Below, piece by piece: positions 1-41,734 of a stretch of 41,734 nucleotides of DNA. Positions within the stretch are counted from its first letter, which is position 1. Each line of letters begins with the position of its first letter. The stretch covers positions 1 through 41,734 of the forward strand of contig JAJQIK010000044.1 of the NCBI GenBank assembly GCA_021199255.1. The letters run 5' to 3'. A program made the translations under genes and the position numbers. The notes beneath the pieces are model-generated. The model ran no database searches. It saw only the letters and a list, made by a program, of their open reading frames with translations, and was not told where the DNA came from. Source of the DNA: Clostridiales bacterium. GTDB taxonomy: Bacteria > Bacillota > Clostridia > Lachnospirales > Lachnospiraceae.

Positions 1-91
1 CCTGTTTTCCAGACACAGCCCGGCGGGCTGCAGGATATCTGCTGTGTGGCGGGGAACTAAAACACGGAAAATACCGCCTTTTCCATACAGC

Positions 92-135
92 AAAAATGCT
101 AAGATAAGAAAATCTGCTTTTCCTTATCTTAGCAT
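92..135 (-). terminator. Intrinsic terminator, second one downstream of livF
   Basis: A 13-bp perfect stem (ATGCTAAGATAAG paired with CTTATCTTAGCAT) with a 14-nt loop is followed on the minus strand by TTTTT. It lies about 160 nt past the livF stop, so it can end liv operon readthrough. The remainder of 1-296 shows no convincing gene, only a 13-bp tandem duplication at 168-193. Confidence 0.65.
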
Positions 136-260
136 AATATCATTCATCATGCAAACAAAATTTAATACATTTCCGTGTCACATTTCGGTGTCAATAAAAA
201 ATGACATTCTACAGGAAATGACGAAAACAATCTAATGAATCTAATGTTAACACTGCTGAA

Positions 261-296
261 GAAACCGCAAAGCGGACATCCCCTCTTCCGCTTTGC
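261..296 (-). terminator. Hairpin terminator directly after livF
   Basis: A 10-bp stem (GCAAAGCGGA with TCCGCTTTGC) starts immediately after the livF stop codon. On the minus strand it is followed by GGTTTCTTC, a weak T-rich tail. It is probably the first of two tandem terminators for the liv operon. Confidence 0.6.
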
Positions 297-1007
297 TTAC
301 TCGCCCAGATAGGCCTTCTTCACCGCCTCGTTATGCATCAGTTCCCCGGCGTCGCCCGATAAGGAAATTCTGCCGGTCTCCAGCACATAAGCCCGATCCG
401 CGATGGATAAGGCTTTTTTCGCATTCTGCTCCACTAGAAGCACGGTGGTGCCGGACTGGCTCACCTTCTTAATGATATCGAATATTTCATTGACCAGAAT
501 CGGCGATAAACCCATAGACGGCTCGTCCATCACAATCAGACTTGGCTGGCTCATCAACGCCCGCCCCATGGCAAGCATCTGCTGTTCGCCGCCGCTCAAG
601 GTTCCCGCCATCTGGTTCTTACGCTCCTCCAGTCTGGGAAATCTCTCGTACACCTTCTGCAGATTCTCGCGAATCTCCTCTTTATCCTTCCTCGTATAAG
701 CTCCCATCAGCAGATTGTCATAAACCGACAGTTGGGCAAATACCCGTCTGCCCTCCGGCACATGAGCCATTCCCATGGGCACGATCTTATATCCCGGCAG
801 CTTTGTAATATCTCTGCCTTCAAACAAAATACTGCCGCCGGTAGGCTTAATCAACCCCGTAATGGTATGAAGCGTAGTGGTTTTACCCGCGCCGTTGGCG
901 CCGATCAGCGCGATTACTTCGCCCTGGTTTACCTCGAAGCTGATTCCCTTGATCGCCTCTATCACACCATAATGAACATGAAGATCCTTCACTTCCAACA
1001 TTGCCAT
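297..1007 (-). CDS. livF: Branched-chain amino acid ABC transporter ATPase LivF
   Basis: One of two cytoplasmic ATPases that power the LivHM permease for leucine/isoleucine/valine import. 236 residues, normal for LivF. Walker A GANGAGKT is near residue 36, the signature LSGGEQQ is followed by LIVMDEPSMGLSP (Walker B), and the switch His lies in the LLVEQNA segment, typical of LivF. An in-frame GTG at 1019 and ATGs at 1007 and 1001 are possible starts. The one at 1007 (MAMLEVKD) is chosen because AGAAAGG at 1021-1027 lies about 13 nt upstream, while the GTG is too close to it. Last gene of livJHMGF, 56 nt after livG. Confidence 0.93.
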   Translation of the reverse strand: MAMLEVKDLHVHYGVIEAIKGISFEVNQGEVIALIGANGAGKTTTLHTITGLIKPTGGSILFEGRDITKLPGYKIVPMGMAHVPEGRRVFAQLSVYDNLLMGAYTRKDKEEIRENLQKVYERFPRLEERKNQMAGTLSGGEQQMLAMGRALMSQPSLIVMDEPSMGLSPILVNEIFDIIKKVSQSGTTVLLVEQNAKKALSIADRAYVLETGRISLSGDAGELMHNEAVKKAYLGE

Positions 1008-1063
1008 AATAATAACCACGCCTTTCTACAGTCTGCAAATTTTCCTGTACGCTTTCCGACGTT

Positions 1064-1822
1064 CTATTCGCCTAAGTACGCCGTAATAACCTCCGGCTGA
1101 TTCAAGACCTCCTGAGTTGCCCCCTGCGCCAGCACCTCTCCGAAATTCAGGACTGTCAGTTTCTCGCAGATACCGGAAACCAGCTTCATATCATGCTCGA
1201 TCAGAAGAATCGTCATATGAAAATGATCCCGCACAAACTGGATGGTATCCATCAGCTCCTTTGTTTCATTGGGGTTCATTCCCGCCGCCGGTTCATCCAA
1301 AAGCAGCAGCTTGGGAGCCGTCGCCATGGCTCTCGCAATTTCCAGCTTTCTCTGCTGTCCATAGGGCAGGTTCGCCGCCTTATAATCGGCATATTGCTCT
1401 AAGCCGAACACTGACAGAAGCTCCAGCGCCTTCTCGTTCATTTCCTTTTCCACCGTAAAATAACGGGGCAGCCTGAAAATTCCTTCCAACGTAGAATAAG
1501 TATAATGGTTATGCAAACCGACTTTCACGTTATCCAGCACCGTCATATCGGAGAAAAGACGGATATTCTGAAAGGTTCTCGCCATGCCCGCCTTACAGAT
1601 ATCAATGGTTCGTTTGCCCGTCAGGTTCATGCCGTCCAGGATAATCGACCCCGCATCCGGACGGTACACCCCCGTCAGCAGGTTAAAAATCGTCGTTTTG
1701 CCCGCGCCGTTAGGCCCTATCAGGCCATATAGCTGTCCCTGTTCTATACTGATATTAAAAGCATTGACCGCCCGTAAGCCTCCAAAGGAGATTCCTAAAT
1801 TTTTTACCTCTAATAACGCCAT
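1064..1822 (-). CDS. livG: Branched-chain amino acid ABC transporter ATPase LivG
   Basis: Second ATPase of the LivHMGFJ importer. 252 residues, as usual for LivG. Walker A GPNGAGKTT is near residue 37, the degenerate signature LPYGQQRKLEIARA and Walker B LLLLDEPAAGMNP follow, and the H-loop is in LLIEHDM. The LPYGQQR signature instead of LSGGQ is normal for LivG. The start MALLEVKNLG lies 2 nt after the livM stop, implying translational coupling. Paired with livF in a full transporter operon. Confidence 0.94.
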   Translation of the reverse strand: MALLEVKNLGISFGGLRAVNAFNISIEQGQLYGLIGPNGAGKTTIFNLLTGVYRPDAGSIILDGMNLTGKRTIDICKAGMARTFQNIRLFSDMTVLDNVKVGLHNHYTYSTLEGIFRLPRYFTVEKEMNEKALELLSVFGLEQYADYKAANLPYGQQRKLEIARAMATAPKLLLLDEPAAGMNPNETKELMDTIQFVRDHFHMTILLIEHDMKLVSGICEKLTVLNFGEVLAQGATQEVLNQPEVITAYLGE

Positions 1823-1824
1823 TT

Positions 1825-2886
1825 CTACGCCTCCTTTTCTGCTTTCTTACCGCCGGTAAAGCGCTGTTTCAGACGTTTTCTGAAAAAGATCGCATTGGGG
1901 CTCCAGTTGAAAATCATCATGGCAATCAGCACGATGGAATAAATCAGCATACGGAAATCGCTCAGTCCCCTGAGTACCTCCGGAAGCAGGGTGAGCAGCA
2001 CCGCCGCTATGATGGAGCCACGTATATTGCCGATTCCGCCAAGCACTACGAATACCAGAATCAGAATCGACATATTATAGCCAAAGTTTTTCGGCAGCGC
2101 GTTCAGGGTAGACAGGTTGTGCGCATAGAGCACACCCGCCACGCCCGCTAAAGACGCGGAAATCGTAAAAGCAATCAGCTTGTATTTTGTAATATTAATT
2201 CCCACCGACTCGGCGGCGATACGATTATCGCGGATAGACATCACCGCCCGCCCCGTTCTGGAATTAATAAAGTTCAGAACAATAAAAAGCGTTACCAGAA
2301 TCAGAATCACGCCAACAGTAAAATTAGAATCGTTCGGCGTTCCGGTTACTCCCTGCGCTCCCTTGATCAGCATCAGCCCGTCCTCCTCCATATTTAAGGA
2401 CAATGCGTCCTTCATGGAAAAATGCAGCCCGTTGCTGTCAACGCCCAGATATAAGGCGTTAATAATATTCTTAATAATCTCGCCGAAGGCCAGCGTTACA
2501 ATCGCCAGATAATCGCCTCTCAGGCGCAGTACCGGAATCCCCACCAAAAATCCCACCAGCGCCGCAGCCGCCGCGCCGATCAGAAGCGCCAGAAAGAACC
2601 GCAGCCCGCCGGGCAGAGTCTCCTTCATCGCTAGGGAGAATACCGCGCTGGAAAAAGCGCCCACACACATAAATCCCGCATGCCCCAGACTCAGCTCGCC
2701 CAGAATCCCCACCGTCAGGTTCAGCGCCACCGCCACAATCACGTAGGTACAGAAGGGAACTAAAAGCCCCTGAATCAGACTGGACACATGACCCGTGGAG
2801 ATCAGAATCTGTACAATAATATATGCCAAAATTACCATTCCATAGGTAATCAGATTATTCTTTGTCGTTTTACTTAATTTCTTCAT
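1825..2886 (-). CDS. livM: Branched-chain amino acid ABC transporter permease LivM
   Basis: Integral membrane permease that forms the translocation pore with LivH. 353 residues with about ten hydrophobic segments. The family motif around GELSLGHAGFMCVGAF (about 65-80) and the C-terminal VFVVLGGIGNIRGSI loop that contacts the ATPase are present. The C-terminus is Lys/Arg-rich and cytosolic. It starts 44 nt after livH, with GGGAATGG as a modest ribosome site. Orthology rests on the motifs and on the position between livH and livG. Confidence 0.93.
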   Translation of the reverse strand: MKKLSKTTKNNLITYGMVILAYIIVQILISTGHVSSLIQGLLVPFCTYVIVAVALNLTVGILGELSLGHAGFMCVGAFSSAVFSLAMKETLPGGLRFFLALLIGAAAAALVGFLVGIPVLRLRGDYLAIVTLAFGEIIKNIINALYLGVDSNGLHFSMKDALSLNMEEDGLMLIKGAQGVTGTPNDSNFTVGVILILVTLFIVLNFINSRTGRAVMSIRDNRIAAESVGINITKYKLIAFTISASLAGVAGVLYAHNLSTLNALPKNFGYNMSILILVFVVLGGIGNIRGSIIAAVLLTLLPEVLRGLSDFRMLIYSIVLIAMMIFNWSPNAIFFRKRLKQRFTGGKKAEKEA

Positions 2887-2930
2887 AAACCATTCCCATG
2901 CCTTTCCACAACCGCCCGCGGCCTTTCGCC

Positions 2931-3812
2931 TTAAACCTTCTCCTGAACCTTTTTACCCAGAAGCCCGGTAGGCTTCACCAGAAGCACGATAATCAGAATA
3001 CTGAATACAATCGCGTCCGCCAACTGGGAAGAAATATAAGCCTTACTTAAATTCTCAATCACACCTAACAAAATCCCGCCGATAAACGCGCCGGGAATCG
3101 AACCGATCCCGCCGAATACCGCCGCCACAAAAGCCTTAATGCCCGGCATGGAGCCGGTATAAGGAGTCAGGGAGGGATATGCGGAGCACAGAAGCACACC
3201 CGCTACCGCCGCCAGGGCGGAACCAATCGCAAAGGTTACGGCAATGGTGCCGTTTACGTTAATTCCCATCAACTGGGCAGCGCCTTTATCCTCGGACACC
3301 GCCGTCATAGCGCGCCCGATCTTCGTCTTTTTTACAAACAGGGAAAGCCCCGCCATAATAACAATACTGACAAGCACGGTGACAATCGTCACGCTCTTGA
3401 TGACCAGCTCGCCGTCAAAGAGCACCAGATTCGGCAGGGTTACCACATTGGTAAACGCCTTGGTATCCGAACCGAATACCAGCAGCGCAATATTCTGGAG
3501 AAAATAGCTGACGCCGATAGCCGTAATCAGAACGGCCAGAGGCGAAGCTCCCCGGAGGGGTCTGTATGCCACCCGTTCGATCGTCACACCCAGCACGGTA
3601 CACGCCGCCATGGAAATCAAGATGGATAAAAGCGGGCTTAATCCCATACCGCTTACCGCCACAAAGACCACATACCCACCGATCATAATGACGTCGCCAT
3701 GGGCGAAATTCAGCATCTTGGCAATTCCATATACCATGGTATAGCCAAGGGCAATCAACGCATAAACACTTCCTAAACTTATTCCATTAATCAAATGAGC
3801 CAAGAAACTCAT
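2931..3812 (-). CDS. livH: Branched-chain amino acid ABC transporter permease LivH
   Basis: Second pore subunit, 293 residues from the chosen start MSFLAHLINGIS. Typical LivH features are ALGYTMVYGIAKMLNFAHGDVIM near the N-terminus and the FVAAVFGGIGSIPGA coupling loop near the C-terminus, with about eight membrane spans. The frame is open for 21 codons further upstream, but those residues (charged, no family match) are unlikely to be translated. The ribosome site is weak (GTGTGGGA). A GC-rich hairpin separates it from livJ. Confidence 0.92.
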   Translation of the reverse strand: MSFLAHLINGISLGSVYALIALGYTMVYGIAKMLNFAHGDVIMIGGYVVFVAVSGMGLSPLLSILISMAACTVLGVTIERVAYRPLRGASPLAVLITAIGVSYFLQNIALLVFGSDTKAFTNVVTLPNLVLFDGELVIKSVTIVTVLVSIVIMAGLSLFVKKTKIGRAMTAVSEDKGAAQLMGINVNGTIAVTFAIGSALAAVAGVLLCSAYPSLTPYTGSMPGIKAFVAAVFGGIGSIPGAFIGGILLGVIENLSKAYISSQLADAIVFSILIIVLLVKPTGLLGKKVQEKV

Positions 3813-3895
3813 ACAATCCCACACCCAACCCTTTCCATACATAACGCCAAAAGCTTCCGTGCGTACTTTTTTCAAAACCGTAGAAGTTCTTCGGC

Positions 3896-3918
3896 GGCGC
3901 TGCCATTGCAGCAGCGCC
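3896..3918 (-). other. GC-rich intercistronic hairpin between livJ and livH
   Basis: An 8-bp perfect stem (GGCGCTGC with GCAGCGCC) with a 7-nt loop sits 25 nt after the livJ stop. No T-run follows, so full termination is unlikely. It may act as an RNA 3'-end stabiliser or partial terminator, giving more binding protein than permease, a common layout in ABC importer operons. The role is inferred from position only. Confidence 0.5.
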
Positions 3919-3942
3919 GATTTTAGAACCTCTCTTCACACT

Positions 3943-5202
3943 TTACATTGCAGTATAAACGCCGTCTCTAATCATAACTGCCTTGGGAGCCTTACTGGGT
4001 TCGCCGGAAGCGTCCCAGGTAATACCATCGCCTGTCAGGCCGTCTACTGTAATCTGAGTCATGGCCTCCACCAATGCGGCACAGATTTCCTCGTTAGACA
4101 TATCCGCCGTAATGCCAGCCTGCTCAGCCGCTGCTTTAATGGTATACACCGTATCGTAGCCGTCTGCTGCGAACTGGTTAGGAGTCTCGCCATACTTTTC
4201 ATTATAAGTAGCCACGAAGTTCACGGTCAGCTCATCTGTCGCGTCAGCAGCGAAAGGTGTCAACAGCATAACGCCCTCTGCCAGAGACGTGTCAAAGTTC
4301 TCAACATTTAAGATTCCGTCCAGGCCGTCACAGCCAAAGAAATCCACGTCAAAGCCCATATCGGCAGCCTGCGTTAAGATCAGGGAAGCCTCTGTATAGT
4401 AGATCGGAAGGAAGACGAGTTCAGCGCCCGCATCCTTAGCCTGCTGTAACTGTACGGAGAAATCCGTCTTGTTATCGGCTGTAAAAGCGCCTGCCGCTAC
4501 GATCTCAAAGGACTGGTTTGCAGCTTCTTCCGCAAACTTTTCATAAATGCCGGAAGAATAAACGTCGGAGCTGTCATAGATAACCGCTACCTTGGAAGCC
4601 ACGCCGTTCTCACCGATGTACTGTGCGGACGCGATACCCTGGTTAGGATCGGAAAAGCAGATACGGAAAGCGTTGTCGTTAGCCACACAATCTACGGCAG
4701 AACCGGACGGGGTGATCTGGAAGATCTGATCCTGTGCCGTCTTATCTGATACGGCAATGGAACAGGCGCTGGTTACGCAGCCGTCGATGACCTGCGCGCC
4801 CCAGTCCTTTAACGCATTATAAGCGTTGATGGATTTCTCGGCGTCCAGCTCGTCGTCCTGGAAATTTAATTCCACCGTCATACCATTGATACCGCCTGCG
4901 GCATTGATTTCGTCAACCGCAATCTGGGAACCGTTCATTGCCGCGATCCCGTATACTGCTGCGCCGCCTGTCAGGGGGCCGATACCGCCAATTTTAAATA
5001 CCGCGTCGCCGCTCTCGCTCTGGGCGGAATCAGAAGTCTCTGTAGACTCCTCAGCCGTCTCGCCTGTTTCTTCCGTTGCTGTCGTCTCACTGTTTTCGCC
5101 AGAGGCGTCGCCTGTCTCCGTACCGGCGGTGGAACCGCAGCCGGTCAGCATAGCTGCCGTCATAGCGCCCGCAAGCACAAGACTTAACATTTTTCTCTTC
5201 AT
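3943..5202 (-). CDS. livJ: Branched-chain amino acid ABC transporter substrate-binding lipoprotein
   Basis: Extracytoplasmic solute receptor (type I periplasmic-binding fold) that delivers branched-chain amino acids to LivHM. 419 residues. The N-terminus is a lipoprotein signal: MKRK, a hydrophobic stretch, then lipobox L19-T20-G21-C22. A Thr/Glu-rich linker (about 25-60) precedes the binding domain, which opens with FKIGGIGPLTGGAAVYG. ATG 5202 is chosen because AAAGGAGGAGAAAATT sits just upstream; the frame is open to 5247 without a better site. First gene of the operon, controlled by a promoter plus leader terminator (5287-5365). The exact ligand is inferred from the operon. Confidence 0.93.
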   Translation of the reverse strand: MKRKMLSLVLAGAMTAAMLTGCGSTAGTETGDASGENSETTATEETGETAEESTETSDSAQSESGDAVFKIGGIGPLTGGAAVYGIAAMNGSQIAVDEINAAGGINGMTVELNFQDDELDAEKSINAYNALKDWGAQVIDGCVTSACSIAVSDKTAQDQIFQITPSGSAVDCVANDNAFRICFSDPNQGIASAQYIGENGVASKVAVIYDSSDVYSSGIYEKFAEEAANQSFEIVAAGAFTADNKTDFSVQLQQAKDAGAELVFLPIYYTEASLILTQAADMGFDVDFFGCDGLDGILNVENFDTSLAEGVMLLTPFAADATDELTVNFVATYNEKYGETPNQFAADGYDTVYTIKAAAEQAGITADMSNEEICAALVEAMTQITVDGLTGDGITWDASGEPSKAPKAVMIRDGVYTAM

Positions 5203-5286
5203 AATTTTCTCCTCCTTTTTTTGTTCCGCTGGCTCCGTCAAAGGCATAAATCACCGTCATGATTTCCATTCACAGCGCCTATAACG

Positions 5287-5318
5287 AAAAAAGGGACTCC
5301 TATTCAGTAAGAAGTCCC
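5287..5318 (-). terminator. Leader terminator (attenuator) between liv promoter and livJ
   Basis: The minus strand reads GGGACTTCT, an 8-nt loop, then AGGAGTCCC and TTTTTT: a 9-bp stem with one wobble, ending in six T. It lies about 12 nt after the predicted start point of the liv promoter and 84 nt before livJ. It could also terminate the upstream amylase transcript. No full T-box specifier domain fits in the leader. Confidence 0.75.
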
Positions 5319-5336
5319 ACCTTTGAAACTAACAGA

Positions 5337-5365
5337 ATCATAGTCAAATTCTATCCGTTTGTCAA
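5337..5365 (-). promoter_or_regulatory. Sigma-A promoter of the liv operon
   Basis: -35 TTGACA (5360-5365), 17-nt spacer, -10 TATGAT (5337-5342). Transcription should start near 5330, upstream of the leader terminator. It sits between the amylase stop (5388) and livJ. Confidence 0.8.
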
Positions 5366-5387
5366 TACTTTTTATTGATTTTGCTTC

Positions 5388-6698
5388 TTATCGCTCCATC
5401 TTCCAGAAAAATGCGCTGTAAGCCGGCAGCTCGCTGCCGCCGCCAAAATCATGCGGTTCTCCGGTAATCAGATCCGTGGCCATACCGCAGCCGGCGTCAA
5501 AATGCGCCGTATACCTCTCCGCGTCTGCATTAATCGCCACCAGCACCCGTTCGCTTTCGCACTTCCGTTCGAAAATGCATTGCTTATTGGTCAGCACAAC
5601 GGAGCGGAAATCACCGTAATTCAGCGCCGCCGAATTTTTCTTGGCACAGGCCAGCCTGCTGATCCATTCTCCCAGTTCATTCCAGACCGGCTCGCCGAAA
5701 CAGGCGCGCAGCGCCGGATCTCCCTCGCTCTTATGCGCCTTAGCCCCCCACTCGCTTCCATAATATACGCAGGGGATTCCCGGCATACCAAAAGCAAGGG
5801 CGTAGATAAGCGGCAAATGCTTCTCATTCGTCAGATTGCTGGCAATTCTGGTGACGTCATGGTTATCCACAAAGGAAAGCATATGCTTCCCCTTATATAA
5901 GGTCCAATTCTCCGGCCCAAACTGGCGCAGCAGAGAATGAATAATTTCAAACATATTCATGCTGTTAAAGCTGGAAAACAAGCCTTTATAGCACTCATAA
6001 TTGGTTACGGAATGAAGCATGGCGTCGTTCATCCACTGATTGTAATCTCCGTGCAGCGTCTCCCCTAACAGGAAAAATTCCGGCTTCAGGCCGTCGCAGA
6101 AGCTCCGCAGCCTGCGCAGGAAATCATGATCCAGACAATAGGCCACGTCCAGCCTCAGCCCGTCGATGTCAAATTCCCCGACCCAGCTTTTGACGCTGTC
6201 CAGAATGTGGGAAATCACCTCTTCGTTCCGCAGATTCAGCTTCACCAGATCATAATTGCCCTCCCAGCCTTCATACCACAGTCCGTCATGATAGTTGGAA
6301 TCGCCTCCCAGATTGATATGGAACCAGTTCAGAAAAGGAGAGTTCTCCCGGTTCTTAAGCACGTCCTGAAAAGCCCAGAAGCCTCTGCCCACATGATTGA
6401 ACACGCCGTCCAGAACCACCCTGATCCCATTGTCATGCAGCGCCCCGCACACCTCCTTAAAATCCTCATTGGTTCCCAGCCTGCAATCGATCCTGTGGTA
6501 ATCTCTGGTATTGTAACCATGGGTATCCGACTCAAATACAGGGGAAAAATAGATTGCGTTGACGCCCAGCTTCTTCATGTGAGGAATCCAATCCTTCACT
6601 TTTAAGATACGGTGTTCGGTCTGCCCGTCATTTTCAAAGGGCGCTCCGCAAAAGCCCAACGGATAAATCTGATAAAATACACTCTCATATGCCCACAT
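5388..6698 (-). CDS. GH13 alpha-glucan hydrolase (maltodextrin glucosidase/cyclomaltodextrinase-like)
   Basis: Retaining alpha-glycosidase of the amylase superfamily, 436 residues, no signal peptide, so probably cytoplasmic and acting on imported maltodextrins. Conserved regions are visible: DGVFNH at 97-102, GLRLDVA with nucleophile Asp184, LGET with acid/base Glu213, and FVDNHD with Asp281. It lacks the N-terminal CBM34-like domain of neopullulanases, and the C-terminal beta domain is short. Start ATG 6698 follows an AGAGGAGAG ribosome site. It has its own promoter at 6800-6829. The exact specificity (maltose, cyclodextrin, pullulan) cannot be read from sequence. The separate maltodextrin cluster at the right end suggests a shared pathway. 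Confidence 0.85.
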   Translation of the reverse strand: MWAYESVFYQIYPLGFCGAPFENDGQTEHRILKVKDWIPHMKKLGVNAIYFSPVFESDTHGYNTRDYHRIDCRLGTNEDFKEVCGALHDNGIRVVLDGVFNHVGRGFWAFQDVLKNRENSPFLNWFHINLGGDSNYHDGLWYEGWEGNYDLVKLNLRNEEVISHILDSVKSWVGEFDIDGLRLDVAYCLDHDFLRRLRSFCDGLKPEFFLLGETLHGDYNQWMNDAMLHSVTNYECYKGLFSSFNSMNMFEIIHSLLRQFGPENWTLYKGKHMLSFVDNHDVTRIASNLTNEKHLPLIYALAFGMPGIPCVYYGSEWGAKAHKSEGDPALRACFGEPVWNELGEWISRLACAKKNSAALNYGDFRSVVLTNKQCIFERKCESERVLVAINADAERYTAHFDAGCGMATDLITGEPHDFGGGSELPAYSAFFWKMER

Positions 6699-6799
6699 AG
6701 TTTTCTCTCCTCTTCTTCCGGCCTGTCGGCCGTCCGCAATCCGGCGGCTTGGTCATACAGCCTTTCCAACCGCGGATTTTGCCTTTCCGCTGCCCTTAC

Positions 6800-6829
6800 A
6801 GTATAGCACTCCCCCGCGTCCGCCGTCAA
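6800..6829 (-). promoter_or_regulatory. Promoter of the GH13 gene
   Basis: -35 TTGACG (6824-6829), 18-nt spacer, -10 TATACT (6800-6805). It gives a leader of about 95 nt. No convincing catabolite-responsive (cre) palindrome was seen next to it. Confidence 0.6.
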
Positions 6830-6897
6830 ACCTTCCGGGAACCTCAGGATTGACCAAATGGGTTCCATTTTGGGCAAACTGAAATTCGTTTATGGAC

Positions 6898-6981
6898 TTT
6901 TCCACAGCTTTTCGCCCTCTTTTTTTATCAAATGGAGCAAATATGTCAAAGAAATCCCCAATTTCCACAAAGTTATCCACA
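6898..6981. promoter_or_regulatory. DnaA-box-like cluster in a 496-nt intergenic region
   Basis: One perfect DnaA box TTATCCACA (6973-6981), a one-mismatch copy TTTTCCACA (6898-6906) and a two-mismatch copy ATTTCCACA (6961-6969). A weak minus-strand promoter-like pair (TTGACA at 6944-6949, 16 nt, TAAAAA) lies between them. No dnaA, dnaN or rpmH is near, so this is not taken as oriC. The rest of 6699-7194 shows no supportable gene; the open frame there is compositionally odd and has no ribosome site. Confidence 0.3.
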
Positions 6982-7137
6982 GTGACACGTGTGTCATAAC
7001 CTGCTGACTTCTGTTTCATTTTTCTGTTTTTTTTCGTGTCATTTGTGTTTTTTCCTATCATTTTTCGCAAACGCCTGCTGAAAAAGCAGCCGATTTTTCT
7101 TCTTCCAACCAAGCGATTCTGTGGGAATCAGTCAATT

Positions 7138-7164
7138 CTAAAATAAAGTTGACTATTTAAGTCA
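7138..7164 (-). terminator. Weak hairpin downstream of the helicase gene
   Basis: The minus strand carries TGACT, a 5-nt loop, AGTCA, then ACTTTATTTT, 30 nt after the helicase stop. The 5-bp AU-rich stem is weak. It is the only candidate terminator here. Confidence 0.3.
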
Positions 7165-7194
7165 GCGCTACTCCCTCCCAACCCGAAACAGGCA

Positions 7195-9600
7195 TTACAG
7201 CCACTCGTCCCAGAAGCGTTCTATTTGATGACCTATCTGGTCAACGCTGACAATCTGCGGCTCCCGCCACTCTCTGGGGAACAGTCTCCGGTAAGCGGGA
7301 GCCAGGAAACGATCGTCTAACAGCGCCACGATTCCGAAATCCTCCGCGGTGCGGATCACCCGTCCCGCCGCCTGCAATACCTTATTCATACCGGGATAGC
7401 GATAGGCATAATCAAAGCCGTTCTCTCCCCAGCCGTCAAAATAATTCTTCAGAATCTCTCTCTCATTGCATACCTGAGGCAGCCCTGTCCCCACAATCAC
7501 AGCGCCGATCAGGCTGTCGTTCTTTAAATCGATGCCCTCGCTGAATATACCGCCCATGACGCAGAAGCCCAGCAGGCTCTTGTCCTCCTCTGTCTCAATC
7601 TCCATATGGATCAGGGCGTTTAAGTCGCAGTCCTCATTGCCCGCAAAGCGGTTTAAAAACGCTTCCCGCGCCTGTTCGTCCATGTAATCCTCCTGCACGA
7701 TACATTCCACAGCTTCTTCCTTATTAAAATAACGCTGATAGATATCGTAGACCTGCCGCAAAAAAGCATGGGAAGGAAAGAACAGCATATAATTCCCGTG
7801 CCTTTTTTCCACGATATGATGGATATAGGCGGCAATTCTATAATACTCTTCATTGCTTCTGCGGCTATATTTGCTGGTCACATCTCTGCCGATATAAATT
7901 CCCAGCTTCTCCGGGGAAAACACAGACTTGGCATACACCTCGTAATCTCCCTGATCGGCGCCAAGCAAGGTCTTATAATACTGGACAGGCAGCAGTGTGG
8001 CGGAAAATAGAATCGTACTCCTGCCGCGCATCATGCACTCCCTGAGATTCTTCGCCGGATTCACGCAAAAGAGCTTCAGCCGAAAGCTGCCGTCCGCTTC
8101 CAGCTCCGAATAGGTAACGTAGTTTTCATCCAGCAGCTCATACATTTCCAGAAAATGGGACACCTCAAAATAAAATTCCAGAAGTTCTTTTCTAACCGGA
8201 CTTTCCTCATGCTTTTCCAGATAATCGTCTATGGCCGAGCTAAGACGGTTCAGCGCCCGCACAAAGGCATCGATGGTATCCTCGATCTGATAATTCTCAC
8301 AGGTTCTTTTCAGCTCCAGAAGCTCCTTATTGCACTGATCCAGCCTTCCGGCAATCCGCCCGTCATACGGCTTTACGGTCTTCTTCAACGCCAGAAAATC
8401 CTCCTTGCGCAGCACCGCGCTGTACATATCCCGGCCGCGCTCCACCAGATTATGAGCCTCGTCGATCAGGAAAATATACTCCCCCTTCACGCCCTCCGCA
8501 AAAAATCTCCGCAGATAGACATGGGGATCAAATACATAATTATAATCACAGATAACCGCGTCCGCAAAAAGACTCATATCCAGACACATTTCAAAGGGGC
8601 ACACCCGATGCTTTCTGGCATAATCCTCGATTTTTTCTCTATCATAATGATCCTCATGGGTTAACAGATCGTACATCGCCTCGTTGATCCTGTCATAATG
8701 CCCCTTGGCATAGGGACAGGATTCCGGGTTGCACTCCGTCTCCTCCATCAGACAAATCTTATCCTTTGCCGTCAGGACCACACTCTTAAACCTAAGCCCC
8801 TGCCCCCGCAAAAGGACGAAGGTATGATCCGCCACCGTACGGGTGATGGTCTTGGCTGTCAGGTAAAATATTTTTTCGCACAGCCCCTCCCCCATAGCCT
8901 TCACAGCGGGAAAAATCGTGGATATGGTCTTGCCGACGCCGGTAGGCGCCTCTATGAACAGCTTCCGTTTATGATAGATCGTCTGATACACATAAGTGGC
9001 CAGCTCCTTCTGTCCCTCCCGATAGGCGAAGGGAAATTCCAGCGCCTTAATAGAGGACTGGCGCAGGCGCTGCCACTGAAAGCTGTAATCCGCCCATTTG
9101 CGGTACTGCTCCATCAGCTCCAGAAACCACTCCCGCAGCTCCACATAGGTAAAAGCGGCATCAAAGTAACGAATTTCCTCCGTTTCCATATGACAGTAGG
9201 TCATGCGCACCCGGATATTCTCCAGTTGCCGCTGTTCGGCATAAATATAGGCATAACATTTCGCCTGGGCTAAATGCACCGCCACAGGCTCCTTCATCTT
9301 CTGTAAGTCGCGAAAGGTTCCCTTGATCTCGTCGATAGTCACCTCTTCTTTCGTAATAATACCGTCCGCACGCCCTTCCACGATGATTTCATAATTCATT
9401 TCATCGTCGGAACGCACTTCATATACATAACGCAGGCTCACCTCCGCCTGATACTCCGCGCCCATACGCCGCTGTATCATGCGATGGATACGGCCTCCCT
9501 CCTGCATGGCGTTTTCAGGGGCTGCCGTCTTTCGATTGTCAATATCTCCGGAACGCAGAATAAACTCCACCAGACTCCGAACCGAAACTCTCACTTCCAT
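7195..9600 (-). CDS. XPD/DinG-family DNA helicase with N-terminal PD-(D/E)XK nuclease-like domain
   Basis: Superfamily 2 helicase of the Rad3/XPD type, 801 residues. Residues 1-180 resemble a RecB/Cas4-type PD-(D/E)XK domain: Asp79 in GRADG, then D90-E91-I-K93 and the QAKCYAY helix near 112. The helicase part has Walker A EAPTGVGKT (217-225), Cys residues 283, 290, 295, 334 and 339 placed like the XPD Fe-S cluster, DEAH at 380-383, and motif VI AAGRVIRT near the C-terminus. ATG 9600 is chosen over 9624 and 9612 because GGAG lies 6 nt upstream. It probably repairs or processes branched DNA. Only 56 nt separate it from the upstream terminator and no promoter is evident, so it may depend on readthrough. 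Confidence 0.85.
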   Translation of the reverse strand: MEVRVSVRSLVEFILRSGDIDNRKTAAPENAMQEGGRIHRMIQRRMGAEYQAEVSLRYVYEVRSDDEMNYEIIVEGRADGIITKEEVTIDEIKGTFRDLQKMKEPVAVHLAQAKCYAYIYAEQRQLENIRVRMTYCHMETEEIRYFDAAFTYVELREWFLELMEQYRKWADYSFQWQRLRQSSIKALEFPFAYREGQKELATYVYQTIYHKRKLFIEAPTGVGKTISTIFPAVKAMGEGLCEKIFYLTAKTITRTVADHTFVLLRGQGLRFKSVVLTAKDKICLMEETECNPESCPYAKGHYDRINEAMYDLLTHEDHYDREKIEDYARKHRVCPFEMCLDMSLFADAVICDYNYVFDPHVYLRRFFAEGVKGEYIFLIDEAHNLVERGRDMYSAVLRKEDFLALKKTVKPYDGRIAGRLDQCNKELLELKRTCENYQIEDTIDAFVRALNRLSSAIDDYLEKHEESPVRKELLEFYFEVSHFLEMYELLDENYVTYSELEADGSFRLKLFCVNPAKNLRECMMRGRSTILFSATLLPVQYYKTLLGADQGDYEVYAKSVFSPEKLGIYIGRDVTSKYSRRSNEEYYRIAAYIHHIVEKRHGNYMLFFPSHAFLRQVYDIYQRYFNKEEAVECIVQEDYMDEQAREAFLNRFAGNEDCDLNALIHMEIETEEDKSLLGFCVMGGIFSEGIDLKNDSLIGAVIVGTGLPQVCNEREILKNYFDGWGENGFDYAYRYPGMNKVLQAAGRVIRTAEDFGIVALLDDRFLAPAYRRLFPREWREPQIVSVDQIGHQIERFWDEWL

Positions 9601-9655
9601 TTGTTTCTCCATTTCGAAACACATTCTTAAAGGCAGGCGCGCCCGGACGCGCCGC

Positions 9656-9702
9656 CAAAAAAACTCCCTATCTAAGATATTACGCTATCTTAAATAGGGA
9701 GT
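9656..9702 (-). terminator. Strong intrinsic terminator after the HPr-like gene
   Basis: A 17-bp stem (ACTCCCTATTTAAGATA with TATCTTAGATAGGGAGT, one G-T wobble), a 6-nt loop and a run of seven T on the minus strand. It is 30 nt after the HPr-like stop. Confidence 0.88.
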
Positions 9703-9732
9703 CAATGTGAGCCTTATCTTACGGCTGGCACT

Positions 9733-9957
9733 TTAGCATGCAACGGAAAACTTCTGGAGATATTTCTCAAAGTCGGCGCCATAACCGCCATAGGAGACGG
9801 TCAATATCTGGTTAAAATTAAGCCCCAGCACACCGATAATAGATTTCGCGTCTACAATAAAACTATTATAGGAAATGTCTACGTCAAAGCTGCATCTGGT
9901 AGCGGCGGCTACAAAATCCTTCACCTCATCCGGCCTTAATTTAATTCTATGCTTCAT
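9733..9957 (-). CDS. HPr-like protein lacking the phosphorylated histidine
   Basis: 74-residue protein with the HPr fold signature. The segment VDAKSIIGVLGL (about 35-46) matches the HPr regulatory-serine region (NAKSIMGVMSL), and the preceding FVAAATRCSFDVDI matches helix 1/strand 2. The GLHARPA active-site loop that carries the PTS phospho-His is absent; RPDEV occupies that place. It is therefore unlikely to be a PTS phosphocarrier and may be regulatory, like other degenerate HPr (Crh-type) proteins. ATG 9957 is chosen for the GGAAGGTG ribosome site; a longer frame upstream is not supported. Monocistronic, with promoter 10039-10066 and terminator 9656-9702. Confidence 0.72.
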   Translation of the reverse strand: MKHRIKLRPDEVKDFVAAATRCSFDVDISYNSFIVDAKSIIGVLGLNFNQILTVSYGGYGADFEKYLQKFSVAC

Positions 9958-10038
9958 AATGTTCACCTTCCTTTTCCATTTATGTATGCAAAAGTCACAC
10001 ATAGAAAAAAAACGTTTTCTTACTCCTCTTTTGAGTAG

Positions 10039-10066
10039 ATTATACTCCTTTGTTTGCTTTTGTAAA
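10039..10066 (-). promoter_or_regulatory. Promoter of the HPr-like gene
   Basis: -35 TTTACA (10061-10066), 16-nt spacer, consensus -10 TATAAT (10039-10044). The predicted leader is about 75 nt. Confidence 0.7.
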
Positions 10067-10205
10067 GAGCAATTATTGTACCCTTTAAAATACATTTTTG
10101 GCATTTTTTTACTTTTCCTGCAATATAGTTTGAATATCAAACCTTTTTTTGTAAAATTTGCACAGGCCGCACTTTATCTCTCTAAAGCCTCAATGCGCAT
10201 TTTAC

Positions 10206-10982
10206 TCACTTTTGGTCAAATTCCATCATATATTCTTGGTACCTGATGGGGCACATCTGTCGCTGCAGCCGTTTGTTTTCACGCTCCATAATACCAGTCG
10301 TTTTATGAAATATCGTAAATAATGCGCGATATTGCTCCTCTCCCTTCGACCGTTTCAGACGCTTATCCGTAAAGCCCTCCGGCTCCGATACCAGATACCA
10401 CTCCTTCTTCGCAGCATGTACCCCGAACAGGCCATGCTTCTCATCATGAATGATAAAGTTTTCTATGGATAAGCGATCCGCGAAATGAGGCATTACAAAA
10501 GGGATAACGCTGTTCTTCGGGCCGATTACCGCATAAAGGATTCCCTGCTCCAGTTCCTCAAAACGAAGAAATTCTATCTCATAATGGGCTTCGTTAGCGG
10601 TGTATCTGGCCAGTTCAAAGGTCCTGGCCACATAGGGATTGCGCAAATTCTCCATCACGCGCCTGCCGCTGCCCCCCGTGATGCCGTCCACCACGGTACG
10701 GTAAATGGCGTCCCCCTTCTCTTCCTTATTATAAGAAGCCGCCGCGCGGCAGATATCGTAATACACGTTCTCGCCTAAACGTTTCTTAAGCGTTCCCGCT
10801 ACTTTATCAGTCTTAACAAAATCCGGCGAAATATACCGATAGTCCGCAAATAATCTGTAATTTGTTTCTTCGCCGATCTGTATATGGATATGCTCATGCC
10901 CTTCCCGCAGCGCATAAGCGTCATAGATACCGGTAAAGATTCCCTCTAAGGAATCCTCGCACACCAAATATTTCTCTTCCAC
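10206..10982 (-). CDS. TIGR03915-like putative DNA-repair partner protein (DUF4130-type)
   Basis: 258 residues, resembling the family annotated as a probable DNA metabolism protein that always accompanies the radical SAM protein encoded just upstream. The body has conserved-looking segments YRTVVDGITGGSGRRVMENL and LRFEELEQGILYAVI, and a basic C-terminus (RENKRLQRQMCPIRYQEY). No catalytic motif is recognised. The GTG at 10982 is chosen as start because AGAGG lies 7 nt upstream and 31 nt separate it from the radical SAM stop; the longer frame to 11075 would overlap that gene and begins with residues unlike the family. Cotranscribed with the radical SAM gene. Confidence 0.75.
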   Translation of the reverse strand: MEEKYLVCEDSLEGIFTGIYDAYALREGHEHIHIQIGEETNYRLFADYRYISPDFVKTDKVAGTLKKRLGENVYYDICRAAASYNKEEKGDAIYRTVVDGITGGSGRRVMENLRNPYVARTFELARYTANEAHYEIEFLRFEELEQGILYAVIGPKNSVIPFVMPHFADRLSIENFIIHDEKHGLFGVHAAKKEWYLVSEPEGFTDKRLKRSKGEEQYRALFTIFHKTTGIMERENKRLQRQMCPIRYQEYMMEFDQK

Positions 10983-11013
10983 AAAAATACCTCTGTCTTT
11001 CCACAACAGCCCT

Positions 11014-12339
11014 CTACCGAAAGCCTCGCATCGATCCCATATCAAACAGCGACATCTGCCTGTAGACTGTGCCATCTGTCATAAAAGGGAGCTTCTCTCC
11101 CCGCCCCATCTGGTTCTGATAGGTAAGATTCCTGACAATGTATCCCTCCTCCATTTTGGTAGGATACATCATCTTGCCGCCGCAGGTAATAAAATAGAGC
11201 GCCCGCTTCAACACCACGCCAATCCTCTTTAAATCCTCAAAGGTCAGATTGCCAAACCGTCTGGCGGCCACAATACGTCTTGCGCTCTTAACGCCCACCC
11301 CCGGAATCCGCAAAAGAAGCTGATAATCGGCGCGGTTAATCTCCACCGGGAAAAGATCCAGATGCCTGACCGCCCAGTCCGCTTTCGGGTCAATGGCCAT
11401 ATTGAAATTAGGCCTGTCAGCCGTAAGCAGCTCCTCCACCCTAAAATAATAGAAGCGCAGCAGCCAGTCCGCCTGATACAGCCGATGTTCCCGCAGCAGC
11501 GGCGCTCCCTGCGCAGGAGCGGGCAGATCCTGATCTCCATTGACATTGACAAAGGCCGAATAATACACCCGCTTCAGCGAGAATTTGTTATATAAATTCT
11601 CCGCCACGGACATAATCTGGTAATCGCTCTCCGGCAGGGCTCCCACCACCATCTGGGTAGACTGTCCCGCCTCGCAGAAACGGGGAGCGTGTTTATACAA
11701 AACCAGTTCATTCCTGTTCTCCGCAATACCGTTCTGAATCAGCCGCATGGGTTTTAAGATATTCCTGCGATGCTTATTCGGCGCCATGGCTTTCAAGCCG
11801 TCCGCCGTCGCCATTTCCAGATTCACGCTCATACGATCCGCCAGATAACCGGCTCGCTGAATCAGCGCAGGGTCTGCCCCCGGTATGGCCTTGACATGAA
11901 TATAGCCCTGAAATCTGTGCACGGTACGCAGCTTATGCAAGGTTTCACAGAGCAGCTCCATGGTATCATTCGGACTGTACAAAATGCCGGAGCTGAGAAA
12001 CAGCCCTTCGATATAATTGCGCCTGTAAAATTCCATGGTCAGATCGCAGACCTCATCCGGCGTAAAGGAAACCCGCGGCACGTCGTTGGAGCTTCTATTG
12101 ATGCAATACTTACAATCATAGATACATTCATTGGTAAACAGAATCTTCAATAAAGAAACGCATCTGCCGTCCGCTGCAAAGCTATGGCACAGCCCCGCCG
12201 CTACGGTATTTCCAATTCCACGACCGTCATTTGCGCGGGATGAGCCGCTGCTGCTGCAGGAGACGTCGTATTTAGCCCCCTCCGCCAGAATCTTTAATTT
12301 ATCCATCACCGACATCTTTGGTGAAAGCCTGATTTCCAT
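11014..12339 (-). CDS. Radical SAM protein with C-terminal helix-hairpin-helix (TIGR03916-like putative DNA modification/repair)
   Basis: 441 residues. The radical SAM cluster motif CxxxCxxC is C72-C76-C79 (CIYDCKYC). A conserved N-terminal segment (VSCSSSGSSR, about 26-35) precedes it. Near residues 345-390 is a helix-hairpin-helix DNA-binding motif, LLLRIPGVGVKSARRI. This combination matches the family annotated as putative DNA modification/repair protein. Start ATG 12339 has AAGGAG 5 nt upstream. Followed by its TIGR03915-like partner. The promoter is flanked by two LexA boxes, so DNA-damage induction is likely. The reaction and substrate are unknown; a radical repair of a DNA lesion (as in spore photoproduct lyase) is only an analogy. 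Confidence 0.82.
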   Translation of the reverse strand: MEIRLSPKMSVMDKLKILAEGAKYDVSCSSSGSSRANDGRGIGNTVAAGLCHSFAADGRCVSLLKILFTNECIYDCKYCINRSSNDVPRVSFTPDEVCDLTMEFYRRNYIEGLFLSSGILYSPNDTMELLCETLHKLRTVHRFQGYIHVKAIPGADPALIQRAGYLADRMSVNLEMATADGLKAMAPNKHRRNILKPMRLIQNGIAENRNELVLYKHAPRFCEAGQSTQMVVGALPESDYQIMSVAENLYNKFSLKRVYYSAFVNVNGDQDLPAPAQGAPLLREHRLYQADWLLRFYYFRVEELLTADRPNFNMAIDPKADWAVRHLDLFPVEINRADYQLLLRIPGVGVKSARRIVAARRFGNLTFEDLKRIGVVLKRALYFITCGGKMMYPTKMEEGYIVRNLTYQNQMGRGEKLPFMTDGTVYRQMSLFDMGSMRGFR

Positions 12340-12384
12340 TGCCGCTCCTTCTCCCTTACCGTTCCTTCTCCACGCGCTTTATAT

Positions 12385-12398
12385 CGAACGTCTGTTCT
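12385..12398 (-). promoter_or_regulatory. LexA (SOS) box at the radical SAM start point
   Basis: The minus strand reads AGAACAGACGTTCG, matching 13 of 14 positions of the Firmicute LexA consensus CGAACRNRYGTTYG. It overlaps the predicted transcription start of the radical SAM operon. Confidence 0.75.
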
Positions 12399-12401
12399 TA
12401 T

Positions 12402-12430
12402 ATTCTAGCATAGGGCTGTTCCGAATACAA
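12402..12430 (-). promoter_or_regulatory. Promoter of the radical SAM / TIGR03915 operon
   Basis: -35 TTGTAT (12425-12430), 17-nt spacer, -10 TAGAAT (12402-12407). Leader of about 55 nt. LexA boxes lie on both sides. Confidence 0.72.
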
Positions 12431-12437
12431 GTGTTTT

Positions 12438-12451
12438 CGAACAAATGTTTT
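12438..12451 (+). promoter_or_regulatory. Second LexA (SOS) box upstream of the -35
   Basis: CGAACAAATGTTTT matches 13 of 14 positions of CGAACRNRYGTTYG. It lies 7 bp upstream of the radical SAM -35 element and 53 bp (about five helical turns) from the other box. It is about 50 bp from the asnA promoter. Confidence 0.68.
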
Positions 12452-12499
12452 ATAAATACTTTCCTGTTTTTGATAAAAGCTTTTTTGTAAAAACTTTTC

Positions 12500-12528
12500 T
12501 TGCTTTCTTTTCTCAAAAGAGGTTAAAT
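12500..12528 (+). promoter_or_regulatory. Likely promoter of asnA
   Basis: -35 TTGCTT (12500-12505), 17-nt spacer, -10 TTAAAT (12523-12528). The leader then forms a 6-bp hairpin GCAGGC/GCCTGC (12543-12560) without a T-run. Confidence 0.5.
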
Positions 12529-12610
12529 AGTATATGGAAAAAGCAGGCATAACTGCCTGCAAAATCAGAAACGGGATTGGCGCGGCCAATCGTTTAGAAA
12601 TGAGGTTTTT

Positions 12611-13621
12611 ATGGAACATTTAATCATACCGAAGGATTACCACTCTGCTTTAAATCTTCACGATACGCAGATTGGCATTAAAACCGTCAAGGATTTCTTC
12701 CAGGTGCTGCTGGCGGAACGGCTGAATCTGCTGCGGGTCTCCGCGCCGCTGTTCGTAGACCCCGCCTCCGGGCTCAACGACAACTTAAACGGAATAGAGC
12801 GTCCCGTCGTATTTGGCATCAGGGAACAGAATGAAGCTCCTGCGGAGATCGTACATTCCCTGGCCAAATGGAAACGCTATGCCCTTGGCAAATATGGTTT
12901 CGCGCAGGGCGAAGGCCTTTATACGGATATGAGCGCCATTCGCCGGGACGAACAGACGGACAACATTCATTCCATCTATGTGGATCAATGGGACTGGGAG
13001 AAAATCATCTCCAGAGAAGAGCGTAATTTGGACTTTTTCAAGGATACGGTGCGCACCGTCTATAAGGTACTGCGCAAAACAGAGAAATATATGGCGATTG
13101 AATACGACTACATAGAAGAAATACTGCCTGCCGATATTTTCTTTATCACTACACAGGAATTGGAAGATATGTTCCCCGACTATACTCCGAAGGAAAGAGA
13201 ATATTATATTGCCAAGGCAAAGGGCGCTGTCTGCATCATGCAGATTGGAGATCTGCTGGAGTCCGGCGAGAAGCATGACGGCCGCGCTCCCGACTATGAC
13301 GACTGGAGCCTGAATGGGGATATCGTAGTCTACTATCCGCTTCTTGACATTGCGCTGGAGCTGTCCTCCATGGGTATCCGCGTGGATAAAGCGTCTCTGC
13401 TCAGCCAGCTTGATAAAGCCGGCTGCCCGGAACGCGCCGAACTGCCCTTTCAGAAGGCTATTCTGGAGGATCGGCTGCCGCTGTCTATCGGCGGCGGCAT
13501 CGGCCAGTCCCGCATCTGTATGTTTTTCCTGCGGAAAGCGCATATCGGCGAGGTTCAGTCTTCCCTCTGGCCCCAGGAGACTGCGAGGGAAGCTCTGGCA
13601 AACGGCATACAACTGCTGTAA
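12611..13621 (+). CDS. asnA: Aspartate-ammonia ligase (asparagine synthetase A)
   Basis: ATP-dependent amidation of aspartate with ammonia to asparagine, in the cytoplasm. 336 residues, the usual AsnA length, with a class II aminoacyl-tRNA-synthetase-like fold. Family segments are LLRVSAPLFVDPASGLND near residue 40, the region around SIYVDQWDWE near 117, and the C-terminal PLSIGGGIGQSR followed by MFFLRKAHIGEVQSSLWP. GAGG 5 nt before ATG 12611 supports the start. It is divergent from the radical SAM operon and converges on the DUF2798-like gene 15 nt away, with no clear terminator between. Confidence 0.95.
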   Translation: MEHLIIPKDYHSALNLHDTQIGIKTVKDFFQVLLAERLNLLRVSAPLFVDPASGLNDNLNGIERPVVFGIREQNEAPAEIVHSLAKWKRYALGKYGFAQGEGLYTDMSAIRRDEQTDNIHSIYVDQWDWEKIISREERNLDFFKDTVRTVYKVLRKTEKYMAIEYDYIEEILPADIFFITTQELEDMFPDYTPKEREYYIAKAKGAVCIMQIGDLLESGEKHDGRAPDYDDWSLNGDIVVYYPLLDIALELSSMGIRVDKASLLSQLDKAGCPERAELPFQKAILEDRLPLSIGGGIGQSRICMFFLRKAHIGEVQSSLWPQETAREALANGIQLL

Positions 13622-13636
13622 AAGCAGCCTGCCGGA

Positions 13637-14215
13637 TTACTCGGTCAAAGGCAGCGCGGCGTCGGTTTTCTTCTCCCTTTTGCCGCCAAACAGAAGCTTG
13701 AACACAGTGCGAACCAGCGGCTGTATGAAGAATAGCTGGGAGAAAAACGCAAACGGGAAATTAAAGCAGACCAGCTTGAGCCAATTCGCCAGCAGTGTAA
13801 AAATGTTAAATCCCGCATAATAGGGATAATAGAAGCACGCTGCGAGAAAGCTCATCGCAGGACACATTAAGCCCACGGTCGCGCAGATAATCGCGCTCTC
13901 AAAATGCATCGGGTGAGTGGTCTTTGGATCAAATACTTTGCAGGCAAGCTTAAAAGAGCAGGGACTTCCCATCAGACATTCCAGCCCGTAGGCAAAGCAG
14001 AACTCGATCAGGATCACCGCCCAGACAGGCAGCATACGTCCGAACATATAGACGCCGCCCTGCTGATTAATCGCGTGGATAACGCTGTCCGCTCCTGTTA
14101 CGCTCATCAGGGTTCCCCCATTTACCACATACAGACTGTAGAAAACATAGGCATGTACAGTGACTATTACAGTCAAAAAAGCAAAGATCATTCTTTGAAA
14201 TTGATTAGTAGGCAT
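13637..14215 (-). CDS. DUF2798-like four-helix membrane protein
   Basis: 192 residues with about four transmembrane segments (near 8-30, 62-85, 108-130 and 140-165) and a basic C-terminal tail. The sequence resembles proteins annotated DUF2798 in gut Clostridia; the function is not known. Conserved-looking motifs are the N-terminal VHAYVFYSLYVVNGG and central CKVFDPKTTHP and CATVGLMCPAMSF. Ribosome site AGGAG about 12 nt upstream of ATG 14215. The gene stands alone behind promoter 14366-14395 and a structured leader ending in a terminator (14245-14333), so its expression is probably controlled by premature termination. Transport of a small solute is a guess from topology and leader only. Confidence 0.65.
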   Translation of the reverse strand: MPTNQFQRMIFAFLTVIVTVHAYVFYSLYVVNGGTLMSVTGADSVIHAINQQGGVYMFGRMLPVWAVILIEFCFAYGLECLMGSPCSFKLACKVFDPKTTHPMHFESAIICATVGLMCPAMSFLAACFYYPYYAGFNIFTLLANWLKLVCFNFPFAFFSQLFFIQPLVRTVFKLLFGGKREKKTDAALPLTE

Positions 14216-14244
14216 TTCTTTATACTCTCCTTTTCTTTCAGCAC

Positions 14245-14333
14245 AAAAAAAGACACAAGGCGCTTACGCCATCTGAAAACTTGTAATACATAGCTACCGT
14301 GATCAGATTTACGTGCGAAGCACAACTTGTGTC
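14245..14333 (-). promoter_or_regulatory. Structured leader RNA with terminator, riboswitch-like
   Basis: On the minus strand, GACACAAG (14326-14333) pairs with CTTGTGTC (14252-14259), followed by seven T (14245-14251). The helix encloses three stems: GTGC-TTC-GCAC (14313-14323), ATCTGA/TCAGAT (14303-14308 with 14271-14276, about 26-nt interior) and GGCG-TAAG-CGCC (14259-14270). The 5' strand CACA can instead pair with the adjacent TGTG, which would break the terminator helix. It does not match the riboswitch classes I know (TPP, SAM, purine, lysine, c-di-GMP, fluoride, preQ1, ZTP). Confidence 0.6.
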
Positions 14334-14365
14334 GTTTATGTTGCTCTATTTTTTTGCCGAAGATG

Positions 14366-14395
14366 AGTTTACCACATCCTCGCAGAAAAAGTCAA
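14366..14395 (-). promoter_or_regulatory. Promoter of the DUF2798-like gene
   Basis: -35 TTGACT (14390-14395), 18-nt spacer, -10 TAAACT (14366-14371). Start near 14359 gives a leader of about 144 nt that contains the structured terminator element. Confidence 0.75.
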
Positions 14396-14413
14396 ATACT
14401 TTTAGCGCAGGCT

Positions 14414-14653
14414 TTAATCCAGATACTTCCCTACAGGAGAAGTATTGTACTGTTTTTTGATCTCCATGATAACAGAGCCGTCGTCCTGCTTACTCTCGGA
14501 CAAAATCTTATACTTGGTTCCCGCCCTGTCTAATCCGTGCTTATACTTCTTGACTTCCTCCTCTACCATTCTGACCGCATAATCCTTCTCCGCATCTTCC
14601 TTCAGCATAAAATGCAGTGTCTGGGTGATACATGCCGCTTTTACTCGTTTCAT
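14414..14653 (-). CDS. Small conserved-looking protein of unknown function, downstream of gltBD
   Basis: 79 residues, soluble, highly charged, predicted mostly helical at the centre (MLKEDAEKDYAVRMVEEEVKKYKHGL) with a C-terminal strand-like part (KYKILSESKQDDGSVIMEIKKQYN). No signal peptide, no metal or nucleotide motif. I do not recognise the family. ATG 14653 is chosen because GGGAGAGG is 7 nt upstream; the longer frame to 14689 lacks a site. Its own promoter (14779-14807) precedes a terminator hairpin (14697-14738) that also closes the gltBD transcript. A link to glutamate metabolism is suggested only by position. Confidence 0.7.
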   Translation of the reverse strand: MKRVKAACITQTLHFMLKEDAEKDYAVRMVEEEVKKYKHGLDRAGTKYKILSESKQDDGSVIMEIKKQYNTSPVGKYLD

Positions 14654-14696
14654 CTGTTTTCCTCTCCCTTTCTTCAATATAAGATTCATATCATAT

Positions 14697-14738
14697 AAAA
14701 AGCCCCTTCACATTCGGCGAATCCTAGTGTGAAAGAGC
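14697..14738 (-). terminator. Terminator after gltD and in the leader of the 79-residue gene
   Basis: The minus strand carries GCTCTTTCACA, a loop with a small inner ATTC/GAAT stem, TGTGAAGGGGC and TTTTT. The 11-bp stem contains wobble pairs. It ends the gltBD transcript and also lies between the small gene and its own promoter. Confidence 0.75.
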
Positions 14739-14778
14739 CTTTTAATACACAAAATTACCAGAAGTATCTGTTAAAGTT

Positions 14779-14807
14779 ATTTTAACATTTTTCCTGATTT
14801 TACGTAA
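14779..14807 (-). promoter_or_regulatory. Possible promoter of the 79-residue gene
   Basis: -35 TTACGT (14802-14807), 17-nt spacer, -10 TAAAAT (14779-14784), within the gltD downstream region. Start near 14772 would place the hairpin at about +35. Confidence 0.45.
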
Positions 14808-14870
14808 GCGTTTTTTATATTACGTTTTTTCGTTTCGTCCATGTAGAGCACTCTGCTTTATCCGCGCCGC

Positions 14871-16364
14871 CTACTGGATATACATGTTTGTATACCCCAT
14901 CAGGCTTTCGTCCACTTCCCTGGCGCACTCCCTGCCCTGCCTGATTGCTTTGACGACGAGGGATTGTCCGATGTGCATATCGCCCGCGGTAAACACTTTC
15001 TCCGTGCTGGTGGCAAATCTGCCGGCCTCTGTCTTGACATTCGTCCTGCCGTCCAGGGCTACCTTAAAGGCGTCCGTCACATATTTCTGGCTGCCTAAGA
15101 AGCCCGCCGCAATCAATACGACCTGCGCGTCCAGAAGCTTCTCGGAGCCTGCCACCTCTTTCATATTCATACGCCCCGTCTGGGGATCTTTTTCCCAAGT
15201 CAGGGACACAATCTTAACGGCTTTCAGGTTTCCGTTTTTATCCTTGATAAACTCCTTCACCGTGGACTCATAGATGCGGGGGTCATGGCCGTACACGGCG
15301 ATAGCTTCCTGCTGGCCGTAATCGGTCTTGCAGACCTTCGGCCATTGAGGCCATGGATTATTCTCAGCCCGCTGATCCGGCGCCTTGGGCATCATCTCGA
15401 TCTGGGTGACGGACTTCGCGCCATGGCGGATAGCCGTCCCCACACAGTCGTTGCCGGTATCGCCGCCGCCGATAATGACCACGTCTTTGCCCTTAGTGTC
15501 CACATACAGCTTATCCTTAAAATCAGAATCCAACAGGCTCTTGGTATTGCGGGTCAGGAAATCCACTGCAAAATAGATTCCCCCGGCGTCTCTTCCCGGC
15601 GCGTTGATATCACGGGGATTAGAGGAACCGCAGCAAAGCACCACCCGGTCGAACTCCTTTAACAGCTTATCCGCTTTTACGTCCTTGCCGATATCGCTGT
15701 TAGTCACAAAGGTAACGCCCTCTTCTTCCATCACCTTGATTTTCCGGTCGATAATATGCTTCTCCAGCTTCATATTTGGAATCCCATACATCAACAAACC
15801 GCCGATCCTGTCAGAGCGCTCAAAAACCGTTACCAGATGGCCTCTCTTGTTGAGCTGATCCGCCACCGCAAGCCCGGAGGGGCCGCTTCCTACCACCGCC
15901 ACTGTTTTGCCGGTTCTCACCTTCGGCGGATTGGCAACCGCGTATCCCTTTTCATAAGCGTTTTCGATAATCGCGTACTCATTCTCCTTAGTAGAAACCG
16001 GATCGCCGTTCAGGCCGCAGGTGCAGGCCGCCTCGCACAGCGCGGGGCACACCCTGGACGTAAATTCCGGAAAATTATTGGTCTTATGCAGACGGTTATA
16101 TGCCTGCTCCCAGTTGCCGGTAAATACAAGATCGTTCCACTCCGGCACCAGATTGTGCAGCGGACAGCCGGAAGTCATGCCGCACAGCGTCATTCCCGAC
16201 TGACAGAACGGTACGCCGCAGTCCATACAACGCGCGCCCTGTAATCTCTGCTCTTCCATGGACAAGTGCTCATGAAATTCATTAAAGTTCTTAATGCGCT
16301 GTTTCGGGCTCACATCTTTGGAGACCCTGCGCTCATATTCCATAAATCCAGTTGGTTTTCCCAT
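14871..16364 (-). CDS. gltD: Glutamate synthase small subunit (GltD)
   Basis: NAD(P)H- and FAD-binding subunit that feeds electrons to GltB for glutamate formation from 2-oxoglutarate and glutamine. 497 residues. The N-terminal Fe-S region has C46, C49, C54 and C67, plus a later CPALCEAACTCG group. An FAD site VVGSGPSGLAVADQL is near 155 and an NAD(P)H site VIIGGGDTGNDC near 295; the C-terminal AAGFLGSQ and TAGDMHIGQSLVVKAIRQGR are typical. GGAAAGGAAG precedes ATG 16364. It lies 75 nt after gltB in one operon. Confidence 0.95.
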   Translation of the reverse strand: MGKPTGFMEYERRVSKDVSPKQRIKNFNEFHEHLSMEEQRLQGARCMDCGVPFCQSGMTLCGMTSGCPLHNLVPEWNDLVFTGNWEQAYNRLHKTNNFPEFTSRVCPALCEAACTCGLNGDPVSTKENEYAIIENAYEKGYAVANPPKVRTGKTVAVVGSGPSGLAVADQLNKRGHLVTVFERSDRIGGLLMYGIPNMKLEKHIIDRKIKVMEEEGVTFVTNSDIGKDVKADKLLKEFDRVVLCCGSSNPRDINAPGRDAGGIYFAVDFLTRNTKSLLDSDFKDKLYVDTKGKDVVIIGGGDTGNDCVGTAIRHGAKSVTQIEMMPKAPDQRAENNPWPQWPKVCKTDYGQQEAIAVYGHDPRIYESTVKEFIKDKNGNLKAVKIVSLTWEKDPQTGRMNMKEVAGSEKLLDAQVVLIAAGFLGSQKYVTDAFKVALDGRTNVKTEAGRFATSTEKVFTAGDMHIGQSLVVKAIRQGRECAREVDESLMGYTNMYIQ

Positions 16365-16439
16365 ACTCTTTTCTTCCTTTCCTTGACCGCAGTCATGCCT
16401 TTTACGAAGGTACAGCCTCTGCTTTGTACGGCAGCATGG

Positions 16440-19400
16440 TTAATGCTTTTGATTCGCATAGAAAGCCTCGATCTGCGCCTGCTCCGCGCTCAGACCCTTT
16501 TCCTCCATCTGCACGATCAGCTTCAACATTCTCTCATAATCGTGGGGAATAATCTTCTTAAACTTCGGCAGATACTCTCCGAAATTGTCCAGAATTTCCT
16601 TTCCCTTCACTGAATTGGTATAAGCTACGTGTTCCTTGATCATTTGCTTGAGTTCAAGAACATCATATTTGGAAGTAATTTCATAGGAAGAAACCATTTC
16701 CTTGTTGGTCTTGGTGTACAGGTCGTTGTTTTCGTCCAGCACATAAGCGATACCGCCGCTCATGCCCGCCGCAAAGTTCTTGCCGACGGAACCGATGACA
16801 ACCACGCGCCCGCCTGTCATGTATTCACAGCCGTGATCGCCCACGCCCTCTACTACCGCATTAGCGCCGGAGTTACGCACGCAGAAACGCTCCCCTGCCA
16901 CACCGTTAATAAACGCCTTACCGGAGGTCGCGCCGTACAGCGCCACGTTGCCGATAATAATGTTTTCATCCTGCTTAAACTTAGAGCCCTTGGGCGGATA
17001 TACCACCAGCTTGCCGCCGGACAAGCCCTTTCCGAAATAATCGTTGGAGTCGCCCACCAGCTCCAGGGTAAGCCCCTTCGGGATAAAAGCGCCGAAGCTC
17101 TGTCCGCCGGAACCGTTGCAGAGAATCCTGTAGGTATCCTCCTCCAGCGTATCGCCAAATCTTCTGGTAATCTCAGAGCCGAGAATGGTGCCGAAGGTAC
17201 GGTCGGTGTTGCCCACGTCTACCTCCAGACTTCTCTTCTGCCCGGACTCCAGAGCCTTGGACAACTGCTTTAACAGCACTTTTTCATCTAACGTCTTCTC
17301 TAACTGGAAGTCATAGACCTGTTTGGGGTCGAAAATACATTTCTCCTTGCTGCCCTCGTAAGGGTTGGTCAAAATCAGGCTCAAATCGATCTGCTGCTGC
17401 CGTTTGCTCAGATTCTCTTTCCGCTTCAAAAGATCGGTTCTGCCTACCAGTTCGTCCACCGTGCGGACGCCCAGCTTCGCCATATACTCTCGCAGCTCCT
17501 GCGCAATAAACTTCATGAAGTTTTCCACATACTCAGGCTTCCCGGCGAAACGCTTGCGAAGCTCCGGGTTCTGCGTCGCCACGCCCACCGGACAGGTATC
17601 CAGATTGCACACTCTCATCATCACGCAGCCCATGGTAACAAGGGGTGCGGTTGCAAAACCAAATTCCTCCGCGCCGAGAATCGCCGCGATAGCCACGTCG
17701 CGCCCGCTCATAAGCTTGCCGTCCGTCTCAATCCTTACCTTATTGCGGAGTCCGTTCTGAATCAGCGTCTGATGCGTCTCCGCCAGGCCAAGCTCCCAGG
17801 GAAGCCCCGCGTTATGAATGGAGTTGCGGGGCGCCGCGCCGGTACCGCCGTCATAGCCGGATACCAGAATAACCTGCGCGCCTGCCTTGGCAACGCCCGC
17901 CGCTACCGTACCAACGCCCGCCTCGGACACCAGCTTTACGGAAATACGCGCTTTGGTATTGGCATTTTTCAAATCATATATCAACTGCGCCAGATCCTCG
18001 ATAGAATAAATATCATGATGAGGCGGCGGGGAAATCAAGCCTACGCCGGGAGTGGAATGTCTGGTTTTCGCAATCCACGGATAGACCTTGCCGCCGGGCA
18101 GATGCCCGCCCTCGCCGGGCTTCGCCCCCTGCGCCATCTTAATCTGGATCTCCTGGGCGCTGTTCAAATATTCGCTGGTAACGCCGAAACGGCCGGAGGC
18201 CACCTGCTTGATCGCAGAACAGCGGTTTTGCCCGTCCGCCCCGATTGTCAGCCTTTCTTTATCTTCTCCGCCCTCGCCGGAATTGGATTTGCCGTGCAGA
18301 CGGTTCATGGCAATCGCCATAGTCTCATGGGCTTCCTTGGAAATGGAGCCATAGGACATAGCGCCTGTTTTAAATCTGGTGACGATCTTGTCAACGCTCT
18401 CCACTTCCTCGATCGGCACAGGCGTCTTCGCATAATTAAAGTCCATCAGCCCCCGCAGATTCTTAATGCTTTCCTCATTATTGACCGCTGCGGTATACTG
18501 CTTAAACAGCTCGTAATCCCCGCGCCTTGTTGACTCCTGCAGCAAATGAATTGTCTCCGGATTATAAAGATGCTCATCTGCGCCGCTTCTCATCTGATGA
18601 TGCCCCGGATTATCCAGCGTCAGATCCGTGGATAGACCCAATGGGTCAAAAGCCATGGAGTGAAGCGTATCCACTTCCTTTTCAATATCCTTCAGGGTAA
18701 TCCCGCCTACGCGGCATACGGTATTGGTAAAATATTTGTTAATCACGTCCTTATCAATTCCGATTGCCTCGAAAATCTTAGAGCCCTGATAGGACTGGAT
18801 CGTGGAGATACCCATCTTGGACGCGATTTTCACGATACCGTGCAGGATCGCGTCGTTATAGTCAGCAACCGCCGCATAATAATCCTTATCCAGCATATGA
18901 TTGTCGATCAGCTCTTTAATGCTCTCCTGCGCCAGATAGGGATTAATCGCCGAAGCGCCGAAGCCCAATAAAGTGGCGAAGTGATGTACCTCGCGGGGCT
19001 CCGCGGATTCCAGAATAATATCCATGCTGGTTCTCTTCTTCGTGCTTACCAGATGCTGCTGCAGCGCGGATACGGCAAGCAGGGAGGGAATCGCCACACG
19101 ATTCTCATCTACGCCGCGATCCGACAGGACGATAATATTGGCGCCGTCCCGATACGCCCTGTCCACCTCTACAAACAGCCGGTCAATGGCCTTTTCCAGA
19201 CTTGTGTTCTTATAATAGGTAATGGGAACCTCTTCTACCTTAAACCCTTCCGCTTTCATGTTCTTGATTTTCAGAAGGTCTGTACTGGTCAGGATAGGAT
19301 TATGCACCCTCAGCATATTGCAGTTCTCAGGCATCTCTTCCAGTAAGTTGCCGTCGCCGCCCAGATAGACGGTCGTAGAAGTGACCACCTCCTCACGGAT

Positions 19401-20987
19401 AGCGTCGATAGGAGGATTGGTAACCTGCGCAAAAAGCTGCTTGAAATAATGGAACAACGGGTGATGCGCCTTGGACAACACCGGAATCGGCGTGTCCACA
19501 CCCATAGCGGCAATGGCCTCCGCGCCGTTTTTCGCCATGGGGAGAATACTCAGCTTCAGCTCCTCATAGGTGTAACCGAAAGCCTTCTGCATACGCTGCC
19601 TTTCCTCATAGGTAAATTCCGGCACGCGCTGATTGGGAATCTTCAAATCCTTCAACGCCACCAGACGGCTGTCCAGCCATTCGCCGTAAGGCTGTGCGGA
19701 AGCGTATTTCTCCTTAATTTCATCATCATCGATCACTCTGCCCTGCACGGTATCCACCAGCAGCATTTTGCCCGGGTGCAGCCTCTCCTTCACCACAATC
19801 TTAGAAGGGTCAATGTCTAAGACGCCCACCTCAGAGGACAGAATCAGCGTATCGTCGTCTGTAATCATATAACGGGAAGGACGCAGACCGTTACGGTCAA
19901 GCACCGCCCCCATAATATCTCCATCAGAGAAAAGAATGGAAGCCGGGCCGTCCCAAGGCTCCATCATGGTCGCATAATACTGATAAAAATCCTTTTTCTT
20001 CTGCGACATGGTCTTATTGTTCTCCCACGGCTCAGGAATGGTGATCATCACCGCCAAAGGCAGCGGCATGCCGCTCATCACCAGAAATTCCAGCGTATTG
20101 TCCAGCATCGCCGAATCCGAACCGGAAGCATTAATCGCCGGAAGAATCTTGTGCATCTGCCCCTCCAGATGCTCGGACTCCATATTCTCCTCCCGCGCCT
20201 GCATCTTATCGGCATTGCCGCGGATTGTATTAATCTCGCCATTGTGCACAATAAATCTGTTCGGGTGGGCGCGCTCCCAACTGGGATTGGTGTTGGTGGA
20301 GAACCGGGAATGTACGATGGCAATAGCCGATTCATAATCCTTATCCTGCAAGTCTGCAAAGAAAGTACGAAGCTGTCCCACCAGAAACATTCCCTTATAG
20401 ACAATCGTCCTGCTGGACAGACTGACCACATAAGTCACATCTGTAGACTGCTCAAAGGTTCTCCTTAAAATATAAAGCTTTCTGTCAAAATCAAGCCCCT
20501 TAGCCACATTGGCAGGTTTCCTGATAAAAGCCTGCATGATACAGGGCATACATTCCACCGCCTTGTGCCCCAATACGGACGGCACCGTGGGAACGGTTCG
20601 CCAGCCAAGGAATTGAAGCCCTTCCTTATCGGCAATAATCTCAAACATCTTCTTCGCCTGATTGCGCTGCAGCTCGTCCTGCGGGAAAAAGAACGTACCC
20701 ACGCCGTATTCTCTTTCTCCGCCAATGTCGAAGCCCAATTCTCTGGTTACCTTCACCATGAACTTATGCGGCACTTGGGTCAAAATTCCGACGCCGTCGC
20801 CGGTCTTGCCTTCTGCGTCCTTTCCGGCTCTGTGCTCCAGGTTCTCTACGATTTTCAGCGCATTCTCCACAGTTTCACGGCTCTTTTGTCCTTTGATGTT
20901 CACACAGGCGCCGATACCGCAGTTATCGTGTTCAAACTCCGCACGATGCAGCGGCGCCTCCGGAACGGTCATTTTCGCATCAAACAT
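16440..20987 (-). CDS. gltB: Glutamate synthase large subunit (GltB)
   Basis: 1515-residue glutamine-dependent amidotransferase and synthase. The class II glutaminase nucleophile is Cys23 (DNCGIGACVN), so 22 residues are a removable propeptide. The central domain, FMN-binding synthase domain (KPGEGGHLPGGKVYPWIAKTR, VSGYDGGTGAAPR) and the 3Fe-4S motif CNLDTCPVG near residue 1140 follow, then the C-terminal GXGXG beta-helix. Full length, no frameshift. AGGAGG lies 7 nt before ATG 20987. Promoter 21130-21158, a leader hairpin with T5 (21077-21122) and two CodY-like boxes lie upstream, so regulation by nutrient status and attenuation is likely. Confidence 0.97.
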   Translation of the reverse strand: MFDAKMTVPEAPLHRAEFEHDNCGIGACVNIKGQKSRETVENALKIVENLEHRAGKDAEGKTGDGVGILTQVPHKFMVKVTRELGFDIGGEREYGVGTFFFPQDELQRNQAKKMFEIIADKEGLQFLGWRTVPTVPSVLGHKAVECMPCIMQAFIRKPANVAKGLDFDRKLYILRRTFEQSTDVTYVVSLSSRTIVYKGMFLVGQLRTFFADLQDKDYESAIAIVHSRFSTNTNPSWERAHPNRFIVHNGEINTIRGNADKMQAREENMESEHLEGQMHKILPAINASGSDSAMLDNTLEFLVMSGMPLPLAVMITIPEPWENNKTMSQKKKDFYQYYATMMEPWDGPASILFSDGDIMGAVLDRNGLRPSRYMITDDDTLILSSEVGVLDIDPSKIVVKERLHPGKMLLVDTVQGRVIDDDEIKEKYASAQPYGEWLDSRLVALKDLKIPNQRVPEFTYEERQRMQKAFGYTYEELKLSILPMAKNGAEAIAAMGVDTPIPVLSKAHHPLFHYFKQLFAQVTNPPIDAIREEVVTSTTVYLGGDGNLLEEMPENCNMLRVHNPILTSTDLLKIKNMKAEGFKVEEVPITYYKNTSLEKAIDRLFVEVDRAYRDGANIIVLSDRGVDENRVAIPSLLAVSALQQHLVSTKKRTSMDIILESAEPREVHHFATLLGFGASAINPYLAQESIKELIDNHMLDKDYYAAVADYNDAILHGIVKIASKMGISTIQSYQGSKIFEAIGIDKDVINKYFTNTVCRVGGITLKDIEKEVDTLHSMAFDPLGLSTDLTLDNPGHHQMRSGADEHLYNPETIHLLQESTRRGDYELFKQYTAAVNNEESIKNLRGLMDFNYAKTPVPIEEVESVDKIVTRFKTGAMSYGSISKEAHETMAIAMNRLHGKSNSGEGGEDKERLTIGADGQNRCSAIKQVASGRFGVTSEYLNSAQEIQIKMAQGAKPGEGGHLPGGKVYPWIAKTRHSTPGVGLISPPPHHDIYSIEDLAQLIYDLKNANTKARISVKLVSEAGVGTVAAGVAKAGAQVILVSGYDGGTGAAPRNSIHNAGLPWELGLAETHQTLIQNGLRNKVRIETDGKLMSGRDVAIAAILGAEEFGFATAPLVTMGCVMMRVCNLDTCPVGVATQNPELRKRFAGKPEYVENFMKFIAQELREYMAKLGVRTVDELVGRTDLLKRKENLSKRQQQIDLSLILTNPYEGSKEKCIFDPKQVYDFQLEKTLDEKVLLKQLSKALESGQKRSLEVDVGNTDRTFGTILGSEITRRFGDTLEEDTYRILCNGSGGQSFGAFIPKGLTLELVGDSNDYFGKGLSGGKLVVYPPKGSKFKQDENIIIGNVALYGATSGKAFINGVAGERFCVRNSGANAVVEGVGDHGCEYMTGGRVVVIGSVGKNFAAGMSGGIAYVLDENNDLYTKTNKEMVSSYEITSKYDVLELKQMIKEHVAYTNSVKGKEILDNFGEYLPKFKKIIPHDYERMLKLIVQMEEKGLSAEQAQIEAFYANQKH

Positions 20988-21076
20988 AGCTTTTCCTCCT
21001 GATTTATTTCACCTTACAACTGATTACTTCTTCCATAAGCTTTGATACCGCGCCAGCGGACTCTGCCGACGCGCGT

Positions 21077-21122
21077 AAAAACAGGTCGCCAAAGAAACTA
21101 CATTACGCTCCTTTGCGACCTG
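21077..21122 (-). terminator. Leader hairpin/attenuator at the 5' end of the gltB mRNA
   Basis: The minus strand reads CAGGTCGC (21115-21122), an interior of 25 nt with extra AAAG/CTTT pairing, GCGACCTG (21082-21089) and TTTTT (21077-21081). The stem begins at or within 2 nt of the predicted transcription start and lies 90 nt before gltB. It looks like an intrinsic terminator in the leader. Confidence 0.65.
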
Positions 21123-21129
21123 CACCTAT

Positions 21130-21158
21130 ACTATACAACAGATTTCTCCTATTGTAAA
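21130..21158 (-). promoter_or_regulatory. Promoter of gltBD
   Basis: -35 TTTACA (21153-21158), 17-nt spacer, -10 TATAGT (21130-21135). Start near 21123. The 300-nt gap 20988-21288 holds this promoter, the leader hairpin and the two upstream boxes. Confidence 0.75.
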
Positions 21159-21174
21159 TACGAACTTTTCTTTA

Positions 21175-21227
21175 AATAGTCTGAATATTTGACTATTTTA
21201 TATTTATGTTATAATTGTCTGAATATT
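21175..21227 (+). promoter_or_regulatory. Two CodY-like boxes upstream of gltB
   Basis: AATTGTCTGAATATT (21213-21227, 13 of 15 to the CodY consensus AATTTTCWGAAAATT) and AATAGTCTGAATATT (21175-21189, 12 of 15). They share the 13-bp direct repeat GTCTGAATATTTG at a 38-bp period, and the nearer one sits in an inverted repeat AAATAGTC/GACTATTT. They lie about 17 and 55 bp upstream of the -35. Confidence 0.45.
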
Positions 21228-21288
21228 TGTATGTTTTTTCTTTCCGTCCCGCCTGATTCTACACAATTTTGTCCTGTTTCTCCATTCT

Positions 21289-22116
21289 TTATTGACTCTT
21301 TTTTTCTGATTTCGCGATTTTCTCCGCCCCTATCACGCAGGCGGCCGAAATTGTCAGCAGAATAACACAATTCATGGCCTGAAACAACCGCTCCTGTAAC
21401 CCCGGCAGATAAGCTGTCACATACACCGACAGATTTGCCGCCCCATGAAACAACAGCGGAATAAAAAATTTCCCTGTCCGCTCATACAGATACGCCATCA
21501 GGATTCCCATGCAGCACCCATAAACCGCCTGCACCGTATTCCCGTGATAAAGCCCGAAGAAAAGCCCCGACGACGCCACCGCCGCCCATAGCGGATAATG
21601 CTTCCGCATACGGTTATAGAGCAATCCCCGAAATACGATTTCCTCCGCCAGAGGCGATACGAGTCCATAAAGGATAACGCCCACGCCAAACGCCACCCCA
21701 AACTGCCGATCCGTCACCTCCCGGAAAGTATCTGAAGACTCTGCGAAGCCAATCAGGCTGAATAACACATTCAGCCCCAGGGAAGATGCAGCCGCCAAGA
21801 CCAACGTGAGCACAGGCATCGCCCAGGAAAGCCCTCCGGGCTCTGTTTCCGCCCTCTCCCTATCGCGCTCCCCCAGCTCCCGCTTCAGCATTGGTATCAG
21901 CGGCGCTACCGCCAACAGCATGGAAAGACCGCTGACCAGTCCGGTCACTGTCGCCGCATGAGCCGTCAGATAATCCCCATAGTCCGAACCGAAGCCCTCC
22001 AGCGCAGCCTGCACCAGAAACGTCAGCAGGATAAAAATAACAAAATGAAGAACATAATAGATAAGAAACGGCTGTAATACGTCCCATACCTTCTGAAAGG
22101 ATTTTTTTGTTTCCAT
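21289..22116 (-). CDS. CPBP-family intramembrane metalloprotease (CAAX/Abi-like)
   Basis: 275-residue polytopic protein with about eight hydrophobic segments. The three CPBP (PF02517-type) motifs are present: EEIVFRG near residue 158, GLFFGLYHGN near 184 and LLFHGAANL near 222, giving the Glu-Glu, Arg and two His residues of the active site. Related proteins process prenylated or peptide substrates or protect against bacteriocins; the substrate here is unknown. ATG 22116 has AAAGGA 11 nt upstream. Upstream of gltB on the same strand, but gltB has its own promoter. Confidence 0.85.
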   Translation of the reverse strand: METKKSFQKVWDVLQPFLIYYVLHFVIFILLTFLVQAALEGFGSDYGDYLTAHAATVTGLVSGLSMLLAVAPLIPMLKRELGERDRERAETEPGGLSWAMPVLTLVLAAASSLGLNVLFSLIGFAESSDTFREVTDRQFGVAFGVGVILYGLVSPLAEEIVFRGLLYNRMRKHYPLWAAVASSGLFFGLYHGNTVQAVYGCCMGILMAYLYERTGKFFIPLLFHGAANLSVYVTAYLPGLQERLFQAMNCVILLTISAACVIGAEKIAKSEKKSQ

Positions 22117-22259
22117 TTGTCAATCATTCCTTTTCATTTCCATTGTTTCATTCCTTGTTGTTATGCATATTTCCTTTTTTTAGTAATAGCATACTATCAC
22201 AGAACCCTCTGGATTTCAAGAACGTAATGGCCTTGGGATAAAGCTTTAAGAGAATTTCA

Positions 22260-22289
22260 TTGATAAAAACAGCGATTTTGTGGTAAAAT
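22260..22289 (+). promoter_or_regulatory. Promoter overlapping the first 33-bp repeat
   Basis: -35 TTGATA (22260-22265), 18-nt spacer, -10 TAAAAT (22284-22289). The -35/spacer is built from the first repeat copy. Start near 22296, at the second copy. Confidence 0.55.
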
Positions 22290-22346
22290 GAGAAAATAAA
22301 AATAGCGATTTTGCAATAAAACACAAAAATAAAAACAGCGATTTTG
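22263..22346 (+). repeat. Three 18-bp direct repeats at an exact 33-bp period
   Basis: ATAAAAACAGCGATTTTG occurs at 22263-22280, 22296-22313 (C to T at one position) and 22329-22346. Spacers are 15 nt and AT-rich. Each core is partly palindromic (AAAAT-AGCG-ATTTT in copy 2). The copies run from the promoter to the ribosome site of the ATPase gene, so they could be operator or RNA sites. No second set was found in the window. Confidence 0.85.
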
Positions 22347-22360
22347 TATGAGGAGGCTTT

Positions 22361-23689
22361 ATGTTCAAAAGGAAGATCTATGATAAGCTGCTGGAGTGGA
22401 AGAACGAATCTGATGGCAGGACAGCCCTGCTGGTCGAGGGGGCAAGGCGAATAGGGAAATCAACCGTTGTTGAAGAATTTGCTAAAAACGAATACGAAAG
22501 TTATATCCTGATCGATTTTTCAAGAGCCTCCAAAGCGGTGAAATCATTGTTTGAAGATACGTCAGATCTGAATTATTTGTTTCTTCAGATGCAATTACAG
22601 TACAAAGTGGACTTACATGAACGAAAATCATTGATCGTTTTCGATGAAGTGCAACAATGTCCATTAGCAAGGCAGGCAATCAAAGCCCTTGTGCAGGATC
22701 ATAGATATGATTATGTGGAAACCGGTTCCCTGATTTCAATCAAACGCAATGTAAGGGATATCCTTATTCCAAGCGAAGAAAGAAAAATAAGTATGTATCC
22801 AATGGATTACGAAGAATTTTTGTGGGCCATTGGGGATACCACAACAACTCCTTTACTGAAAAGAATATTTGATGCAGGTAAACCGATCGGCGATCAAATC
22901 CACAGAAAGCTATTAAGAGATTTTAGGCTTTATATGCTGGTAGGCGGTATGCCCCAAGCAGTAAATGAATATATCGAAACAAATAATTTGGGAAAAGTTG
23001 ATCAAATCAAAAGAGATATTCTGAATTTATATGCTGATGATTTTAAAAAAATAGATTCAACCGGAAAGCTATCGTATCTGTTTGATGCAATACCGGCACA
23101 GCTCAACAAAAACGCCTCAAGATATCAGGTTTCAGGCGTTCTGAAAGAGGAAAGAGCAGAGAGTGTTTTAGAATTAATTGCGGAGTTGAAAGATTCCAGG
23201 ACTGTCCTTGTTTCTTATCATGCCAATGATCCTAATGCCGGTATGGCAAATAATAAAGACCTGGGAAAGTTTAAGCTGTTCCTTTGCGACACCGGATTGT
23301 TTACTACTTTAATGTTTAAGGACAGGGACTTTACAGAAAATATTATTTACGAAAAACTGCTCAGTGATAAATTGAGTACAAATCTTGGTTACTTGTACGA
23401 AAATGTGGTTGCACAAACTTTATCAACGAATGGATACGAATTGTTTTATCATACTTTTATGAATGGAAAAACCAGACGCAACTATGAAGTTGACTTCATT
23501 TTAGCCAGAAGAAATAAAATCTGCCCGTTGGAAATAAAATCGTCCGGTTATAAAACCCACGCTTCATTAGATGCTTTTTCCAAAAAATTTTCTGACAGAA
23601 TATTAAGCAAGTACCTTGTTTACACCAAAGATTTTTCAAAAGACGAAGATGTAATCGGTCTGCCGATATACCTGGTACAATTCCTGTAA
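22361..23689 (+). CDS. AAA-family ATPase with DUF4143 domain
   Basis: 442 residues of the AAA_14/DUF4143 group. Walker A is EGARRIGKST (about 26-35), Walker B is SLIVFDEVQQCP, and the sensor-like segment VETGSLIS follows. The C-terminal half is DUF4143, ending in a nuclease-like core VDFILARRNKICPLEIKSS. The biological role of this family is unclear; members are patchily distributed and often behave as accessory genes. Base composition is clearly AT-richer than the flanking genes, suggesting transfer. GAGGAGG before ATG 22361. Preceded by 33-bp-period repeats and followed by a weak terminator. Confidence 0.85.
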   Translation: MFKRKIYDKLLEWKNESDGRTALLVEGARRIGKSTVVEEFAKNEYESYILIDFSRASKAVKSLFEDTSDLNYLFLQMQLQYKVDLHERKSLIVFDEVQQCPLARQAIKALVQDHRYDYVETGSLISIKRNVRDILIPSEERKISMYPMDYEEFLWAIGDTTTTPLLKRIFDAGKPIGDQIHRKLLRDFRLYMLVGGMPQAVNEYIETNNLGKVDQIKRDILNLYADDFKKIDSTGKLSYLFDAIPAQLNKNASRYQVSGVLKEERAESVLELIAELKDSRTVLVSYHANDPNAGMANNKDLGKFKLFLCDTGLFTTLMFKDRDFTENIIYEKLLSDKLSTNLGYLYENVVAQTLSTNGYELFYHTFMNGKTRRNYEVDFILARRNKICPLEIKSSGYKTHASLDAFSKKFSDRILSKYLVYTKDFSKDEDVIGLPIYLVQFL

Positions 23690-23701
23690 ACCAGTTGACT
23701 G

Positions 23702-23723
23702 CATAACCCCAATTATGTTTTTT
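23702..23723 (+). terminator. Weak terminator after the DUF4143 ATPase
   Basis: CATAA, a 6-nt loop, TTATG, then six T, 12 nt after the stop codon. The stem is short and AT-rich, but the T-run and position fit. Confidence 0.4.
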
Positions 23724-23762
23724 CTATGTACGGAAGCGGCTTTTTCTCCCCTTTTTCTCCCC

Positions 23763-23791
23763 TTGACAGATTCCCGTCAATCCCCTAATAT
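23763..23791 (+). promoter_or_regulatory. Promoter of thiT
   Basis: -35 TTGACA (23763-23768), 17-nt spacer, -10 TAATAT (23786-23791), just upstream of the TPP aptamer. Confidence 0.78.
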
Positions 23792-23827
23792 AAGGAAAGT
23801 AAGCATAGCTTAACGCAAACTGAATAA

Positions 23828-23931
23828 CTTGCTAGGGGAGCTTTAGCTGAGACTGAGCGGGCGCGCGGTACTGCGCCGGACGCTCTGACCCTCATTACCT
23901 GACCCGGATAATACCGGCGTAGGGAAGCGAT
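23828..23931 (+). ncRNA. TPP (thi-box) riboswitch
   Basis: Contains the conserved thi elements in order: GGGGAGC, GCTGAGA (23847-23853), an accessory GC-rich stem, ACCTGACCCGGATAATACC and GGCGTAGGGAAGCG. Spacing and sequence fit the TPP aptamer. It lies between a sigma-A promoter and the thiamine transporter gene, as expected for a switch that lowers uptake when TPP is plentiful. Confidence 0.95.
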
Positions 23932-24007
23932 TGTACATAACAAAGGGCGCGGCGCGACATCGATCCGCCGTCACAGCGTCCGGTTATTTATTGCAATTAT
24001 AATCTCC

Positions 24008-24036
24008 CCTCCTTGCTATTCCACAGACAAAGGAGG
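24008..24036 (+). promoter_or_regulatory. Ribosome-site sequestering hairpin of thiT
   Basis: CCTCCTT (24008-24014) is complementary to AAGGAGG (24030-24036), the thiT Shine-Dalgarno, with a 15-nt loop. No intrinsic terminator lies between the aptamer and gene, so the riboswitch probably works on translation through this hairpin. Confidence 0.65.
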
Positions 24037-24043
24037 TCTTTTT

Positions 24044-24733
24044 ATGTTCAACACAGTCGTCAACGATTGGGGAGAAACGACTTATCTCCCTACCACGGCA
24101 GGCAAGCTCGTCCTGCTTCTCATTCTCGCCGCCCTGCTTGCGGGCGCCGTCCTCTTTGCCCGGAAATATGCGGCCGGACAGGAGCATGCTTCCTCAGGCG
24201 GCAAGCTGACGGTTAAGCAGCTTGTCTTCTGCGCCATGGCAATCGCCCTGGGAACCGTGCTTTCCAATATCAAGCTGTTTCATTTCCCTACGGGCGGCTC
24301 TATCACGCTGCTTTCCATGTTGATTATCTGCCTGCCGGGCTATTTCTTCGGTTTGGGGGCAGGCCTGTTAACCGGCGTAGCTTATGGTATTTTGCAGCTT
24401 TTGATCGACCCTTATGTGTTATTTCCCATGCAGCTTGTGGTGGATTATCTTCTTGCTTTTGGCGCGCTGGGCTTATCGGGTCTTTTCTGCAACGCCAGAC
24501 ACGGGCTTCTCAAGGGTTACCTTGCCGCTGTCTTAGGGCGCTATGTATTCGCCGTCATTTCCGGTTGGATTTTCTTCGGCTCCTACGCATGGGAGGGCTG
24601 GGGCGCTTTACCCTACTCGCTGGTATATAATGCCATTTATATCTTCGCGGAAGCAATCGTCACCGTCATTATCCTGATGATTCCCGCCGTCAGCAAGGGA
24701 CTGGCGCGTGTCAAAGGCATGGCGGTATCCTGA
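24044..24733 (+). CDS. thiT: Energy-coupling factor thiamine transporter, S component ThiT
   Basis: Membrane thiamine-binding subunit that works with a shared ECF module (not in this window). 229 residues, with the six-helix ThiT core in 55-225 and an extra N-terminal hydrophobic segment. The thiamine-site region VISGWIFFGSYAWEGWGALPYSLVYN (about 167-192) is typical. GGAGG lies 7 nt before ATG 24044. The TPP riboswitch upstream confirms the vitamin. The last codons and stop fall in a 56-bp tandem repeat, so the C-terminus may vary between strains. Confidence 0.93.
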   Translation: MFNTVVNDWGETTYLPTTAGKLVLLLILAALLAGAVLFARKYAAGQEHASSGGKLTVKQLVFCAMAIALGTVLSNIKLFHFPTGGSITLLSMLIICLPGYFFGLGAGLLTGVAYGILQLLIDPYVLFPMQLVVDYLLAFGALGLSGLFCNARHGLLKGYLAAVLGRYVFAVISGWIFFGSYAWEGWGALPYSLVYNAIYIFAEAIVTVIILMIPAVSKGLARVKGMAVS

Positions 24734-24841
24734 CGCTTTCCGCTGCCGGCAAAAGGCTTGCGCGCGGCAAAGGCATGGCGGTATCCTGACGCTTTCCGCT
24801 GCCGGCAAGGAGCCTGCGCGCGGCAATGATATAGCAGTATA
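24704..24841. repeat. 56-bp tandem repeat spanning the thiT stop codon
   Basis: Copy 1 starts at 24704 (GCGCGTGTCAAAGGCATGGC), copy 2 at 24760 and a decayed third copy at 24816, so the period is exactly 56 bp. Copies 1 and 2 are nearly identical and copy 2 repeats the thiT 3' end with its stop context. The period is not a multiple of three. Confidence 0.85.
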
Positions 24842-24848
24842 ACAATTT

Positions 24849-24869
24849 CGGGAAGCTCAAGGCTTCCCG
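24849..24869. terminator. Bidirectional hairpin between thiT and the convergent gene
   Basis: Perfect 8-bp stem CGGGAAGC/GCTTCCCG with a 5-nt loop. The T-tails are poor on both strands (ATATTCTTT on plus). It overlaps the last codons of the convergent gene. Confidence 0.5.
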
Positions 24870-25552
24870 AATATTCTTTGATAACCGTAATTAAGATTTA
24901 CAGAAGCGGCATCCGGCCTGTGGGCGTTCTTTTCGCCGACAGGCTTAATTTTATGCGAAGGCTGTCTGTTCGGGCAGCGCAGATTGCTGCATCTGTCGCA
25001 GATATGACAATAGCTGGCCTGCCGCTCCTTTTGCAGCGTCGTCAGAAATGCCACCGTCTTTTTCGGCGTCAGCATATAAGCCTGATTATAGGCAATGCCC
25101 TCCGGCGCCAACAGCCGGAAAATATCTTCCGCCCACTCCAGCGGACACCCTTCTCCCGGAAATACGAATCCGGACAGCCACAAGCCATACGCTTCCCACA
25201 GCTTCTCCGCCGTCAGCTCATACGCTGTTTTTAAAAGCTCCATGCCGATACACTCAATCATGTAGCTTTCCGTCAGGCGCTCCTTCCGTATATATTCATT
25301 CTGCAAGGCGTCCGCCTCCGCTCCCAGCGACACGATTACGGCAAGACGGGTTCCTTCCCCTGCCTGCGTTCCCCGCTCCTTCTCCCGCTCCGCTTCCCGC
25401 CATGGCGCGTAATACATCACCGGTTCTATGATTCGCTGGAGATTCGCTCCCAGACAGCGAAGCTGTTCCAGATCTGTCTCCCTGAAATGATAGGCGGTAA
25501 GCATGGCTCTATACTGTTCTTCCTGCAATCGTAAGGTTAAGGTTTCCTTCAT
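24857..25552 (-). CDS. MetH activation-domain-like (vitamin B12-dependent methionine synthase activation) protein
   Basis: 231 residues. Segments resemble the stand-alone MetH activation domains of Clostridia: LAVIVSLGAEADALQNEY (about 70-87), then FVFPGEGCPLEWAEDIFRLL and YMLTPKKTVAFLTTLQ, corresponding to the family's SPGYGD...LTESYLMTP region. In the family this domain binds SAM for reductive reactivation of cobalamin. After it comes a Cys cluster, CHICDRCSNLRC (about 183-194), that may bind a metal or Fe-S cluster, then a basic tail. No methionine synthase gene is in the window. The start ATG 25552 has AGGA about 10 nt upstream. Assignment is moderate. Confidence 0.58.
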   Translation of the reverse strand: MKETLTLRLQEEQYRAMLTAYHFRETDLEQLRCLGANLQRIIEPVMYYAPWREAEREKERGTQAGEGTRLAVIVSLGAEADALQNEYIRKERLTESYMIECIGMELLKTAYELTAEKLWEAYGLWLSGFVFPGEGCPLEWAEDIFRLLAPEGIAYNQAYMLTPKKTVAFLTTLQKERQASYCHICDRCSNLRCPNRQPSHKIKPVGEKNAHRPDAASVNLNYGYQRIFGKP

Positions 25553-25606
25553 GGTCTGATATCCTGTCTCCGGCGGCTGTCCTGAAAATGCTCACTGACA
25601 ACAACA

Positions 25607-25645
25607 ATCCTCATCTGCGAGCAGATTCTGCAAGCAGATGAGGAT
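25607..25645 (-). terminator. Hairpin terminator after the 162-residue orphan gene
   Basis: A 12-bp perfect stem ATCCTCATCTGC/GCAGATGAGGAT with an inner GCAG/CTGC stem, about 50 nt after the stop at 25694. The minus-strand tail TGTTGTTGTC is only moderately T-rich. Confidence 0.6.
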
Positions 25646-25693
25646 ACTTAAACGTCACACCTATTATATAATACTCTGTTCCGGCAAGCCCGC

Positions 25694-26182
25694 TTATGCA
25701 ATCATCATCATTTCATAAGCGTGAATCGCCTGCTGCATCTGATAGCTGCCATAACCGCCGCTATTGCCTGCTGCCGCGGAGTCTCCATAAAACGCCGCCG
25801 TATCTGCGGCAGCCTCTGTGGTCATCGCGTTGTCCAACGCTCCCTTGTCTACCGTCTCCGCCGCCAACGCGCTGTCAAAAGCCTCGTCGTCCACAGTGCC
25901 GCTCACTGCCGCCTGCGCTTCCTCTGCAGGCTTCATCACCCGCGCCGCGTTGAGCATGCCCTTCTGCATCTGCTGCTCCAACATTCCCTGAAAATCCAGC
26001 GTCTGCCCCTTCTTCAAAGGGTTCTCATTTAAGCTCTCGTCCGTAATCTCGCTGTAATCAACCTTCTTATCCAGCACATCGTCCGAGATTTTGGACAGCT
26101 TATTCATGCTTGCCGCGCTTACGGTATTCGTGTTATACACATAGGGCTGAAAACCATATGCGCTAACTGCGCCAATCGTCAT
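25694..26182 (-). CDS. Hypothetical protein, Ala-rich C-terminal half
   Basis: 162 residues from the chosen start MTIGAVSAYG. No known domain recognised. The N-terminal half is a compact conserved-looking region (GFQPYVYNTNTVSAASMNKLSKI, then LNENPLKKGQTLDFQGMLEQQMQ). The second half is Ala/Glu/Asp-rich low complexity, ending in YQMQQAIHAYEMMMIA. No signal peptide or membrane helix. The architecture (Ser/Asn-rich start, amphipathic C-terminus) recalls secreted or filament-associated small proteins, but this is weak. ATG 26182 is chosen over 26206 because AGAAAGG lies upstream. Monocistronic with promoter 26261-26289. Confidence 0.7.
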   Translation of the reverse strand: MTIGAVSAYGFQPYVYNTNTVSAASMNKLSKISDDVLDKKVDYSEITDESLNENPLKKGQTLDFQGMLEQQMQKGMLNAARVMKPAEEAQAAVSGTVDDEAFDSALAAETVDKGALDNAMTTEAAADTAAFYGDSAAAGNSGGYGSYQMQQAIHAYEMMMIA

Positions 26183-26260
26183 ATCAATCCCATACCTTTC
26201 TATCATCTGCGGTTCGGGCGCTCCCCGTTCCGCTTACAACTTCCGTCTTTCTTTACCCTT

Positions 26261-26289
26261 ATGATAGACCATTTCCCGGCAAAGTGCAA
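26261..26289 (-). promoter_or_regulatory. Promoter of the 162-residue orphan gene
   Basis: -35 TTGCAC (26284-26289), 17-nt spacer, -10 TATCAT (26261-26266). Confidence 0.62.
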
Positions 26290-26342
26290 GATGTATCCTG
26301 TAAAATTCACAAAAGATCCCCTTTAAATATAATTATGCACTT

Positions 26343-26756
26343 TTACTTAATTCCTTGAATAATCTCCTTCACCTCTCTGGGAGTGACAACAAAGGGTTCT
26401 TTAGGAAAATGCTTAATATTCCCTGTAACTAAATATGCATCCTCCTCTTTTCGCTCCTCCATTACAACTTCATAGAAAATTTTATCCTTAGGGTCCACTA
26501 ATTCCATTTCTAATGGAGAAGCATCTATATATATTCCCTTTTCCTCCAATGCTTCAATAAAATTTTCAACGATCTCATTAGGCAAATGAAACTTTGGGCG
26601 CATTAATACTTCACGATACTCTTTTACGATTTCCTTATTTAAAACAGGAACTATGATTCCTTCAAACACATTTTGAATCACGCTGCCAGGTAATGAGTTC
26701 CAGCGAAGCATAGCTGATACCAATACATTTGTATCTATTACAGCATAATACTTCAT
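26343..26756 (-). CDS. PIN-domain toxin (COG1569-type)
   Basis: 137-residue PIN-fold RNase toxin. The first acidic site is VIDTNVLVSAML (Asp8), a central Glu lies in EYREVLMRPKF, and the C-terminal acidic site is KEEDAYLVTGNIKHFP. These fit the four-acid PIN centre that binds Mg/Mn and cleaves RNA. The start overlaps the antitoxin stop by 4 nt (ATGA), so translation is coupled. AT-richer than the surroundings, consistent with a mobile toxin-antitoxin cassette. Confidence 0.87.
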   Translation of the reverse strand: MKYYAVIDTNVLVSAMLRWNSLPGSVIQNVFEGIIVPVLNKEIVKEYREVLMRPKFHLPNEIVENFIEALEEKGIYIDASPLEMELVDPKDKIFYEVVMEERKEEDAYLVTGNIKHFPKEPFVVTPREVKEIIQGIK

Positions 26757-27034
26757 CTACGCGCCTCCGAAATCTCTGCGTTTATTTCCTCCAGGCTCAT
26801 ATCTGCAATACCAGTTGCTTCAGCAATACGACTTGCTTCTTTCATAGCTTGAAATCCTTTGTTTTCTTCAATTTTTTCTATTTTCATAGAAAAAGGAACT
26901 CCATTATCCTGTACTAATCGTGAAAGGCACATACGCATATACGTAGGAACATCAATTCCTATCTTTTCGCATATTTTTGACGCTTTATCACGTGTTGATT
27001 CTTCTACTCTGAATTGAACTAATGTGTTTGCCAT
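26753..27034 (-). CDS. RelB/DinJ-family antitoxin
   Basis: 93 residues. The N-terminal ribbon-helix-helix (MANTLVQFRVEESTRDKASKICEKIGIDVPTYM region) binds the operator; the C-terminal part should wrap the PIN toxin. RelB/DinJ antitoxins usually pair with RelE/YafQ toxins, but pairing with PIN toxins is also common in Clostridia. ATG 27034 is chosen because GGAGG is 7 nt upstream, while the ATG at 27040 is only 1 nt from it. An inverted repeat at 27100-27117 over the -35 is the likely autoregulatory operator. Confidence 0.86.
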   Translation of the reverse strand: MANTLVQFRVEESTRDKASKICEKIGIDVPTYMRMCLSRLVQDNGVPFSMKIEKIEENKGFQAMKEASRIAEATGIADMSLEEINAEISEARR

Positions 27035-27080
27035 AGCCATACCTCCAATCCAAGCTTTATTCTATTCTCTTTCCAATTTC

Positions 27081-27117
27081 ATTATACGCTTATTTGAAAT
27101 CAACTGCAATCAGTTGA
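27081..27117 (-). promoter_or_regulatory. Toxin-antitoxin promoter with operator palindrome
   Basis: -35 TTGCAG (27104-27109), 17-nt spacer, -10 TATAAT (27081-27086). The -35 lies inside the 7-4-7 inverted repeat TCAACTG-CAAT-CAGTTGA (27100-27117), well placed for autorepression by the ribbon-helix-helix antitoxin. Confidence 0.7.
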
Positions 27118-27140
27118 ATGTAAAATTCACAATTTCAAGC

Positions 27141-27728
27141 TCACACTTCCTTAGCGTCCACGTCCACAGCCTCCGCTTCCTGCTTCAGTATTTTGGCGCT
27201 TTTATAGACTCTGGATACGATCCAGATATTGGAAACGCCGTCGTAGATTAGGAAGCCGCCGATCAGCATGACTACCGTATCCAGCGCCGTAAAGGGCTTG
27301 CAGATCAGCAGGACGCCCAAGCCCACCGTCAGCAGTCCCAAAAGCAGCGCTACCCACCACTTATCATACTGCCCCTTGCAGAGCGTCACCGTCTGCTGTA
27401 GATTGTGTACGCCGTGCAGCACGATCACGATTCCTACAATAATCGGAATAATCGCCAGTACCTGCGAGGGCTTCATGATAATCCAGACGCCCACCACCGC
27501 CAGGACGATTCCGAAGACCAGGCTCATCTGGGCATACAGGCTTGCGTCCTTGGCGATCAGGTACTCGCCGATCTTCATCAGGCCTGTCAGAAGCTGCACG
27601 ATGCCAATGGCAATACAGACGACCTGCATGGACATATCCGGCCAGACGACCAGCACAATTCCCAGCGCCACGCACAGCAGCGACGAAAGCACCGCGTTTG
27701 TTTTAATTTTTTTCAGTATTTTTTCCAT
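27141..27728 (-). CDS. DUF308/HdeD-like membrane protein
   Basis: 195 residues with six hydrophobic segments arranged as repeated pairs, typical of the DUF308 (HdeD-like) family, whose enterobacterial member is linked to acid resistance. The tail after the last helix is charged (SAKILKQEAEAVDVDAKEV). The ATG at 27728 is chosen because GGAGG lies 7 nt upstream; the in-frame ATG at 27734 is too close to it. It overlaps the VanZ-like stop by 26 nt, so it is probably the last gene of the same transcript. Function unknown. Confidence 0.82.
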   Translation of the reverse strand: MEKILKKIKTNAVLSSLLCVALGIVLVVWPDMSMQVVCIAIGIVQLLTGLMKIGEYLIAKDASLYAQMSLVFGIVLAVVGVWIIMKPSQVLAIIPIIVGIVIVLHGVHNLQQTVTLCKGQYDKWWVALLLGLLTVGLGVLLICKPFTALDTVVMLIGGFLIYDGVSNIWIVSRVYKSAKILKQEAEAVDVDAKEV

Positions 27729-28191
27729 TTCCATGCCTCCTTTGTAATAACAACCCCAACCGGTAACAGCCAAATCCCAGCGCAGCGCCCAGACAGTTCA
27801 GCAGAATATCGTCCACATCGAACGCGCCAAACGCGCTGAACAACTGAAAAATCTCAATTCCAAGCACAAAGACAAATACGTTCAAAAGCATCACGGCAAA
27901 ATGCTTTCCCTCCTCAGAGACCATGGGAAAGAGGAATCCGAAGGGCACAAAGACAAGGATATTGCCCAGCAGATTTTCCACGCTGTTTAATTTATAGGAA
28001 TAATCTATATACATTTTAATGGTTTTCAAAGGCGTAAAATTAGCCGTGCCAAGCCCCTCCAGAATCACATCCTTCTGCCACGAGTCAACAATCGCCCGCA
28101 AATGCTCCGGAGAATATTTGAAAATAATGACCCGTATGACCAATAAAATGTAGATCGCAAAAAAGAGTCTGATCAGTTTCACACTTCCCAT
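27703..28191 (-). CDS. VanZ-like membrane protein
   Basis: 162 residues with about four transmembrane segments. The VanZ-family core is visible: NFTPLKTIKMYI, then NLLGNILVFVPFGFLFPM, GIEIFQLFSAFGAFDVDDILLNCLGAALGF. VanZ of the enterococcal vanA cluster gives low-level teicoplanin resistance; most chromosomal homologues have no proven role. It overlaps the upstream dehydrogenase by 13 nt and the downstream DUF308 gene by 26 nt, indicating a tight operon. Its ribosome site inside the dehydrogenase is weak, suggesting translational coupling. Confidence 0.85.
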   Translation of the reverse strand: MGSVKLIRLFFAIYILLVIRVIIFKYSPEHLRAIVDSWQKDVILEGLGTANFTPLKTIKMYIDYSYKLNSVENLLGNILVFVPFGFLFPMVSEEGKHFAVMLLNVFVFVLGIEIFQLFSAFGAFDVDDILLNCLGAALGFGCYRLGLLLQRRHGNGKNTEKN

Positions 28192-29159
28192 GGATTCTTT
28201 TGCCCTTCCATATAAAGTTTGCAGCTTGTCAGGGAATCCTTTACCACTGTTTCCACATAATTTCGGGTGTAAAACGCCATATGGTGAGACACCGTCACAT
28301 TGGGAAAGCTCCGAAGCAGCGCAAGCTCTCTATTCTCTAATATATCCGATTTATGGTCATAATAGTATAGCCCAAACTCATTTTCTACCACGTCCAGACC
28401 CGCCGCGCCGATTTTGCCCTGCTCAATAGCGTCGATCAGGGCGTCCGAATCGATCAGCGCGCCCCGCGCCGTATTGACGATAACCACCCCGTCTTTCATC
28501 TTCGCAATGGTATCCCCATTGATCAGGTGATAATTATCCTCCGTAAGCGGCGTATGCAGGGTAATCACATCTGCTTTCTCCCAGATTTCTTCCAGCGGCA
28601 CGTAATCGGCAAGCTGCCTGACCGTTTCTTTCTCATATAAATCATATGCCAGTATTGGACACCCAAAGCCGGAGAGATTGCGAATCACCGTCTCGCCAAT
28701 CCTTCCCGTACCAATTACGCCCACCGTCAGATCACGCAGCTCCCTTCCGGTTAACCCCATCAGGGTATAATCCTGCAAAGCGGTTCTGCCCAGAATCGCT
28801 CCCATTTTACGGATAGACATCAGAATCAGCATCACCGTATAATCCGCCACCCCATGAGGGCCATAGGGCGCGTTGCCCACCTTGACACCGCACTCCTTAG
28901 CGGCTTCCAGATCAATATGGTCGTAGCCGATGGTACGGGTCGTGATGTACTCGATCCCCTGTTCATGAAAAGCCCGGACTAAGGCTTTGTCGATCCTGGA
29001 GGTAATCACGTCTACGCACCGGCTTCCTTTGCACAGGGCTACGTTGTCTAAGTCCGGCGCGTCCTTGCACAAAACCAGCTCTAACCCCAGTTCTTTCGCG
29101 TAATCCTCAAATAATGCCTTTTCGTCAAAGGGTCTGCAATTATATACTGTGACCTGCAT
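28179..29159 (-). CDS. D-lactate dehydrogenase / D-2-hydroxyacid dehydrogenase (VanH-like)
   Basis: NAD-dependent reduction of pyruvate (or a related 2-ketoacid) to the D-hydroxyacid. 326 residues. The Rossmann motif is VGVIGTGRIGETVI near 145. Catalytic Arg is in VNTARGALID, Glu in LDVVENEFGLYYYDHKS, and His in VTVSHHMAFYT. The YGPHGVADYTV segment is typical of D-LDH/VanH. AGGAAGGAAAG precedes ATG 29159. It overlaps the VanZ-like gene by 13 nt. Fermentative lactate formation is the simplest role; the VanZ neighbour makes a cell-wall link possible but unproven. Confidence 0.88.
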   Translation of the reverse strand: MQVTVYNCRPFDEKALFEDYAKELGLELVLCKDAPDLDNVALCKGSRCVDVITSRIDKALVRAFHEQGIEYITTRTIGYDHIDLEAAKECGVKVGNAPYGPHGVADYTVMLILMSIRKMGAILGRTALQDYTLMGLTGRELRDLTVGVIGTGRIGETVIRNLSGFGCPILAYDLYEKETVRQLADYVPLEEIWEKADVITLHTPLTEDNYHLINGDTIAKMKDGVVIVNTARGALIDSDALIDAIEQGKIGAAGLDVVENEFGLYYYDHKSDILENRELALLRSFPNVTVSHHMAFYTRNYVETVVKDSLTSCKLYMEGQKNPWEV

Positions 29160-29247
29160 GCTTTCCTTCCTCTTCCTTCTTCCATTTTCCGGCAGATGCC
29201 TGTATCTCCCAGGCTCTCTCTGCCGCTTCCGGGACTTTTCCTCTGTC

Positions 29248-30591
29248 TCAGCGCCGTTCCTTATGTTCCCGGTTCTCCTTCTTGTCGGCTCTGTCCGGCT
29301 TCTTATTATTTATGATTTTCTTCAGAATCTCAGGCTCTTCTATTTTAAGCTGTATCTGGGAAGCCTCCTGCAGCTCCTCCATCACCTTTTCGTCCTGCTG
29401 CACCTCATATTGATAGGAATTTTGCACTTCCTTCTCATAATCCGTCACAATCGCCATATCCGCCGGACGTATCCTGCGGAAGCCGTTAAAGCCCGCCACC
29501 AGAATCTGTATGCTTTGTTTGGTGGTATCGAACACGCCCTCCTCATAGAGATTGATGATGATAATGCCGACAGGCACCGCCAGAATCATACCTACCACGC
29601 CCGCGGCCTTATAGCCGATGTAGAGCAGAAAAAGGGTAGGAATAGCGTCCATTCCCGTGGAATCACCCACAATCTTGGGCTGAATCACCTGCCGCACCAG
29701 TTGTCCCACCAGCCAGATCACCAAAAGCCCGAACATCATCTTATAATTTTTATTACACAGCTCGATCAGCGCCCAGGGAAGCATCACGGTTCCGGTGCCG
29801 AACACCGGCAGGAAATCGAGGAACGCGATACCCAGCGCCACCAGAAAAGCATATTTCACCTTCAAAAATACCAGCCCCGCCACCAGCAAAAGGTAGATCC
29901 AACACTCGATCTTAAGCTGCGCCTTGAAATACCCGCCGATGGCTTTCCTGAAATTCCTGCGTATCAGATCCAGACGGTAACGAATCGAGCCCGGCACATA
30001 CTTTTCCATCATATTGGACAGATAGGTCTTATCCGCCACAAAGAAGTAAGAGGACAGCAGGCAGATCACCACGCTTAACAAAATATCCGGTATCGCCCTG
30101 GCCACATTGCCCACAGTCTCAAAGCTGGGCAGGCTTGCGCTGCCCATCACGTCGCTCAGATAAGCGCCCATCTCCTCCAACGCCTGATCCAGCGTCTGCT
30201 GTACGTCTGCGGGCATCTTGTCATAGACGCCCTGAAGGCTCGCGCCCACCTGCGCAAACTCCGCTACGATGCTGTCCCAGATCTGGGGCAGCTCGTTCAC
30301 AAAATTAACGCCCTCCTGTATCACCTTGGCAACCAACGCATACACCAGCAGAATCACCGCCGCGAGCACGGCAATAATCACCAGCGCGGATACCGCCTTG
30401 CGCCGCACCTTAAGCTTTTCCTCAAAGAAGCGAACCACCGGCGAAGCAATCAGCGAGATGATCCAGCCCACAATAAAGGGCATGAAAAAGAGGATACACT
30501 TCGGCAGAAGGAAAATACATAACAGTAGCGCCGCCAACGCCGTCAGCAGATTTAAAATCACTTTCAGATAGGTTTTCAAAGATTGTTTCAT
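29248..30591 (-). CDS. AI-2E/YtvI-type membrane transporter
   Basis: 447 residues, PF01594-type permease with about eight membrane spans and a central soluble loop (about 105-165). Family motifs are FLPVFGTGTVMLPWALIEL near 275 and PKIVGDSTGMDAIPTLFLLYIGYKAAG near 315-345. In sporeformers, members are called YtvI (sporulation membrane protein); others export autoinducer-2 or act in Na/H exchange. It has a long charged C-terminal tail (about 60 residues, KKENREHKERR at the end). Its ATG overlaps the ysxC stop by 4 nt. An 88-nt gap without a promoter leads to the dehydrogenase. Confidence 0.85.
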   Translation of the reverse strand: MKQSLKTYLKVILNLLTALAALLLCIFLLPKCILFFMPFIVGWIISLIASPVVRFFEEKLKVRRKAVSALVIIAVLAAVILLVYALVAKVIQEGVNFVNELPQIWDSIVAEFAQVGASLQGVYDKMPADVQQTLDQALEEMGAYLSDVMGSASLPSFETVGNVARAIPDILLSVVICLLSSYFFVADKTYLSNMMEKYVPGSIRYRLDLIRRNFRKAIGGYFKAQLKIECWIYLLLVAGLVFLKVKYAFLVALGIAFLDFLPVFGTGTVMLPWALIELCNKNYKMMFGLLVIWLVGQLVRQVIQPKIVGDSTGMDAIPTLFLLYIGYKAAGVVGMILAVPVGIIIINLYEEGVFDTTKQSIQILVAGFNGFRRIRPADMAIVTDYEKEVQNSYQYEVQQDEKVMEELQEASQIQLKIEEPEILKKIINNKKPDRADKKENREHKERR

Positions 30592-31187
30592 TCCTGCTCC
30601 TCTTTCCCAAGCATCTGATCTAACAGGTCGTAGATTTCTTCCCGCCCCTGTTTGGTCATCGCGGAATAGGGAATGACAGTCGTATCATTTACCACCTCCA
30701 GAGTGTCCTTAATCAGCCTGATCTGTTTCTGAATCTGGCTTCTCTTGATTTTATCCAGCTTGGTGGCAATAATGACCGGCCGGTATCCTCTGTCCAGAAT
30801 CCAGCGGTACATAATACGGTCGTTTTCCGAGGGCGCATGGCGGATATCCACCAGCAGGAATACCGCCCTGATCTGCTTAGACTGATGCAGATAATCCTCT
30901 ATCAGCTTTCCCCACTGTGCTTTGACCCGTTCATTAGCGGTAGCGTAACCGTAACCCGGCAAATCTACAAAATACAGTTCATCATTGACATTATAATAAT
31001 TAATGGTCTGGGTTTTGCCGGGCTGGGCGCTGGTGCGCGCCAACGACTTGCGGTTCATCAGCCCGTTAATCAGGGACGATTTTCCCACGTTGCTCTTGCC
31101 CGCGAAAGCCACCTCCGGCAGCCTGTGAACCGGCAGCTTGCTGGTAATGCCGCATACCGTCTCTAAATTTACGTTTTTAATGACCAT
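30588..31187 (-). CDS. ysxC: Ribosome biogenesis GTPase YsxC/EngB
   Basis: Essential GTPase for late 50S assembly. 199 residues. G1 is [12 protein letters not shown] near 27, then [15 protein letters not shown]3 DLPGYGYA, G4 ATKLDKI and G5 [11 protein letters not shown] 31187 ([11 protein letters not shown]) is chosen because GGAGG is 5 nt upstream; the frame is open to 31310 inside the lon 3' end but is not family-like there. Position directly after lon is the classical Firmicute arrangement. Confidence 0.93.
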
Positions 31188-31245
31188 CTTTTCCTCCATT
31201 CCGAAGCGTTTGCGCAGAGGACCGCAAGCAGGATTCCGGTTTCTC

Positions 31246-33666
31246 CTATTCCTCCGCTTTGCCGCTCCTGACAAGGGCATATCCGGCGACCTCTTCCATG
31301 CGCTCCACAAAGCGAATTTCCAGCCCTTCCGTAATCTCCTCCGAGATTTCCGCCACGTCCTTTTCGTTCTCCTTCGGCACCAGCACCACCTTGACGCCCG
31401 CCGTTTGGGCGGCCAGAAGCTTCTCCTTCAAACCGCCGATGGGCAATACCCTGCCCCGCAGCGTAATCTCTCCGGTCATGGCCAGATCCGCGCGTACCGG
31501 AAGCTCCGTTACCGCAGAAAGAATCGCCGTCGCCATGGTGATTCCGGCGGAGGGGCCGTCCTTGGGTACGGCGCCCTCCGGGATATGGATATGGAAATCC
31601 TTCTTTGTATAAGTCTCCGCAGACACCCGATACTGTTCGCTGACAGAGCGTACATAACTCATGGCAATCCGGGCGGATTCTTTCATCACGTCTCCCATTT
31701 GACCCGTTAAGTCAACATCTCCCTCTCCGGGCATCACGCTGACCTCTATTTGCAGCGTATCGCCGCCCACGCTGGTCCATGCCAGTCCGCGCACGACTCC
31801 CACTTCATCTTTCTCATTGACCCGGTCGTTATGGTACTTCGGTTTCCCCAGGTAATCCTCAAGACGTCCGACAGTGATCCTGACCGCTTCGGCTTCTGCG
31901 CTCTCTTCCTTATTCTGCCGTTTCTGTACAATCCGCCTTGCTTCCTTACGGCAGACAGCCCCGATCTGGCGCTCCAATCCCCGGACGCCCGCTTCCCGTG
32001 TATAAGAATCTATGACGGCGCGCAGCGCTTCCTCATCAAACTCCAGCTCCTCCGGCCGAATCCCGTTCTTCGCAAGCTGCTTCGCCACCAGATGTTCTCT
32101 GGCGATATGAAGCTTCTCATTGGCAGTATAGCTGTTTACCTCTATCAGCTCCATACGATCCAGCAGAGGCTTGGGGATTCCCTCCGTGCTGTTGGCGGTA
32201 GCGATAAACAGAACCTCCGACAGATCGATGGGAATCTCCACATAATGATCGCGGAAAGCGCTGTTTTGCTCCCCGTCCAGCACCTCCAGCAGCGCCGACG
32301 AAGGGTCGCCCTTATAGTCGCCGCCTACTTTGTCGATCTCGTCCAGCAGCATCAGAGGATTCTTGACCCCCACCTGCCGCAAAGCGCCGGTAATACGCCC
32401 CGGCATAGCTCCCACATAGGTCTTGCGGTGTCCCCGAATCTCCGCCTCATCGCGCAGGCCGCCCAGACAGATACGCACATACTTCTTATGCAGCGCCTCC
32501 GCCACGCTTCTGGCAATCGAGGTCTTACCCGTGCCGGGCGGCCCCACCAGACAGATAATCGGGCTGCTGCCCTTGCCGGTCAACGCGCGAACCGCCAGAT
32601 ATTCTAAGATTCTCTCTTTCACCTTATCCAGTCCGTAATGATCCCGGTTCAGGATTGCCTCCGCCTGCTCCAGATCGTTGCTGTCCTTGGAGGCTTTGTC
32701 CCAGGGAAGCTCCAGCAGAGTCTCTATATAGGCGCGTTCCACCGCAGTCTCTGAGCCGCTGGCGGATACATTCCTGTAACGGGAGATTTCCTTGCGGATT
32801 TTCTCCTTGACTTCCTTCTTCGCTTTCAGCTTCTCCACCGCATTTTCAAACTGCGCGGCGTCGGAATCCGTATTGTCCTCGCCCAACTCCTGCTTGATAT
32901 AATGCATCTGCTCCCGCAGAATATAATCCCTCTGGTTCTTGTCGATCTGCTGACGGATATTCTTGGCCAGCTCATTTTTAATCCTGACTACTTCAACCTC
33001 CTGGGACAGGATTCCCGTCAGCGCTTCAAAGCGTTCCCTGACAGATACGGCGCTCAAAATTCTCTGCTTATCGGATACGGACAGAGGCATGTTGATGGTG
33101 ATGCAGTCCAACAGCTCCCCTAAAGACATCACGTCGTCAATTTGATCCTCAATAGCCTTACCCACCTTGGGAAAACAGGACTGATAGGCCGCAAAGGTTT
33201 CCTTGACCATACGGGTCATCGCTTCCTCTTCCGCCGCTTCGATTCCTGTCATATCGTCCTTTTCATATGACACTTGTGTCACAATACATCTGTCTTCCCT
33301 TGCGAAATCATAGATGCGGGCTCTGGAAACGCCCTCCACTAAGACGCGCAGGATATGATTCGGCAGCTTGCTCACCTGTTTAATAACCGTCACGGTGCCT
33401 ATCTCATAGACTCCGTCGAAGTCCGGCTCCTCTTCCTCCGCATCCTTCTGGGTCACCACCAGCAGCCTCTGATCTCCCAGCATGGCCTGTTCTACTGAGC
33501 CGATGGAAGTCTCCCGGCTGAGGTCGAAATGAATGACCATTCCCGGCAGAATCGTCAGTCCTCTGAGAGTCACCGCAGGTAATTGTTCGCGCCCCATCAA
33601 TTGCAGGGTTTCTATATAAGTACCCCTGTCCATTTCTATTTCTGTTCTGTTATTTCTCTTTTCCAT
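31246..33666 (-). CDS. lon: ATP-dependent protease Lon
   Basis: 806-residue AAA+ serine protease, LonA type. N-terminal substrate domain 1-250 ([19 protein letters not shown]), Walker [10 protein letters not shown] near 370, Walker B LLDEIDKV. The protease domain carries Ser706 in KDGPSAG and Lys749, spaced 43 residues as in E. coli Lon. The N-terminus [15 protein letters not shown] is slightly extended; ATG 33666 has only a weak GGAAAA site. Sits between clpX and ysxC in a proteostasis block, with a hairpin separating it from clpX. Confidence 0.96.
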
Positions 33667-33695
33667 AACTTTTTTCCAACATTCTATTACAGATA

Positions 33696-33720
33696 AACGC
33701 CGCCAGATTATGGCGACGTT
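33696..33720 (-). terminator. Hairpin between clpX and lon
   Basis: A 10-bp stem AACGTCGCCA/TGGCGGCGTT (one wobble) with a 5-nt loop, 20 nt after clpX. The tail TATCTG has few T, so it is probably a partial terminator or processing site. Confidence 0.5.
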
Positions 33721-33740
33721 TTCACTTGTTCTTCCCGGCC

Positions 33741-34997
33741 TCAGTTAGCCCTCATCATTCTGTTCCGGTATGTGACAAGAGGCTTGGCGTTACCGTCCAC
33801 CGCTTCTTTCGTCAGAATACACTCCGCAATATTGTCATTGGACGGAATCTCATACATCACGTCCATCATAACCTTTTCCATAATGGAACGAAGTCCTCTC
33901 GCTCCGGTCTTGCGCTCATATGCCAGCCGCGCGATTTCTTCCACCGCGTCTTCCTCCACTTCCAGCTTCACCTCATCAAACTCGAACAGCTTCTTATACT
34001 GCTTGATGATAGCGTTCTTGGGTTCTTTGAGGATACGGATCAAAGCGTCCCTGTCCAGTCCCTCCAAGGTCACGGTGATCGGCACACGGCCGATAAATTC
34101 CGGGATCAGACCGAATTTCATCAGATCCTGCGGAGACGCTTCCTTAAGCACTGCGCCGATATCCTTGCTGCTCTTCTCCATAATCTCGGCATTAAAGCCG
34201 ATGGAGTTGCGATCCAGCCTTTCCTCTACGATTTTTTCCAATCCGTCAAAAGCGCCGCCGCAGATAAAGAGAATATTGGAGGTATCAATCTGAATCAGCT
34301 CCTGATGGGGGCGCTTCCTGCCTCCCTGGGGCGGAACGCTGGCTACGGTGCCCTCAATAATCTTTAAAAGCGCCTGCTGTACTCCCTCTCCGGATACGTC
34401 TCTGGTAATCGACACATTCTCGCTCTTCTTGGTAATCTTATCGATCTCGTCGATATAGATAATGCCGTACTGCGCCCTGTCGATATCGTAGTCCGCCGCC
34501 TGAATCAGCTTCAGCAGAATATTTTCCACATCCTCGCCTACATAGCCCGCTTCCGTCAGAGTCGTCGCGTCGGCAATGGCAAAGGGGACGTTGATAATCT
34601 TGGCCAGCGTCTGCGCCAGATAGGTTTTGCCGGAACCGGTAGGACCTACCATGATGATGTTGCTCTTTTGCAGCTCCACGCCGTCGTCATCCTGGGGCGC
34701 CATCACTCTTTTATAATGATTATAAACGGATACCGCCAGCACCTTCTTGGCTTCCTCCTGTCCGATCACATAATCGTCCAGAAATTTCTTGATCTCCGCC
34801 GGCTTTAACAGATTAATCTCTACCTCTTCCGCTTCCGGCTCCTCTTCGTATTCTTCCTCTATAATATCCGCGCAGATATCCACGCACTCATCACAAATAT
34901 AAACTCCGGCAGGCCCGGCAATCAATTTCCTCACCTGATCCTGCGTCTTATTGCAAAAAGAACATCTCACTCTGTCATCAGAATTCTTTCCTGCCAT
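33741..34997 (-). CDS. clpX: ATP-dependent Clp protease ATP-binding subunit ClpX
   Basis: AAA+ unfoldase that feeds ClpP. 418 residues. The N-terminal zinc domain has four Cys (CSFC and CDEC, about 13-40). Walker A GPTGSGKT is near 118, Walker [11 protein letters not shown] near 180, and the ClpP-contact loop IGF is in NSIGFNAE. The start [15 protein letters not shown] is normal; GGAA lies 7 nt upstream. It lies 32 nt after clpP, so both are probably cotranscribed from the clpP promoter. Confidence 0.97.
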
Positions 34998-35029
34998 TTT
35001 AACGTTCCATGCCTTTCCTAAGAATAATT

Positions 35030-35623
35030 TTAAACAGCGCTGGCATGATTCGTGATCACGCGGTCAATCAGACCATAGGCAACCGCTTCCTCTGCGGATT
35101 TCCAGTTATCACGTTCTGTATCCGCTACGACCACCTCATAATCCTGTCCAGTGTTTTCCGCCAAAATCTTATTTAACTTCTCTTTGGTCTGCAAAATATG
35201 CTTGGCCGCGATCTCAATCTCAGTCGCCTGACCCTGTGTGCCGCCCAGCGGCTGATGAATCATGATCTCCGCGTTGGGAAGCGCCATTCTCTTGCCCTTT
35301 GCGCCGCCCGCAAGCAGAAACGCGCCCATGCTTGCCGCCATGCCGATACATACCGTAGACACATCGCATTTGATAAACTGCATGGTATCGTAAATCGCCA
35401 TGCCCGCCGTAACGGAACCGCCCGGACTGTTGATATACAGATGAATATCCTTCTCCGGGTCCTCAGACTCCAAAAACAGCATCTGCGCCACAATTACGCT
35501 GGCGGACGCCTCGTTTACTTCCTCGCCCAAGAAAATAATTCTTTCTTTTAATAATCTTGAATAAATGTCATAGGAGCGTTCCCCCTTAGAGGTTTGTTCA
35601 ATGACATAAGGTATTAAAGCCAT
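35030..35623 (-). CDS. clpP: ATP-dependent Clp protease proteolytic subunit ClpP
   Basis: 197-residue serine peptidase forming the tetradecameric chamber. Catalytic triad Ser98 (GMAASMGAF), His123 (MIHQPLGG) and Asp172 (ERDNW). The N-terminal [25 protein letters not shown] is typical, with the short propeptide. GGAGGG precedes ATG 35623. Upstream is an extended -10 promoter covered by a perfect inverted repeat. Confidence 0.97.
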
Positions 35624-35643
35624 AATTTTCCCTCCATTTATGA

Positions 35644-35676
35644 TAAGGTGGTATACGTTACAATTATACCACCTTA
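35644..35676 (-). promoter_or_regulatory. clpP promoter within a perfect 12-N9-12 inverted repeat
   Basis: TAAGGTGGTATA (35644-35655), 9-nt centre, TATACCACCTTA (35665-35676). The minus-strand -10 TATAAT (35663-35668) with an upstream TGG gives an extended -10 element; no good -35 is seen. The predicted start is inside the repeat, so it is a DNA operator rather than an RNA hairpin. It is not a CIRCE (HrcA) or a CtsR heptad repeat. Confidence 0.7.
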
Positions 35677-35724
35677 CAGGAATTCTGCATGCGACTGTTT
35701 CACATTTAAGAAAATCTTTAGATT

Positions 35725-37020
35725 TTACTTTGCTTTGGTCTCCTTGGCATTTTCCGTCACGAACTCAGCCGCTTTTCTGACTGCCAGATCCTGCAGAATA
35801 TTTTTCTTCTCCTTCTCGCCCATCAGCTCTTTGACCTTATCGACCTCCATCTGATATACCTCGGCCATCGTCTCAAGCTCTTTCTCGTAATCTTCCTCTG
35901 TTGCTTCAATATTCTCAGCCTTGGCAACTGCCTCTAACACCAGTCTGGACTGGATACGTTCCTGAGCCTGAGGCTTCACCTGATCGATCATCTGCTGATA
36001 GTTGGTTCCCGTGAACTGGAAATACTGCTCCATGGAAAGACCCTGCATGGTAATTCTCTGGGCGAACTCGTCCACCATCTGTCTCTGCTGCGTCTCTAAC
36101 ATTGCCTCAGGAATCTCCATCTCGGAAGCCTCCACTACAGCCTGAATAGCGGCGTCTTCCTTTGCGTTCCGGGCGTCCTTTTCCTTCTTCTCTGCAAGAT
36201 TCTTTCTGATATCCTCCCGATATTCAGCCAGAGTCTCGAACTCGGATACCTCGCTGGCGAACTCGTCGTCCAGTTCCGGGAGCTGCTGCTCTTTGATCTC
36301 TTTGACCGTACACTTAAAGACCGCGTCTTTTCCCTTGAGATTCTCCGCCTGATAGTCCTCCGGGAATGTAACCTTCACTTCCACTTCCTTGCCGATCTCC
36401 GCGCCTACAAGCTGTTCCTCAAAGCCGGGAATAAACGCGCCGGAGCCAATTGTCAGGGGATAATTCTCTCCCTTGCCGCCCTCAAATGCCTGGCCGTCTA
36501 CAAATCCCTCGAAATCCAACGTGGTGATATCGCCGTCCTTAACCGGTCTGTCCTCTACCGCAACATTTCGCGCATTTTTCTCACGCTCTTTATCGATCTC
36601 TGCGTTAACCTCTTCCTCTGTTACCTCTGTGTCGATCTTGTCAACCTTTACGCCCTTGTATTTCCCCAGCTTCACTTCCGGCTTCAGCGCTACGACAGCG
36701 GTAAAAATGAAAGGCTTGCCCGCCTCAATCTGCGTCACTTCAATCTTAGGGGACGATACAATATCCTCCTCACATTCCTCCAGCGCCTTATCATACGCAT
36801 CTGGAATCAACGCGTTAGCGGCATCTTCATAAAACACTTCCTTGCCGTACATTTTCTCTACTATCTGGCGGGGAACCTTGCCTTTTCTGAAGCCCGGTAT
36901 GCTGATTTGCTTCTTCTGCTTCTGATAAGCCTTCTCAATCGCCTTCTCCAGTTCCTCCGCACCGGCTTCAATGGTAAGCTTCGCCATGTTCTTTTCTAAT
37001 TTCTCCACCTGTAAACTCAT
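35725..37020 (-). CDS. tig: Trigger factor, ribosome-associated chaperone and prolyl isomerase
   Basis: 431 residues. The N-terminal ribosome-binding domain carries the signature [17 protein letters not shown] (about 44-60). The FKBP-type domain is near 155-245, and the Glu/Lys-rich C-terminal chaperone domain follows. The start [15 protein letters not shown] is family-typical; GGAGG lies 11 nt upstream. It lies 100 nt before clpP on the same strand but clpP has its own promoter. A weak AAAATC/GATTTT hairpin follows the stop. Confidence 0.97.
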
Positions 37021-37084
37021 TGTATGGGTTCCTCCTTCAATTGCCTCTATGATTTCATAATATCCTAGTCACAGTCATTTTAAG

Positions 37085-37090
37085 ATTATA
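37085..37090 (-). promoter_or_regulatory. Extended -10 element of tig
   Basis: TGC followed by TATAAT on the minus strand, with no good -35. The leader is about 57 nt to ATG 37020. The rest of 37021-37243 holds a 13-bp tandem repeat and the spore-protein terminator. Confidence 0.55.
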
Positions 37091-37127
37091 GCATAACGTA
37101 CAGGAAAATACTAGATTTTTTTTCGCG

Positions 37128-37166
37128 GGAAGTGCAGGCTGGAAGTGCAGGCGGAAAGTGCAGGCG
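37128..37166. repeat. 13-bp tandem repeat, three copies
   Basis: GGAAGTGCAGGCT, GGAAGTGCAGGCG and GAAAGTGCAGGCG are adjacent at 37128, 37141 and 37154, followed by a partial fourth. It lies between the tig promoter and the spore-protein terminator. Confidence 0.8.
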
Positions 37167-37190
37167 GAAAGGTTGAAGGTATGTATTTTC

Positions 37191-37226
37191 AAAAAAACAA
37201 CCCGCCTGGTAATCCAAACGGGTTGT
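37191..37226 (-). terminator. Terminator of the spore-protein gene
   Basis: 8-bp stem ACAACCCG/CGGGTTGT with an inner TGG/CCA pairing and a run of seven T on the minus strand, 18 nt after the stop codon. Confidence 0.85.
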
Positions 37227-37243
37227 TCCCTGCTTATTTCAGC

Positions 37244-37444
37244 TTATTTCATCTGCTCTTCCTGATTCTTGATCATTCTACGAACCATCTCGCCACCGAT
37301 AGAACCGGCTTCCTTAGATGTGAGGTCGCCGTTGTAACCTTCCTTCAGGTTAACGCCTAACTCGGACGCAACCTCTGTCTTGAAACGATCCATAGCAGCC
37401 TTAGCTTCAGGAACTTCTACTCTATTAGTCTTGTTACTTGCCAT
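37244..37444 (-). CDS. Small acid-soluble spore protein, alpha/beta type
   Basis: 66-residue DNA-coating protein of dormant spores. The family core is clear: VPEAKAAMDRFKTEVASELGV (about 10-30) with the germination-protease site in TEVASE, then GDLTSKEAGSIGGEMVRRMI. ATG 37444 has AGGTG 7 nt upstream. Expected to be made in the forespore (sigma-G). A candidate -10 CATACTA is at 37578-37584 on the minus strand, but its -35 is poor. The leader carries a 9-bp hairpin (37499-37525). It marks the organism as a sporeformer. Confidence 0.94.
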   Translation of the reverse strand: MASNKTNRVEVPEAKAAMDRFKTEVASELGVNLKEGYNGDLTSKEAGSIGGEMVRRMIKNQEEQMK

Positions 37445-37498
37445 TTCTTTCACCTCCGAAATACATTTGAATGTTTTTCATTCTTTTATCTATATTGA

Positions 37499-37525
37499 GA
37501 TAAGCGTCATGTCCTTACGCTTATC
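37499..37525 (-). other. Hairpin upstream of the spore-protein gene
   Basis: 9-bp perfect stem GATAAGCGT/ACGCTTATC with a 9-nt loop and no T-run. It may be in the spore-protein leader or a partial terminator for the DJ-1 gene. Besides this and the sigma-G-like CATACTA, nothing is seen in 37445-37651. Confidence 0.4.
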
Positions 37526-37651
37526 CCAGTGACGTCTGCCGCTGCATAAGCACGAACTGTATCGCTTATCTTGATGTTAGTATGTTCGGAAGCAAATAAA
37601 ATATTATGGTAAGTTTTGCCACGAAAAATAGGGGTTGCCGACTGCCCGCGC

Positions 37652-38215
37652 TCAGCGTCCCTGTCCGGCCTGATACACAATCTTATCCGCCATCTGCGCC
37701 GCCGCGTCTTTGCCTTGCAGCTTCTCCAGAATGGCAAGGCCGAAGGGAACCGCCGCGCCCATACCGCGTCCCGTTATAAGGTTGCCGTCCGTCACCGCCG
37801 GCTGGCGCAGTACCTGGGCGCCCGTCAGATGCCCTTCAAAGTCCGGGAAGGAGCAGGCGTTCCTGCCCTGCAAGTGACCGCGGTGCCCCAGAATACTGGG
37901 CGCGGCACAGATGGCCGCCACAATCCTTCCCTCCGCCACGAAACGATCCACCTGTTCCATCAGCGGCTGGCAGGCCTCCAGATTCTTCGTTCCCGGCATA
38001 CCGCCCGGCAGAACCAGCACGTCCGCCGTATCAAAATCGACTTCTTCCAAAACCGTATCCATCTCCACCGTCACCCGATGGGAGCTGGTCACGGTTTGTT
38101 CGCCCGTAACGGACACCATCAGAGTTTCAACTCCCGCCCTGCGCAGAATATCCACCACCGCCAGCGCCTCTATTTCTTCATATCCTGTTGCAAAAAAAAT
38201 GAATGCCCTGCTCAT
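37652..38215 (-). CDS. DJ-1/PfpI family protein
   Basis: 187 residues, DJ-1/YajL type. The conserved GYEEIEAL places the catalytic Glu16, and the nucleophile elbow is AAICAAPS with its Cys near residue 100; LPGGMPGTKNL precedes it. Family members are glyoxalases or deglycases and oxidative-stress sensors; the exact activity here is not resolved. ATG 38215 is chosen because GGAGG lies 5 nt upstream; the frame extends only four codons further. Confidence 0.88.
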   Translation of the reverse strand: MSRAFIFFATGYEEIEALAVVDILRRAGVETLMVSVTGEQTVTSSHRVTVEMDTVLEEVDFDTADVLVLPGGMPGTKNLEACQPLMEQVDRFVAEGRIVAAICAAPSILGHRGHLQGRNACSFPDFEGHLTGAQVLRQPAVTDGNLITGRGMGAAVPFGLAILEKLQGKDAAAQMADKIVYQAGQGR

Positions 38216-38374
38216 TCTAACCTCCATTTCACGCCGCGTAGAACCGTCTGCGACGGGATTTTTGTTGCTGCTTTCTGTTATTATTTATTATAGCGATATT
38301 TTTCATTTTATTCCACTGTTTTTTACAGTTCTGCATCTATTCTGTATAATCCCTTCCACCCTTTGCTTCCTCCA

Positions 38375-38404
38375 TTGACACAGGATTCCCGCTTCTGCTA
38401 CAAT
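38375..38404 (+). promoter_or_regulatory. Promoter of the CYTH gene
   Basis: -35 TTGACA (38375-38380), 18-nt spacer, -10 TACAAT (38399-38404). Nothing else is seen in 38216-38467. Confidence 0.75.
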
Positions 38405-38467
38405 CCTGTTATAATATCGAATGATTAAAGCAGAAAAATCGGTTAACATAAATAAGGAAGGAGACAG

Positions 38468-38989
38468 ATGACTGTGGAAATCGAGCGTAAATTTACTGTA
38501 AAGAAGCTACCTGAAAATTTAGAGGCTTATCCCTGCCTGATCATTGAGCAGGCTTACTTAAATACCGATCCGGTTATCAGAATCCGCAGGCAGGACGACG
38601 AGTATTACCTGACCTATAAAGGAAAAGGACTGCTTGCCAGAGAAGAGTATAATCTCCCTCTGAACGAGCAGTCCTACTATCATCTGAGAACCAAGGCGGA
38701 CGGCAATATCATCTCCAAAAAGCGCTATGTTATCCCCATCGAGCAGCCGGAGTTTACCCCTTCCTACAGGGCGGCTCATGCTTTCTGCACGGAGGCGTCC
38801 ACCGCTTCTCCCGATCTGCGCGTGGAGCTTGATGTCTTCGAGGCGCCTTTTGCACCCTTAATCATTGCGGAAGTGGAGTTCCCCGATCAGGAGATGGCAG
38901 AAGCCTTTGTTATGCTTGACTGGTTTAGTCAAGACGTAACCAACGATCCCGCCTACCACAACTCCAATCTGAGCCGCCAAATATTATGA
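38468..38989 (+). CDS. CYTH-domain phosphohydrolase (inorganic triphosphatase-like)
   Basis: 173 residues. The CYTH signature ExExK is E4-I-E6-R-K8 at the N-terminus; alternating charged strands (RIRRQDDEYYLTYKGKG, RVELDVFEA, IAEVEFPDQEMAEAF) form the triphosphate tunnel. Members hydrolyse triphosphates or thiamine triphosphate using Mg or Mn. GGAAGGAGA precedes ATG 38468. Transcribed against the LacI regulator, 14 nt apart. Confidence 0.88.
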   Translation: MTVEIERKFTVKKLPENLEAYPCLIIEQAYLNTDPVIRIRRQDDEYYLTYKGKGLLAREEYNLPLNEQSYYHLRTKADGNIISKKRYVIPIEQPEFTPSYRAAHAFCTEASTASPDLRVELDVFEAPFAPLIIAEVEFPDQEMAEAFVMLDWFSQDVTNDPAYHNSNLSRQIL

Positions 38990-39003
38990 ATCATTTCTAA
39001 AGA

Positions 39004-40071
39004 TCAGCCGCTGCCCAAAGGGCTTCTGACCTCCCGGCACTTCCCCGTAGATTCCCGCACAACCAGGCTGGCCGGAAAGACGATCTGCTGATGCCCTTCT
39101 TTTTCCGCAATAACGTCCAGCAGCAGTCCGATGGTTTCCTTCGCCATCTCCTCCACCGGCTGTTTGATGGTGGTCAGCTTGGGGTTGTAGTATTCCCCCA
39201 TCTCGATTCCGTCATAGCCCGCTACCGAGATGTCCTGAGGGATTTTTTTGCCGGCTTCCAGAACGGCTCTGCAAGCGCCGATCGCCAGTGAATCCGATGT
39301 GGCGTAGATAGCGGTTACCCGCCCGCCCGCCGGGGATTCCATCAGCTTCCTGGCGGTAAGATAACCGTTTTCCATAGAATAATAATCAATATCGTCCTGC
39401 ACATAACAGATCATGTCCTCAGGAACCGAAAGCCCTCTCTGCGCGTAAGCCTCCTTATAGCCGTCCACCCGCAGGCGTCCGATGGGCTGTTCCGGCCTTT
39501 CCACGATAATCGCAATATTTCTGTGTCCCAGAGAGAGCAGATATTCTGTCATTTTCCGGCTTTCCAGCCGATCGTCCACCGCGATATTGGAAAATTCCAC
39601 CCTGCCCACTCTGTCCGTGATATCCACGCCGATGGTACTGAAAATAAAGGGAACGTTCAGCTTGGCAAGCTTTTCTTCCGAATGGACAAAGCGCCCGCCT
39701 AAGAACACAATCCCCCGAAGACGTTTTTCCTTTTCCAGCTCCAGCGCCACATCTACCTCATCCTCATGGGCTTCTACGTGCCTGAGTACCAGCGCATACC
39801 TATTCCGCTGGGTTTCCTCTTCGATGATGCGGATCATGTTGCTGAAAAAGGGATTGGTGATACCTTTGACCAGCACGGCGATACATTTTGCGTCGGTGCG
39901 TTTCAGGTTTCTGGCGCTGTTGTTAGGGATAAAGCCGGTCTCTTCAATAACCTCCAGTATCTTCCTGCGCGTCTCCGGATTGATATCCGGGTGGTTATTG
40001 AGGGCTCTGGAGACTGTACTGACTCCCACGCCGCACTGCTTTGCTATATCCTTAATCGTAATCTCCGACAT
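39004..40071 (-). CDS. LacI-family regulator, probably of maltodextrin genes
   Basis: 355 residues. The N-terminal helix-turn-helix ITIKDIAKQCGVGVSTVSRALN (about 4-25) and hinge helix (NNSARNL) bind operator DNA. The C-terminal periplasmic-binding-type domain (FIFSTIGVDITDRV, VAGYDGIEMGEYYNPKLTTI) senses a sugar. ATG 40071 is chosen for GGAG 6 nt upstream; the frame is open into malQ but without family similarity. It follows malQ by 26 nt in one transcript, pointing to a MalR-type role. Confidence 0.88.
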   Translation of the reverse strand: MSEITIKDIAKQCGVGVSTVSRALNNHPDINPETRRKILEVIEETGFIPNNSARNLKRTDAKCIAVLVKGITNPFFSNMIRIIEEETQRNRYALVLRHVEAHEDEVDVALELEKEKRLRGIVFLGGRFVHSEEKLAKLNVPFIFSTIGVDITDRVGRVEFSNIAVDDRLESRKMTEYLLSLGHRNIAIIVERPEQPIGRLRVDGYKEAYAQRGLSVPEDMICYVQDDIDYYSMENGYLTARKLMESPAGGRVTAIYATSDSLAIGACRAVLEAGKKIPQDISVAGYDGIEMGEYYNPKLTTIKQPVEEMAKETIGLLLDVIAEKEGHQQIVFPASLVVRESTGKCREVRSPLGSG

Positions 40072-40097
40072 TCCGAACTCCTGCTCCCTGCCAGCCT

Positions 40098-41597
40098 CTA
40101 CGACACGGGCTTTGCTTTCGCGGCCGCCCTGCCGTACAGCTTTGTCATTCCGTAAATACGTTCTGCCAGTTCTTCCGTAAACTGTCCCGGCAGCATCCTC
40201 CACTTCCAGTTCGTACCCAGCGTGGAGGGAATATTGATTCTCGCTTCTTCTCCCAGCCCCAGATAATCCTGCATGGGAATCACACAGGTATCGGACACGC
40301 TGGCCATAGCGGCTCTGATAAATTCCCATTGAACATCTTTCCGGGAACGGATATTCAGATAACGCCTGGCAAAAGCCTTATCCTTACGCCCCAGCTTTTC
40401 ATACCACCCTATCGTGGTATCGTTGTCATGGGTTCCCGTGTACACAATGCTGTTCTTTCCATAATTATGCGGGAGGTAATCGCTCTCTTCCCTGGAATCA
40501 AAAGCAAATTGCAGAATCTTCATGCCCGGATAGCCGGTTTTCCTGACCAGTTTAATGACCGAATCAGTCAAAAAGCCCAAATCTTCCGCAATCACCGCCT
40601 TATTGCCAAGCTTCGCCTTCATCGTCTTAAAAATATCGTAGCCCGGCCCCTGCTCCCAGTGTCCATACTCCGCCGTCTCATCGCCGTAGGGAATCGAATA
40701 ATATTCGTCAAAGCCTCGGAAATGATCGATTCTCACCACGTCATATAATTTGTAGCAATAAGCGATACGCCGCATCCACCACGCATAGCCTGTTTCCTGA
40801 TGATAATCCCAGCGGTATAACGGGTTCCCCCAAAGCTGTCCGGTAGCGGAGAAAGCGTCCGGCGGGCAGCCCGCCACAGCCACCGGAGTCAGCGTATCGT
40901 CTAACTGAAACAATTCCGGATTAGCCCAGGTATCGGCGCTGTCAAAGGCCACATAAATGGGAATATCCCCGATAATCTGAATGTTTTTGCGGTTAGCGTA
41001 TTCCTTCAGGGCAAACCACTGCTTCGCAAACAGATATTGCTGGAACTGATAAAACGCCACCTCTTCGGCATATTGTTCCCTGTATCTCTTCATGGCGTCA
41101 GGCCGACGGAGCCTGATATCTTCCTCCCACTGGCTCCAGCTTTTCCCCTGAAAGGAGTTTTTCACCGCCATATAGAGCGCGTAATCGTCCAGCCAATAGC
41201 TGTTATCCTCTATAAATTGCCGATAATCTTCCTCTTCTTCAATATGGCTGTTATCATAGGCCTTCTTTAACACCTTAAATCGGGACAAATATATTTTCTC
41301 ATAGTCAATGTACTCTTCATCATCTCCGAAATCATATTGATCGCAGTCCGCAGCCGTCAGATAGCCCTCCCTGATCAGCTCTTCCAGATCGATATAATAC
41401 GGATTCCCTGCAAAAGTAGAAAAAGACTGGTAGGGGGAATCCCCATATCCGGTAGGCCCCAGCGGTAAGATCTGCCAATACGACTGCCCCGCCTTTTCTA
41501 ATAAGTCAATAAATTCATATGCCTGTCTGGAAAAAGTACCGATTCCATATGCAGACGGAATACTGGATACAGGCAGCAAAACACCGCTTTTTCTCAT
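40098..41597 (-). CDS. malQ: 4-alpha-glucanotransferase (amylomaltase, GH77)
   Basis: Disproportionates maltodextrins. 499 residues, normal for MalQ. N-terminal SGVLLPVSSIPSAYGIGTF and WQILPLGPTGYGDSPYQSFS are family signatures. The nucleophile region is VVRIDHFRGFDEYYSIPYG, the acid/base is in VIAEDLGF, and the third acid in YTGTHDNDTTIGWY. ATG 41597 is chosen because AAGGA lies upstream; a TTG at 41618 is in frame but poorly supported. It has its own promoter (41630-41658) after a MalG-like gene. Confidence 0.95.
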   Translation of the reverse strand: MRKSGVLLPVSSIPSAYGIGTFSRQAYEFIDLLEKAGQSYWQILPLGPTGYGDSPYQSFSTFAGNPYYIDLEELIREGYLTAADCDQYDFGDDEEYIDYEKIYLSRFKVLKKAYDNSHIEEEEDYRQFIEDNSYWLDDYALYMAVKNSFQGKSWSQWEEDIRLRRPDAMKRYREQYAEEVAFYQFQQYLFAKQWFALKEYANRKNIQIIGDIPIYVAFDSADTWANPELFQLDDTLTPVAVAGCPPDAFSATGQLWGNPLYRWDYHQETGYAWWMRRIAYCYKLYDVVRIDHFRGFDEYYSIPYGDETAEYGHWEQGPGYDIFKTMKAKLGNKAVIAEDLGFLTDSVIKLVRKTGYPGMKILQFAFDSREESDYLPHNYGKNSIVYTGTHDNDTTIGWYEKLGRKDKAFARRYLNIRSRKDVQWEFIRAAMASVSDTCVIPMQDYLGLGEEARINIPSTLGTNWKWRMLPGQFTEELAERIYGMTKLYGRAAAKAKPVS

Positions 41598-41629
41598 ACT
41601 TTCTATAAATCCTTTCAAAATCTGTTACT

Positions 41630-41658
41630 ATTCTACTATTCTTTTTCGAAACTTTCAA
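41630..41658 (-). promoter_or_regulatory. Promoter of malQ with a palindrome in the spacer
   Basis: -35 TTGAAA (41653-41658), 17-nt spacer, -10 TAGAAT (41630-41635). The spacer holds the 8-bp palindrome TTTCGAAA, with central CG as in many LacI-family operators. Confidence 0.6.
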
Positions 41659-41683
41659 TGTAAATTTGCGAGCCCTATTCCGC

Positions 41684-41734
41684 TTACCCTTTCACGGCTC
41701 CCGCCAGAACGCCCTCGATAATATACTTCTGGCA
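41684..41734 (-). CDS. 3' end of a MalG-like sugar ABC permease (partial)
   Basis: The last 16 codons run off the window: CQKYIIEGVLAGAVKG then stop. This closely matches the usual C-terminus of carbohydrate ABC permeases of the MalG type (QKYF...G...GAVKG). With malQ and a LacI regulator next to it, a maltose/maltodextrin importer is likely. The stop TAA is at 41684-41686. Confidence 0.7.
   Translation of the reverse strand, partial: CQKYIIEGVLAGAVKG

Follow-up and report, generated by a model that had tools for sequence, protein, structure and literature searches.

Twin predicted LexA operators flank the promoter of a radical SAM/DUF4130 gene pair in a Lachnospiraceae genome

LexA control has been proposed before for gene pairs of the kind described here. 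For CAC3343-CAC3344 of Clostridium acetobutylicum, the prediction dates from 2013 and drew on footprinting and co-expression (PMC3828012). The accessible text of that paper describes a radical SAM 'DNA modification/repair' gene with a downstream gene of unknown function, by its wording the same pair as ours in another genus, and mentions neither a two-operator promoter nor the rarA variant nor the clamp-like motif reported below (PMC3828012). A COG1573-COG4277 operon, which includes a uracil-DNA glycosylase (UDG), is reported to be SOS-regulated in Verrucomicrobia and Alphaproteobacteria and predicted to be so in Bacteroidetes (PMC8565304). As in our locus, a COG4277 partner is under LexA, but the available portion of that paper describes the partner as a UDG, whereas ours is a DUF4130 protein without a UDG domain (PMC8565304). 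DUF4130 has also been tied by gene context to SOS neighbourhoods, SplB-like radical SAM enzymes and mutagenesis; the link to a radical SAM enzyme is shared with our locus, but the accessible text gives gene context without operators (PMC3765255), which are shown here. A LexA table for Streptomyces includes a radical SAM protein in the part available (PMC9380542), and the main text of the C. difficile LexA regulon paper, as far as it was accessible, makes no mention of radical, photolyase or glycosylase (PMC4234289). Among the matches listed for the clamp literature, 'radical SAM' stood beside 'sliding clamp' only for a mycoplanecin paper (PMC10817943). We found no literature on TIGR03915 or TIGR03916 by name, and none joining UdgX with radical SAM. 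COG4277 is presumably the same family as TIGR03916. An initial annotation of our locus had called the pair uncharacterised, which holds only in part: LexA control of the pair or of its UDG-linked form had already been predicted. The regulatory claim is right and not new in kind. Within the literature searched, what is added here is the conserved twin-operator promoter, the rarA variant, the independence from UDG, the side-by-side operator change between bacterial classes and the tail motif of the radical SAM protein.

The window, by which we mean the whole 41,734-nt stretch of DNA that was analysed, carries two 14-bp palindromes at 12385-12398 and 12438-12451, 5′ of a minus-strand radical SAM gene that starts at 12339. 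The features of the locus are listed in the order of the minus strand:

12438..12451, no strand assigned: predicted upstream LexA operator, AAAACATTTGTTCG on the minus strand, 7 nt 5′ of the -35 element; 16.5 bits, second best in the window
12425..12430, minus strand: -35 element TTGTAT, from the sequence
12402..12407, minus strand: -10 element TAGAAT with extended TGC, from the sequence, 17 nt from the -35 element; architecture conserved
12385..12398, no strand assigned: predicted downstream LexA operator, AGAACAGACGTTCG on the minus strand, 3 nt past the -10 element and over the expected transcription start; 18.9 bits, best in the window
11014..12339, minus strand: radical SAM protein of 441 aa, TIGR03916 (rSAM_link_UDG; 664.5 bits, cut-off 343.5), with PF04055 and PF12836
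10206..11075, minus strand: TIGR03915/DUF4130 protein of 289 aa, overlapping the radical SAM gene (TIGR03915, 201.4 bits against 112.25; PF13566 alone at E ≤ 0.001)

Each box, taken in its better orientation (minus for the box at 12385, plus for that at 12438), agrees with CGAACRNRYGTTYG at 13 of 14 positions, and the centres lie 53 bp apart, both as initially annotated. Two such sites had also been considered unlikely by chance, a judgement that counting consensus matches did not bear out: the window holds eight matches with at most two mismatches, against 8.87 expected, and is thus not enriched. We therefore dropped consensus counting as a chance test and turned to conservation and to a matrix trained solely on recA and lexA promoters of the genus (88 sites, 23 distinct), with the training-set 5% cut-off of 15.3 bits as the strict threshold. 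By this independent measure the two boxes are clearly set apart, the third-best site in the whole 41.7 kb reaching only 10.5 bits.

Read along the minus strand, the upstream box (12451-12438) is followed by a short A-tract, TTGTAT, 17 nt, TGC-TAGAAT, 3 nt, the downstream box (12398-12385), a ribosome-binding site and the ATG at 12339. This anatomy, obtained by computation like the operators themselves, agrees with the earlier placement of one box over the predicted start and the other just upstream of the -35 element. The same architecture was found in relatives, where all 93 box pairs enclosed the pattern TTGNNN-16..18-TANNNT with TGN before the -10 element, reading towards the radical SAM gene (shuffled spacers, 0.07%); in the reverse orientation, none of the 93 did. 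The distance from the end of the upstream box to the -35 element ranged from 7 to 33 nt (median 8) and that from the end of the -10 element to the downstream box from 3 to 14 nt (median 7). Box spacings were 53 and 55-66 bp in 81 rows (L022 and L140 both counted) and reached 80 bp in the 93-pair set, covering every helical phase. DNA looping of fixed phase between the operators is therefore unlikely, and the spacings lead us to favour two blocking sites. Further upstream, at 12543-12560, the leader of asnA contains a hairpin that is followed by T's on the minus strand and so resembles a terminator reading towards the promoter region of the radical SAM gene. This leader gave no riboswitch match in Rfam; elsewhere in the window, a TPP riboswitch (RF00059, 65.4 bits) lies at 23824-23942 on the plus strand.

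Conservation of the boxes upstream of orthologues had been named beforehand as the check on their function, and the computed results supported it at each taxonomic distance. In the genus set, 73 of 77 genomes had a match and 71 loci were examined (the window and 70 others), of which 70 were usable; G061 and G066, which are pieces at contig ends, and L091, whose match starts at residue 80, were left out. All 70 loci had at least one site of ≥11 bits within 450 bp, compared to 1.3% of shuffled upstream regions, and 65 had a pair of such sites 45-85 bp apart (0 of 7,000 shuffles), the other five having a single box. Under stringent criteria (15.3 bits, 250 bp), one site was present in 67 and two in 56 of the 70 loci, with 0.14% and 0% in the shuffled controls. 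As a further control, 284 stretches within the radical SAM coding sequence were scanned; the share with a site was 22.5% at 6 bits and 13% at 8 bits, and 10 stretches had one at 11 bits and none at 15.3 bits.

Outside the genus set, we used 32 loci, mostly from Lachnospiraceae (L139 and L141-L171; L140 was left out as matching L022, and L092-L138, largely genus contigs again, were not counted). A site lay within 450 bp in 23 of them and within 1,900 bp in all 32, with a site pair within 1,900 bp in 28; in the 1,900-bp shuffle controls the corresponding values were 3.7% for one site and 0 of 1,920 for a pair. The longer reach is justified because rarA can lie between the boxes and the radical SAM gene. 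Across the phylum (Bacillota), 45 of 199 genomes had a match above the family cut-off, to which the set was confined, and 40 more distant loci were used after leaving out the window's own genome, G179, G221, G231 and G265; several genera are present twice or more. Judged by the best site between -200 and +40, 31 of the 40 loci reached 9 bits, 24 reached 12 bits and 18 reached 15.3 bits. Shuffles gave 1.6%, 0.55% and 0.05% at the three thresholds, and none of 141 other ORFs of these loci had a site at 9 bits. Nine of the 40 loci had no site of ≥9 bits in the stretch scanned. Predicted SOS control of the pair is thus common, not universal.

We next consider how far the operon extends. The HPr-like protein encoded further along the minus strand (9733-10140) has a weak HPr match, and the His that is usually phosphorylated in HPr appears, by eye, to be replaced; it is followed by an XPD/Rad3-like helicase of 809 aa (7195-9624, minus strand), which scores below the cut-off of the rad3 model. 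Both genes keep the same strand and order in all 33 loci examined (the 32 outside the genus set and L140), as would be expected if the pair were part of a four-gene SOS operon. We consider such an extension unlikely. The HPr-like gene of the window comes with a separate promoter-like sequence (10066-10039, 11 of 12 matches), and a hairpin of 18 pairs that resembles a terminator lies behind it (9703-9662); on these grounds we reject the four-gene operon there and end the operon after the DUF4130 gene. The argument is weaker at other loci, where a loose promoter pattern precedes the HPr gene in 62 of 79 cases (a count without a control) and only 6 of these 79 have a terminator behind that gene. 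The 40 phylum loci yielded no homologue of either the HPr-like protein or the helicase, although these stretches reach only ∼2 kb past the radical SAM gene and would miss a more distant helicase. The two-gene operon of the initial annotation is therefore retained, given the promoter-like element of the HPr-like gene.

At E ≤ 0.001, Pfam did not detect a UDG domain in the DUF4130 protein of the window. We aligned it with 47 of 59 proteins chosen from 74, and all 48 rows contained DUF4130, with UDG not among the 21 families listed at E ≤ 10. The invariant residues are R171, F198, R265, N267 and E285, and E162, F172, P186, R201 and P276 are nearly so; no conserved Asp or His was seen in the 48 rows. 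Members of the DHH/DHHA1 superfamily, such as RecJ and Cdc45, are presumably marked by conserved Asp/His metal ligands. Kinship of DUF4130 with DHH/RecJ proteins was rejected at the sequence level, since nothing emerged from a 48-member Pfam scan, a profile search of solved structures or hhalign comparisons with nine RecJ-like frames and a further DHHA1 frame. Similarly, a sequence search for solved relatives returned nothing at E ≤ 0.1.

Another reading is that the pair serves uracil base-excision repair under SOS control, as proposed for the COG1573-COG4277 operon (PMC8565304). In its favour, DUF4130 is fused to a UDG-superfamily domain, annotated as UdgX, in three proteobacterial partners that were examined with Pfam; the partner in A. 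baumannii has DUF4130 alone. The window and all ten other phylum partners tested, on the other hand, have DUF4130 without UDG, as do the 48 aligned partners as far as listed, and LexA control is retained without UDG. Moreover, neither of the two UDG-superfamily genes in the window's genome has a LexA site reaching 9 bits in its locus. We regard a uracil-repair role as quite improbable. Since UDG is present in some partners only, the constant unit is the radical SAM protein with DUF4130.

The palindrome itself does not name the protein that binds it, although GAAC-N4-GTTC is the LexA motif of Gram-positives according to the accessible part of an earlier study (PMC3323433). The window's genome encodes both LexA and RecA, confirmed by family searches, and the same motif precedes recA, where two boxes lie 25 bp apart, as well as lexA and uvrB. 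The last of these genes was named from its sequence and is presumably uvrB. Among the matches listed (100 of 115 pattern matches in the genome), inspection by eye revealed two sites within 100 bp only in the window and at recA. A different repressor that recognizes GAAC-N4-GTTC could in principle act here in place of LexA, in that motif identity alone does not identify a protein, and LexA-domain matches vary in number across the genus, with a second one in some genomes and none in 9 of the 77 (two of them within the 39 most complete). We consider this very improbable, because the sole LexA-domain gene of the window's genome has the motif at its own promoter as well as at recA and uvrB, and because the operator in Alpha- and Betaproteobacteria becomes the type characteristic of LexA in those classes.

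This operator change was seen at plasmid-borne homologues, for which 18 of 158 records were examined. GAAC-N7-GAAC was present within 150 bp at all 12 alphaproteobacterial loci (shuffles, 0.65%), at -93 in L323, unlike in the remaining 11, and CTGT-N8-ACAG was present at both betaproteobacterial loci (shuffles, 0.14%). We take these patterns to be the LexA operators of Alpha- and Betaproteobacteria, respectively. The Acetoanaerobium homologue had a box of the Gram-positive type, and the loci of the A. baumannii, Fusobacterium and Gemmatirosa homologues had none of the operator patterns sought. Together with the boxes conserved in the genus, its relatives and the phylum, these class-typical operators support the proposal that the pair belongs to the SOS response, with LexA as the likely repressor.

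Some further observations concern these genomes. In Azospirillum sp. TSA2s, a TnpB-family gene (L319:3749-4891) lies on the opposite strand between the radical SAM and UdgX genes. The lexA promoters of L003 and L172-L201 contain as many as four or five box-like sites; in most of these loci the one closest to the gene is off-consensus and CGAACAAATATTCT-like. Two more sites were noted in the genome of the window: a LexA-like site of 15.8 bits (L002:2629-2642) ∼230 bp 5′ of a gene for an HhH-GPD base-excision glycosylase, a possible further member of the SOS regulon, and a very strong one of 20.5 bits (L019:2228-2241) with no clear target ORF, the nearest long ORF reading away from it starting >300 bp off.

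The neighbouring genes help to define the target of the boxes. In ten of the 32 loci outside the genus set (L143, L145, L152, L153, L155, L160, L165, L166, L169 and L171), an AAA+ gene lies between distal boxes and the radical SAM gene. Generic AAA ATPase models are the best NCBIfam matches of the ten proteins, and the RarA model NF011289 is matched with 173 to 234 bits, short of the 570 set as its cut-off; the three proteins tested with Pfam match MgsA_C with 216 to 226 bits, compared to a cut-off of 27. A site precedes this rarA-type gene in all ten loci and a pair in eight, L143 and L152 having a single one, and L143 has an additional site adjoining the radical SAM gene. The boxes thus follow the head of a changing cluster, which is hard to explain unless the operators regulate that cluster. 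That the boxes serve asnA, or both genes, is scarcely credible: asnA runs divergently from 12611, 271 bp from the radical SAM gene, and is also divergent upstream in many relatives, but box pairs stay beside the radical SAM gene where asnA is kilobases away or missing from the locus, precede rarA where it heads the cluster, and enclose a promoter pattern that reads towards the radical SAM gene in all 93 pairs. For the window's own genome, SOS control of rarA was also considered and rejected, as neither of its two rarA-like genes (L304, L305) has a site above 9 bits in its locus.

The radical SAM protein carries, besides its helix-hairpin-helix match (PF12836), a C-terminal peptide that may be relevant to its function. 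We aligned it with 39 of 42 proteins that a script had chosen from 118. Six Cys are invariant in all 40 rows, among them C72, C76 and C79 of the CX3CX2C radical SAM motif. When SplB membership was considered, TIGR03916 was the sole family model listed for the protein at E ≤ 0.001, and a sequence search for solved relatives returned helix-hairpin-helix and short radical SAM matches alone. Residues 428-432, QMSLF, resemble a clamp-binding motif. A QL[SD]LF-type peptide is what we take to be the client motif of the beta sliding clamp. A relaxed pattern of this type is present in 36 of 40 tails and absent from the other four rows (shuffled tails, 2.5%), a strict pattern occurs in 17 of 40, and none of 48 DUF4130 proteins has such a motif. 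The peptide thus looks like a sliding-clamp-binding motif, and binding of the clamp itself is suggested more weakly by this resemblance.

Taken as a whole, we are highly confident in a model in which the two boxes are LexA operators flanking the promoter of an SOS operon with two genes, first that of the TIGR03916 radical SAM protein and then that of TIGR03915/DUF4130. From the operators and the arrangement of the promoter, we infer that LexA represses this operon and that DNA damage induces it. In undamaged cells, LexA dimers on both boxes, one over the start site and one abutting the -35 element, would exclude RNA polymerase. Upon damage, RecA-driven cleavage of LexA would free the promoter, and the radical SAM and DUF4130 proteins would be produced. 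The former may then act on damaged DNA via a 5′-deoxyadenosyl radical, probably at the replication fork or behind it, where the helix-hairpin-helix domain and the clamp-binding-like C-terminal peptide could hold it, with DUF4130 as its constant partner. Clamp binding and lesion chemistry are the more tentative parts of this scheme. The SOS boxes had also been taken as support for a DNA-repair role; the regulation does support a role in the damage response, but it does not show the chemistry.

A more specific form of the model is possible, though we would not favour it at present: the pair may be a clamp-tethered, SOS-induced machine for radical repair or lesion editing at the fork, with the radical SAM protein on DnaN via its C-terminal peptide, a partner with a catalytically dead RecJ/Cdc45-like fold, RarA sometimes co-operonic and a UDG domain in some lineages only. 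If true, this would be a lesion-processing chemistry separate from both SplB and uracil excision.

A gene pair with no known chemistry has been kept under apparent damage control in two phyla, and its operator changes with the LexA type of the host. Such retention across an operator switch suggests that the pair is needed when DNA breaks or replication stalls. For a search for its substrate, the conservation points to the conditions, to likely partners (DnaN, RarA) and to a constant core of the radical SAM protein and DUF4130 without UDG. It also opens a more precise question, namely which lesion a radical enzyme that may be linked to the clamp handles under SOS control.
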